A program made the translations under genes and the position numbers. DNA of 38,605 bases from positions 1 to 38,605 of the IMG/VR virus record IMGVR_UViG_3300046170_000156; one strand, given 5' to 3'. Positions 1 through 38,605 of this stretch are shown here, in pieces. The notes below the pieces were generated by a model. It searched no databases and was not told where the DNA came from. It saw nothing but the letters and a program-made list of their open reading frames with translations. Positions within the stretch are counted from its first letter, which is position 1, and the number at the start of each line of letters is the position of its first letter. Origin of the DNA: a virus.

Positions 1-64
1 CCTACACTGGTTCACACACTTTGTCAACACATGTTTACCTGTGAATATTCCCATCGTGTTACGC

Positions 65-93
65 TTGACATCTCGTGTCATCTGTGGTAGGCC
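65..93 (+). promoter_or_regulatory. Promoter-like element A (TTGACA-N17-TAGGCC)
   Basis: A perfect -35 TTGACA at 65-70, a 17-base spacer ending CTGTGG (so TGn precedes the -10), and a poor -10 TAGGCC at 88-93. The spacer contains GACA-TCTCG-TGTC, a short palindrome overlapping the -35 that could be an operator. It reads toward the late genes. It belongs to a family of about six similar elements at the genome end. Confidence 0.45.
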
Positions 94-116
94 TTTGGGC
101 CTCGTGACTACCACAG
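82..116. repeat. 9-bp inverted repeat joining two facing promoters
   Basis: CTGTGGTAG (82-90) and CTACCACAG (108-116) are perfect inverted arms around a 17-base loop. The loop overlaps a nested AGGCC-TTTG-GGCCT hairpin (89-102). The arms coincide with the extended -10 portions of elements A and F. This could be an operator, a hairpin, or simply the result of two opposed copies of the same promoter motif. Confidence 0.6.
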
Positions 117-133
117 TCTGCGCCTCGTGTCAA
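105..133 (-). promoter_or_regulatory. Promoter-like element F facing element A
   Basis: On the minus strand TTGACA (133-128) is followed by 17 bases and TAGTCA (110-105), again with CTGTGG before the -10. It reads leftward toward the early genes across the genome junction and faces element A, so the two -10 regions lie within 12 bases of each other inside the 82-116 inverted repeat. Confidence 0.45.
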
Positions 134-169
134 CCCTTGTGTCAACGTGAATAGTACCAAAGTTTATCC

Positions 170-198
170 TTGACACCCGTGTCTGCCTGTGTTAGACT
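170..198 (+). promoter_or_regulatory. Promoter-like element B (TTGACA-N17-TAGACT)
   Basis: TTGACA at 170-175, a 17-base spacer ending TGT, and TAGACT at 193-198 (four of six -10 consensus bases, with a TGn extension). The -35 overlaps the palindrome GACAC-CC-GTGTC, which looks like a repressor site. It is the best rightward element of the terminal array; transcripts would run toward terS. Confidence 0.5.
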
Positions 199-257
199 GG
201 AGGGTCGGCCTCATGTTGGGACCGGGGGGGCCGGGATTACTCATGAATACTATAGTT

Positions 258-495
258 GTACCCACCTAAGTTTACTAGAGGGTGAATATGGAAGTAAGTG
301 AGTACTAATTCACTAAAAAAGAGGTAAAAATTAGGTAAATTAACTACTAGTTTACGCTCAGGTAACCTTTTGATACCACAAGACTTACACTAATGTTTAC
401 TGGGGTCGGCCCTAAGCTGTAAAAAGGGAGTCAAATGTGGCCAAAGTAGGCCTAAGTAATCCCTAGATAATGTAAATAGTACCACTTTAGTAAAT
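258..495. other. Non-coding leader between terminal repeat and late promoter
   Basis: No credible gene is seen on either strand; all frames are closed by frequent stops. The hexamer GTTTAC occurs at 270-275, 350-355 and 395-400, and also at 33-38 in the terminal repeat. The stretch is A/T-rich around 300-350. An origin or unwinding element is possible but unsupported beyond this. Confidence 0.4.
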
Positions 496-500
496 AAAGC

Positions 501-529
501 TTGACTTTTGAGTAAAAGTATGGTATAAT
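501..529 (+). promoter_or_regulatory. Strong sigma70-type late promoter, copy 1
   Basis: TTGACT at 501-506, a 17-base spacer and a perfect TATAAT at 524-529. It sits in a 46-base block (496-541) repeated without a mismatch at 11582-11627. The expected start is near 536, about 180 bases upstream of terS. The leader contains a weak inverted repeat (GCTCTG 562-567, CAGAGC 584-589). The consensus match argues for host RNA polymerase. Confidence 0.85.
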
Positions 530-714
530 ATAGAGTATACTGTAGAGGTAATTAAGTAGAAGCTCTGAAGTAGGTATATCATCCAGAGCCTCATCGTTGG
601 TTACAGCTAAAGTCCTACTATAGTCAGCAACAGGCGTACTAGTGTGACTCTCTAGCAGTATTGAGGCGACAGGGTGATAACACAAGACTACATAAGACTA
701 CTTAAGGGACAACT

Positions 715-1188
715 ATGGGACCTGAAGAAGAATCTAACCCACCAGCCCCACTCAAAAAGAGAGGAAGACCAAAGAAAGCTATCGTTGATGCTAAGAAAAA
801 AGGCAACAGGGTAGCTAGAGGCAGACCCAAAGGGGACGCTGCGATCATGAACGACTACAAGGCTAGGATGTTAGCTAGCCCTAAGTCAGCTAAGGTCCTA
901 GAGACCATCTTTGATGCAGCCTTGAACGATGAACACAAAGCACAGTCAGCTGCATGGAAGCTTATCGTAGACAGGATACTGCCCGTAGGGGCCTTTGAGA
1001 AAGAGGTTATTAAAGATGCGGGAAGAAACGCAATTAGCATTAACATCTCTGGTGTTGGACATACAGAGATTACGGCTAGCACTGAATCTGGAAGTCTCGG
1101 ACACGTTGACCGAGATCAAGGAGACTCTGGAGAGGACCAAGACTACCTTGAGCCTCTTGAGGGAGACTGGGAAAACAAGGACTCCTAA
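715..1188 (+). CDS. terS: Putative terminase small subunit with AT-hooks
   Basis: A protein of 157 residues, first gene of the late arm and just upstream of the terL block, as expected for the small terminase subunit that recognises phage DNA for packaging. The N-terminus is very basic and carries two AT-hook-like GRPK cores (KKRGRPKKA near residue 15, ARGRPKG near 35), which bind the minor groove of A/T-rich DNA. The middle (KLIVDRILP) and the SINISGVG strand resemble the C-terminal half of TerS proteins of marine phages. The tail is acidic. AAGGGA precedes the ATG. The last third overlaps an open second frame with a coiled-coil look (about 1016-1198), so the true C-terminus may lie in the other frame if there is an indel. 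The TerS call rests on position and composition. Confidence 0.6.
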   Translation: MGPEEESNPPAPLKKRGRPKKAIVDAKKKGNRVARGRPKGDAAIMNDYKARMLASPKSAKVLETIFDAALNDEHKAQSAAWKLIVDRILPVGAFEKEVIKDAGRNAISINISGVGHTEITASTESGSLGHVDRDQGDSGEDQDYLEPLEGDWENKDS

Positions 1189-1201
1189 GGAGAGCTAATT
1201 C

Positions 1202-1558
1202 ATGCTGTTTACTCAGAACGTAAACTTAACCACTACTGACGTAGCTAGTGTAGTCACAATACCTAATGGCTTTGTAGGCCAGTGGACCATGACGTTCATT
1301 ACCAACCTAGAAAATGCTAACAACGACGTAACCCTGTACGTAGACAAGACTCCAGACCCTGATGTGTACATCTTAAACGACAGGACAATTAACTCTAAGG
1401 ACTACTTGATGATTGAGAGCAACACAGGGTTTATCCTACAGCCGGGAGATGCAATTAAGGCCTCTTGTAACACAGTAGGAAACTTAGAGATAGTAGTAAC
1501 TCTAGACCTAATTTACTCTCCGTTTAATCTAAATTCGTTTGGTACTGGAGGGAGCTAG
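1202..1558 (+). CDS. Small beta-rich protein, probable virion component
   Basis: A 118-residue protein beginning MLFTQNVNL, preceded by AAGGAG at good spacing. The sequence is rich in Val/Thr/Asn with alternating hydrophobic residues, has no signal peptide, membrane segment or cysteine pair, and ends in a flexible Gly/Ser tail. That pattern fits a small beta-sandwich, such as a head decoration or fibre-adaptor protein. It lies between terS and glutaredoxin in the late transcription unit. The family is not recognised and the virion role is inferred from composition and position only. Confidence 0.55.
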   Translation: MLFTQNVNLTTTDVASVVTIPNGFVGQWTMTFITNLENANNDVTLYVDKTPDPDVYILNDRTINSKDYLMIESNTGFILQPGDAIKASCNTVGNLEIVVTLDLIYSPFNLNSFGTGGS

Positions 1559-1615
1559 GCATGTCTAGAGCTAGCCAGAGGAGCACTGGTCCATGAATGA
1601 ACTAGGAATCTCAAG

Positions 1616-1843
1616 ATGATTACTATACTAGGGGCCGATTGGTGTCCCGCGTGTACAAGAGCTAAGAGAACAGCAGAGCAGAGTGGACTAGAGTACAACT
1701 TTATCCACATACCAGCCGGTAAGCCGGGGTGGGACTTAGTAGAAGCCATAAGTGGCAAGAGGAGCATCCCACAGATATTTTACCACTTTGGTGGTTCAGG
1801 AGATTTCAAAGAAGCCCTAGCAAGTCTAGAGAACATGAGCTAA
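1616..1843 (+). CDS. Glutaredoxin
   Basis: A 75-residue thioredoxin-fold protein with the active-site CPAC motif (residues 10-13, in ADWCPACTRAK) and the cis-proline segment SIPQIF near residue 51, followed by a Gly-rich turn and a C-terminal helix. Glutaredoxins reduce disulfides using glutathione, and phage copies are thought to recycle ribonucleotide reductase. This phage encodes a class II reductase with a C-terminal cysteine pair, a plausible client, although the two genes lie on opposite strands and probably differ in timing. The ATG at 1616 is the only good start: in-frame stops lie just upstream and AGGAA precedes it. Confidence 0.88.
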   Translation: MITILGADWCPACTRAKRTAEQSGLEYNFIHIPAGKPGWDLVEAISGKRSIPQIFYHFGGSGDFKEALASLENMS

Positions 1844-1874
1844 CTATAAGCCCTAATTCAGGAGAACTTAATTA

Positions 1875-2729
1875 ATGAACAAGATCTTAGTACTAACCGC
1901 AGTAGCCCTAGTAGCCCTCTTGTGCTCTGGGTGTGCAACACAGGCAGGCAACGACAGACTAGCTAGACACCAACAGAACCAGATTGAACTAGTCAGGGTA
2001 CAGACAGAGACCCGTGAGCGTATGGCCTTAGATCGTGCTCAGGCACAGGCTCAGTGGGCCTTAGCTATGGCACAGGTGGCTCAGTCTTCTCCAGACTCTG
2101 CAGATGCCATTGCGGTAGCTCTAGCTGTCTCAGCAGTCAAGAATAACGAGAGTGACTCTAGCTCACCTGTAGTTACTCTCCAGAGGCAAGAGAACGGTGC
2201 TAGAGAGTGGGCTAAGATCCTAGCTTCTCCAGTACTAGGGACTCTAACACAAATAGGTATCGCTGGCATTAACGCTGAAGTACAGAAGACACAGTCAGAC
2301 AACATGGCTAGGATTCAGATGAACGAGGACACTGTAGACGGACAGCAGTTTGAAGTCCTAGGCAACGTAGCTACTGCAGTTAGCTCCTTTGGGTCCACAG
2401 CCATCCAGAACGCTGGTGGAAACACTACTCACACGTACACAGCGTCTGACGGTACTATAGATCTCTCGACCACCACCACTACGTCTGGTGACACAACCTC
2501 AGGTGATACGAACACTGACTCCTACAACACATCAGGAGACACTAATAGCGACTCTTATAACACCCAAGGAGACACTAACGCTGACTCGTACAACACCCAA
2601 GGTGATACGACCACGGACTCCTCAGATAACTCAGATAACTCTGACAACTCAGATAACTCAGATAACTCTGATAACTCTGATAACTCTGACAACTCTGATA
2701 ACTCTGATAACTCTACAGGCGGTACGTAA
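1875..2729 (+). CDS. Putative lipoprotein with Ser-Asp-Asn repeat tail
   Basis: A 284-residue protein with a lipoprotein-like signal: a short basic N-terminus, a hydrophobic core (ILVLTAVALVALL) and a Cys at position 20 after SG (the -3 residue is Cys, slightly off the usual lipobox). Residues 30-80 are Ala/Gln-rich and probably helical. The C-terminal third is low complexity: three or four imperfect 10-residue units of the type DSYNT-QGDTN, then ten SDN tripeptides, ending TGGT. It lies between glutaredoxin and a mini membrane protein, just before terL. In T7 the spanin genes occupy this place, so an outer-membrane lysis role is possible. No family is recognised; a virion role is also possible. 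Confidence 0.65.
   Translation: MNKILVLTAVALVALLCSGCATQAGNDRLARHQQNQIELVRVQTETRERMALDRAQAQAQWALAMAQVAQSSPDSADAIAVALAVSAVKNNESDSSSPVVTLQRQENGAREWAKILASPVLGTLTQIGIAGINAEVQKTQSDNMARIQMNEDTVDGQQFEVLGNVATAVSSFGSTAIQNAGGNTTHTYTASDGTIDLSTTTTTSGDTTSGDTNTDSYNTSGDTNSDSYNTQGDTNADSYNTQGDTTTDSSDNSDNSDNSDNSDNSDNSDNSDNSDNSDNSTGGT
2622..2711 (+). repeat. 9-bp tandem repeat, 10 units (SDN codons)
   Basis: Ten near-identical 9-base units of the form TCWGAYAAC encode ten Ser-Asp-Asn triplets at the end of the lipoprotein. Units differ only at synonymous positions (TCA/TCT, GAT/GAC). Slippage would add or remove whole triplets without shifting frame. Confidence 0.9.
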
Positions 2730-2730
2730 G

Positions 2731-2841
2731 ATGGACAAGTTCCCTAACGATCCTCTAGAGGTTGTAATAGTAGGCGTCTGCGTAACCATCATGATTGCTG
2801 CAGGCTTCTTTATGTACTACTTAGCCAGTCAGGTAGGCTAG
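2731..2841 (+). CDS. Mini membrane protein, 36 residues
   Basis: It begins MDKFPNDPLE one base after the lipoprotein stop and has one hydrophobic segment (about residues 11-31, VVIVGVCVTIMIAAGFFMYYL) with a short polar tail. The acidic N-terminus and short C-terminus suggest a single-span inner-membrane protein. It is tightly coupled to the lipoprotein and followed by terL. By position it could be a holin or a spanin partner. The frame is open upstream into the repeat region, but that part is a shadow of the lipoprotein gene. Confidence 0.6.
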   Translation: MDKFPNDPLEVVIVGVCVTIMIAAGFFMYYLASQVG

Positions 2842-2866
2842 AGAAACACGAGGATCACTAAGCCAC

Positions 2867-4117
2867 ATGACTGACTTAAACGTAGAACTTCTACCGTGGC
2901 AACAAGAGGTTTACTCAGACCCAACACGGTTTAAGGTAGTAGCAGCAGGACGGAGAACAGGGAAGTCCCGTCTTGCAGCTTGGTTACTGATACTGAACGC
3001 CCTACAGACAGACAAAGGGCAAGTTTTTTACGTTGCGCCCACACAGGGACAAGCCCGTGATATCATGTGGCAAACCCTGCTGGAGCTAGGACACCCTGTA
3101 ATCTCAGGTTCACACATAAACAACCTGCAGATCAAGCTGGTCAACGGGGCCACGATTAGTCTCAAGGGAGCCGATAGGCCTGAGACAATGCGTGGCGTGT
3201 CCTTGAAGTTTCTAGTGATGGACGAGTACGCGGATATGAAGCCTGATGTATGGGAACAGATCCTGAGACCCGCCCTAGCTGACCAAAAAGGTGAAGCGAT
3301 GTTCATAGGTACGCCTATGGGTCGCAACCACTTCTACGAGTTGTACAAGTACGCAGAACTAGGGGATGATACTACGTACAAGGGGTGGCACTTTACGTCG
3401 TACGATAACCCCCTGTTGGACTCTGGTGAGATTGACATGGCTAAGAAGTCTATGTCCTCTTATGCGTTCCGACAGGAGTTCATGGCTTCCTTTGAGGCCA
3501 GAGGCTCTGAGATGTTCAGAGAGGACTGGGTAAAGTACGGAGAAGAGCCTGACGAGGGTGACTACTACATAGCAGTAGACTTAGCTGGCTTTGAGGAAGT
3601 AAACAAAAAGAGGACTAAAAATAGTAAACTAGATGAAACCGCAATCGCTGTTGTTAAAGTTAGTCCTGATGGTTGGTACGTTGATAACATTATATATGGG
3701 CGGTGGAGCCTTAACGAGACTGCCGCCAAGATATTTCAAGCGGTCAGAGATTACCGACCTATCAGCGTTGGTATTGAGAGAGGAATAGCAAAGCAAGCCG
3801 TCATGAGCCCCCTCACAGACTTACAGAAGCGCTACGGTACGTTCTTCCGTGTAGAGGAGTTAACCCACGGTAACAAGAAGAAGACTGACAGGGTTATGTG
3901 GGCTCTACAGGGGCGCTTTGAGAACGGATTTGTGTCTATTAACAAAGGAGAGTGGAACAACAGGTTCTTAGACCAACTGTTTCAGTTTCCAGATCCTCTG
4001 ACCCACGATGACTTAATTGACGCCTTAGCGTACGTAGACCAGCTAGCAAAAGTAGCGTACAGCTATGAATTTGAAATTGATGACCATGAAATTCTAGACG
4101 TAGTAGCAGGTTACTAG
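2867..4117 (+). CDS. terL: Terminase large subunit
   Basis: A 416-residue packaging motor that pumps DNA into the prohead and cuts concatemers. The N-terminal ATPase has an adenine-binding Q region (LLPWQQE), Walker A AGRRTGKS at 27-34, and Walker B LVMDEYAD with the catalytic acidic pair at 119-120. The C-terminal RNase H-like nuclease shows YIAVDLAG near residue 230, a second acidic patch around DETAIAVV, and HDDLIDALAY near the end. Length is shorter than T7 gp19 but usual for marine podovirus TerL. It lies downstream of terS and the lipoprotein cassette and upstream of the portal. Confidence 0.95.
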   Translation: MTDLNVELLPWQQEVYSDPTRFKVVAAGRRTGKSRLAAWLLILNALQTDKGQVFYVAPTQGQARDIMWQTLLELGHPVISGSHINNLQIKLVNGATISLKGADRPETMRGVSLKFLVMDEYADMKPDVWEQILRPALADQKGEAMFIGTPMGRNHFYELYKYAELGDDTTYKGWHFTSYDNPLLDSGEIDMAKKSMSSYAFRQEFMASFEARGSEMFREDWVKYGEEPDEGDYYIAVDLAGFEEVNKKRTKNSKLDETAIAVVKVSPDGWYVDNIIYGRWSLNETAAKIFQAVRDYRPISVGIERGIAKQAVMSPLTDLQKRYGTFFRVEELTHGNKKKTDRVMWALQGRFENGFVSINKGEWNNRFLDQLFQFPDPLTHDDLIDALAYVDQLAKVAYSYEFEIDDHEILDVVAGY

Positions 4118-4120
4118 ATT

Positions 4121-4219
4121 ATGTCCAAAAAAGTTTTTAGGCCTTTCAACACATACGGAATCTACCTAATTTCTGCTGTAGTGTTATTTACACTCGGTTA
4201 CGTTTTAGCAATACTTTAA
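4121..4219 (+). CDS. Mini membrane protein, 32 residues
   Basis: A short gene begins three bases after the terL stop: MSKKVFRPFNTYG followed by one hydrophobic span (about residues 14-32, ending YVLAIL). The basic N-terminus predicts a cytoplasmic N-terminus. It fills the terL-portal gap and the portal starts 10 bases after its stop. The upstream Shine-Dalgarno is weak, so expression may depend on coupling to terL. Function unknown; holin-like size but no further support. Confidence 0.5.
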   Translation: MSKKVFRPFNTYGIYLISAVVLFTLGYVLAIL

Positions 4220-4229
4220 GGAAAATACT

Positions 4230-6272
4230 ATGGCAGACGATATATTAAGCCCTGAGCATTTGTCGATTGAGGAGTCACTTGAAGAGTGGGTGATGACCAA
4301 GTGTGAGAACTGGCGTGACCACTATGAATCCAACTACGAAGCAAAGTTTGAGGAGTACTACAGGCTCTGGAGGGGACAGTGGGATCCTGCTGACACCCAG
4401 AGAGCGTCAGAGCGTTCCAGAATTGTATCACCTGCGCTTCAGCAGGCTGTAGAGTCTAACGTAGCAGAGCTTGAGGAAGCCACGTTTGGTAGAGGCAAGT
4501 GGTTCGACATCTCAGACGACGTTAACGACAAAGACTCACAGGACATTCAGTTTCTCAGGAACAAGTTGACTGAGGACTTTGAGAACACTAAGGTACGTAA
4601 GGCTGTGGCTGAGTGCTTGATTAACTCTGCAGTATTTGGCACAGGAGTAGGTGAGATTATCCTTGAGGAGATCAAGGAGATGGCTCCAGCTACTCAGCCT
4701 ATCATGGACGGACAACTGCAGGCTGTAGGCGTTAACATTACCGACAGAATCGTAGTCAAGCTTAGGCCTGTGATGCCCCAGAACTTCTTGATTGACCCTG
4801 TAGCTACCTCTGTAGAGGACGCTCTAGGCGTTGCTATCGACGAGTTTGTATCTAGGCACTCCGTGGAGTTGCTGCAGGAGAGTGGTGTTTACAACGATGT
4901 GTACGTTGGCTCTGCGGCTCCTGATGCAGACTTAGAGCCAGACCAAGATCTCACGCTGTACCACGATGACAAAGTTAGGCTGACCAAGTACTACGGACTC
5001 GTGCCGCGTGAGCTTCTGACGAACGAAGGTGTAGACGTAGAAGACGAGTCTATGTACGTAGAGGCCGTTGTAGTCATAGCCAACGGTGGTACTCTCCTGA
5101 AGGCTGAAGCCAACCCCTACATGATGCAGGATCGTCCTGTGGTAGCGTTCCCGTGGGACGTTGTACCCTCTCGTTTCTGGGGTCGTGGTGTCTGTGAAAA
5201 AGGTTACAACTCTCAGAAGGCCTTGGACACTGAGTTAAGAGCTAGGATCGACGCCTTGTCACTCACTATCCACCCCATGATGGCTGTAGATGCAACTAGG
5301 CTTCCCAGAGGCGCTAAGCCTGAGGTACGTCCGGGTAAGATGATTCTGACGAACGGAGATCCCCGTGAAGTACTCCAGCCGTTTAACTTTGGTCAGGTGG
5401 GCCAGATTACCTTTGCACAGGCTCAGTCCCTACAGCAGATGGTACAGCAGGCTACAGGTGCCGTAGATTCCGCAGGCATCGCTGGTCAGATCAACGGTGA
5501 AGCTACTGCTGCAGGCATTAGTATGTCTCTGGGAGCCATTATCAAGCGACAGAAGCGTACCCTGATTAACTTCCAACAGTCGTTCCTGTTACCGTTTGTC
5601 ACTAAGGCGGCCCACAGGTACATGCAGTTTGACCCTGAGAACTACCCCGTATCTGACTACAAGTTCAACGCAACTAGTACTCTGGGGATTATCGCTAGGG
5701 AATACGAGGTTACTCAGTTGGTACAACTCCTGCAAACTATGAAACAAGATTCCCCTATCTACCCCGTGTTGATCCAGAGCATCATCGACAACATGAACCT
5801 CAGCAACCGTGAGGAACTGATTACGTCTATGACTAAAGCTCAACAGCCAGATCCTCAGGAACAGCAGATGGCTCAGATGGCTCAGCAGGCTCAGATGGAG
5901 TTCCAGCAGAGTCAGACTGCGGCACTACAAGGTCAGGCGGCTGAAGCTCAAGCTAGGGCTAACAAGTACGCTATGGAGACGCAGCTTGCACCTCAGGAGC
6001 TTGAGATCGACAAGATTGAGGCTATCACACGTAACCTCAAGGACGGAGACTCAGACGACAAAGAGTTTGAGAAGCGTCTCAGGATTGCTGAGATAGCTCT
6101 AAAGGAGACTGAGCTTTCAGACAAGAGAACTCTAGCAGAGTCTAACAAGAAGTCAGAGCAGGCTCTGTTTGACTCCTTGATGTCTGACAAACCCTCCAGC
6201 CCTCCACAGGAACCTAGCAGGCCTGTAGGACCCAGAGGACCTAACGTAGGACCAGCACCAGAGGTAGCGTAA
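4230..6272 (+). CDS. Portal (head-tail connector) protein
   Basis: A 680-residue T7/P22-type portal that forms the twelve-fold ring through which DNA enters and the tail attaches. The N-terminus (EWVMTKCENWRDHYESNYEAKFEEYYRLWRG region, 18-50) and the central segment with RPVVAFPWDVVPSRFWGRGV near residue 300 are typical of marine podovirus portals. From about residue 540 the chain is Gln/Ala-rich and helical, the barrel or crown region that projects into the head, and the tail is Pro-rich. AAGGAAAA precedes the ATG. The fibre gene starts immediately after the TAA. Confidence 0.92.
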   Translation: MADDILSPEHLSIEESLEEWVMTKCENWRDHYESNYEAKFEEYYRLWRGQWDPADTQRASERSRIVSPALQQAVESNVAELEEATFGRGKWFDISDDVNDKDSQDIQFLRNKLTEDFENTKVRKAVAECLINSAVFGTGVGEIILEEIKEMAPATQPIMDGQLQAVGVNITDRIVVKLRPVMPQNFLIDPVATSVEDALGVAIDEFVSRHSVELLQESGVYNDVYVGSAAPDADLEPDQDLTLYHDDKVRLTKYYGLVPRELLTNEGVDVEDESMYVEAVVVIANGGTLLKAEANPYMMQDRPVVAFPWDVVPSRFWGRGVCEKGYNSQKALDTELRARIDALSLTIHPMMAVDATRLPRGAKPEVRPGKMILTNGDPREVLQPFNFGQVGQITFAQAQSLQQMVQQATGAVDSAGIAGQINGEATAAGISMSLGAIIKRQKRTLINFQQSFLLPFVTKAAHRYMQFDPENYPVSDYKFNATSTLGIIAREYEVTQLVQLLQTMKQDSPIYPVLIQSIIDNMNLSNREELITSMTKAQQPDPQEQQMAQMAQQAQMEFQQSQTAALQGQAAEAQARANKYAMETQLAPQELEIDKIEAITRNLKDGDSDDKEFEKRLRIAEIALKETELSDKRTLAESNKKSEQALFDSLMSDKPSSPPQEPSRPVGPRGPNVGPAPEVA

Positions 6273-7322
6273 ATGCGAGACTTAACAACGCTCATGCTTC
6301 TGGAGAAATTCAAGAGGCGTATAGAGAAGGTAGAAAAGACCTCCGCAGAGAAGGGAAACGACGGGCCTCAGGGACCTAAAGGCGACAAGGGAGACGCTGG
6401 TAAACAGGGTCCTAAGGGTCCAGAGGGTCCTAAGGGTCCTGTGGGAGCCAAGGGTCCAGAGGGTCCTAAGGGTCCAGAGGGTCCTAAGGGTCCTGACGGT
6501 GAAAACGGTGCAGGCATTACGGACGCTTACACAGCCGCTGACGGTGACTTAGTGCTCGTGTTGACCAACGGAGACGAGATCTCTGTAGAACTACCTACTG
6601 AAACTGACGCACAAGGCAACACTGTGGTGCTGTCTCAAGGGGGCTCTGGCGGTGGCTCTGGCGGCACTGTTGACCTAGCCCCCTATGTATTACGCCCTAC
6701 CACGAAGATGTCTGGTTGGCTTGCTTATCGGGAAGACGGCAATAAGGGCGAGTGGACCCCAGTAACTACTGACCTTGTTACGGTTAACCCTAATCAGTTT
6801 AGAGACATTAACGGCAGATTTGCTCCTACACCTAAAGAGCTTGAGGGCATTGACAATCAAAGGGACGTTAATGAGTTCCTGTACGGGAAGATACAAGAGG
6901 TAGGTGGGGAGCATGAAGACTTTGCTACCCAAGAGTCTTTGGCTAAAGAAGCCGAGATGCGCCGTGAGAAAGATGAATTCCTTCAGGATCAGATCAACAG
7001 CAACCAAAATCAGATTGATCAAATACAAGAGAAGGGTTACGACGACACCGAGCTTAGAAAGGAGATTGCTGACGAGGTTGTAGCAAGAGAGAAGGCGCTT
7101 GAGGCTGAGAAGTGGGAGCGTTCTCTAGCTGACATTGGCTTGCGTGATTCGCTACAGAATGAGATTGATATCCTCAAGCAGTATTCGTTTAGTGAGCTAG
7201 ACGACAAGATCAACATTGAGAGCGAAACTCGCCGCGTTGCTGACATAGGATTACAAGCTGAGATTAGCTCGCTTGCCATTACTCTGGCAGAAGAATCAAA
7301 GGCGAGGGGTGAGGCTGACTGA
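6273..7322 (+). CDS. Giant tail fibre, fragment 1 (collagen-like N-terminus)
   Basis: The first 349 residues of a fibre gene that really extends to 11454. Residues 25-80 form a collagen-like stalk of about 18 Gly-X-Y triplets ([11 protein letters not shown] type), which makes trimeric triple helices in phage fibres. It is followed by a Gly/Ser linker (near 125) and long heptad-rich helical repeats with [15 protein letters not shown] units. The ATG abuts the portal stop (TAAATG). The frame ends at TGA 7320-7322, where removing one base restores the sequence [10 protein letters not shown], matching the repeat ADTALDAKID seen downstream. It is therefore one broken gene, by true mutation, variant mixture or sequencing/assembly error. 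Confidence 0.8.
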
Positions 7323-7632
7323 GGCGCTGGACGCCAAGATAGATTCTCTTGAGGCATACGATGACACTGAGATTAAGGAAGGGCTTGCTGCTGAGATCAC
7401 TGCTAGGGAAGAGGGTGATGCGAGCTTACAGGGGCAGATAGATGCCATCTCTGAAAAGGGTTATGACGACACTGAGATCAAGGAGGGTCTTGCTGCCGAG
7501 ATAAGCACCAGAGAGTCTGAAGATAAGGCATTACAAAAGCAGATAGAGGCTGAGAAGCAGGAAAGATCCCTTGCTGATATTGGCTTAAGAGACAGCCTGC
7601 AAGCAAATATAGATGCGATTGAAGTTCCCTAG
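7321..7632 (+). CDS. Giant tail fibre, fragment 2
   Basis: A continuation of the fibre in a second frame, about 103 residues. The frame is open back to 7273, but homology to the repeats begins at the break near 7320. It holds two KGYDDTEIKEGLAAEI-type units and a [22 protein letters not shown] unit also found in fragments 1 and 3. It ends at TAG 7630-7632, where CCCTAGC stands in place of the CCCAGC (Pro-Ser) found in sister repeats, a one-base insertion. No independent ribosome binding site is visible, so it is probably not a separate gene. Confidence 0.7.
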   Translation, partial: EALDAKIDSLEAYDDTEIKEGLAAEITAREEGDASLQGQIDAISEKGYDDTEIKEGLAAEISTRESEDKALQKQIEAEKQERSLADIGLRDSLQANIDAIEVP

Positions 7633-10315
7633 CATTGAGGGTCTGGCTACTGAGGAGTACGTAGACAGTGCCATAGAGGGGATTGAGTTCCCCGAAACAG
7701 ATCTGACTGGGCTTGCGACTGAAGAGTGGGTTACAGATCAGATTGATGCTCTGGAGCCGTATGATGACACGGGCATTAAGCAGGGGCTTAGTGATGAAGC
7801 CGCCGCTAGGGAAGAAAAAGATAATGACCTGCAAGATCAGATAGATCAGATATCTGAGAAAGGCTACGACGATACTGAGATTAGAGAAGGTCTTGCCAAG
7901 GAATCTAAAGACAGGGCAGAGGCAGACTCCGCGCTTGCCAAGAAAATAGAAGATGAAAAGACCGAGAGGTCACTAGCTGACATCGGCCTGCGGGACAGTC
8001 TACAGGCCAACATTGATGCTATTGAGATCCCCAGTCTGGAAGGCTACGCCACAGAAGAATATGTGGACGGGGCAATCGACGCTATCGATTTTCCTGAGAC
8101 TGACTTATCAGAATACGCCAAAACTGAATACGTTGATGCTGGTGACGCAAGCTTACAAGGTCAGATAGATAGCATAGAAATCCCCAGTATTGATGGCTTG
8201 GCTACAGAGGAGTGGGTCACTGGAGAGATTGAAGCAATAGAATTTCCTGAGACAGACTTAACTGATTACTACACTAAGGGCGAGGTTGATGAGTCTCAGC
8301 AGGCCCAAGATGCCTTAATAGCTGAGAACAAGAAATCTATTGAGGATGAGGCTCAGGCCCGATCCGAAGCTGACACCGCCCTTGATGCAAAGATTGATGC
8401 AATCGAAATACCTAGCTTGGATGGTTATGCCACTGAGGAGTACGTTGACGACGCAGTAGGGGCGATAGAATTTCCTGAGACTGATCTCACCGCCTACGCA
8501 AAAACAGAATACGTTGACGCGGGCGACAGTAATCTACAAGAGCAAATCGACGGGATTGAGATACCTAGCCTTGATGGATACGCCACAGAGGGATGGGTTA
8601 CTGACCAGATAGACGCCATACCCGAAACTGATCTTTCTAATTACTACACCAAGACTGAGGTTGATGAATCTCAAAGCACTCAGGATGACAGGATTACTGT
8701 TAACGAGGGCGGGATAGCTTTAAATGCCCAGTCTATTGAGGTGGAGGCAGAGGTTAGAGAGCAGGAAGATAGTCACCTACAGGCAGAGATAGATCAGATA
8801 GCTTTGGCGCTTGAGGCGCTACTGGTTCAAAGGGAAGCAGGCCAGTGGAAGTACATTGGCTTTTCTGGTGACAACATCCCCCGAAATCCCGGCGAGTTTT
8901 CGCTTCTATCTGATGATCTCTCATCCTCTGAGAATAACATCACAATCAACCAGACTGACCTTGGTGATAAGTTTCACGGGTTTGCTGATGTAGCTGTAGG
9001 CGATTATGTAGAGATTGTTGACCTCGACAAGCCTGATGAGTACGCCCTGTTTATTGTAGACAGCGAGCCTAATGGTACTGGCATCGTCTCAATGAACCTC
9101 AAGCTTAAGGACAAGGGTAATAACTTCCTTGTTGGCACTACATGCGAGATTAGATTCTTTCAGCTAAATAGCCAGAATCTGGATTTAACAGAGCTTGATG
9201 CTAGATACCTGAAAAAGAAAGGCGGCAAGACTGATGGGATTCTCATCCTTGGCTATGACGAGGAAGTAACAAACAACGAAGCGGCGGCTCAGATTGGCTT
9301 TGTTAAGACGCATGTTGACGAGGCTATCCAGAGAATCCCACCACCTGACCTGTCTGCTTATGCATTAACAGAGTATGTTGACGAGGCTGATCTAAACCTT
9401 CAGCAGCAGATTGATGCCATTGAGATTCCTAGTCTTGATGGCTATGCCACAGAAGAGTACGTGGATAACGCCGTTGATGGCATTGAATTCCCTGAGACCG
9501 ACCTCTCTGATTACTACACCAAGCAGGAGGTGAATGAGTCACAGGAAGCTCAGGATACTCTGATAGCTGGGAATACAAGCTCTATTGAAGGTGAAGCTCA
9601 GGCTAGGGCTGACGCTGATACTGCTCTCGACGCAAAGATCGACGCCATTGAAATCCCAAGCCTAGAGGGTTACGCGACAGAAGAGTATGTTGACACTGCC
9701 GTTGATGGTATTGAGTTTCCTGAAACTGACCTTACAGAGTATGCAAAGACGGCCTACGTTGATGCCGCTGATGCGTTATTGCAGGGGCAGATTGACGCGC
9801 TTGAGGCTTATGATGATTCGGGTATTAAGCAAGAGCTTGCTGATGAGGTTGTTGCAAGGGAGGCAGGTGACGCTGCCCTACAGGGGCAAATAGATGCTAT
9901 AGAAATCCCCAGTCTGGATGGGTATGCAACGGAGGAGTGGGTATCTGGTCAGATAGATGCCATCCCAGAGACTGATCTAACCGAGTACGCCAAGACTGAA
10001 TACGTTGATGTTGCCGATCAGGGCTTGCAGGCCCAGATTGATGCTCTTGAGATACCTAGCTTGGAGGGGTATGCCACCGAGGGGTACGTTGATACAGCTA
10101 TCGACGCTATTGAATTCCCCGAAACTGACCTGTCAGCGTATGCAAAGACTGATTATGTTGACGCCGCTGACGCCTCGCTACAGCAACAGATCGATGATAT
10201 TGAAATCCCTAGCTTGGAAGGCTATGCAACTGAGGGATATGTCGATACTGCTATTGATGCAATAGAGTTTCCAGAGACTGACCTATCTGCCTATTACACA
10301 AAAGGGAGAGGTTGA
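7613..10315 (+). CDS. Giant tail fibre, fragment 3 (repeat stalk)
   Basis: About 900 residues, the bulk of the fibre. It is built from near-50-residue repeats containing IEIPSLDGYATEEYVD, IEFPETDL, the segments YAKTEYVDA or YYTKGEVDE, and LQGQID. There are about ten YATEEYVD-type copies here and one more in fragment 4. Such repeats form trimeric beta/coiled-coil stalks in fibres of T4-like and marine phages. A non-repetitive globular insert lies around residues 400-540 (QWKYIGFSGDNIPRNPGE onward), possibly a receptor-binding or brace domain. Real homology starts near 7631; the preceding MRLKF is frame-break noise. It ends after AAAGGGAGAGG, where one extra A breaks the YTKGEVDAS repeat. Confidence 0.8.
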   Translation: MRLKFPSIEGLATEEYVDSAIEGIEFPETDLTGLATEEWVTDQIDALEPYDDTGIKQGLSDEAAAREEKDNDLQDQIDQISEKGYDDTEIREGLAKESKDRAEADSALAKKIEDEKTERSLADIGLRDSLQANIDAIEIPSLEGYATEEYVDGAIDAIDFPETDLSEYAKTEYVDAGDASLQGQIDSIEIPSIDGLATEEWVTGEIEAIEFPETDLTDYYTKGEVDESQQAQDALIAENKKSIEDEAQARSEADTALDAKIDAIEIPSLDGYATEEYVDDAVGAIEFPETDLTAYAKTEYVDAGDSNLQEQIDGIEIPSLDGYATEGWVTDQIDAIPETDLSNYYTKTEVDESQSTQDDRITVNEGGIALNAQSIEVEAEVREQEDSHLQAEIDQIALALEALLVQREAGQWKYIGFSGDNIPRNPGEFSLLSDDLSSSENNITINQTDLGDKFHGFADVAVGDYVEIVDLDKPDEYALFIVDSEPNGTGIVSMNLKLKDKGNNFLVGTTCEIRFFQLNSQNLDLTELDARYLKKKGGKTDGILILGYDEEVTNNEAAAQIGFVKTHVDEAIQRIPPPDLSAYALTEYVDEADLNLQQQIDAIEIPSLDGYATEEYVDNAVDGIEFPETDLSDYYTKQEVNESQEAQDTLIAGNTSSIEGEAQARADADTALDAKIDAIEIPSLEGYATEEYVDTAVDGIEFPETDLTEYAKTAYVDAADALLQGQIDALEAYDDSGIKQELADEVVAREAGDAALQGQIDAIEIPSLDGYATEEWVSGQIDAIPETDLTEYAKTEYVDVADQGLQAQIDALEIPSLEGYATEGYVDTAIDAIEFPETDLSAYAKTDYVDAADASLQQQIDDIEIPSLEGYATEGYVDTAIDAIEFPETDLSAYYTKGRG

Positions 10316-11454
10316 CGCCTCTCAAGCATGCTCAGGACGAGAAGATTACAGCCAATGAGCAGGGGGTTGCCAAGAACAAAGGTGATATTGCCTACCTTCA
10401 GACAGGAATCGATGCGAACACCGCTGGTGTAGCAAAGAACAAGGGCGACATAGCCTACTTGCAGACAAATATTGATACCAATACTGAGGGGGTAGAGAAG
10501 AACAGAGCCGATATTCTTATCCTTGATGGGGGCATTAAAGACAACACAGCGGCTATTGAGAGTGAGGCACAGGCAAGGGCGGATGCTGATGCTAACTTAC
10601 AGAGCCAAATTGACGCCATTGAAGTACCCAGCATTGATGGACTAGCTACTGAAGACTATGTTGATAGTGCGATTGACGCTATTGAGATTCCAGAGACAGA
10701 TCTTTCTGGACTGGTAAGCAAGACCGGCGGCGATGAGATGGAGGGGCCGCTTCACGTTAAGGCCCACGGGGACGACAGCCGAGGTACTAGCCAAGTTAAG
10801 ACCCTCGGCGTTTTCTCTGGCTCAGGCTCTGCTCTCCGCTTAGGGACCACGACTGACCGCGTTTACATTGAAGACGATAACACCAAGTTTAACGGTGGCA
10901 TTCTGGTTAACAACATTGGCCCTAAGACTGAAGACGGCAGAGGCGTCACGCTCAATGTCGAGGGAACCAATGACAAACATCTAGTCACTAAAAAGTACGT
11001 TGATAACGCGGTTGGCGCTATTGAGCCTCCTGAGTCTCCTGACTTATCTAATTACGTTTCTAAGACAGCCGGTGACCAGACCATGACGGGGCCGCTCACG
11101 ATAAGCGGGCTTGGCACATGGAAGGGGTCACGGATTAAGCTTGATTACGTTACAGCGAGCAGCGAGTCAAGCATTCTGAAAATCGGCACGCCAGAAAACG
11201 AGGAAAACCTGCGGGTCTACAAAGACAAAGTTAAAATAAGCTCCGTGCCGCTCCTCTTAAAAACAATTCACGGGTTTGCGAGCGGTTATGGAACTTATTA
11301 CGAGGGAGCGTATACCGAACCCAATCACATAGCCACAAAGAAGGATGTAGACGCCGCGTTTAGATCAGGCGGCTATGCCACAAAGAGAGATATAGACGAG
11401 ATTATGGAAAGGCTATCTAAGCTGGAGAAAAGCTATGCTAATGACACAGACTGA
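10312..11454 (+). CDS. Giant tail fibre, fragment 4 (C-terminal domain)
   Basis: About 380 residues continuing fragment 3 after the third frame break. It opens with repeats of the type NEQGVAKNKGDIAYLQTGID, the last IEVPSIDGLATEDYVD unit, then LVSKTGGDEMEGPLHV and SKTAGDQTMTGPLTI units, short tandem motifs common near the ends of phage fibres, and HLVTKKYVD / HIATKKDVD units. It ends in a short coiled coil (IDEIMERLSKLEKSY), which may trimerise the tip. It lacks a clear endosialidase-type chaperone domain. A 51-codon gene overlaps its end in another frame. Confidence 0.78.
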   Translation: MTPLKHAQDEKITANEQGVAKNKGDIAYLQTGIDANTAGVAKNKGDIAYLQTNIDTNTEGVEKNRADILILDGGIKDNTAAIESEAQARADADANLQSQIDAIEVPSIDGLATEDYVDSAIDAIEIPETDLSGLVSKTGGDEMEGPLHVKAHGDDSRGTSQVKTLGVFSGSGSALRLGTTTDRVYIEDDNTKFNGGILVNNIGPKTEDGRGVTLNVEGTNDKHLVTKKYVDNAVGAIEPPESPDLSNYVSKTAGDQTMTGPLTISGLGTWKGSRIKLDYVTASSESSILKIGTPENEENLRVYKDKVKISSVPLLLKTIHGFASGYGTYYEGAYTEPNHIATKKDVDAAFRSGGYATKRDIDEIMERLSKLEKSYANDTD

Positions 11455-11590
11455 AATCAACAACCTACTCAAGCAAATCAACGGGGCCTTTGAGTCCTTA
11501 GAGGTGCGTGTGCAGGATTTAGAGGCTAAACTTGAGGCCCTAAATAGGCCTAAGAGTGGTAATAATACCAAAACTAAAGAAAAAGCTTGA
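11435..11590 (+). CDS. Small coiled-coil protein after the fibre gene
   Basis: A 51-residue frame starting within the last codons of the fibre (ATG 11435, or 11441 two codons later), with GGAG seven bases before the first ATG. The chain (INNLLKQINGAFESLEVRVQDLEAKLEALN) is a clear heptad coiled coil with a basic, disordered tail. The last codons overlap the -35 of the second late promoter. It might be a fibre assembly helper or a small oligomeric virion protein; the function is not recognised. Confidence 0.55.
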   Translation: MLMTQTEINNLLKQINGAFESLEVRVQDLEAKLEALNRPKSGNNTKTKEKA

Positions 11591-11615
11591 CTTTTGAGTA
11601 AAAGTATGGTATAAT
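11587..11615 (+). promoter_or_regulatory. Strong sigma70-type late promoter, copy 2
   Basis: TTGACT 11587-11592, a 17-base spacer and TATAAT 11610-11615, inside a 46-base block identical to 496-541. It sits directly before the small genes, scaffold and coat, so it probably boosts capsid protein synthesis independently of the long fibre transcript. The conserved leader words after it (GGTA...ATCAT...CCAGAG) also resemble copy 1. Confidence 0.85.
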
Positions 11616-11669
11616 ATAGAGTATACTAAGGTACATATCATTAACCAGAGACAACCTGAGAGGCCTCAA

Positions 11670-11918
11670 GTGGATCAAGAAACACAGAAGTACTACGACA
11701 ATTACTTTAGTCTTTTTATGCAGGACGGTTGGAAACAACTCATGCAGGACTTTGGTAGCAACGTAGCCAACATTAACTCTGTAGAAGCTACTAAAGATGC
11801 AGAGGATCTACAGTTTCGTAAGGGACAACTAAACGTACTATCTCACTTACTAAACTTAGAAACTATAATGACAACTAACTACGAAGAAGCTACTAAGGCT
11901 ACTGAAGAAGATGATTAA
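11670..11918 (+). CDS. Conserved small pre-scaffold protein
   Basis: An 82-residue protein from a GTG start preceded by GAGAGG, first gene behind the second late promoter. It begins MDQETQKYYDNYFSLF, is predicted mainly helical and ends in an acidic tail (EEATKATEEDD). Small genes of this kind sit just upstream of scaffold in many marine podoviruses. No catalytic motif or membrane segment is seen. It overlaps the following zinc-ribbon gene by 8 bases, suggesting translational coupling. Function unknown; a role in head assembly is inferred from place. Confidence 0.7.
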   Translation: MDQETQKYYDNYFSLFMQDGWKQLMQDFGSNVANINSVEATKDAEDLQFRKGQLNVLSHLLNLETIMTTNYEEATKATEEDD

Positions 11919-12120
11919 GGTATTTGAGTTTAAGTGTACCAATGGTCACACATTTGAAGAATTTGTAGAGTCAGGTACTACGTCCAGTAGGTGCGGATGT
12001 GGTGCTAACGCTATAAAGATTGTCTCAGCCACTCCTAGCTTACTAGAGGGTGCTTCTGGGGATTTCCCCGGTAGGCACATGAAGTGGGTAAAGGAGCATC
12101 AGAAGGCTGGGACCAACTAA
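11911..12120 (+). CDS. Small zinc-ribbon protein
   Basis: A 69-residue protein with an FmdB-like zinc ribbon: C-x3-GHTFEEF at the N-terminus (Cys9) and RCGCG near residue 28. FmdB-type ribbons occur next to the scaffold gene in many marine phages. The C-terminal half (LLEGASGDFPGRHMKWVKEH) is the conserved non-ribbon extension of those phage proteins. It may bind nucleic acid or a capsid component; the role is not established. Confidence 0.75.
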   Translation: MIKVFEFKCTNGHTFEEFVESGTTSSRCGCGANAIKIVSATPSLLEGASGDFPGRHMKWVKEHQKAGTN

Positions 12121-12186
12121 CGGAAATCCTAAGGGGCAACTTCCATTTTATTTCTCCATAACCTATAGAGGCGGGGTAAGTTTACA

Positions 12187-12996
12187 ATGTCAAGAGCGAC
12201 ACTACTCGACGAGCGTAAGGATGAAGATCAGGAACCAGTAGATCAGTTAGACACACAGGATACCACAGAGACTCCTCAAGAGCAAGAGGAACAACCTCAG
12301 GAGCCTGAATTACCGGAAAAGTACCAAGGTAAGTCTGTAGAAGACCTCGTACAGATGCACCAAGAGCTTGAGAAGTTTACAGGCAAACAGAGTACGGAAA
12401 TTGGCGACCTACGTGGTGTTGTTGATAACTACATCCAAACACAACTCTCAGAAAAACCAGCACCTCAACCACAGCAACAAATAGACGATGAAGATGATGA
12501 TGTAGATTTCTTTGTTGATCCTAAGACGGCTGTTAGTAGAGCTATAGATAACCACCCTAAGATCAGAGAAGCGCAAGAGTACACTGCACTAGCTAAGAAG
12601 GAGTCTACTAGAGCACAACTTCAGCAGCAACACCCGGATATGGATCAAGTGCTTCAGGATCCTAAGTTTGCTGAGTGGATCAAGGGTTCTAAAGTTCGAA
12701 CACAGTTGTTTGTACAGGCTGACCAGCAGTACGACTACGACGCGGCACATGAACTATTTAGTAACTGGAAAGAACGTAGCCAAGTAGTTCAACAGACCGC
12801 ACAGGCTGAAAAAGCCGCCCGTAAGAGTGCAGTAAAGTCAGCTAGCACAGGCAACGCCCGTGGATCAGCAGAAGGGTCACGTAAGAAGGTTTATCGTCGT
12901 GCTGACATTATTAAACTTATGAAAACCGACCCAGAGCGTTACCAAAGTCTATCAGATGAATTACTGAAGGCGTACGCCGAGGGTCGAGTTCGATAG
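12187..12996 (+). CDS. Capsid scaffolding protein
   Basis: A 269-residue T7 gp9-like scaffold that guides coat assembly and leaves the head afterwards. The first 60 residues are very acidic and Gln-rich (DTQDTTETPQEQEEQPQEPE), followed by ELPEKYQGKSVEDLVQMHQELEKFTGKQ, which is typical of podovirus scaffolds. An Asp-rich stretch lies near 100. The C-terminal half is helical and becomes basic (RKKVYRRADIIKLMKTDPERY), the usual coat-binding end. It directly precedes the coat gene. Confidence 0.9.
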   Translation: MSRATLLDERKDEDQEPVDQLDTQDTTETPQEQEEQPQEPELPEKYQGKSVEDLVQMHQELEKFTGKQSTEIGDLRGVVDNYIQTQLSEKPAPQPQQQIDDEDDDVDFFVDPKTAVSRAIDNHPKIREAQEYTALAKKESTRAQLQQQHPDMDQVLQDPKFAEWIKGSKVRTQLFVQADQQYDYDAAHELFSNWKERSQVVQQTAQAEKAARKSAVKSASTGNARGSAEGSRKKVYRRADIIKLMKTDPERYQSLSDELLKAYAEGRVR

Positions 12997-13013
12997 CCTA
13001 AAGGAGAAATATC

Positions 13014-13961
13014 ATGGCTGAACAACCGTATCCCGGAACAGTTGGCGGTGGGTCAATTGTCAACAAAACAGCGGCAGACACTTTTATTCCAGAAATCTGG
13101 AGTGATGAGGTAATTGCCGCATATCAAAAGAACCTCAAGATGGCTCCCCTCGTCAAGCGTATGTCTATGACGGGCAAGAAGGGTGACCTGATTCACGTAC
13201 CTAAGCCTATCCGTGGAGAAGCTAACGCTAAAGTAGCTGACACTGCGGTTACGATTCAGGCTAACGTCGAGCAGGAACTCACGATTGCTGTAGACCGTCA
13301 CTTTGAGTACTCGCGTCTTATTGAGGACATCGTAGAAGTACAGGCTCTGTCTACTCTGCGTCAGTTCTACACAGAAGATGCTGGTTATCAGTTGGCTGTC
13401 CAAGTAGACACTGACCTCATTAACTGTGCTACTGGTTTCGGGGACGGTACTCGTACTGTAAGCCCCTCGGCGGCTGATTGGGTCAACTCTGCTAGCTGGA
13501 TGTTTGACGCAACAACTGTTGTGCCTTTCACTGCTGGTGCCACTGCTCTAGCGTTTAACGACGAAGGCTTCCGTGAGGCTATCAAGGTCCTAGACGATGC
13601 TGACGTTCCTATGGACAACCGCGCGTTGGTTATCCCACCAGCGGCTCGTCGTGACATCATGGGAATTGATCGTTACGTCTCTAGCGACTTTGTTAACGGG
13701 CGTTCTGTAGAGTCAGGACTCATCGGTAACCTCTACGGTGTAGACGTATACGTATCGTCTAACTGCCCCACTATGGACACTGGTGTACGTGGTTGCTTGT
13801 TCTTCCACAAAGACGCTATTGTTCTAGCGGAGCAGATGGCTGTACGTTCGCAGACCCAGTACAAGCAGGAGTATCTCTCAACTCTGTACACTGCTGACAC
13901 TCTGTACGGTATCGAAACCTACCGTCCTGAGGCTGGTCTCATCTTGGGCGTTGCCGCTTAA
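13014..13961 (+). CDS. Major capsid protein
   Basis: A 315-residue coat protein of the P22/T7-type HK97 fold found in marine podoviruses. Diagnostic stretches are TAADTFIPEIWSDEVIAAYQ near the start, DLIHVPKP near residue 60 and HFEYSRLIEDIVEVQA around 100. The C-terminus is LYGIETYRPEAGLILGVAA. AAGGAG precedes the ATG. Codon use is skewed to NNC codons (GAC, TAC, AAC), unlike the fibre genes. A hairpin terminator lies 12 bases after the stop, as with T7 gene 10. Confidence 0.93.
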   Translation: MAEQPYPGTVGGGSIVNKTAADTFIPEIWSDEVIAAYQKNLKMAPLVKRMSMTGKKGDLIHVPKPIRGEANAKVADTAVTIQANVEQELTIAVDRHFEYSRLIEDIVEVQALSTLRQFYTEDAGYQLAVQVDTDLINCATGFGDGTRTVSPSAADWVNSASWMFDATTVVPFTAGATALAFNDEGFREAIKVLDDADVPMDNRALVIPPAARRDIMGIDRYVSSDFVNGRSVESGLIGNLYGVDVYVSSNCPTMDTGVRGCLFFHKDAIVLAEQMAVRSQTQYKQEYLSTLYTADTLYGIETYRPEAGLILGVAA

Positions 13962-13973
13962 GACTAGTACCAC

Positions 13974-13996
13974 AGGGGTCAGCAATGGCCCCTTTT
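13974..13996 (+). terminator. Rho-independent terminator after coat gene
   Basis: AGGGGTC (13974-13980), a six-base loop and GGCCCCT (13987-13993) form a 7-bp stem with one G-U pair, running into a T-rich tract (TTTT then TTTTCTTTG). The position matches the main late terminator of T7 after gene 10. It would raise coat relative to the downstream tail transcripts. Confidence 0.75.
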
Positions 13997-14026
13997 ACCT
14001 TTTCTTTGTATTTTCAGGAGCGTTCT

Positions 14027-14644
14027 ATGCCTATTTATCGAGGCGATGGTGGTTCAGGTGATGCTACTACAGACGCTTATGCGTCAAAAGTTGCCCAGTA
14101 CGCTGCGAGTGCTTCTGAAAGTGCAAAGGAGGCGAGCCAAAGCGCCCAGAGTGCTGAAGCTTCCAGAGAAGCTACTGAGGCTCTCTACGACGACTTTGAC
14201 AAGCGTTACTTAGGCCCTAAGGCCGTTGAGCCTACCACAGACAACAAAGGTGATCCTCTGGAGACAGGGGCCTTATTCTTTAGTACTACCGACGATGCCA
14301 TGTACATGTACAACGGTACTGTGTGGTTATTCTTAGGCGGCTCTGGTGGCGGTGGTATACGACTAGACGATCTATCTGTTACTGTGGACCCTGTAGGAAC
14401 CGCTAACCTAGAGTACAACAATCTCAGCGGTGTGTTTACGTATACACCACCTGACCTCTCTTCTTACATTACAGCAGACTCTAGCGACACGCTAACTAAT
14501 AAATCAGGTAACATAAGCCAGTGGACTAATGACAGTGGCTATATCTCAGGTAACGAAACTATTACACTGACTGGTGCTGTGACAGGCTCTGGTACAACTT
14601 CTATAGCAACAACACTGTCAACCATTGACGGAGGCTCATATTAA
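14027..14644 (+). CDS. Tail fibre-like structural protein
   Basis: A 205-residue protein from ATG 14027, which has CAGGAG at ideal distance; the open frame extends to 13985 but overlaps the terminator. The order is a Gly/Asp-rich start, an Ala/Ser-rich helix (residues 20-50, repeats of SAxxAxxS), then LETGALFFSTTDDAMYMYNGTVW, a module common in tail-fibre and appendage proteins of marine phages, and a C-terminal beta-rich part with LTNKSGNISQWTNDSGY and ending TIDGGSY. The next gene begins immediately. Probably an adaptor or baseplate-side fibre segment. Confidence 0.7.
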   Translation: MPIYRGDGGSGDATTDAYASKVAQYAASASESAKEASQSAQSAEASREATEALYDDFDKRYLGPKAVEPTTDNKGDPLETGALFFSTTDDAMYMYNGTVWLFLGGSGGGGIRLDDLSVTVDPVGTANLEYNNLSGVFTYTPPDLSSYITADSSDTLTNKSGNISQWTNDSGYISGNETITLTGAVTGSGTTSIATTLSTIDGGSY

Positions 14645-15414
14645 TGGCTACTAAAATTATTACTAAGACTGGTTCAGGTGCTCCCACGACAAGCGATGTA
14701 GACAGAGGTGAACTAGCGGTTGACTTAACTAATAAGCAACTGTATACCAATGATGGTTCTTCAATTATTAAGCTAGGTGGTGCTGGTGATGCAGGGCAGT
14801 GGTCTCTGGCTTCTAACGGCGACGACATCTATTATGACTCTGGCAACGTAGGCATTGGTGTAGAAAACCCCTCTCACGCTTTAAATGTCTTCTCTGGATT
14901 TGAGGAAATTGCAAGGTTTCAAGGCGAGTCAAGTTTCAACCTAGACCTAAGCAATCCGGGCGGTACTAGATTTGATTTTAAAGTTGGATCTGCAGTTGGG
15001 GAATACTCATTCTCTAATAGTGCAAAAGAACTTGTCAGAATCGCCGCTGATGGCAACGTGGGCATTGGCACTGAGAGTCCCGCCGCTTACGGAAGGCTGT
15101 CACTCATTCAGACAGAAGATTCAGGTGTAGGCGGCCTTGCAATTGTAGATTCTACTTACGCGCAGTCATTGAAGCTTTGGTGCGAGGCTGATAAGGCACA
15201 TATTTTCTCTGGCAATAGCGGGCAAAAAGACTTAGCCATCAACGCCGGTGGTGGAAAAGTGGGCATCGGAGGAGAACCCGGAACAAGGACAGCCGCTGAC
15301 TACATCGACCAAGCCAAGGCAAAGATCAAGTCTTGGACTGCCGCTATCAAGACAAAACTTGATGAGGAACCCAAGGCCAATAAGAAGGCTGTCACGCTTG
15401 AGGTTACTGACTGA
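14644..15414 (+). CDS. Second tail fibre, fragment 1
   Basis: 256 residues starting MATKIITKTGSGAPTTSDVDRGELAVDLTNKQLYT, a beta module usual in marine phage fibres, followed by repeats of the type GNVGIGTESPA, which typify fibre shafts that often lead to a chaperone or receptor domain. The frame stops at TGA 15412-15414. There the tetranucleotide TGAC is duplicated (ACTGACTGACGCC); removing one copy joins EVTD to AFEVIPTEDLVAEWM without a gap. It is therefore one gene of about 565 residues, to 16342, broken by a 4-base duplication. Confidence 0.78.
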   Translation: MATKIITKTGSGAPTTSDVDRGELAVDLTNKQLYTNDGSSIIKLGGAGDAGQWSLASNGDDIYYDSGNVGIGVENPSHALNVFSGFEEIARFQGESSFNLDLSNPGGTRFDFKVGSAVGEYSFSNSAKELVRIAADGNVGIGTESPAAYGRLSLIQTEDSGVGGLAIVDSTYAQSLKLWCEADKAHIFSGNSGQKDLAINAGGGKVGIGGEPGTRTAADYIDQAKAKIKSWTAAIKTKLDEEPKANKKAVTLEVTD

Positions 15415-16342
15415 CGCCTTTGAGGTAATACCCACTGAGGACTTAGTAGCCGAGTGGATGGCAGAGAGGGCCATTGGTGGTGGTAATGCTAAGTTACAGG
15501 TTGCTGGTGATGTTTACGCCACAGGATTTGCCCCCAGCAATTCCAATAGCACAATTAAGGGGATATACGGATCTTCTGTTCATATAGACACTGGCGGAGC
15601 ATTGCAGATAGGCCGCACTGGTGCTGGCAATAACTGGGTCTACATGGATATTCATGGCTCTACTCCGAGTTTCTACCCTAATTCTGGATTCGACTTCAAC
15701 ATTGGAAGGACGGACAGAAGATTCAAAAACGGTTACTTCAGCGGCTACATTGCCGCACAGGGGCTAGAGTGTCCCGGTTATGTCTATAGCTCAGATAACG
15801 CAGGCATTACCTTCGGTACTAATGCTATTTACCCAATTAGCTCAGCAAACGCTGTCTCAAATGGGTCTGTAGATCTGGGAGCAACAGCAAACAGATTCAA
15901 AGACGCCCATTTCAGCGGCGATGTCAACGCTAACCGATTCACCTCTGGGCAATACTCCGCGCCGAGTACTACAACGTACTTCCAACTCAACAGTGGATCT
16001 ACCAACGTATTGGAATTAAGAGAAACGATATTCTTTCCCTATACCCATGACTACACTACTTTAGGTAGGGGCGACAAGAGGTGGAAAGACGCTTACTTCA
16101 GCGGCACCATCTACGGCGATGTTGATGGAGCCTTCTTACGCGCTGAAACAATAGTACAAGACGGCGCACCTGTGGTTGACTCTCTGCAGATCATACGAGC
16201 CTTTATGAAGCTCCGTGATGCTGTAGACGATCCTGATTCGTCTGTGGAGGAACTCAGGGACAAGCTTAAGGTAGCTGTGGTAGACATCATTGACCAGTTT
16301 CAGGATTTGGTTGACTCTGTAGAGCCTGATAGAGAGCGATAA
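15413..16342 (+). CDS. Second tail fibre, fragment 2 (C-terminal part)
   Basis: About 309 residues in the frame following the TGAC duplication (the frame is open from 15248 but codes meaningfully only after the break). It has three copies of an (R/N)RFKxxxFSG-like unit: DRRFKNGYFSGYIA, NRFKDAHFSGDV and KRWKDAYFSGTI, a repeat known from phage fibre tips. The end is helical and acidic (LQIIRAFMKLRDAVDDPDSSVEELRDKLK), as in the C-terminal helices of fibres that trimerise. No own ribosome binding site is evident at the break. Confidence 0.75.
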   Translation, partial: DAFEVIPTEDLVAEWMAERAIGGGNAKLQVAGDVYATGFAPSNSNSTIKGIYGSSVHIDTGGALQIGRTGAGNNWVYMDIHGSTPSFYPNSGFDFNIGRTDRRFKNGYFSGYIAAQGLECPGYVYSSDNAGITFGTNAIYPISSANAVSNGSVDLGATANRFKDAHFSGDVNANRFTSGQYSAPSTTTYFQLNSGSTNVLELRETIFFPYTHDYTTLGRGDKRWKDAYFSGTIYGDVDGAFLRAETIVQDGAPVVDSLQIIRAFMKLRDAVDDPDSSVEELRDKLKVAVVDIIDQFQDLVDSVEPDRER

Positions 16343-16348
16343 GTAATT

Positions 16349-19300
16349 ATGGATGATCCTTTTGACTCTGTAGACGGCGACAGCCTGCCTAACGACGAAA
16401 GCGTTGTTGACTTACTACAACAGTACATCAATGCTGGTTTTAACACCGTTGGTCCTCAGGGATCGTCTGATCCAGAATACAAAACACTACAGGCATACCT
16501 TAGACAGATCTTTGGTGATCTTCCAGAAGGTGCCGTTGATTGGCGGTCAAGCGACTTAAACGGTGACGGAGTAAACGAGCTTTACGCTGTAGATGCTGAC
16601 GGTAATCCAATTAATGTTTACGGGTACGACGACGATGGCGAAACTGAGTCAACAGCCTACTCCGACTACCTCAGAGACACTGTTTACGGCGGTACTACCC
16701 CGACGACTTGGGACGACATAGTAAAAATACTTAAGGCAGAGGGTTACGACGACGAAGCCATAGAAGAAGTTAGAGGTAGCATCAAATGTCTTACTAATGC
16801 TAATGAAATCCAATGTGGCGAAAACGAAAAATTCCAAGGAAGCGTAGTTCTCGCAGGAATACTCAACAACAGTGGTTACGACGGAAGCTGGTGGGACGTA
16901 AGACCTACAGCGGGTCAGCCGTGTCAAACTGATGACGGAAAGCAAGGAGAATACGATACAAATGGCGGCTGTACGCCTAATGAGTATCAGGAAGGGGATA
17001 GCTGCCCTACGGTTCCTAACGGGCCTAAAGATGGTATTATAGAAAACGGTGTGTGTGTTGGCGGCCCAGAAGGACCAGACTGCACAGTTATTACTCAAGA
17101 AAACGCAGAAGAGTGTGAAACAGATTTAGACAACTTAGTTGAATGTGCTGATAATCTAGTTACTTTTGATGATGGAGACGGAAATACAGTAGAACGCCCT
17201 GTTTACGCGAGATCACAAGAAGACTGCGATAATAATACTAACACGCTGTTTAACTGTGGTGGAGGAATTTTTGCTAACAGTAGAAACGAGTGTCCTGACG
17301 TTGGCGGCGTTGGGGAGTTCTGTGATGATCCTGCAAACGCTAACGAACAAAAGTGCATAGATAAGTCTTTTCAAGACTACGTAGATGAAGTAGGCGAGGA
17401 CATTGCTAACACTGCTAAGGGCATCTACGACGACTTTAAAGACGTAATTACAGACTGCGCTGGAAACCCTCTAGAATGTATTAAGAAAATTGGTGACAAA
17501 GTTGCAGAAGCAGGTATTCCTGAAAAGTGTCAAGACTTAAAAACCTGTAACGAGGCAGACCCAGATAGCAACACGTACTGCTGGAAAGACTGTGTAAACT
17601 TTAATGTTTTAGCAGGCATACCCGGTTTACCACAACTTCCGGGCATGGGTCAAATTGATGTAGGCACCTACCGCGACTTTGAGGACTTTCTCAAGGGCAT
17701 CGGAAAAGACATCGGTGATTTTATAGAAGACCCTGCGGGAACACTAGAGGGTTGGAAAGACGCCGTCCTTAAAAAAGTTAAAGAAATTTTTGGTGACGCA
17801 ACTGATACTAAAGCTAGTGACATTACTGATTGGCTCAAAGGAATCTTTGGTGTTTATGCTGCTACTTGGATCTGGGGAGAACTAGAAGAAGAGATCACAA
17901 ACCTACTTCCTGTTGCACCTATTGACGAAGACTGTGAAGAAATAGATGAAACAAACTTTGAAAAATGCGGCTACCAAGACTGTGGTGGTGGCATATACGT
18001 AAAAAACGAAGAGTCTTGTGACGATGTTGAAAACTTTGATTGCTCTACGGTTGCAAGGCAGGGTGGCGTAGTTCAAGCAGGAACTGAAAAACAAGATGAA
18101 AACTGCGGTGAGTGTTTAGAAAGCTACGAAGAAGACGCTGATGGAAACTGCATAGAAAAAGAAGTACCACCAGAATGCGAAGGGCCGACAGCAGGAGAAT
18201 GTACAGCGCTTCACAAAGAACACCTTTCTTGTACAGACCTTGAGGACGCAAGCTGTGGCGAGTGCTTAGAAGGGTACACAGAAAATGACGAAGGCGTGTG
18301 TATTAAAGACGGCAGCGTAACACCCACAGGACCAGACGGTATTACGTGTGAAGACGGTTATCCAGAAGGTGCTGTGACTTTTGCACTTCAAGATCAACAA
18401 AACTGGTGGAAAGGCAACTGCGGAGGATACTGCAACGACGGGACTCTAAGACCTGAAGATGGAGTCTGTCCGGGCGAAGGTGGCGACGACGGTAACGATG
18501 GTGGGAACGGTGACGACCTATGTGAAAACGGCGCTGAGCCTTTCTATATTAATTTTGACGGCGACAAAGATGGAACCTTCACAGACCCTCGTAACGGAAA
18601 GAACTATACTTACGATCCTTGCGATCAAACTCAGCCACCTGTTGAAGTAACTGGTCCTGATGACGGTACTGATGGTACTGACGACGGAAACGGCTTTGTT
18701 GTAAAATGTAACGAACCAAAAATAGGCTTTACGCCCTCTTTTGATTTAGAACTAAACGCGGCTTATGCAGCATACAGCGCAAAGTACGATGCTGATTGTG
18801 GTGGTGGTGGTGGTGAACCTCCCGTAGACCCCACAGAACCCTGTCCTAACTTTAACGGAGTAGAAGGACCAAGGGACACTGAAGGAAACTGCCTTGATTG
18901 CTTTGATCCACTTCACGCTTTAGTCTGTGGCTGGGTAGAGTGTCCTGATGGACTAAGTATGGCTCCTACGTTAGATGGCTGCGAGCAGACATACACTCCT
19001 CCGTGTGACCAGCAGAACAGAGTTACTAGAGATGACGGGTCGTGTGGTGAGTGTAAACCCGGATTTATAGAAGATCCTGAAGGGTTTGACCAGTGTATTA
19101 CAGCGCCTCCAGAGTGTAACGACTGCACATGCGCTGAGTACGCTGCATCTAACCCAGAGGAGTGTGGTATTGAAACTCCTCCTCCCGAAACAACTCCTCC
19201 CCCCGAAACAACTACTCCTCCTCCTAGTACTGGAGGTGGTGGAGGCGGCGGTGGCGGTGGCGGTGGTGGCCTGAGCATAAAGCCTTTCACCATCTCAGGA

Positions 19301-19435
19301 GACCCACAGATGCTTGGACGCCAGAGGTTTGGTGCACAGGACTTCCTGTCGCCGTTGTTCACAGGTAACCAAGGTGGCGGCACAGATTTCCCTATTGCTC
19401 GCTTCCTGCAAAACAAAAAAGGTGACATAGTATGA
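16349..19435 (+). CDS. Large cysteine-rich structural protein
   Basis: A 1028-residue protein lying between the fibres and tail tubular protein A. It has a high number of cysteines in EGF-like or growth-factor-receptor-like spacing (CGECLEGYTENDEGVC near 640 and similar units near 595 and 905). It also has acidic Asp-Gly-rich loops resembling calcium-binding turns (DLNGDGVNE near 72, NFDGDKDGTF near 735). The C-terminus is a Pro/Thr run (PPPETT repeats), a stretch of 13 glycines and then LSIKPFTISGDPQML. Such disulfide-rich proteins are unusual in cytoplasm-assembled virions. It might be a tail appendage that binds host sugars or proteins. No enzyme motif is recognised. Codons are richer in A/T-ending forms than in the coat gene. 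Confidence 0.7.
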   Translation: MDDPFDSVDGDSLPNDESVVDLLQQYINAGFNTVGPQGSSDPEYKTLQAYLRQIFGDLPEGAVDWRSSDLNGDGVNELYAVDADGNPINVYGYDDDGETESTAYSDYLRDTVYGGTTPTTWDDIVKILKAEGYDDEAIEEVRGSIKCLTNANEIQCGENEKFQGSVVLAGILNNSGYDGSWWDVRPTAGQPCQTDDGKQGEYDTNGGCTPNEYQEGDSCPTVPNGPKDGIIENGVCVGGPEGPDCTVITQENAEECETDLDNLVECADNLVTFDDGDGNTVERPVYARSQEDCDNNTNTLFNCGGGIFANSRNECPDVGGVGEFCDDPANANEQKCIDKSFQDYVDEVGEDIANTAKGIYDDFKDVITDCAGNPLECIKKIGDKVAEAGIPEKCQDLKTCNEADPDSNTYCWKDCVNFNVLAGIPGLPQLPGMGQIDVGTYRDFEDFLKGIGKDIGDFIEDPAGTLEGWKDAVLKKVKEIFGDATDTKASDITDWLKGIFGVYAATWIWGELEEEITNLLPVAPIDEDCEEIDETNFEKCGYQDCGGGIYVKNEESCDDVENFDCSTVARQGGVVQAGTEKQDENCGECLESYEEDADGNCIEKEVPPECEGPTAGECTALHKEHLSCTDLEDASCGECLEGYTENDEGVCIKDGSVTPTGPDGITCEDGYPEGAVTFALQDQQNWWKGNCGGYCNDGTLRPEDGVCPGEGGDDGNDGGNGDDLCENGAEPFYINFDGDKDGTFTDPRNGKNYTYDPCDQTQPPVEVTGPDDGTDGTDDGNGFVVKCNEPKIGFTPSFDLELNAAYAAYSAKYDADCGGGGGEPPVDPTEPCPNFNGVEGPRDTEGNCLDCFDPLHALVCGWVECPDGLSMAPTLDGCEQTYTPPCDQQNRVTRDDGSCGECKPGFIEDPEGFDQCITAPPECNDCTCAEYAASNPEECGIETPPPETTPPPETTTPPPSTGGGGGGGGGGGGGLSIKPFTISGDPQMLGRQRFGAQDFLSPLFTGNQGGGTDFPIARFLQNKKGDIV

Positions 19436-20121
19436 TGACGTACTTAAACTTAGTAAACAACGTAATGAGACGACTAAGGGAAGATGAAGTTTCTAGCGTA
19501 CAGTCTACTACGTACAGTAAGATGATTGGAGACTTTGTTAACGACGCCAAGTCTATGGTAGAGGACTCTTGGGATTGGTCAGCACTGAGGACCACCTTGA
19601 CCGTAGAGACTACTGAAGACGTCTTTAACTACGCTATGACTGGAGCAGGAAACTCCTTTAAGATTCTCCACGCTTACAACGACACCGACAACTGGGACAT
19701 GGAGTACCGTACGCCCATCTGGTTTGACCAGCGTTACATGATGCAGGAGCCTGTCTCTGGCCCTCCTAGGTACTACACGTTTAACGGTGTAGACAACAAC
19801 GGGGACACTCAGATCGATCTGTACCCTAAGCCTGACAAGGACGGTACGATTCTACGGCTCAACGTATTAAACAGAGGTCAGATTACAGACGGCGTAGGCG
19901 ACGTTATTCGACCTAAGATACTAGAGAACGATACTGACGAGGTGCTTATTCCTTACTTGCCTGTTCTCCATCTTTCGGTGGCCTTAGCGTCTCGTGAGCG
20001 TGGGGAGACAGGAGGTACGTCTACTCCAGAGTACTTTGGTATTGCTGACAAATCTCTGAGTGACGCTATCGCTCTGGACGCACAGAAGCACCCTGAAGAA
20101 ACCATTTGGTACACTCCTTAA
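19432..20121 (+). CDS. Tail tubular protein A (head-tail adaptor)
   Basis: A 229-residue T7 gp11-like adaptor that binds under the portal. Recognisable features are YLNLVNNVMRRLREDEV at the start, DFVNDAKSMVEDSWDWSALR around 40-60, a central QIDLYPKPD strand and the C-terminal helix LSVALASRERGE. Its ATG overlaps the end of the cysteine-rich gene by 4 bases. The nozzle gene follows 12 bases later, as in T7. Confidence 0.85.
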   Translation: MMTYLNLVNNVMRRLREDEVSSVQSTTYSKMIGDFVNDAKSMVEDSWDWSALRTTLTVETTEDVFNYAMTGAGNSFKILHAYNDTDNWDMEYRTPIWFDQRYMMQEPVSGPPRYYTFNGVDNNGDTQIDLYPKPDKDGTILRLNVLNRGQITDGVGDVIRPKILENDTDEVLIPYLPVLHLSVALASRERGETGGTSTPEYFGIADKSLSDAIALDAQKHPEETIWYTP

Positions 20122-20133
20122 GGAGACTAGTGT

Positions 20134-21702
20134 ATGGCACAGCCACTACAAAGTATTAACCTAGTTGCTCCCGGATTCAAAGGAGTCAACACAGAGGACT
20201 CTCCTATTGCAGAGGATTTCTCCTTTGCTGACGTCGCTGATAACGCTGTGATCGACAAGCGTGGACGTATTGCGTCACGTAAGGGTGTAGACCTATTTAC
20301 TGTTGACAGGACGCTTCTGGGGGATAGTTACGCCACTAAGATTCACCATTTTTACGATGATGTAGGCAACGAAGAAATCTTTGTCACAGGTAACAACAAG
20401 ATATTAAAGACTACTTCAACTGTAGATCCTGACGATACCTTAGTTGACATCACTCCATCAGGGTACACTGTTACTGGAGATAACTGGAAGATAGTGAACT
20501 TCAACGATAAAGCTTACTTTTTCCAGAGAGGCCTAGAGCCCCTCGTGTACGACGCTGCCACAGGCCTCAGGACGTTTGGTAGTGCCACAGGCTCACCCAC
20601 GAATCCTGCCTTGTTCTGTAACGAGGCTATAGCGGCTTATGGTAGATTGTTTGTAGTAGACAGCGGTACTAACACACAGACTATCTATTGGTCAGACCTC
20701 TTGATAGGCACAGACTTCTCAGGAGGCTCTAGCGGTTCTATTGATGTAGCTAAGGCATGGCCTGACGGGTACGATGAGGTTAGAGCGTTAGTAGCACACA
20801 ACGACAAGCTAATTATCTTAGGTAAGCACAGCATACTAGTCTACGGTAACGCCTTTAGTCCTGCTCTGATGCTCTTAGAGGACACTATAGCTGGTGTGGG
20901 ATGTATCTGTAGGAACTCTGTGCAGGGCATAGGTACTGACGTTCTGTTTATGTCACAGGATGGCCTAAGGAGCTTTGGTCGTACGATACAGGAGAAGTCG
21001 CTACCTATATCTGACTTGAGCCTGAACGTGAAGACTGAGTTGATTGCTATAATAGACAATCGTAGCTGTCAGACGGCATCTGTGTATAGCCCAGAGAACT
21101 CTTTCTACTTGATTACGTTCCCAGATCAAGAGTTAACTTACTGCTTTGATTTGAAGGGTAGACTAGAGAACAACGCCTACAGGGTAACTAGATGGACAGG
21201 GGCACCCTTTAGGTCGTACGAACGTAAGAACAACGACGGCACTCTTCTTGTAGGAACAGCAGATGGTCTGGGTAAGTACTCTGGGTACTCTGACCAGTTT
21301 AACGATTCAGGGACTATAACTCCTAATAGCTACATCTTTAGATACTACAGTCCCGGACTGACTTTTGGTGATCCAGCGAAGCTGAAGTTCCTGAAGAAAC
21401 TACGACCCACTCTAGTAGGCGCTAACAGTGCTACAGTGTTTGTTAAGTGGGCTTACGACTTTGGAACGACGTTTACCACAACAGAGTTTATAGTAGGGAA
21501 CCAGACACCTTTCGACTACAACACCCCTACTTCAGAGTACACTGTTGCTGAATACACTGGAGGTAGTACTGTTAGTAGGCCACCTGTAAACACTACAGGA
21601 AGTGGTTCAGTAATTACTATCGGTCTTGAGTCAGAAATAAATGGTTTTGCTTTATCTCTCCAAGAAATTAACGTCTTAGCACTTATGGGTAAAACATTAT
21701 GA
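20134..21702 (+). CDS. Tail tubular protein B (tail nozzle)
   Basis: A 522-residue beta-rich nozzle protein, shorter than T7 gp12 but like the marine podovirus forms. It starts INLVAPGFKGVNTEDSPIAEDFSFADVADNAVIDKRGRIASRKG, the hallmark N-terminus of this family, followed by propeller-like strands with the units AYGRLFVVDS, DKLIILGKHSILVYG and DVLFMSQDGLRSFG. It closes the channel below the adaptor. AAGGAG precedes it and it overlaps the next gene by 4 bases. Confidence 0.85.
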   Translation: MAQPLQSINLVAPGFKGVNTEDSPIAEDFSFADVADNAVIDKRGRIASRKGVDLFTVDRTLLGDSYATKIHHFYDDVGNEEIFVTGNNKILKTTSTVDPDDTLVDITPSGYTVTGDNWKIVNFNDKAYFFQRGLEPLVYDAATGLRTFGSATGSPTNPALFCNEAIAAYGRLFVVDSGTNTQTIYWSDLLIGTDFSGGSSGSIDVAKAWPDGYDEVRALVAHNDKLIILGKHSILVYGNAFSPALMLLEDTIAGVGCICRNSVQGIGTDVLFMSQDGLRSFGRTIQEKSLPISDLSLNVKTELIAIIDNRSCQTASVYSPENSFYLITFPDQELTYCFDLKGRLENNAYRVTRWTGAPFRSYERKNNDGTLLVGTADGLGKYSGYSDQFNDSGTITPNSYIFRYYSPGLTFGDPAKLKFLKKLRPTLVGANSATVFVKWAYDFGTTFTTTEFIVGNQTPFDYNTPTSEYTVAEYTGGSTVSRPPVNTTGSGSVITIGLESEINGFALSLQEINVLALMGKTL

Positions 21703-21953
21703 GCAACTACACAAAGACAACTAACTTTGCCGCTAAGGATAGTTTGCCTTCTGGAGACCCCGGCAAAATTATCCGAGGAACAGAATTTAACGTAGAGTTT
21801 GACAACATTGCCGCTGCAGTTGCAAGCAAGGCAAACTCTAGTAATCCTACGTTCACAGGTCAGGTAACAGTGGGCGACTTAACTGTAACGGGGGATGTCA
21901 TTATGATTCTAGATGACTCCGATACGGTTACTATTAACGGAGGTACTTACTAA
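21699..21953 (+). CDS. Short fibre-like tail protein
   Basis: 84 residues that look like the conserved N-terminal module of marine phage fibres: TKTTNFAAKDSLPSGDPGKIIRGTEFNVEFDNIAAAVASK, then a short beta strand segment (FTGQVTVGDLTVTGD) and the ending TINGGTY. In many phages this module begins a much longer fibre; here it stands alone, coupled to the nozzle gene (4-base overlap) and to the next gene. It may be a remnant or an adaptor to which the separate fibres dock. Its end resembles that of the 14027-14644 protein (TIDGGSY). Confidence 0.7.
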   Translation: MSNYTKTTNFAAKDSLPSGDPGKIIRGTEFNVEFDNIAAAVASKANSSNPTFTGQVTVGDLTVTGDVIMILDDSDTVTINGGTY

Positions 21954-22732
21954 TGGGTTTGCTAAGCGATCTACTTGGGTCTGCTACATCAGGTCTAATT
22001 CCTGACGAAATTACATCTCTATACGAGACCCCCTTGACTCAGCTAACTGCTCCTAATGTTAACTTTAAGCCGTTTACGGTTTCAGGTCCTTCAGGAATCA
22101 CAAGCACAGCCGAAGATGGGAGTACCACGTACTCTCTAAACGCCTTGCAGCAGGCGATGTCTGACAGACTGTTCGGAGGTGCTACTGGTTTCTATAATCA
22201 GGCAATGCAGGACACAGGGCAAAGAGAGACTGATATCTACAACAGGATCAGGGCTACTCAGCAACCTGAGGAAGAACGACAGCGTATGGCTCTAGAGGAA
22301 CGTCTGTTGTCACAAGGAAGATCAGGTATCATGACTAACCAGTTCGGAGGATCTCCGGAACAATTCGCGATGGCTAAGGCACAGGCAGAGGCCCAGAACA
22401 ACGCGATGTTGACTGCTATGCAACAGGGACAAGCTGAGCAGATGCAACAGGCGCAACTAGGCGGTCAGTTCCTACAGCAGAGTTACGCGCCTCAGGCGTC
22501 TCTCTTGTCGTCCTTTGCGCCTGCTCTGGATGTTGCTAGTATGGCTGACGCAGCCCGTAGACAGCAAGGTGAGTACACTCTTGAGGCAGCTATTGCTAAC
22601 CTTCAGGGTGAGCTTGGGCAACAGACAGGACTCGCACAACTCTACGGTGGCGTGTACGGAGGATTACTGGGTGGTCTTGGTGGTATTTTGACCGCTGGAG
22701 GTGATGACAGACCTTGGTGGTTGGGTGGTTAA
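21953..22732 (+). CDS. Internal virion protein (small)
   Basis: A 259-residue protein rich in Gln, Ala and Gly, in the place of T7 gp14. The N-terminus contains NVNFKPFTVSG, close to the end of the 1028-residue protein (SIKPFTISG). The middle (MALEERLLSQGRSGIMTNQFGGSPEQFAMAKAQAEAQNNAM) is a helical motif often seen in podovirus ejection proteins. A C-terminal hydrophobic Gly-rich stretch (YGGVYGGLLGGLGGILTAGG) could insert in a membrane. Likely released into the cell envelope with the DNA. Confidence 0.7.
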   Translation: MGLLSDLLGSATSGLIPDEITSLYETPLTQLTAPNVNFKPFTVSGPSGITSTAEDGSTTYSLNALQQAMSDRLFGGATGFYNQAMQDTGQRETDIYNRIRATQQPEEERQRMALEERLLSQGRSGIMTNQFGGSPEQFAMAKAQAEAQNNAMLTAMQQGQAEQMQQAQLGGQFLQQSYAPQASLLSSFAPALDVASMADAARRQQGEYTLEAAIANLQGELGQQTGLAQLYGGVYGGLLGGLGGILTAGGDDRPWWLGG

Positions 22733-22749
22733 TACAGGAGTAACGGATA

Positions 22750-24003
22750 ATGCCAAATGCAACAATAGCTAATATGCTCGCTCAGTCTGGTGCTAACATC
22801 GGTCAAGCGATTGGATCTCCTGTCGCCCAAATCGGTAGGGACATAGGTGGTATGCTTACTGCCCGATCCGAGAGGAAGGCTCAGGATGCCCAAGATCAAC
22901 AAGTACAGAAGGAGCTACAGGAGTACGCCAGTGATCCTGCCCAGCTTAACGCTATGGGTCAGAAGTATCAGTCTATGGGTAAGCCAGATGTCGCCAAGGC
23001 TTTCTACGAGGCGGCTAAGCAGGCTACGGCTAAGAGAACTGCTCAAGTGTCTTCTCTGGAGAGTGGGGCGCAGAGTATCCAGAAGGAGGCCCAGAGAAAG
23101 AGAGCAGTACAGGTGGCTCGCCAGAAGGGTGACCAAGATGCCTTAGTCGCCCTGAACGCTAGGACTCTGGACCCAGTGACGTACCTAAACGATCAGGTGG
23201 GCAAGAAGACAGAGGAAAAGGACCTGAGTTTAACTACGGAGAGCGTTGTTGAAGCAGATCCCGAAACTGGAGAAGTTGTTGTCAACAAGTACAGAATAGG
23301 CTACAACAAAGTAACAGGGGACGAAGAAAGCCGAGAGCTAATTGGAAGAGGTGAAGATCAAGGGAGAGCCCCTGATGAAAGAAGCCTAACAGAGATGTTG
23401 ATTGCTAGGGGAGTCCCTGAAGAAGATATTGATTTAACCACAGTAGATGGGTTAAAGCTAGCGCGTACTCTAGTGATTGACGAAGTACAGAATGCATCTC
23501 TGGCTAACACCTTGACGTCGATGATTGAGGAGAAAACTCCTCAGGGTGTCGGGGATGCTTTTGATCTACTGAACAAAATAGACCCTGTATTTGCCCAAAC
23601 CCAAATAGACTTAGTTAGTGTAGATAAGTTTAAGGGGCTTGAGACATTAACAACAGAAAATATATCGGGACTTAAGCCTTTACTTGAGAGGATTGTAAGC
23701 GGAACTACAGACAGTGACGTTAGGGCCGTATCAGAGTTGGACCAGTTCAGAGACAACAAAGACATCATTAACAAGTTTAACGACTTTGTTCTTGGGGTCA
23801 CATCAGGTAGGCTTTCTGAAGACACAGTAAAAGAGTACGGACAAATTATGGAGGTTGTGGGTGCTCTAGCAGAAAAACAGCAACTCAACACTATCAACTC
23901 TTTGATCCTTAGTGGGGACCCAAAGGAATCCGAAGCCGCAATAAAAGCCAAGAATTTTATTTTAAACGGCAGAGGCCAAGCTAGAATCATACCTAGTTCT
24001 TAA
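22750..24003 (+). CDS. Internal virion protein (middle)
   Basis: A 417-residue protein, mostly helical and highly charged, starting MPNATIANMLAQSGANIGQAIGSPVAQIGRDIGGML, the amphipathic start seen in podovirus internal core proteins. The rest has repeated Lys/Gln/Glu-rich helices without cysteines or catalytic motifs. By order (small, middle, large after the nozzle) it corresponds to T7 gp15. It would form part of the core in the head and then the trans-envelope tube. Confidence 0.65.
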   Translation: MPNATIANMLAQSGANIGQAIGSPVAQIGRDIGGMLTARSERKAQDAQDQQVQKELQEYASDPAQLNAMGQKYQSMGKPDVAKAFYEAAKQATAKRTAQVSSLESGAQSIQKEAQRKRAVQVARQKGDQDALVALNARTLDPVTYLNDQVGKKTEEKDLSLTTESVVEADPETGEVVVNKYRIGYNKVTGDEESRELIGRGEDQGRAPDERSLTEMLIARGVPEEDIDLTTVDGLKLARTLVIDEVQNASLANTLTSMIEEKTPQGVGDAFDLLNKIDPVFAQTQIDLVSVDKFKGLETLTTENISGLKPLLERIVSGTTDSDVRAVSELDQFRDNKDIINKFNDFVLGVTSGRLSEDTVKEYGQIMEVVGALAEKQQLNTINSLILSGDPKESEAAIKAKNFILNGRGQARIIPSS

Positions 24004-24017
24004 TTAAGGAAAGTCTA

Positions 24018-26702
24018 ATGGACACTAACAGAGTAGAGCTTTCTGACGGTCGGGTTGTTACAGTAGAGCATCCTGATAACTGGAATGAGGACAAGATCAT
24101 AGCGTTTGCTGAACTAAACGCTCCTCAGGCTAAGCGCACAGAATCGCCAACGGGTACTGACAACAAGGATGACGATATTACAATAGGAGATATGGTAAAA
24201 CTAGGCCTAAGTCGTACCGCCGTTCAGTTTATACCCGACACGTTTTTAATTAGTAACGAAGATCTTTTTAAGGTAGAGAACGCAGGAGTTACTCAAGAGA
24301 GGGCTGCAAGAAAAATGGCAGGCGTTCCCGTGGACTCTGAGTTAGGTCTGGGAGACGAAATAGTAGCGGGACTAGCTGACCCACTAACAACCGTGGGCGT
24401 CCCCCTTAAGTCAGGAGCTACGGCGCTTTTGAAGGGCTTAGTACCAGCGGTTACATCTACTGCAGGAGGGACTTTTGGTGGTATGGGCGCTTCTCAAGTT
24501 GTTGGAGAGCTAGGGGCAAGCCCTTTAGTACAAGAGTTGGCTGGGGCGGTTGGTGGTGGTGCTTTTGCTACTGCTACAGGGGTTACTACGTCGGCTGCTC
24601 TTTCTACAGCGGCTAAGGTCGCTGGTGACGTTAAAACGAAAGTAGCAGGAGGAGATACTGGAACATTAGGAGCCGCCTCCGACTCTATGGCTAACAGCAA
24701 GGTACGCGCTGAAATAAATAGAATCAAGGATACTAGTTCACCTGAGGAAGTGGCAAGAGCCGTAGAAAACTTAGCCTCTATAAAAGAAGATGTTCCCGAC
24801 CTAGAGATAGGGGGATTAGTAGCTACGATGGTGGAGAACCCCATTGTACGAGATTGGGTGCGAAAGACAACACAAAACAACAAAGGATTTCAGAAGGATT
24901 TGACAGAAACTCTCGGAAGGGACGCCGCCCGTGTTGCAGATAGTTTTGAAAAGATCTTGGGAGGCGCAGAGGAAATTGACAGGGCAGTTATAGCTAACGT
25001 ATCTGAGAATCAAATTAAGAAAACAGAGGCGCTACTCCGGTCTAGTCTAGATCGAAAGATGGAAAACATTGATAATGTCTTAGCTGGCATAACTACTAAA
25101 ACATTGGGATCTAAAGATTCTGTAGATGTTGGCAGGGTGTCTTCTAAGCTTCTGGCCCGGAAAGAAACAGAGGTTAGGCAGGCGGCAAGTAAGCTGTATG
25201 ATCGCGCTAAAACAGAAGGTAAAAAGCTCGTCTTACCTGATGAAACAGTAGCTACTTTAGCGTCTCTGTTCAAAGGCGTAAAAACATCAGACATCTTTGG
25301 TCCTGAAAGTTCTACTGCTAAAAAACTAGAGGTAGTTCTAAAGCCTAAAAAGAGGGCAGGAGAAGAAGAGTCTCAAGTACAAATGCCTAAGATAACAGGC
25401 CAAGACTTAGTGTCACTTAAGAAGTCACTTAATCGTGAAGTCTCCAAGCTATTCAGAGTATATGACAAAAGCTCAGAGCAGAAGCAGTTGCTCAGCCGAT
25501 TGTTCAATCTTAAGGATGTCGTAGATAAAGTACTAATCAAGCAGGCAGCAGATTCTCCTAGGTTTGTACAGTCGATCAGAGACGCTGACGCCTTCTACTA
25601 CAGAGAGCTAGGGTTACCACTCAAGGCAGAAGGTATGCGTGAGATAAAGTCAAGGAAGTTTCTGTCGGGTGCGGCCCAAAGCCTTATGAATTACGAGCAA
25701 GCTAAGGACTACGTTAACTTTGTAGGAAAACCGGGGATGGCTGTTGTCAGGCACGCAGTGAGGCTCAAGGCTGAGCAGTCGGGAGTAGTGGACGCCAGCG
25801 GAGTAATGAACCCAAATAAACTTGGCACGTTCCTGAGAAGAAACCAGAGGTTAATAGAGTTTGCTGGGTTAACTAAAGAGTTTAACGCATCAACTAGCAG
25901 ACTACGTAGTATTAAAAATACTCAGGCCCGTCACAACGAGGCGTACAAAGAAAAGTCTAGGGCGCTAACTAACAGTTTCTTTAGGGCTATCATAGACAAA
26001 AACCTAAGCACTGTTGTCAAAGAAATGCTGAACAAACCTAAGAAGCGACGAGCATACTTAGAAGACATAAAACAGCTAGACTCTGCCCAAAGAGACATGG
26101 TTCTTAGCGGGCTTAGGCAAGAGTTCTTAGGTCAAGCTATGCAAAGCAAAGGCTCAATGAAGGATTTTATAAACACACACGGAGAGGCAGTATCTGACTT
26201 GTTTGATAGCAGATATGTTAGAAACGTAAATAAACTTGCAGAGCTAAGGGACTTAATGGGACAAATGAGTAATCTACTCAAGGACTCCTTAGGTGAAACA
26301 GGAGTAATTGATACATTACAAGACATGACGGGAGTAAGTATCGGAGAGGCCGCTGGTACATTTAGGAACCAGATATTATCCACAGAAAGGAAATTCATTA
26401 ACCTAACTATGAAGTCTGTAACAACATCTGGTAAGGACAAGTTCTACGTAAAGTCGGCTGAAGTTTTGCTAGACCCTGACGTAGTAGAAAAGCTCGCCAA
26501 CCCACCGCAAGGATCAATTAAATCGTGGATAAAGTCAACAATGGAGGGCGGGGGCGATTACATTAAGGACGTAGGTGCTTATTTTACTAAAACCCTACAA
26601 GGTTCCTTAAACCTAGCCACCCTGAAATCAATGGAATCCGCTAAGGACGTACCAACCCCAGAGGAACAAGAACAACTTAATCAACAAGGAGTGCAGCAAT
26701 GA
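24018..26702 (+). CDS. Internal virion protein (large, DNA ejection)
   Basis: 894 residues, the last large gene of the late arm, in the place of T7 gp16. It starts with a short beta motif (VELSDGRVVTVEHPDNW), then a Gly/Ala-rich hydrophobic segment (about 110-190) that could cross membranes, and a long helical remainder. No lysozyme-type transglycosylase motif was recognised, unlike T7 gp16. It probably forms the DNA ejection conduit. AAGGAAAG precedes the ATG. Confidence 0.7.
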   Translation: MDTNRVELSDGRVVTVEHPDNWNEDKIIAFAELNAPQAKRTESPTGTDNKDDDITIGDMVKLGLSRTAVQFIPDTFLISNEDLFKVENAGVTQERAARKMAGVPVDSELGLGDEIVAGLADPLTTVGVPLKSGATALLKGLVPAVTSTAGGTFGGMGASQVVGELGASPLVQELAGAVGGGAFATATGVTTSAALSTAAKVAGDVKTKVAGGDTGTLGAASDSMANSKVRAEINRIKDTSSPEEVARAVENLASIKEDVPDLEIGGLVATMVENPIVRDWVRKTTQNNKGFQKDLTETLGRDAARVADSFEKILGGAEEIDRAVIANVSENQIKKTEALLRSSLDRKMENIDNVLAGITTKTLGSKDSVDVGRVSSKLLARKETEVRQAASKLYDRAKTEGKKLVLPDETVATLASLFKGVKTSDIFGPESSTAKKLEVVLKPKKRAGEEESQVQMPKITGQDLVSLKKSLNREVSKLFRVYDKSSEQKQLLSRLFNLKDVVDKVLIKQAADSPRFVQSIRDADAFYYRELGLPLKAEGMREIKSRKFLSGAAQSLMNYEQAKDYVNFVGKPGMAVVRHAVRLKAEQSGVVDASGVMNPNKLGTFLRRNQRLIEFAGLTKEFNASTSRLRSIKNTQARHNEAYKEKSRALTNSFFRAIIDKNLSTVVKEMLNKPKKRRAYLEDIKQLDSAQRDMVLSGLRQEFLGQAMQSKGSMKDFINTHGEAVSDLFDSRYVRNVNKLAELRDLMGQMSNLLKDSLGETGVIDTLQDMTGVSIGEAAGTFRNQILSTERKFINLTMKSVTTSGKDKFYVKSAEVLLDPDVVEKLANPPQGSIKSWIKSTMEGGGDYIKDVGAYFTKTLQGSLNLATLKSMESAKDVPTPEEQEQLNQQGVQQ

Positions 26703-26893
26703 AGAAAGATAAAGACGATCACACAGTAGAGTACACGCCTATCGACTACCACTGCCTAGGACACTCTCAGAAAGAACGAGTGAAGTCTATGCAGTCTAAG
26801 GGAATCTCTACTCCCTATGATGCCGCTAGTACACCACAGGAAGTAGAGGGTCATGTAGCTGAGAAACGCTACGGCACTATCTTTTTCGTTTAG
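26699..26893 (+). CDS. Small hypothetical protein ending the late arm
   Basis: A 64-residue hydrophilic protein; its ATG overlaps the stop of the large internal virion gene (ATGA). It has HCLGHSQKERVKSMQSKGISTPYDAA in the middle, with no membrane segment or known motif. It is the last gene read rightward, and its TAG overlaps by three bases the stop of the leftward gene at 26890-27021. Function unknown. Confidence 0.6.
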   Translation: MKKDKDDHTVEYTPIDYHCLGHSQKERVKSMQSKGISTPYDAASTPQEVEGHVAEKRYGTIFFV

Positions 26894-27021
26894 GCTCGGT
26901 CTAGGTCCTCTTGCGAGGGGACCGTATCCTCCCAGTGGTACGTTAGGCCGATGTAGATGGCTAACGGAATCCAGATGGGTGCGGTAAGAACCATAATAAT
27001 AAAAGATATAGCTTTATACAT
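26890..27021 (-). CDS. Mini membrane protein, last gene of replication arm
   Basis: A 43-residue frame two bases after the RNR stop: MYKAISFIIIMVLTAPIWIPLAIYIG, one strong hydrophobic span, then an acidic tail (HWEDTVPSQEDLDRA). N-in, C-out or a hairpin are both possible. Its stop overlaps the late-arm stop codon, so the two transcription units meet with no gap. A hairpin (26904-26923) lies inside its coding sequence. A lysis or host-membrane role is conceivable; no family is recognised. Confidence 0.55.
   Translation of the reverse strand: MYKAISFIIMVLTAPIWIPLAIYIGLTYHWEDTVPSQEDLDRA
26904..26923. terminator. Hairpin at the convergence of the two arms
   Basis: An 8-bp stem (GGTCCTCT / AGGGGACC with one G-U pair) closes a four-base loop. 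It lies just past the last rightward gene, where opposing transcripts would meet. No T-run follows on either strand, so intrinsic termination is doubtful; it could still protect 3' ends or slow polymerase. Confidence 0.3.
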
Positions 27022-27023
27022 AA

Positions 27024-28895
27024 TTATAACTCACAGTTATTACCTGTACAGGCTAGCTGTTGGCTACCCTCAGTCATGTCAGAGGCTTCATTGATGTCCC
27101 AGTCTATCTGGGTCGGGAAGCCCTTCTGTAGTGCCTTGAGGGTGGCCTTGTCCACAGGTTCATAAGGGGCCTGCTGGTACGTATGGTCTGAGTAAGGTAG
27201 GAACGAGATTCCTGAGACCTTATCAAACTTGTTGTACAGCCACTGTCCCACCTCCAGAAACTCGTTGTCCCTATAGTAGCAAGTCATGGACGGCTTGTGC
27301 TCACACCAGTAGTCCTGATATATCTCCCACAGATCCAACTGCTCCATAGCACCCATGTCTGAGGCTGTCACAGCGCCCTCAGGAGCCGCTATAGGGAAGG
27401 AGAATACCTTTGTACTGGGGTTCATGAGATCGTCCTCTGACGGGACTCCAGCGGCCTCTAGGACGGTACACAACGGATCTCGTCCATCAGCACGTACCCG
27501 CCTAACATATTGACTGCTGTAGCGAGGGTGAATCCCACTAGCAGAATCGACCAACTGACTAACAGTGCCTGAAGGCTTAACTGCAGTGATTGCGACAGAC
27601 GGATTAATACCCAGTTTCTTAGCCCACTTCTCGTTAGTAACAATCGCTTCATTACGCATCTCCGTAAGCCACCGCTTGAGTTTACCCTTGTCCCCACGGC
27701 CTGACAGTAGAGGGTGATCCATGATACCCGTGAGGCTTACCCCTAGTAGGGCTTCCTCTTCCGTGTTAGTCTTCCAGATGCTCCTGAGATACCTGAAGTC
27801 AGTCAGGGTAGCCTGTAGCGTACCGAGTACCGTAGCAGTACGTACCTTCTGCTTGAGCGTTGCTAGGGTGTCCTCAGGTCTTACTACGACTTCAGATAGA
27901 TTGCAAAATTGGTACGGTTTTAAAATTATTTCACTACATGGGTTGGTTCCAAAATCACACTCACTGTTCCTACGCCCGTTCTTAGCCGCCTGCTTCTGAC
28001 TAGCGACACGAGAAAACACGCCACGTTCGCCAGAGCGTGACTCGTACAAGCTGGTCCACTCGTTTAAGAAGGCTTCAAAGTCAGGCTTCTCTGTGTAGCA
28101 GGCAGAGTTATTCGCTAGACCACGCTGGGGCTCGTCTACCCACCACTGACCGTGCTTGCATCTTCGGAGCCTGTCATCAGTTAGGTTAGAGAGTGAGATA
28201 AGGGCGCTACGCCTGACGCCACCCACGACTATACACGATGCTATTTTACAGCAAAGATCGTGGCACTCAATGGAGCTAAGTTTTCTTCCAGCAGATCCTT
28301 GAAAGAGTTCTGTTGTAAATTTGAAGAGATCGACGAGAGGTTCAGGACCACTTGCGCGGCCTCCGAAAGTTGCGAGTGGGGAACCTGCGCTTCGTACGTT
28401 ACTAACGTCCCACCTTGGAAGCTGACCTGAATAGAGCAGTGATACCAGTTCCCTAAACGATTTCGCCCATCCGATCTTTGAATCCGCAACATGGATAACT
28501 GTGTCTGTGGCATGGAATTCCTCCGCAACTTCTGGTAACTTAGAGATGTACTGTCGCTCTACTGAGTATCCTACGCCGGTTCCACAAAGAAGTACGTACA
28601 TGAGTTCATCAAATGATCTAGGGCTGTCTATAGGAAGGTAGCTGCAGTTAAACCCTGCTACGTTGTCACGATCTAAGGCCTTCCCAGCGGTCATTAGTGC
28701 TCGCATGGATGGCATTACGTCTAGGTCATGGATTGCCTTGAATATCTCTGATACGTCAAAGTCGTTGAGGTGTCCACGGTCTACCCAAAAGTTGATGTAC
28801 CTGTTAACTGTCTCTTCCCAAGTCTCCCTGCGTTGCTCCTCTGGTAAGTACCTAGCGTACCGTGACTTGTGTATGTACTGTTGATATGCGTCCAT
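27024..28895 (-). CDS. nrdJ: Class II (B12-dependent) ribonucleotide reductase
   Basis: A 623-residue monomeric ribonucleoside-triphosphate reductase that makes dNTPs using adenosylcobalamin, so no small radical subunit is needed. It shows the N-terminal YIHKSRYARYLPEE motif, the active-site segment TNPCSEIIL near 318 with the thiyl cysteine and glutamate, SGTVSQLVDSASGIHPRYS near 440, and a C-terminal CTGNNC (616-621), the swinging pair reduced by thioredoxin or glutaredoxin. It is shorter than the Lactobacillus enzyme (739) but in the range of phage copies. Class II RNRs mark roseobacter cobaviruses and several marine podoviruses. It is the distal large gene of the replication operon. Confidence 0.95.
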   Translation of the reverse strand: MDAYQQYIHKSRYARYLPEEQRRETWEETVNRYINFWVDRGHLNDFDVSEIFKAIHDLDVMPSMRALMTAGKALDRDNVAGFNCSYLPIDSPRSFDELMYVLLCGTGVGYSVERQYISKLPEVAEEFHATDTVIHVADSKIGWAKSFRELVSLLYSGQLPRWDVSNVRSAGSPLATFGGRASGPEPLVDLFKFTTELFQGSAGRKLSSIECHDLCCKIASCIVVGGVRRSALISLSNLTDDRLRRCKHGQWWVDEPQRGLANNSACYTEKPDFEAFLNEWTSLYESRSGERGVFSRVASQKQAAKNGRRNSECDFGTNPCSEIILKPYQFCNLSEVVVRPEDTLATLKQKVRTATVLGTLQATLTDFRYLRSIWKTNTEEEALLGVSLTGIMDHPLLSGRGDKGKLKRWLTEMRNEAIVTNEKWAKKLGINPSVAITAVKPSGTVSQLVDSASGIHPRYSSQYVRRVRADGRDPLCTVLEAAGVPSEDDLMNPSTKVFSFPIAAPEGAVTASDMGAMEQLDLWEIYQDYWCEHKPSMTCYYRDNEFLEVGQWLYNKFDKVSGISFLPYSDHTYQQAPYEPVDKATLKALQKGFPTQIDWDINEASDMTEGSQQLACTGNNCEL

Positions 28896-29153
28896 CTATT
28901 CTGTTACTCCTAGTGTCTCGTTAAGTATGGCTTGGGATGCTAACTGTAGTAGCATGTACACCCCATCGGGGTACTCTTCGTTGGACGCTACTTCAAATAG
29001 CTGACCGTCCTCGTACATTACCACTATAACCTTAGGTTTGTTACCTGCAGTCTCCTGTATCTGAGCCTTAGCGGCAAAAGCCGTCAGAAACTCAGCCGTT
29101 GTTATCTCTTTTTCTTCTGTGTCTCTACCAAACTTCCCTTCTATGATCTTCAC
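28896..29153 (-). CDS. Hypothetical protein upstream of RNR
   Basis: 85 residues, directly abutting the RNR start and overlapping the gp1.7-like gene by 4 bases. It alternates acidic/basic N-terminal residues (KIIEGKFGRDTEEKEITTAEF), has a central beta strand KVIVVMYEDGQLFEV, and a helical end (YMLLQLASQAI). No recognised domain. The tight packing suggests a role with nucleotide metabolism or replication, but this is positional only. Confidence 0.6.
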   Translation of the reverse strand: MKIIEGKFGRDTEEKEITTAEFLTAFAAKAQIQETAGNKPKVIVVMYEDGQLFEVASNEEYPDGVYMLLQLASQAILNETLGVTE

Positions 29154-29533
29154 AAGGCGACCTCCTTAATTAACCACTCTAGGTAGACACGAGCCTTCCG
29201 TAGATCCTCTATGCCGTTCTTGTACTCGTAACGCCACAGGTACTTCAGGCAGTTACCCTTGAGGTATCCCTTGTACTCTTGTGGGTGCATAGACGCCTTG
29301 ATTGCTTCAATGGCCTCTATGGCTCCCTTGTTGTAGTGATCTGGCTGTGCTACAGGATCGTGATTGTCCTGAGGGTGGTGCAGTTTGCCTGTGAATGTCT
29401 TAGACATTTTGTCCCACTCCTCTCTAGTAATGTCGTCTATGGACCTGCTTTCCTGACAGTTCTTACGCAGCTTCTCACAGTCTTTTTCAAACTTTGCACA
29501 GTCGTCTTCAGTCATGTTCCATTCATTCGGCAT
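29150..29533 (-). CDS. T7 gp1.7-like (DUF3310) protein
   Basis: 127 residues. The C-terminal 65 residues are a DUF3310 domain: PDHYNKGAIEAIEAIKASM, then YLKGNCLKYLWRYEYKNGIEDLRKARVYLEWLI. T7 gp1.7, which carries this domain, is a nucleotide kinase acting on dTMP/dGMP, so a role in dNTP supply next to RNR is reasonable. The N-terminal half is charged and specific to this phage. It overlaps its neighbours by 4 and 11 bases. Confidence 0.8.
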   Translation of the reverse strand: MPNEWNMTEDDCAKFEKDCEKLRKNCQESRSIDDITREEWDKMSKTFTGKLHHPQDNHDPVAQPDHYNKGAIEAIEAIKASMHPQEYKGYLKGNCLKYLWRYEYKNGIEDLRKARVYLEWLIKEVAL

Positions 29534-29696
29534 ATTCTTCCTCTAGCTCCTCTTGAAATTCGTCGAGTCTGCGTATAAATTTATCCTCAAATCTGTCCAG
29601 TAGTTCCTCAGAAGAGATTTGTAGTGCTTCCAGAAGATCGTCGGGGTCGTATAACCGCAACAGACGCTCCTTAATTTCTTCTAGTGTCAGAGACAT
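29523..29696 (-). CDS. Small conserved podovirus protein, 57 residues
   Basis: It starts MSLTLEEIKERLLRLYDPDDLLEALQISSEELLDRFEDKF, a form typical of short acidic proteins in T7-like and marine podoviruses next to endonuclease I, and ends in a Glu-rich helix. It overlaps the endonuclease gene by 26 bases and the gp1.7-like gene by 11. Function unknown. The conserved look and dense overlaps make a real gene likely. Confidence 0.72.
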   Translation of the reverse strand: MSLTLEEIKERLLRLYDPDDLLEALQISSEELLDRFEDKFIRRLDEFQEELEEEYAE

Positions 29697-30081
29697 AATC
29701 AACCAACTCCTTAAGTGTATCTATATTGTACCATAGAATATTGTGTTTGTCACACCACTCAGCCATAGTAAGTTTGGTACTTTTACTCACTTTCTGATTA
29801 GGCTTCATCAGTACAAATATGAGTTCCTGTGATTCCGTGAGGCAGTTAGAGACCGAACGATACTTCTGCGTGTCTCCTGTTCGAAAGTATCCTTTGCACT
29901 CAATGAGGTAAGCTCGTCCGTTACGCTCGTAGACAAAATCCGGTGTATACCTTCGTTCGATCCGGTAGTCCACTTGGAACGGTTCGTAACTAAAGCCAAA
30001 TGGTTGTAACTTCTGTGCGACATCTTCTTCAAACCCCGATCTAAAGTTGCTGTGCTTGGATTTCCGTGACCTTCGGCTCAT
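29671..30081 (-). CDS. Endonuclease I (Holliday-junction resolvase)
   Basis: A 136-residue T7 endonuclease I-like PD-(D/E)XK nuclease. The catalytic set is in order: Glu18 in SGFEEDV, Asp48 in YTPDF, and Glu61/Lys63 in LIECKGY, matching E20, D55, E65 and K67 of T7. The C-terminal EWCDKHNILWY parallels T7 EFCEKHGIKF. It cuts branched DNA, aiding recombination, packaging and host DNA breakdown. It overlaps the exonuclease gene by 41 bases. Confidence 0.92.
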   Translation of the reverse strand: MSRRSRKSKHSNFRSGFEEDVAQKLQPFGFSYEPFQVDYRIERRYTPDFVYERNGRAYLIECKGYFRTGDTQKYRSVSNCLTESQELIFVLMKPNQKVSKSTKLTMAEWCDKHNILWYNIDTLKELVDYVSDTRRN

Positions 30082-30913
30082 TAAACACCTCTGTTAAATA
30101 TCTGGGACCACTTGAGTACAGGAATGTTCTTACTCCGGGCCAGCAGGTAAACTTGAAAGGACAGTAAGAACAACCAGTGGCGAGCTTTCTGTTTCCACTT
30201 TTGCCGTCTGGTACGGTCTCGTGACAAACTTCGGGCCACTCTGGTTGCTCTACGAGCTTTTTTATGCGTTCAATATGCTCCTCTATGTCGTAAGAAATCT
30301 TGTCGTAAATAGGAGCCTGAGTATCTGCAGCGTCGTACAGGAGGTACGTTAGATGTCCGTTCTGTTTGTCCATCGCTAACCAACCAAACGATGTCTCACC
30401 TTCGGAGTGTGCGTACCCTTTAATTTGAGCAACGTACCCAAACGGGTCATCGTAAGCCAAGCTTCCGTCTTTGAACTTTTTAAACCCAAAAGTGGAAGTG
30501 CTTTTAACATCAGTGACAACACCGTCAATTTTGCAGTCCATAGAACCTGTGATACCCGCAACTTCACACTTTTTTTGTTCATCAGTCACCTCGTGTCCTG
30601 ATAGTTTGGTGAGAAACAACAGCATCTCTTCGATCAGATGCCCGTACATAAACTTGACGTACGTGTTAGGCGTCATCTCCTCTTGCACATCAGGGTTATT
30701 CACCACGTTCCACAGATACCTGTCGTCGCGCCCGATGTTAGACATTCGTAGCTTGCGTCCGTCACGTTTCTCTGTGAACAGGTTGGACATCAGGCGTTTG
30801 CACCCTTCGCCAAAGTTTTCTATCTCTTCGTACAGATCAACACCCTCAGGTATCTCCTTCTCTGAGACTACCTTGTAGATATCGTCTACGAGATTGTATA
30901 TGTTGTTGTTCAT
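30041..30913 (-). CDS. PD-(D/E)XK exonuclease, Cas4/RecB type
   Basis: A 290-residue nuclease. The core has GSMDCKIDGVVTDVKSTS near 125-145 (Asp and the D-x-K pair), then AQIKGYAHSEGE with the conserved Gln and Tyr. The C-terminus has CSYCPFKFTCWPG, a cysteine cluster like those that hold an Fe-S centre in Cas4/AddB nucleases, with an earlier Cys in reach. In marine podoviruses it takes the place of T7 gp6, removing primers and degrading host DNA. Confidence 0.85.
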   Translation of the reverse strand: MNNNIYNLVDDIYKVVSEKEIPEGVDLYEEIENFGEGCKRLMSNLFTEKRDGRKLRMSNIGRDDRYLWNVVNNPDVQEEMTPNTYVKFMYGHLIEEMLLFLTKLSGHEVTDEQKKCEVAGITGSMDCKIDGVVTDVKSTSTFGFKKFKDGSLAYDDPFGYVAQIKGYAHSEGETSFGWLAMDKQNGHLTYLLYDAADTQAPIYDKISYDIEEHIERIKKLVEQPEWPEVCHETVPDGKSGNRKLATGCSYCPFKFTCWPGVRTFLYSSGPRYLTEVFNEPKVTEIQAQQL

Positions 30914-31179
30914 TCTCTTTCCTTAGCGTGTTCTGTTCTATGACAGTTAGAGCAGAGCAGAACACATTTCTCTACTTCTATCTTTACTTTTTCCCACGAA
31001 TGGTGAGCAATCTTCGACACGCCTACGTCCTTCTGTGTCGGGTCTGTGTGGTGTAGGTCGTAGATAGGGTACTCTGACTCTATGCCGCACACGGAGCACT
31101 TGCGCCCTCCAAAGTGTTCAAATATCTTGTCCCAGTTCTCCTTCCGTTTTGCTTTATTCCTTAGTGCGTTTCTGCCCAT
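30910..31179 (-). CDS. HNH endonuclease
   Basis: An 89-residue HNH nuclease: CSVCG near 33, YDLHHTDP with the His pair near 52, and CVLLCSNCHRTEH at the end. It is very basic at the N-terminus (RNALRNKAKRKENW). It overlaps the polymerase stop by 19 bases and the exonuclease start by 4. Free-standing HNH genes inside replication modules are often homing elements, but the overlap and operon fit suggest it is domesticated. Confidence 0.85.
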   Translation of the reverse strand: MGRNALRNKAKRKENWDKIFEHFGGRKCSVCGIESEYPIYDLHHTDPTQKDVGVSKIAHHSWEKVKIEVEKCVLLCSNCHRTEHAKERE

Positions 31180-32708
31180 GTGTCACCCACCTTGTACTCT
31201 CCGTCGAGAGGACACCGGAGGTCAAATGAAAGGCCAGCCGCCTTGATGCACTCGACTGCAAGCCACCCGTACTTCTCTGCTTGTTCTGTAACCACCTCCG
31301 ATTGTATCTCGTCATGTACGTTCCCTATGAATTTGTAGTCAATCTTGTGTTGCGTTGCGTAGTGATCTAAGTGTACTAGAGCCTTCTTCATAACGATAGC
31401 ACCTGCGGCCTGTAGTAAGGTATTCAGTGCACTATGTTCTGATCTGACCCAGAGCTTTCGTCCGTCGAGTCCGACGAGGTGACCTTTCCTAGACGCTTCT
31501 CCAACTCGTTCTCGTAGAGCTTCAAGAGAAGGTGTGTTTCGTAGAAAGCGCCTCCTAAGCTTACTGCCATCTCCTGCAGTTCCTCCGACGATGCTTCCAA
31601 TCTTTGCGTCTCCCGCTCCGTAGAGGAAAGCATAGATGAAAGTCTTTGCCTGAGGTCGTGTTGCAAGTCCTGCAGCAACTTGATTTCTGGTGTGAATGTC
31701 TTCTCTAAGTAGGACATTAGTAAACTCCTGATCGTTCATGTAGTGAGCTAACATACGTAGCTCTAGTCCACTAGCGTCAACACCCACTAGCCTGCGTCCA
31801 TCTGGTACAATCCAGCAGTCACGGCACTCCTTACCAAACTGTGAGTTAACTGAAGGAACCTGTGCCATATTTGGGGTCTGGTGCGTCATGCGTCCGGTAA
31901 CTGCACCGTTTGTTGTAACCCTACCGTGTACTCTTCCGTCGTCCTTAACGTGCTCTATCCAAGAGGAAACCTGAGCGTAACGCTTCTGGAGGAGTAGGTA
32001 CTCAAGTACACGGACAGCCTCCGGTACGTGTTTATTCTCCTCAAGGGTCTTTTCGTCCACCTGCGGCCTACCGGAAGGCGTGAGTTCCTTCCATATCGCA
32101 CCTTTAGCTTCAAGTCGTTCAGCCACCTGTTGACGCGAACCGGGGTTGAATACCGTAACCTTATCCTTAAGGCGCTTGCCCGTCTTCTCAGACCACCTTT
32201 CCTCAACAATCGGTGGGAACACCCTCTGGAGTTCTTCCTCAATAGCATACATACTCTCCTTGAACCTAGCGCACAGCGTGTGACACAAGCGTTGATCTAG
32301 TAGCCACCCGTTGTTCACCTGTTCCTGTATGATCCACTGCACCTCGTGCTCTAGGTCTTGTGACGCCCTTGAGAAACCGTCGAGTTCCACACGCAGTCTC
32401 TTGTACACCGCCTCAGTCAACTCTACGTCACGTATGCAGTAGTCGATCATGGCAGGAGTCAACCTAGTCCAGTCTTCGTAGTCTCCCTTGGCAAAGCCTA
32501 GGATGTTTCCCCAGTTACGCAGAGAGTGTCCACCAGACCTACTAGGGTCAGCAAGCCTAGAGAGGACTAGAGTGTCAGTGACCATGCTCCGGTCAAAAGT
32601 AAAGTCCCAAAGACGCTCAACCACAGGAACATCAAACCAATTTCCGTTTGTGGAAGACGAATTTACAGTCTTTACGATCGATACATACGCTTTGAATGTC
32701 TTCTTCAT
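31161..32708 (-). CDS. Family A DNA polymerase (T7-like), main part
   Basis: 515 residues of a T7 gp5-type replicative polymerase. They include the exonuclease remainder (NWFDVPVVERLW, MVTDTLVLSRL, YCIRDVELTEAVYKRL), motif A GVDASGLELRMLAHY, motif B RPQAKTFIYAFLYGAG and motif C GNVHDEIQ. The N-terminal exonuclease motif I (FIDTET) lies upstream in another frame (32817-32650). An extra A within 32647-32649 turns FHNGNWFDVP into a frameshift, so the first 20 or so residues from ATG 32708 are noise. The full gene probably runs from the TTG at 32817. It lies between helicase and HNH. Confidence 0.93.
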   Translation of the reverse strand: MKKTFKAYVSIVKTVNSSSTNGNWFDVPVVERLWDFTFDRSMVTDTLVLSRLADPSRSGGHSLRNWGNILGFAKGDYEDWTRLTPAMIDYCIRDVELTEAVYKRLRVELDGFSRASQDLEHEVQWIIQEQVNNGWLLDQRLCHTLCARFKESMYAIEEELQRVFPPIVEERWSEKTGKRLKDKVTVFNPGSRQQVAERLEAKGAIWKELTPSGRPQVDEKTLEENKHVPEAVRVLEYLLLQKRYAQVSSWIEHVKDDGRVHGRVTTNGAVTGRMTHQTPNMAQVPSVNSQFGKECRDCWIVPDGRRLVGVDASGLELRMLAHYMNDQEFTNVLLREDIHTRNQVAAGLATRPQAKTFIYAFLYGAGDAKIGSIVGGTAGDGSKLRRRFLRNTPSLEALRERVGEASRKGHLVGLDGRKLWVRSEHSALNTLLQAAGAIVMKKALVHLDHYATQHKIDYKFIGNVHDEIQSEVVTEQAEKYGWLAVECIKAAGLSFDLRCPLDGEYKVGDTWAETH

Positions 32709-32817
32709 TACAAATTACCTCCGAAACTACCCTTGTGGCGAACAGACAGCGACAACCATATGTACCGTGCATCCAAGCCGACGTCTCTGTGTCTATGAAT
32801 AATACCAAGTCACTCAA
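32632..32817 (-). CDS. DNA polymerase N-terminal fragment (exonuclease motif I)
   Basis: A 61-codon frame from TTG 32817 (the TTGA overlaps the helicase stop). It carries LVLFIDTETSAW, the Asp-x-Glu metal site of 3'-5' exonucleases, and reaches CKFVFH, exactly where T7 polymerase continues as FHNGHKYDVP. Here the continuation is in the next frame, after one extra A. Together with 31161-32708 this gives an intact polymerase of about 550 residues. If the indel is real, the proofreading domain would be lost. Confidence 0.75.
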   Translation of the reverse strand: MSDLVLFIDTETSAWMHGTYGCRCLFATRVVSEVICNEEDIQSVCIDRKDCKFVFHKRKLV

Positions 32818-34445
32818 AACTCAGTCTCCGGTGGGTTAGGGTTAGCGCACTCGTGGATGCGTCCAGAGATCCTGTCGTACCGCAGGTAACAAGCGGGTCC
32901 AGTTTCACCAGAGTAACGATTCTTTAGGATGCGGACGCACGTAGTGTTACGTATGTCTTCGTCCTCGTTCTGTTGGTCACGCTCCATGCCTATCACAATA
33001 TCGGATAGCTGGGCAATACTCTGAGATCCACGGAGGTCCTGCAGGCTGATCCTGCCACCGTCCTCGTGTGCTGTACCAGAGCTACGCCGCAGGTGCGACA
33101 CTAGGAACAACGTAATCCCTGTCTCTGCCACCAGTGTCCGTAGCTTGGTCATGATCTCGTCTATGGCTTTCCGTTCGTCCCCGTTCTCTTGAGAAGAAAC
33201 CACGATGGACAAGTGGTCGAGTATGATATATCGACAGTCACAGGCCTTTGCCATGTGCCGTACTCTTGAAAGAAGCTCGTCGGCAGACGTTGATCCCCAG
33301 TGATCGAACAGGTAGTAACGTCCAGAGCCCATTGTTGCTTCCCAGTGAGGTCTAAGGTCATCAATAGGCGAGTCTTCCTCCAGATGGAGTCTCCTAGATG
33401 ATGCCACAGACATGATTCCCAGAGCTGTCGTTGCGACATCCTCCTCCAGTGCAAGTACACCGATGTTGGCGTCTGTGCGTTGGAGCAGATCGTACTCAAG
33501 TTCTCTGATAAACTGGGACTTTCCCATACCACTACCGCTGGTGATAGTGACCAATTCGTAGGGTCTGTGTCCTCTTGTGATTTCATTTAGTCCATCCCAC
33601 GGGTACGGTATGCTCTGTACCTGTCGCTTGTTTACTAGCTTATCCCAAGTCTCGTTACCTGCAATGATGCCGTCAGGCCTGTAAGTCTTAGCGTCCCAGA
33701 AGGCCTGTGTAAACTCCTGAATCCGGTTAGCCATGAGCATTTCGCTGGCGTCCTTCATAGGTAGTTTACAGATCTTCAGTTTGTTAGGACTAAATACGTC
33801 CTTGACTTGCTCTAGTGCTAACTCTCCTGCCTTGTCCATATCAAAGCATAGGACTATACTCTCGTAACCCTCTAGCCACTCTAGGTTAGACTTGATCTCC
33901 TTAGAGGCGCTGGAGGCTCCTGCTCTCAGGGATACCACGTCGTACTTCTGTCCGAACATCTCGTAAACTGACATTGCGTCTAGTTCACCCTCTGTTACGA
34001 CTAAGTACTTTCCTGTGCCCCGACAGTGCTTCTGACCAAACAGACCTACGTTACTCTGGTCACCTGAGGCACTAAACTGCTTAGTTTTGACTACACGTTT
34101 CTTAGCCGCTACTAGCTCACCAGTATCTTTATCGTAGTACGGGTAGTAGTGCGTCTCTATAGTCCCGTCTGGTGCGTAGTCTACGGTGACTTGGTAACGT
34201 CTACACGTAGCCTCTGACAGCCTCCTCTCAGGTATAGCAGAGACCACTCCTCGCATGTTTAAGTTAGTAGGTGTAGCCACCCGTTCTGTACTCCTGTGGG
34301 GATCTAGTCCCTCTCCTGTGTTGCCGTTAACGTGATATCCGCAGTCTGAGGAAAAACAATGGCGGCCCCCGTTTTGGTACACCGCCAAGTTATCCTTACT
34401 ACCACACTGAGGACACTCCTCGTGGTATAAGAATTTATCACTCAT
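32814..34445 (-). CDS. Primase-helicase (T7 gp4-like)
   Basis: 543 residues. An N-terminal zinc finger (Cys11, Cys14, Cys30, Cys35), then TOPRIM primase with VVTEGELDAMS (about 150) and LCFDMDKAG (about 200), then a RecA-type DnaB-like helicase: Walker A SGSGMGKS near 305, Walker B YIILDHLSI near 395, LVSHLRR and the C-terminal arginine-rich strand. It unwinds the fork and primes lagging strands with the polymerase encoded next to it. It overlaps SSB by one base. Confidence 0.94.
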   Translation of the reverse strand: MSDKFLYHEECPQCGSKDNLAVYQNGGRHCFSSDCGYHVNGNTGEGLDPHRSTERVATPTNLNMRGVVSAIPERRLSEATCRRYQVTVDYAPDGTIETHYYPYYDKDTGELVAAKKRVVKTKQFSASGDQSNVGLFGQKHCRGTGKYLVVTEGELDAMSVYEMFGQKYDVVSLRAGASSASKEIKSNLEWLEGYESIVLCFDMDKAGELALEQVKDVFSPNKLKICKLPMKDASEMLMANRIQEFTQAFWDAKTYRPDGIIAGNETWDKLVNKRQVQSIPYPWDGLNEITRGHRPYELVTITSGSGMGKSQFIRELEYDLLQRTDANIGVLALEEDVATTALGIMSVASSRRLHLEEDSPIDDLRPHWEATMGSGRYYLFDHWGSTSADELLSRVRHMAKACDCRYIILDHLSIVVSSQENGDERKAIDEIMTKLRTLVAETGITLFLVSHLRRSSGTAHEDGGRISLQDLRGSQSIAQLSDIVIGMERDQQNEDEDIRNTTCVRILKNRYSGETGPACYLRYDRISGRIHECANPNPPETEF

Positions 34446-34819
34446 TAGAAGTCAGCAACCTCTGGAGAGCCTTCGGCCTCTTCTAACACACGGACAGCTT
34501 CTAGGTACGTAGGAGTACCGTGTACTGGGTGTGCTGGACCTGTCTTGTACTTAAGACGTACCTTAGAGTTATAGGGTACTTCCCCGTTGTACCGCCCACC
34601 TTCAGCGTCGTACATACCGATGTTGTACTTAGACTTGAACTTACGTTGTTTGTTGCCTTCGTAGTCCTTGATCTTAATACCGTCTGCAGACAGAGTAGCA
34701 GCATCGTCCTCAGACATGGTGATAGTCATTGAGTACGTACCTGTGTCCTGACCGTTGTACACATCAGTAGTGGTGACGTTTGAGAAGTTTACTGTGCCTT
34801 CGATAGTTTTGCTAGTCAT
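34445..34819 (-). CDS. Probable ssDNA-binding protein (gp2.5-like)
   Basis: A 124-residue small beta-rich protein directly before primase-helicase. Central basic/aromatic strands (KDYEGNKQRKFKSKYN, VRLKYKTGP) and an acidic C-terminus ending VADF, a terminal Phe like the regulatory tail of T7 gp2.5. Family members are much divergent, so the call rests on size, tail and operon place. CGGAG lies before the ATG, and a TCCTGA/TCAGGA hairpin sits upstream (34849-34865). Confidence 0.7.
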   Translation of the reverse strand: MTSKTIEGTVNFSNVTTTDVYNGQDTGTYSMTITMSEDDAATLSADGIKIKDYEGNKQRKFKSKYNIGMYDAEGGRYNGEVPYNSKVRLKYKTGPAHPVHGTPTYLEAVRVLEEAEGSPEVADF

Positions 34820-34869
34820 ACTGGATTAATCTCCGTAGTTAGTGTTTCTCCTGAATCACTCAGGATTAC

Positions 34870-35016
34870 CTATAGTATCTCACGTTTAGGGTCGTGAGTC
34901 AACCCTTTGCTTCTAGATTGGTACTTTTTGGTGTACTTCTTTCGGTCCCTGTGTGGCCCTCCCTTGTTGTGATCGTGTTTAGCCACAGGATTCCTTAGTT
35001 TAACTTTAGTATTCAT
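34870..35016 (-). CDS. Small basic RNPVAKH-type protein
   Basis: A 48-residue, strongly basic protein: MNTKVKLRNPVAKHDHNKGG followed by DRKKYTKKY. The RNPVAKH core with a following DRKK motif recurs in small proteins of many unrelated phages; function is not established, though nucleic acid binding fits the charge. GGAGG lies well placed before its ATG. It is the first gene behind the minus-strand promoter at 35114-35142. Confidence 0.72.
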   Translation of the reverse strand: MNTKVKLRNPVAKHDHNKGGPHRDRKKYTKKYQSRSKGLTHDPKREIL

Positions 35017-35035
35017 AAGTCCTCCTATGGTTACT

Positions 35036-35090
35036 ACTGTAGTACTACCTACAGTACTTACTAAGTTAACTACTCTAGTACTACTCTAGA
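35036..35090. promoter_or_regulatory. Operator-like inverted repeats after replication promoter
   Basis: ACTGTAG-TACTAC-CTACAGT (35036-35055, perfect 7-base arms) and TCTAG-N7-CTAGA (35074-35090) lie between the minus-strand promoter and the gene it serves. GTAGTACTA-like words recur in the stretch. They could bind a phage or host repressor or form leader hairpins. Confidence 0.4.
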
Positions 35091-35319
35091 ATTCTTTAGT
35101 AATACTTAAGTATATTTTATCATAGTTCTCCTGTAAAGTCAAGACTTCATCTTGTGTAAAACTACCAGTATTTTCACTTGACTCTAGGTTTTCTAGTTCC
35201 CAGTGAGTCTCTATAGATACTGTAAGGCAGTCTGTACACATATCGTAGTGCTCTCCCCTGTTATCTTTCTTTAGTAACTCTCGTTCGTCTAATATTACGT
35301 CACAAGCTCGACACTTCAT
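35086..35319 (-). CDS. Small zinc-ribbon protein (T7-like early type)
   Basis: 77 residues from ATG 35319; the frame is open further up, but MKCRACD with GGAGG before it is the sensible start. Two CxxC pairs (Cys3/Cys6 and Cys28/Cys31) form a zinc ribbon, after which the chain is acidic. Similar short MKCRACD proteins occur in T7-like phages without a known function. Its start overlaps the previous stop (TAATG). The replication promoter lies within its last codons. Confidence 0.75.
   Translation of the reverse strand: MKCRACDVILDERELLKKDNRGEHYDMCTDCLTVSIETHWELENLESSENTGSFTQDEVLTLQENYDKIYLSITKEF
35114..35142 (-). promoter_or_regulatory. Sigma70-type promoter for replication operon
   Basis: On the minus strand TTGACT (35142-35137), a 17-base spacer and TAAAAT (35119-35114). 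The -35 hexamer is the same as in the two late promoters. It lies inside the 3' end of the zinc-ribbon gene and would start transcription of the 48-residue gene, SSB and the replication genes. Confidence 0.7.
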
Positions 35320-35513
35320 TATCCTTCGTCCTCCGGTCCAAATACTTTTGCGTATGCTCTGCATAGCTCGTTGTAACTCTTGGCCCTGTAGCGGTCCCTG
35401 ATAACCCCACGGGCTAGAGCCACCACTGTAGCAAAGTCTATAAAGTTAAACTCAAACTCTGTAAGATCCTGTATCATTTGTTCCTGTGACAAGTCTGGTT
35501 CATTGTAGTCCAT
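35319..35513 (-). CDS. Hypothetical early protein, 64 residues
   Basis: It begins MDYNEPDLSQEQMIQDLTEFEFNFIDFATVVALARGVIRDRY, then SYNELCRAYAKVFG. It is helical, acidic at the start and mixed later, without cysteines in pairs or membrane segments. The ATG follows the hairpin leader at 35511-35544 (GAGGAGAA), and a TATAAT with TGn lies just upstream. One-base overlap with the zinc-ribbon gene. Function not recognised. Confidence 0.7.
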   Translation of the reverse strand: MDYNEPDLSQEQMIQDLTEFEFNFIDFATVVALARGVIRDRYRAKSYNELCRAYAKVFGPEDEG

Positions 35514-35544
35514 GTTTAATTCTCCTCAGGGGCTCTAGTTCCCC
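35511..35544 (-). repeat. Hairpin-SD leader repeat, copy 3 (variant)
   Basis: On the minus strand GGGG-aactagag-CCCC, then TGAGGAGAA and the ATG at 35513. It shares the pattern GGGG...CTAGAGCCCCTGAGGAGAA with the copies at 37146 and 37398, but the left arm is weaker. The repeat places a stem-loop right before the ribosome binding site. Confidence 0.75.
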
Positions 35545-35558
35545 TTCTTTGGGTCTAT

Positions 35559-35567
35559 ATTATAACA
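35559..35567 (-). promoter_or_regulatory. Extended -10 promoter inside early region
   Basis: On the minus strand TGT-TATAAT then ATAGA, an extended -10 identical over TATAATATAGA to the late promoters. No good -35 at 16-18 bases. It would start a transcript at the leader of the 64-residue gene. Confidence 0.5.
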
Positions 35568-35571
35568 TAAT

Positions 35572-35637
35572 TTATTCCAGTAGAACACTGAGCATCCACA
35601 TAAGTAGAAATAACCCTAGAGCCTCTAGAAATCCCAT
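35572..35637 (-). CDS. Possible 21-residue membrane peptide
   Basis: It starts one base after the stop of the 159-residue gene, with GGAGG at the right distance inside that gene's last codons. The peptide MGFLEALGLFLLMWMLSVLLE is one hydrophobic span. Very short, so chance is possible, but other mini membrane proteins in this genome have the same style. Confidence 0.35.
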   Translation of the reverse strand: MGFLEALGLFLLMWMLSVLLE

Positions 35638-35638
35638 C

Positions 35639-36118
35639 TTATACCGCCTCCCGTCCGTACCATTTCATGGGTATACCTCGTGTGTCCCAATCGTCTGCCT
35701 TGTGGTTGTAGTATACCTGATAGCCCTGTACAGCGTCAACCCTCTTACATTCGTCTGGCATACACTGTGGTGGGTCTTCAAAGGGTGTAACATCGCTCTC
35801 AAGGGCCTCAGGAAGCTCACAGAGGGCTTCTAAGTGCTCTCTAATGGTCTTGTGTACCTTTTTGTAACGTCGCTCATACTCACGCCCAAGAGCCGCTAGG
35901 TGGTGCCATGCCCAGATGTACGCGTTAGCACTAGAGCGTACCCAGACAGCACTAGGGTGGTTCTTGTGGGTACTTTTGTACGCCACCTGTTTCCCGTCTA
36001 GCTCTGCGTGTGCTGTACTGAGTAGCTGTGCTGTCTCTAGTATCATTTTTACCACGTGACGATCACACTGCGCTTGTGCGGCTAGTGTAGGATCACGTGA
36101 CAAGTAAAATATGTTCAT
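35639..36118 (-). CDS. Conserved phage protein of unknown function
   Basis: 159 residues, the largest gene of the early region. It starts MNIFYLSRDPTLAAQAQCDRHVVKMILETAQLLSTAHAELDG, a signature (CD-x-HVVKMILE-x-AQLLSTAH) shared by many phage proteins of unknown role, continuing with KNHPSAVWVRSSANAYIWAWHHL and a C-terminal W/Y-rich part. The conserved Cys/Asp/His/Lys cluster suggests an enzyme or metal site, not proven. Start overlaps the upstream stop by 4 bases. Confidence 0.75.
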   Translation of the reverse strand: MNIFYLSRDPTLAAQAQCDRHVVKMILETAQLLSTAHAELDGKQVAYKSTHKNHPSAVWVRSSANAYIWAWHHLAALGREYERRYKKVHKTIREHLEALCELPEALESDVTPFEDPPQCMPDECKRVDAVQGYQVYYNHKADDWDTRGIPMKWYGREAV

Positions 36119-36315
36119 TTAATTAACTCCTCGCCGTGGGATGTTAAGGCTACTGTGGTAGTGCTCTTTTTTACTAAGCGATGAGGCATATCACGGTCAT
36201 GAGATGCGTGGAGCCTGAGTGCTGATATTGCTTCATCATAGCCTGTAAACTCTTGGCTACATTCTTCCCACTTGCCTGAATCGTCGCTGTAGTATTCTAC
36301 GTAGTATTTGTTCAT
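36115..36315 (-). CDS. Small early protein, paralogue of 36933-37148
   Basis: 66 residues from ATG 36315 (ATGA overlap with the upstream stop; the frame is open to 36330). It begins MNKYYVEYYSDDSGKWEECSQEF, with an Ala/Leu helix and a basic strand after it. The YYxSD-x-GKW pattern, the following acidic turn and an RLHxS segment match the protein at 36933-37148, so the two seem to be duplicates. No function known. Confidence 0.65.
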   Translation of the reverse strand: MNKYYVEYYSDDSGKWEECSQEFTGYDEAISALRLHASHDRDMPHRLVKKSTTTVALTSHGEELIK

Positions 36316-36533
36316 AACTCTGTTCCCCATTCATCCGGTGAATACTTGTAAAACTTGTTCATCTGGTCCTCGTACGTGCAATTGTCGCACAGTCCCGTGT
36401 CTGTGTCTACAGCGTTCACAATCTCGTGGCAACCGTCGCAGACGTGTGTGTACTCTAGTTCCCTCAGGGTCTCGTATGGCCCTGTTCTGTCGTGCCAGTG
36501 GCTGTAGTCATTTAGTACGTCGCTCTCGTTCAT
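36312..36533 (-). CDS. Small zinc-ribbon early protein
   Basis: 73 residues with two CxxC pairs (HVCDGCHE near 31-34 and LCDNCTY near 49-52), 14 residues apart, a compact zinc ribbon. The N-terminus is acidic and aromatic (NESDVLNDYSHWHDRTG), the end is YKYSPDEWGTEL. It sits between the 30-residue membrane peptide and the 66-residue gene in one overlapping chain. Probably protein- or nucleic-acid-binding; role unknown. Confidence 0.68.
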   Translation of the reverse strand: MNESDVLNDYSHWHDRTGPYETLRELEYTHVCDGCHEIVNAVDTDTGLCDNCTYEDQMNKFYKYSPDEWGTEL

Positions 36534-36535
36534 AC

Positions 36536-36628
36536 CTAGTGCTCCTCGTGTTCCTCACTGAATATTAGCCATGCGGTTATCACTAGACAACCAAAGCCCC
36601 ACAACCATAACACGTCAGCCTCGCACAT
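36536..36628 (-). CDS. Mini membrane protein, 30 residues
   Basis: It starts MCEADVLWLWGFGCLVITAWLIF, one hydrophobic span, with an acidic/His tail (SEEHEEH). GGAGGG lies seven bases before the ATG, in the final codons of the upstream gene, which supports real translation. It ends two bases before the start of the zinc-ribbon gene. Function unknown; perhaps acts on the host membrane early. Confidence 0.58.
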   Translation of the reverse strand: MCEADVLWLWGFGCLVITAWLIFSEEHEEH

Positions 36629-36632
36629 GCTA

Positions 36633-36803
36633 TTACCCTCCAAAATAATTTTGGTATTCTGATAGCAGTTGTTCGCTGTTCATAGACTCTAACCATTGTT
36701 CAATACTGCCTAGTTCTTTTTCGTTGAACTGGCCGCATTGGTGCTCATGCTCTATGATCTCATCTATCATCAACTCTAGAATTTTTTCAGATAAAATAAA
36801 CAT
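36633..36803 (-). CDS. Hypothetical early protein, 56 residues
   Basis: It begins MFILSEKILELMIDEIIEHEHQ, then FNEKELGSIEQWLESMNSEQLLSEY. Helical, acidic, and low in cysteine. GGAGGG occurs at the right distance before the ATG. It ends five bases before the 30-residue membrane peptide. No family is recognised. Confidence 0.62.
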   Translation of the reverse strand: MFILSEKILELMIDEIIEHEHQCGQFNEKELGSIEQWLESMNSEQLLSEYQNYFGG

Positions 36804-36857
36804 GCTAGTACCCTCCGGTCAATACTATACTGAGGTCTTGGTCATCTGCCTCAAATG

Positions 36858-36929
36858 TTAAGCCCTAACATAACTAGTCCTGTAGATGCCAGCGTAAAAC
36901 GCATCATCTGTCTTGTAACATATTACCAT
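36858..36929 (-). CDS. Possible 23-residue peptide
   Basis: MVICYKTDDAFYAGIYRTSYVRA starts four bases after the stop of 36933-37148, with AGGAG eleven bases before. It fills part of an otherwise empty stretch (36804-36932). It is short enough to be chance. Confidence 0.3.
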   Translation of the reverse strand: MVICYKTDDAFYAGIYRTSYVRA

Positions 36930-36932
36930 CAG

Positions 36933-37148
36933 TCAAATCTCCTGCCGTTCGCTGTAGCCCTTGTACTCGCTCATGACACTGAGACGGACTATAACACAGT
37001 CTAGGTCAGAGTGTAAACGTATGTGTTCTATCATGCAATCCCTAGCGGCCCACTCGTCGTGGAACACTCCCTCTTCGTACCATTTGCCATTGTTGTCGCT
37101 CCTGTAGTACAGGGCAAACTTCGGTACTTCTGATTTACTTGTATCCAT
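36933..37148 (-). CDS. Small early protein, YYxSD-GKW family
   Basis: 71 residues: MDTSKSEVPKFALYYRSDNNGKWYEEGVFHDEW, then an Ala/Cys helix and RLHSDLDCVIVRLSV. It resembles 36115-36315 over the YYxSD-x-GKW and RLHxS segments, implying a duplication. It is preceded by the hairpin leader copy 1 and TGAGGAGAA. Function not known. Confidence 0.68.
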   Translation of the reverse strand: MDTSKSEVPKFALYYRSDNNGKWYEEGVFHDEWAARDCMIEHIRLHSDLDCVIVRLSVMSEYKGYSERQEI

Positions 37149-37178
37149 GTTCAGTTCTCCTCAGGGGCTCTAGGCCCC
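37146..37178 (-). repeat. Hairpin-SD leader repeat, copy 1
   Basis: On the minus strand GGGGC-CTAGA-GCCCC (37178-37164), then TGAGGAGAA, a short spacer and the ATG at 37148. The upstream gene's TAG (37172-37170) lies in the loop, so the hairpin spans the gene junction. Almost identical to copy 2. Confidence 0.85.
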
Positions 37179-37400
37179 CTCCTCTGTGATGCTATCAAAG
37201 AAGTCCTGTGGCATCTCTACCGCCTCAGTGCCGCCTAGCCACTTGTTAATGTGTCGTGTGGTGGTCTGTGACCATTTGTGAGACGTCCGGACCCATCCCT
37301 GTGGTGTCAGTGCTGCCACTGGCGTCTCGTAGCTAAAGAGCACTGTGTACCCATTAACTAGTACTTCTGTCATGTTGCTACCTACGTTTCTTAATTTCAT
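37170..37400 (-). CDS. Conserved small early protein
   Basis: 76 residues: MKLRNVGSNMTEVLVNGYTVLFSYETPVAALTPQGWVRTSHKWSQTTTRHINKWLGG. The pattern FSYETPVAA...RTxxKWSxTTTRHINxWL is found in short phage proteins that share no known function. The ATG follows hairpin leader copy 2. Its stop codon lies in leader copy 1. Confidence 0.72.
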   Translation of the reverse strand: MKLRNVGSNMTEVLVNGYTVLFSYETPVAALTPQGWVRTSHKWSQTTTRHINKWLGGTEAVEMPQDFFDSITEEGA

Positions 37401-37430
37401 GTTTAGTTCTCCTCAGGGGCTCTAGGCCCC
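37398..37430 (-). repeat. Hairpin-SD leader repeat, copy 2
   Basis: On the minus strand GGGGC-CTAGA-GCCCC, then TGAGGAGAA and the ATG at 37400; the stop TAG of the upstream gene (37424-37422) is in the loop, as in copy 1. The two copies differ at a single base between hairpin and ATG. Confidence 0.85.
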
Positions 37431-37613
37431 TCTAGTGTCTAGGACTATTTCGGTTGCTATACCCTGTACAGTGTACATAAGATCATAAGAGTATAACCTA
37501 TCCTCCGCACCTGTGTAAGTCTCGTGTGCCGATATTAGGCGACTGTCTACCCTAAACTCCCACAGGTTGCTTATGTCGTTTTTTGCTACTCTTAAGTGCC
37601 TAGTATTACTCAT
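37422..37613 (-). CDS. Hypothetical early protein, 63 residues
   Basis: It starts MSNTRHLRVAKNDISNLWEFRVDSRLISAHETYTGAEDRLYSYDL, beta-rich and without cysteines, ending in EIVLDTRGA. The ATG follows the GGAGGCCTGAGGCC leader. Its stop lies in the hairpin of leader copy 2. No known family. Confidence 0.65.
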   Translation of the reverse strand: MSNTRHLRVAKNDISNLWEFRVDSRLISAHETYTGAEDRLYSYDLMYTVQGIATEIVLDTRGA

Positions 37614-37627
37614 GGCCTCAGGCCTCC
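37611..37627 (-). repeat. GGCC leader repeat, copy 1
   Basis: On the minus strand GGAGGCCTGAGGCCATG: a Shine-Dalgarno GGAGG joined to a small GGCC-TGA-GGCC hairpin ending at the start codon. The same 17 bases occur at 37833-37849. Confidence 0.8.
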
Positions 37628-37631
37628 CTTG

Positions 37632-37835
37632 TTAACCTAATATGTCGCTAGTGTCGTACCCGTTAGCGTCTAACCACTCTCTGGCCTCTGGTATCATACA
37701 GAAGGACATGTCGTAATCATATACGTGCTTCCCTTCCACGTAGACGCATATGGCATCGTCCTCGCCCCTAATGATGTGCTCAAAGTATACACTGTCAGTG
37801 CCTACGTATACGCTGTAGTCTTTATGTATTGCCAT
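37632..37835 (-). CDS. Hypothetical early protein, 67 residues
   Basis: It starts MAIHKDYSVYVGTDSVYFEHIIRGEDDAICVYVEGKHVYDYDMSF, beta-rich with one pair of distant cysteines, and ends in a short helix (EAREWLDANGYDTSDILG). The ATG is part of the second GGCC leader copy. Acidic; no motif. Early position suggests a host-interaction role. Confidence 0.65.
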   Translation of the reverse strand: MAIHKDYSVYVGTDSVYFEHIIRGEDDAICVYVEGKHVYDYDMSFCMIPEAREWLDANGYDTSDILG

Positions 37836-37849
37836 GGCCTCAGGCCTCC
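37833..37849 (-). repeat. GGCC leader repeat, copy 2
   Basis: Exact 17-base copy of 37611-37627, including the start codon of the 67-residue gene. The hairpin would abut the ATG and could tune initiation. Confidence 0.8.
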
Positions 37850-37908
37850 GTCGTTGGTTTGTGTTTAATCATGGGCACCATATAGGCACCCATTGTTAAA
37901 CACAAGTC

Positions 37909-38100
37909 CTATTTGTCGGTAATTTTACCAAATCCTACCTTGCGCTGTGGCTTGCGCAGGCTAACGTACAGCGACCAGTAACCGGCGTCCAGCTTGTGGA
38001 AGCATGAGCCACTAGCGTAGCCAATGGGCTTGCGCTTAGATACTCGCTTGCGAATGATGATAGATCGTCCCAGTACTTTAGTGCGTGTTACGTTTTCCAT
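37909..38100 (-). CDS. First early gene, small basic protein
   Basis: 63 residues from ATG 38100 (AGGAG eleven bases upstream; a further ATG at 38127 lies before that site). It begins MENVTRTKVLGRSIIIRKRVSKRKPIGYASGSCFHKLD and ends SLRKPQRKVGFGKITDK. Strongly basic with beta-like strands, fitting nucleic acid binding. As the first gene leftward from the terminal promoters it would be made first and might act on host transcription. Confidence 0.65.
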   Translation of the reverse strand: MENVTRTKVLGRSIIIRKRVSKRKPIGYASGSCFHKLDAGYWSLYVSLRKPQRKVGFGKITDK

Positions 38101-38225
38101 TGTGTGTGTGCTCCTGTGGGGTGGCATGTGTTCCCCGTCGCCATGTGTGTATATTGGGACATCCCAAGGATAAACGCAAGTATTCTTTTGTGTGAATATT
38201 ACCAGTCTAGCGATAGCTCTAGGCC

Positions 38226-38254
38226 TTGACAGTCTCGTGTGTTCTGTGTTACTC
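38226..38254 (+). promoter_or_regulatory. Promoter-like element C
   Basis: TTGACA 38226-38231, a 17-base spacer with TCTCGTGTG and CTGTG, then TTACTC. The -35 is perfect but the -10 is weak. Part of the terminal family. Confidence 0.35.
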
Positions 38255-38295
38255 GCATGTGCGCCCGTGTATAAAAGGTCACTTGAATTTACCTG

Positions 38296-38324
38296 TTGAC
38301 ATCTTGTGTTGTCTGTGCTTGCGG
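38296..38324 (+). promoter_or_regulatory. Promoter-like element D
   Basis: TTGACA 38296-38301, a 17-base spacer with TCTTGTG and CTGTG, then TTGCGG, a very poor -10. It may be a degenerate family member or a binding site, not a promoter. Confidence 0.25.
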
Positions 38325-38346
38325 TGTGCCAGTGGGTAGCCTGAGG

Positions 38347-38375
38347 GTCCTACACTGGTTCACACACTTTGTCAA
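38347..38375 (-). promoter_or_regulatory. Promoter-like element E reading into early genes
   Basis: On the minus strand TTGACA (38375-38370), a 17-base spacer and TAGGAC (38352-38347). It would start about 240 bases before the first early gene. The -10 matches three of six consensus bases. A second element (F) reads the same way from the terminal repeat. Confidence 0.45.
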
Positions 38376-38605
38376 CACATGTTTACCTGTGAATATTCCC
38401 ATCGTGTTACGCTTGACATCTCGTGTCATCTGTGGTAGGCCTTTGGGCCTCGTGACTACCACAGTCTGCGCCTCGTGTCAACCCTTGTGTCAACGTGAAT
38501 AGTACCAAAGTTTATCCTTGACACCCGTGTCTGCCTGTGTTAGACTGGAGGGTCGGCCTCATGTTGGGACCGGGGGGGCCGGGATTACTCATGAATACTA
38601 TAGTT
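38349..38605. repeat. Right copy of 257-bp direct terminal repeat
   Basis: Exact copy of 1-257. It shows that the window holds one complete genome unit of 38348 bases plus the repeat. It lies between the early genes read leftward (first start at 38100) and the late genes read rightward (first start at 715), where a T7-like phage would carry its terminal redundancy. Confidence 0.9.

Follow-up and report, generated by a model that had tools for sequence, protein, structure and literature searches.

Related elements in phages and bacteria

Module junctions in the lambdoid phages provide examples of boundary sequences. The small dispersed repeats of cyanobacteria are said to be very small palindromic units whose presence or absence differs between relatives. 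Short boundary sequences at module junctions are discussed in PMC3029335, and the relevant passage of PMC3116915 cites Elhai (2008) for the cyanobacterial repeats. Cluster K mycobacteriophages carry start-associated sequences (SAS/ESAS) with a Shine-Dalgarno core, in 11–19 copies per genome (PMC3203893). These sit at the start codons of several different families of non-structural genes and sometimes contain the upstream stop codon, and some family members are without SAS (PMC3203893). The 13-bp SAS consensus, GGGATAGGAGCCC, lies 3–7 bp from the start and is described as non-palindromic (PMC3203893). In T4-type phages, according to the passage of PMC4503421 that cites Arbiol (2010) and Comeau (2014), PeSLs are cassettes of an early promoter and a stem-loop that mediate modular shuffling.

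The leaders described here resemble devices of other phages and are a variant of them. They are carried by uncultured, ocean-type bacterial viruses that form one group, and the window, i.e. the whole stretch of DNA analyzed, is a 38.6-kb podovirus-like contig. As with the Cluster K SAS, the leaders repeat at the starts of genes of different families: the sequences of relatives (1.03 Mb) contain 57 GGCCTNAGGCC palindromes where 0.4 would be expected, each of the 57 immediately preceding a start codon, and across about 25 contigs the type-2 leader is found before genes of about 20 families. However the leaders do not match the SAS consensus, being GGAGGCCTGAGGCC (type 2) and GGGGCCTAGAGCCCC-TGAGGAG (type 1). 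Also unlike SAS, type 2 is a palindrome that touches the ATG, type 1 is a hairpin before the Shine-Dalgarno sequence with the upstream stop in its loop, and gene shuffling at the leaders is visible.

Like the PeSLs, as that passage presents them, the leaders are repeated intergenic regulatory cassettes in which a stem-loop provides homology for gene shuffling, as seen in gene orders and identity breaks. Whereas a PeSL combines promoter and terminator, the leaders are translation starts of 14–34 bp, often with a stop codon, and have neither promoter nor terminator; a consensus scan for sigma-70-like sites inside the leaders found none, and only the variant at 35513 follows a TATAAT-like box. 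With boundary sequences they have in common a short shared sequence where unrelated modules join, which allows homologous exchange, but the leaders are repeated many times per genome and have an evident start signal. Type 1 and the cyanobacterial repeats are both very small palindromic units with presence or absence between relatives. Type 1 differs in that it is found in a phage, has four copies in the window, is tied to AGGAG and is copied with leader flanks.

Leaders in the window

The original prediction of five leaders of two kinds, near-identical within each kind, holds at every site, all on the minus strand (Table 1). Type 1 reads GGGGCCTAGAGCCCC-TGAGGAG-AACTRAAC-ATG at the starts at 37148 and 37400, with a variant at 35513, and type 2 reads GGAGGCCTGAGGCC-ATG at the starts at 37613 and 37835. 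Chance or composition as the source of the repeats is ruled out by shuffles, expected counts and random placements. The window has two copies each of GGGGCNNNNNGCCCC and GGCCTGAGGCC, for which shuffles give an expectation of 0.01 each, and the regions upstream of starts have 22 ten-mers in common (17 among type-1 sites, 5 between type-2 sites), compared with a mean of 0.29 and a maximum of 8 in random placements.

Table 1. Leaders, the leader copy in the primase-helicase gene, and adjacent small genes
Feature	Position	Strand	Remarks
Type-1 leader copy AGGAG-A-GGGACTAGATCCCC-ACAGGAG-TACAGAAC...	34272..34321	-	In frame inside primase-helicase gene
Small gene, 64 aa	35319..35513	-	Kept in most relatives; 5′UTR holds type-1 variant
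Type-1 variant GGGGAACTAGAGCCCC-TGAGGAG-AATTAAAC	35514..35544	-	5′UTR of gene 35319–35513, directly downstream of TATAAT-like box
Small early gene, 71 aa, function not known	36933..37148	-	
Type-1 leader	37149..37178	-	Hairpin 37164–37178; TGAGGAG 37157–37163; AACTGAAC; precedes gene 36933–37148
Small early gene, 76 aa, phrog_5643 (function not known)	37170..37400	-	Homologues in cyanophages
Type-1 leader	37401..37430	-	Hairpin GGGGC-CTAGA-GCCCC 37416–37430; TGAGGAG 37409–37415; AACTAAAC; precedes gene 37170–37400
Small early gene, 63 aa, MSNTR family	37422..37613	-	
Type-2 leader	37614..37627	-	Before ATG of gene 37422–37613 (MSNTR family)
Small early gene, 67 aa, MAIHK family	37632..37835	-	Cassette with type-2 leaders before and after
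Type-2 leader GGAGGCC-TGA-GGCC	37836..37849	-	Adjoins ATG of gene 37632–37835 (MAIHK family)

The upstream stop codon had been placed in the type-1 hairpin loop. This is the case at 37148 and 37400, where the loop holds the TAG of the 76-aa gene and of the MSNTR gene, respectively, but not at 35513. The latter copy sits in a 5′UTR about 95 nt past the end of the previous gene, and is not between two closely spaced genes. The upstream stops of the two type-2 leaders in the window are 18 and 73 nt away, outside the loop. The MAIHK gene has no match in PHROG or Pfam.

Distribution of the leaders

Type 2 is in use throughout the clade. Among the 12-mers upstream of starts, AGGCCTGAGGCC is the one with the widest distribution, preceding 20 families in 27 contigs. 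The type-2 leader is found before the MAIHK family gene in 9 of 12 homologues, and four homologues of the MSNTR gene elsewhere are without it. In IMG/VR the type-1 module pattern is limited to four contigs, each of them a close relative. GGAGGCCTRA-NNNN-ATG junctions are also carried by an unrelated phage contig of 68% G+C, and therefore convergence, and not copying, may account for part of the type-2 sequence.

Gene exchange at the leaders

The suggestion that the leaders are exchange points for the swapping of small genes stands for type 2, which is found in the relatives beside many different genes and shows an identity break at the leader edge; type 1 is almost limited to the nearest relatives. 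Neither kind is limited to this genome with fixed neighbours, type 2 being widespread and the neighbours of type 1 varying from two small genes to one 5′UTR and the interior of the primase gene.

Between junction pairs that share one side, the other neighbour differs in 80% of those with a leader versus 51% of leaderless ones (94 of 2000 label permutations, relatedness uncorrected). This excess is modest, and leaderless junctions shuffle too. In identity profiles the shared side is at about 0.75–0.85 and the other side at 0.2–0.3, which is the random level, with the break at the edge of the leader; the identity inside the leader is partly set by the choice of sites.

Gene orders show clean presence or absence of single genes. 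With L denoting the leader, the order is MSNYQ=L=MSTYN=L=MGYDV=L=MQKII in L106, MSNYQ=L=MGYDV=L=MQKII in L015 and MSNYQ=L=MQKII in L107, i.e. these differ by whole genes between leaders. The DNA identity of cassette genes is decoupled from that of core genes, 0.95 versus 0.77 between L072 and the window, and 0.95 versus 0.83 between L015 and L023. Since one side of the leader is homologous and the other unrelated, and single genes are cleanly gained or lost between leaders, the exchange-point reading is supported.

Leaders and translation

Control of translation by the leaders is plausible from their position, i.e. a Shine-Dalgarno sequence with a hairpin, a stop codon in the loop and the start 4 nt further on. 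A purely translational account goes further, and we regard it as a serious possibility although short of an even chance. Under this account selection keeps the leaders to couple or tune early-gene translation by termination-reinitiation, and shuffling merely reflects gene borders that tolerate breaks. Translational coupling via unfolding or reinitiation is well documented (PMC12548453) and requires very short stop-start distances (PMC10666635). The position of the leaders is fixed relative to the ATG, and in the relatives the TGA or TAA in the type-2 loop is the stop codon of the upstream gene at 31 of 55 junctions, with a stop-start gap of 4 nt. Type-1 hairpins are predicted to fold at −9 to −13 kcal/mol with the Shine-Dalgarno sequence mostly left free, one compensatory pair (C-G to A-T) is present in type 1, and the junctions in the unrelated phage contig are similar.

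However, any stem would serve translation, yet the type-2 stem is nearly invariant in sequence while its loop and last base vary. A search among the type-2 copies for compensatory changes in the stem found none, and several copies, e.g. GGACTGAGGCC and GGGCTGAGGCC, have broken stems without compensation. Many homologous genes are without the leader, and at leader distance from the primase copy there is no start codon that it could serve.

Movement of type 1

At the 5′UTR site of the 35513 variant the hairpin is found in L007 and L009 and is absent in L008 and L010, and comparison of L009 with L008 shows a block of about 21 bp that is present in one and absent in the other. The primase gene contains in frame a leader copy of about 46 bp, which is present in the window and in L006–L009 and absent in the other relatives from which the segment was extracted, e.g. 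L010–L014. Local alignment of this copy with the leader scores 50, versus a maximum of 39 in 300 shuffles (run on L009). The original prediction had missed the primase copy. Both the 5′UTR block and the primase copy have a short identical sequence at their two edges.

Although confined to the closest relatives of the window, type 1 has itself moved. We infer donor and recipient in the primase event from the relatives; the difference at the 5′UTR may be either a gain or a loss. An alternative, in which type 1 would be a mobile palindrome of very small size, akin to the cyanobacterial repeats, that inserts at AGGAG with a target duplication of about 7 bp and has a leader role only secondarily, is unlikely. 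Such an element would account for the two NNAGGAG copies that flank the hairpin in the L009 5′UTR and in the primase gene, for the presence or absence of about 21 bp at both sites, and for the GAGGAG on either side of the hairpin at 37148, but the homology between leader and primase copy runs past the supposed duplication (ACTRAAC, GTGGA-TACA), for which copying of a longer leader segment is the better fit. Moreover the 37400 copy has no flank repeat, and only four sites are present.

Proposed origin of the leaders

A role as DNA operators, bound by a protein such as a repressor or methylase that acts on early genes, is very improbable. In favour of such a role, GGCCTSAGGCC forms a perfect odd palindrome at the DNA level, copies with a TCA loop are the same duplex on the opposite strand, and the palindromes are confined to the early region. 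Against it, the palindromes always exactly adjoin the start codon behind the Shine-Dalgarno sequence, no promoter-like site lies inside the leaders, and in its centre type 1 is imperfect as a DNA palindrome.

Judging from the sequence comparisons, the leaders are probably start modules that were spread by short-homology recombination and then became junctions for gene cassettes. A start module would consist of a Shine-Dalgarno sequence, a small G+C-rich hairpin and a fixed spacing to the start, often with the stop codon of the preceding gene. Ectopic short-homology recombination would spread modules within and between genomes of the phage clade. The same 14–34 bp at many junctions would then provide homology patches for gain, loss and re-ordering of small early genes without damage, because each module gives a complete start and often closes the upstream frame. 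The phage may carry out the exchange with annealing, exonuclease and resolvase proteins of its own; the recombination genes encoded are a Gp2.5-like SSB, a Cas4-type exonuclease and a T7-type endonuclease (phrog_112, phrog_1990, phrog_945). The hairpin may couple the translation of a gene to termination on the one before it. Rather more tentatively, the leaders could be self-spreading translation leaders, i.e. start modules of 20–46 bp copied by microhomology to Shine-Dalgarno-like sites, even within coding sequence, and would in this way create the common junctions through which the early region becomes an array of freely exchanged gene cassettes.

How single small phage genes are swapped without breaking operons is a long-standing question. 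Here the junction sequence is identified, is repeated and is tied to the translation start, and its copying can be traced between near relatives. The leaders offer a concrete system for testing whether short start modules act as crossover sites when shared, and the leader motif is a simple marker for fast-exchanging early genes in uncultured marine phages.

Other searches

Rfam covariance models gave no match in the window, and no DNA match to the window was present among 50,697 phage records. In three of the nearest isolates by primase (identity of 48% or less) the regions read contained no palindrome, and their starts share at most Shine-Dalgarno-like ten-mers and one other ten-mer. A general scan of the relatives for hairpin leaders found no third type repeated before several families; of the hits in a general scan for insertions between relatives that carry a hairpin, most were unrelated indels. 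A cellular origin was rejected, as GAGGAGGCCTGAGGCCATG is found once each in eight cellular contigs and never as a repeated element. Transcription terminators were rejected as well; the single terminator-like site is at the 35513 variant, on the opposite strand.

Repeated leaders of the window

The five leaders of the original prediction, two kinds of near-identical sequence joining early genes, are borne out at the positions first given and all are on the minus strand. The type-1 copies before 37148 and 37400 differ from each other at one position. In both type-2 copies the stop of the preceding gene is farther upstream, outside the loop. Regions upstream of the window's starts have 22 ten-mers in common versus 0.29 expected (maximum 8).

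Features of the 38.6 kb virus record
Feature	Position	Strand	Remarks
Terminase, portal genes		plus
Ribonucleotide reductase, endonuclease, exonuclease, DNA polymerase, primase-helicase, Gp2.5-like SSB		minus
Run of small genes	up to 38127		follows Gp2.5-like SSB etc.; function mostly unknown
Leader-like in-frame insertion	34272-34321	minus	inside primase-helicase gene; adds ...GLDPHRS...; only in the window's nearest relatives
Type-1 variant GGGGAACTAGAGCCCC	before 35513	minus
159-aa protein	35639-36118	minus	phrog_624 (DNA binding protein) match
Type-1 leader GGGGC-CTAGA-GCCCC-TGAGGAG-AACTRAAC-ATG	before 37148 and 37400	minus
Type-2 leader GGAGGCCTGAGGCC-ATG	before 37613 and 37835	minus
Several TTGACA boxes, promoter-like	38296-38546	plus	near right end; more TTGACA on minus strand

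Among 50,697 phage records none matches the early region at the DNA level. Compared with Pelagibacter, Roseobacter and Synechococcus phages, identity is about 24% in the portal and 48% or less in the primase; no isolated phage is close to the window. The 159-aa protein also matches the Pfam pyrimidine dimer DNA glycosylase family, just below the cut-off, and is possibly a DNA repair enzyme.

Type-2 leaders and gene exchange

An exact IMG/VR scan with GGAGGCCTGAGGCCATG gives 24 stretches, or 34 when the middle base of the loop is left free, some with six or seven copies. The matches are from the window's clade, G+C-rich contigs excepted. All 57 GGCCTNAGGCC palindromes in 96 clade contigs (1.03 Mb) stand immediately upstream of a start codon, where 0.4 palindromes are expected by chance. 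The loop is TGA in 47, TAA in nine and TCA in three of 59 sites, under a site pattern that also admits GGCT at the end. In 31/55 junctions the TGA or TAA is the stop codon of the preceding gene; the upstream protein then ends in ...EA, often ...EEA, and GGCC and the next ATG follow. The upstream 12-mer found with the largest number of gene families is AGGCCTGAGGCC (20 families, 27 contigs).

Gene orders among relatives differ by whole genes lying between leaders. Contig L106 has the families MSNYQ, MSTYN, MGYDV and MQKII, with a leader at each junction; L015 has this order without MSTYN, and L107 without MSTYN and MGYDV. Across leaders, MAIHK is preceded by six different families and followed by five. 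Where two sites have the same upstream and different downstream genes, identity is about 0.75 until the leader and 0.2-0.3 past the ATG, identity within the leader itself being partly fixed by the site pattern used for the pairs; with the same downstream and different upstream genes the pattern is reversed. Cassette and core genes of one contig pair also differ in identity, e.g. MAIHK 0.95 versus core genes 0.77 between the window and L072. Homologous genes occur both with and without a type-2 leader. In the same interval, neighbors are unlike in 80% of pairs where the junction has a leader and in 51% where it has none, a difference reached in 94 of 2000 label permutations; the leaders therefore look like favored, not exclusive, points of exchange.

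A 36-bp insertion relative to L102 lies just before a type-2 leader in L015 (~1097-1133) and is also found in L106; it carries a terminator-like hairpin, GGGCC-TTCG-GGCCC. In relatives' early regions (e.g. L048, L061, L099), many small genes that have no leader follow a second frequent kind of junction, GAGGGTAA-NNNN-ATG, thus stop, four nucleotides and start is a general arrangement in the clade.

Movement of type 1

The type-1 pattern GGGNCTAGANCCCCNNAGGAG is found in only four IMG/VR contigs, L006-L009, all nearest relatives of the window. Sequence comparison shows that the module itself has moved. Its presence or absence is revealed at two sites. In the 5′UTR of the 35319-35513 gene homologue, L009 has GACCCTAAGGAGGGGACTAGATCCCCTAAGGAGAACTAAAC versus GACCCAAAGGAGAACTAAAC in L008, the surroundings being 90%-96% identical; the hairpin is likewise missing in L010. 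In the primase-helicase gene, AGGAGAGGGACTAGATCCCCACAGGAG...GAAC stands in frame in the window and L006-L009, which is 21 bp longer than in L010-L014. The alignment of this segment with the leader of L009 spans about 46 nt and scores 50 (maximum 39 in 300 shuffles; the L010 primase region scores 22). The leader-primase homology reaches beyond the palindrome to the Shine-Dalgarno, the spacer and both edges, which are AGGAG-GG at one end and GTGGA-TACA at the opposite end. Because these are included, the primase copy is best explained as a leader segment copied between short identical edges; the rival explanation is that a bare palindrome of 14-15 bp was inserted, with 7 bp duplicated. Homologues of the 37422 upstream gene have ordinary junctions where the type-1 leader stands. 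L009 has extra sequence, flanked by its homologue of the 35319 gene and by the MRCRACD gene, that is missing at this place in the window; by eye only, its open frame resembles a small HNH-type endonuclease.

Folding and relation to known systems

The type-1 hairpins fold stably, at -9 to -13 kcal/mol, and the Shine-Dalgarno that follows is mostly unpaired. Between copies of the type-1 stem there is one compensatory change: a C-G pair is replaced by A-T, and the CTAGA loop stays the same. The hairpin of type 2 (-6.1) overlaps the Shine-Dalgarno in part and adjoins the ATG directly; among the copies compared its stem has no compensatory changes and is broken in some. Translational coupling needs very short distances, and the upstream ribosome may unfold a hairpin (PMC12548453, PMC10666635). 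The layout with the stop in the loop and the start four nucleotides on would be suited to such coupling.

As shared junctions promoting shuffling, the leaders work like boundary sequences and the PeSL (promoter and stem-loop) cassettes of T4-type phages, and as start-associated repeats they look like the SAS of Cluster K mycobacteriophages. However they are not SAS by sequence and the promoter that defines PeSL is missing.

Similar junctions are present in a 68% G+C phage contig (IMGVR_UViG_3300037070_003571, 14000-17300) that is apparently unrelated; its terminase is weakly similar and no member of the primase-helicase family was found. Its run of small open frames, putative genes without a PHROG match, is joined by junctions like GGAGGCCTRA-NNNN-ATG, and the exact type-2 leader precedes the ATGs at 14957 and 15515. 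Occurrence in a different phage contig argues that the layout is useful or easily reached independently.
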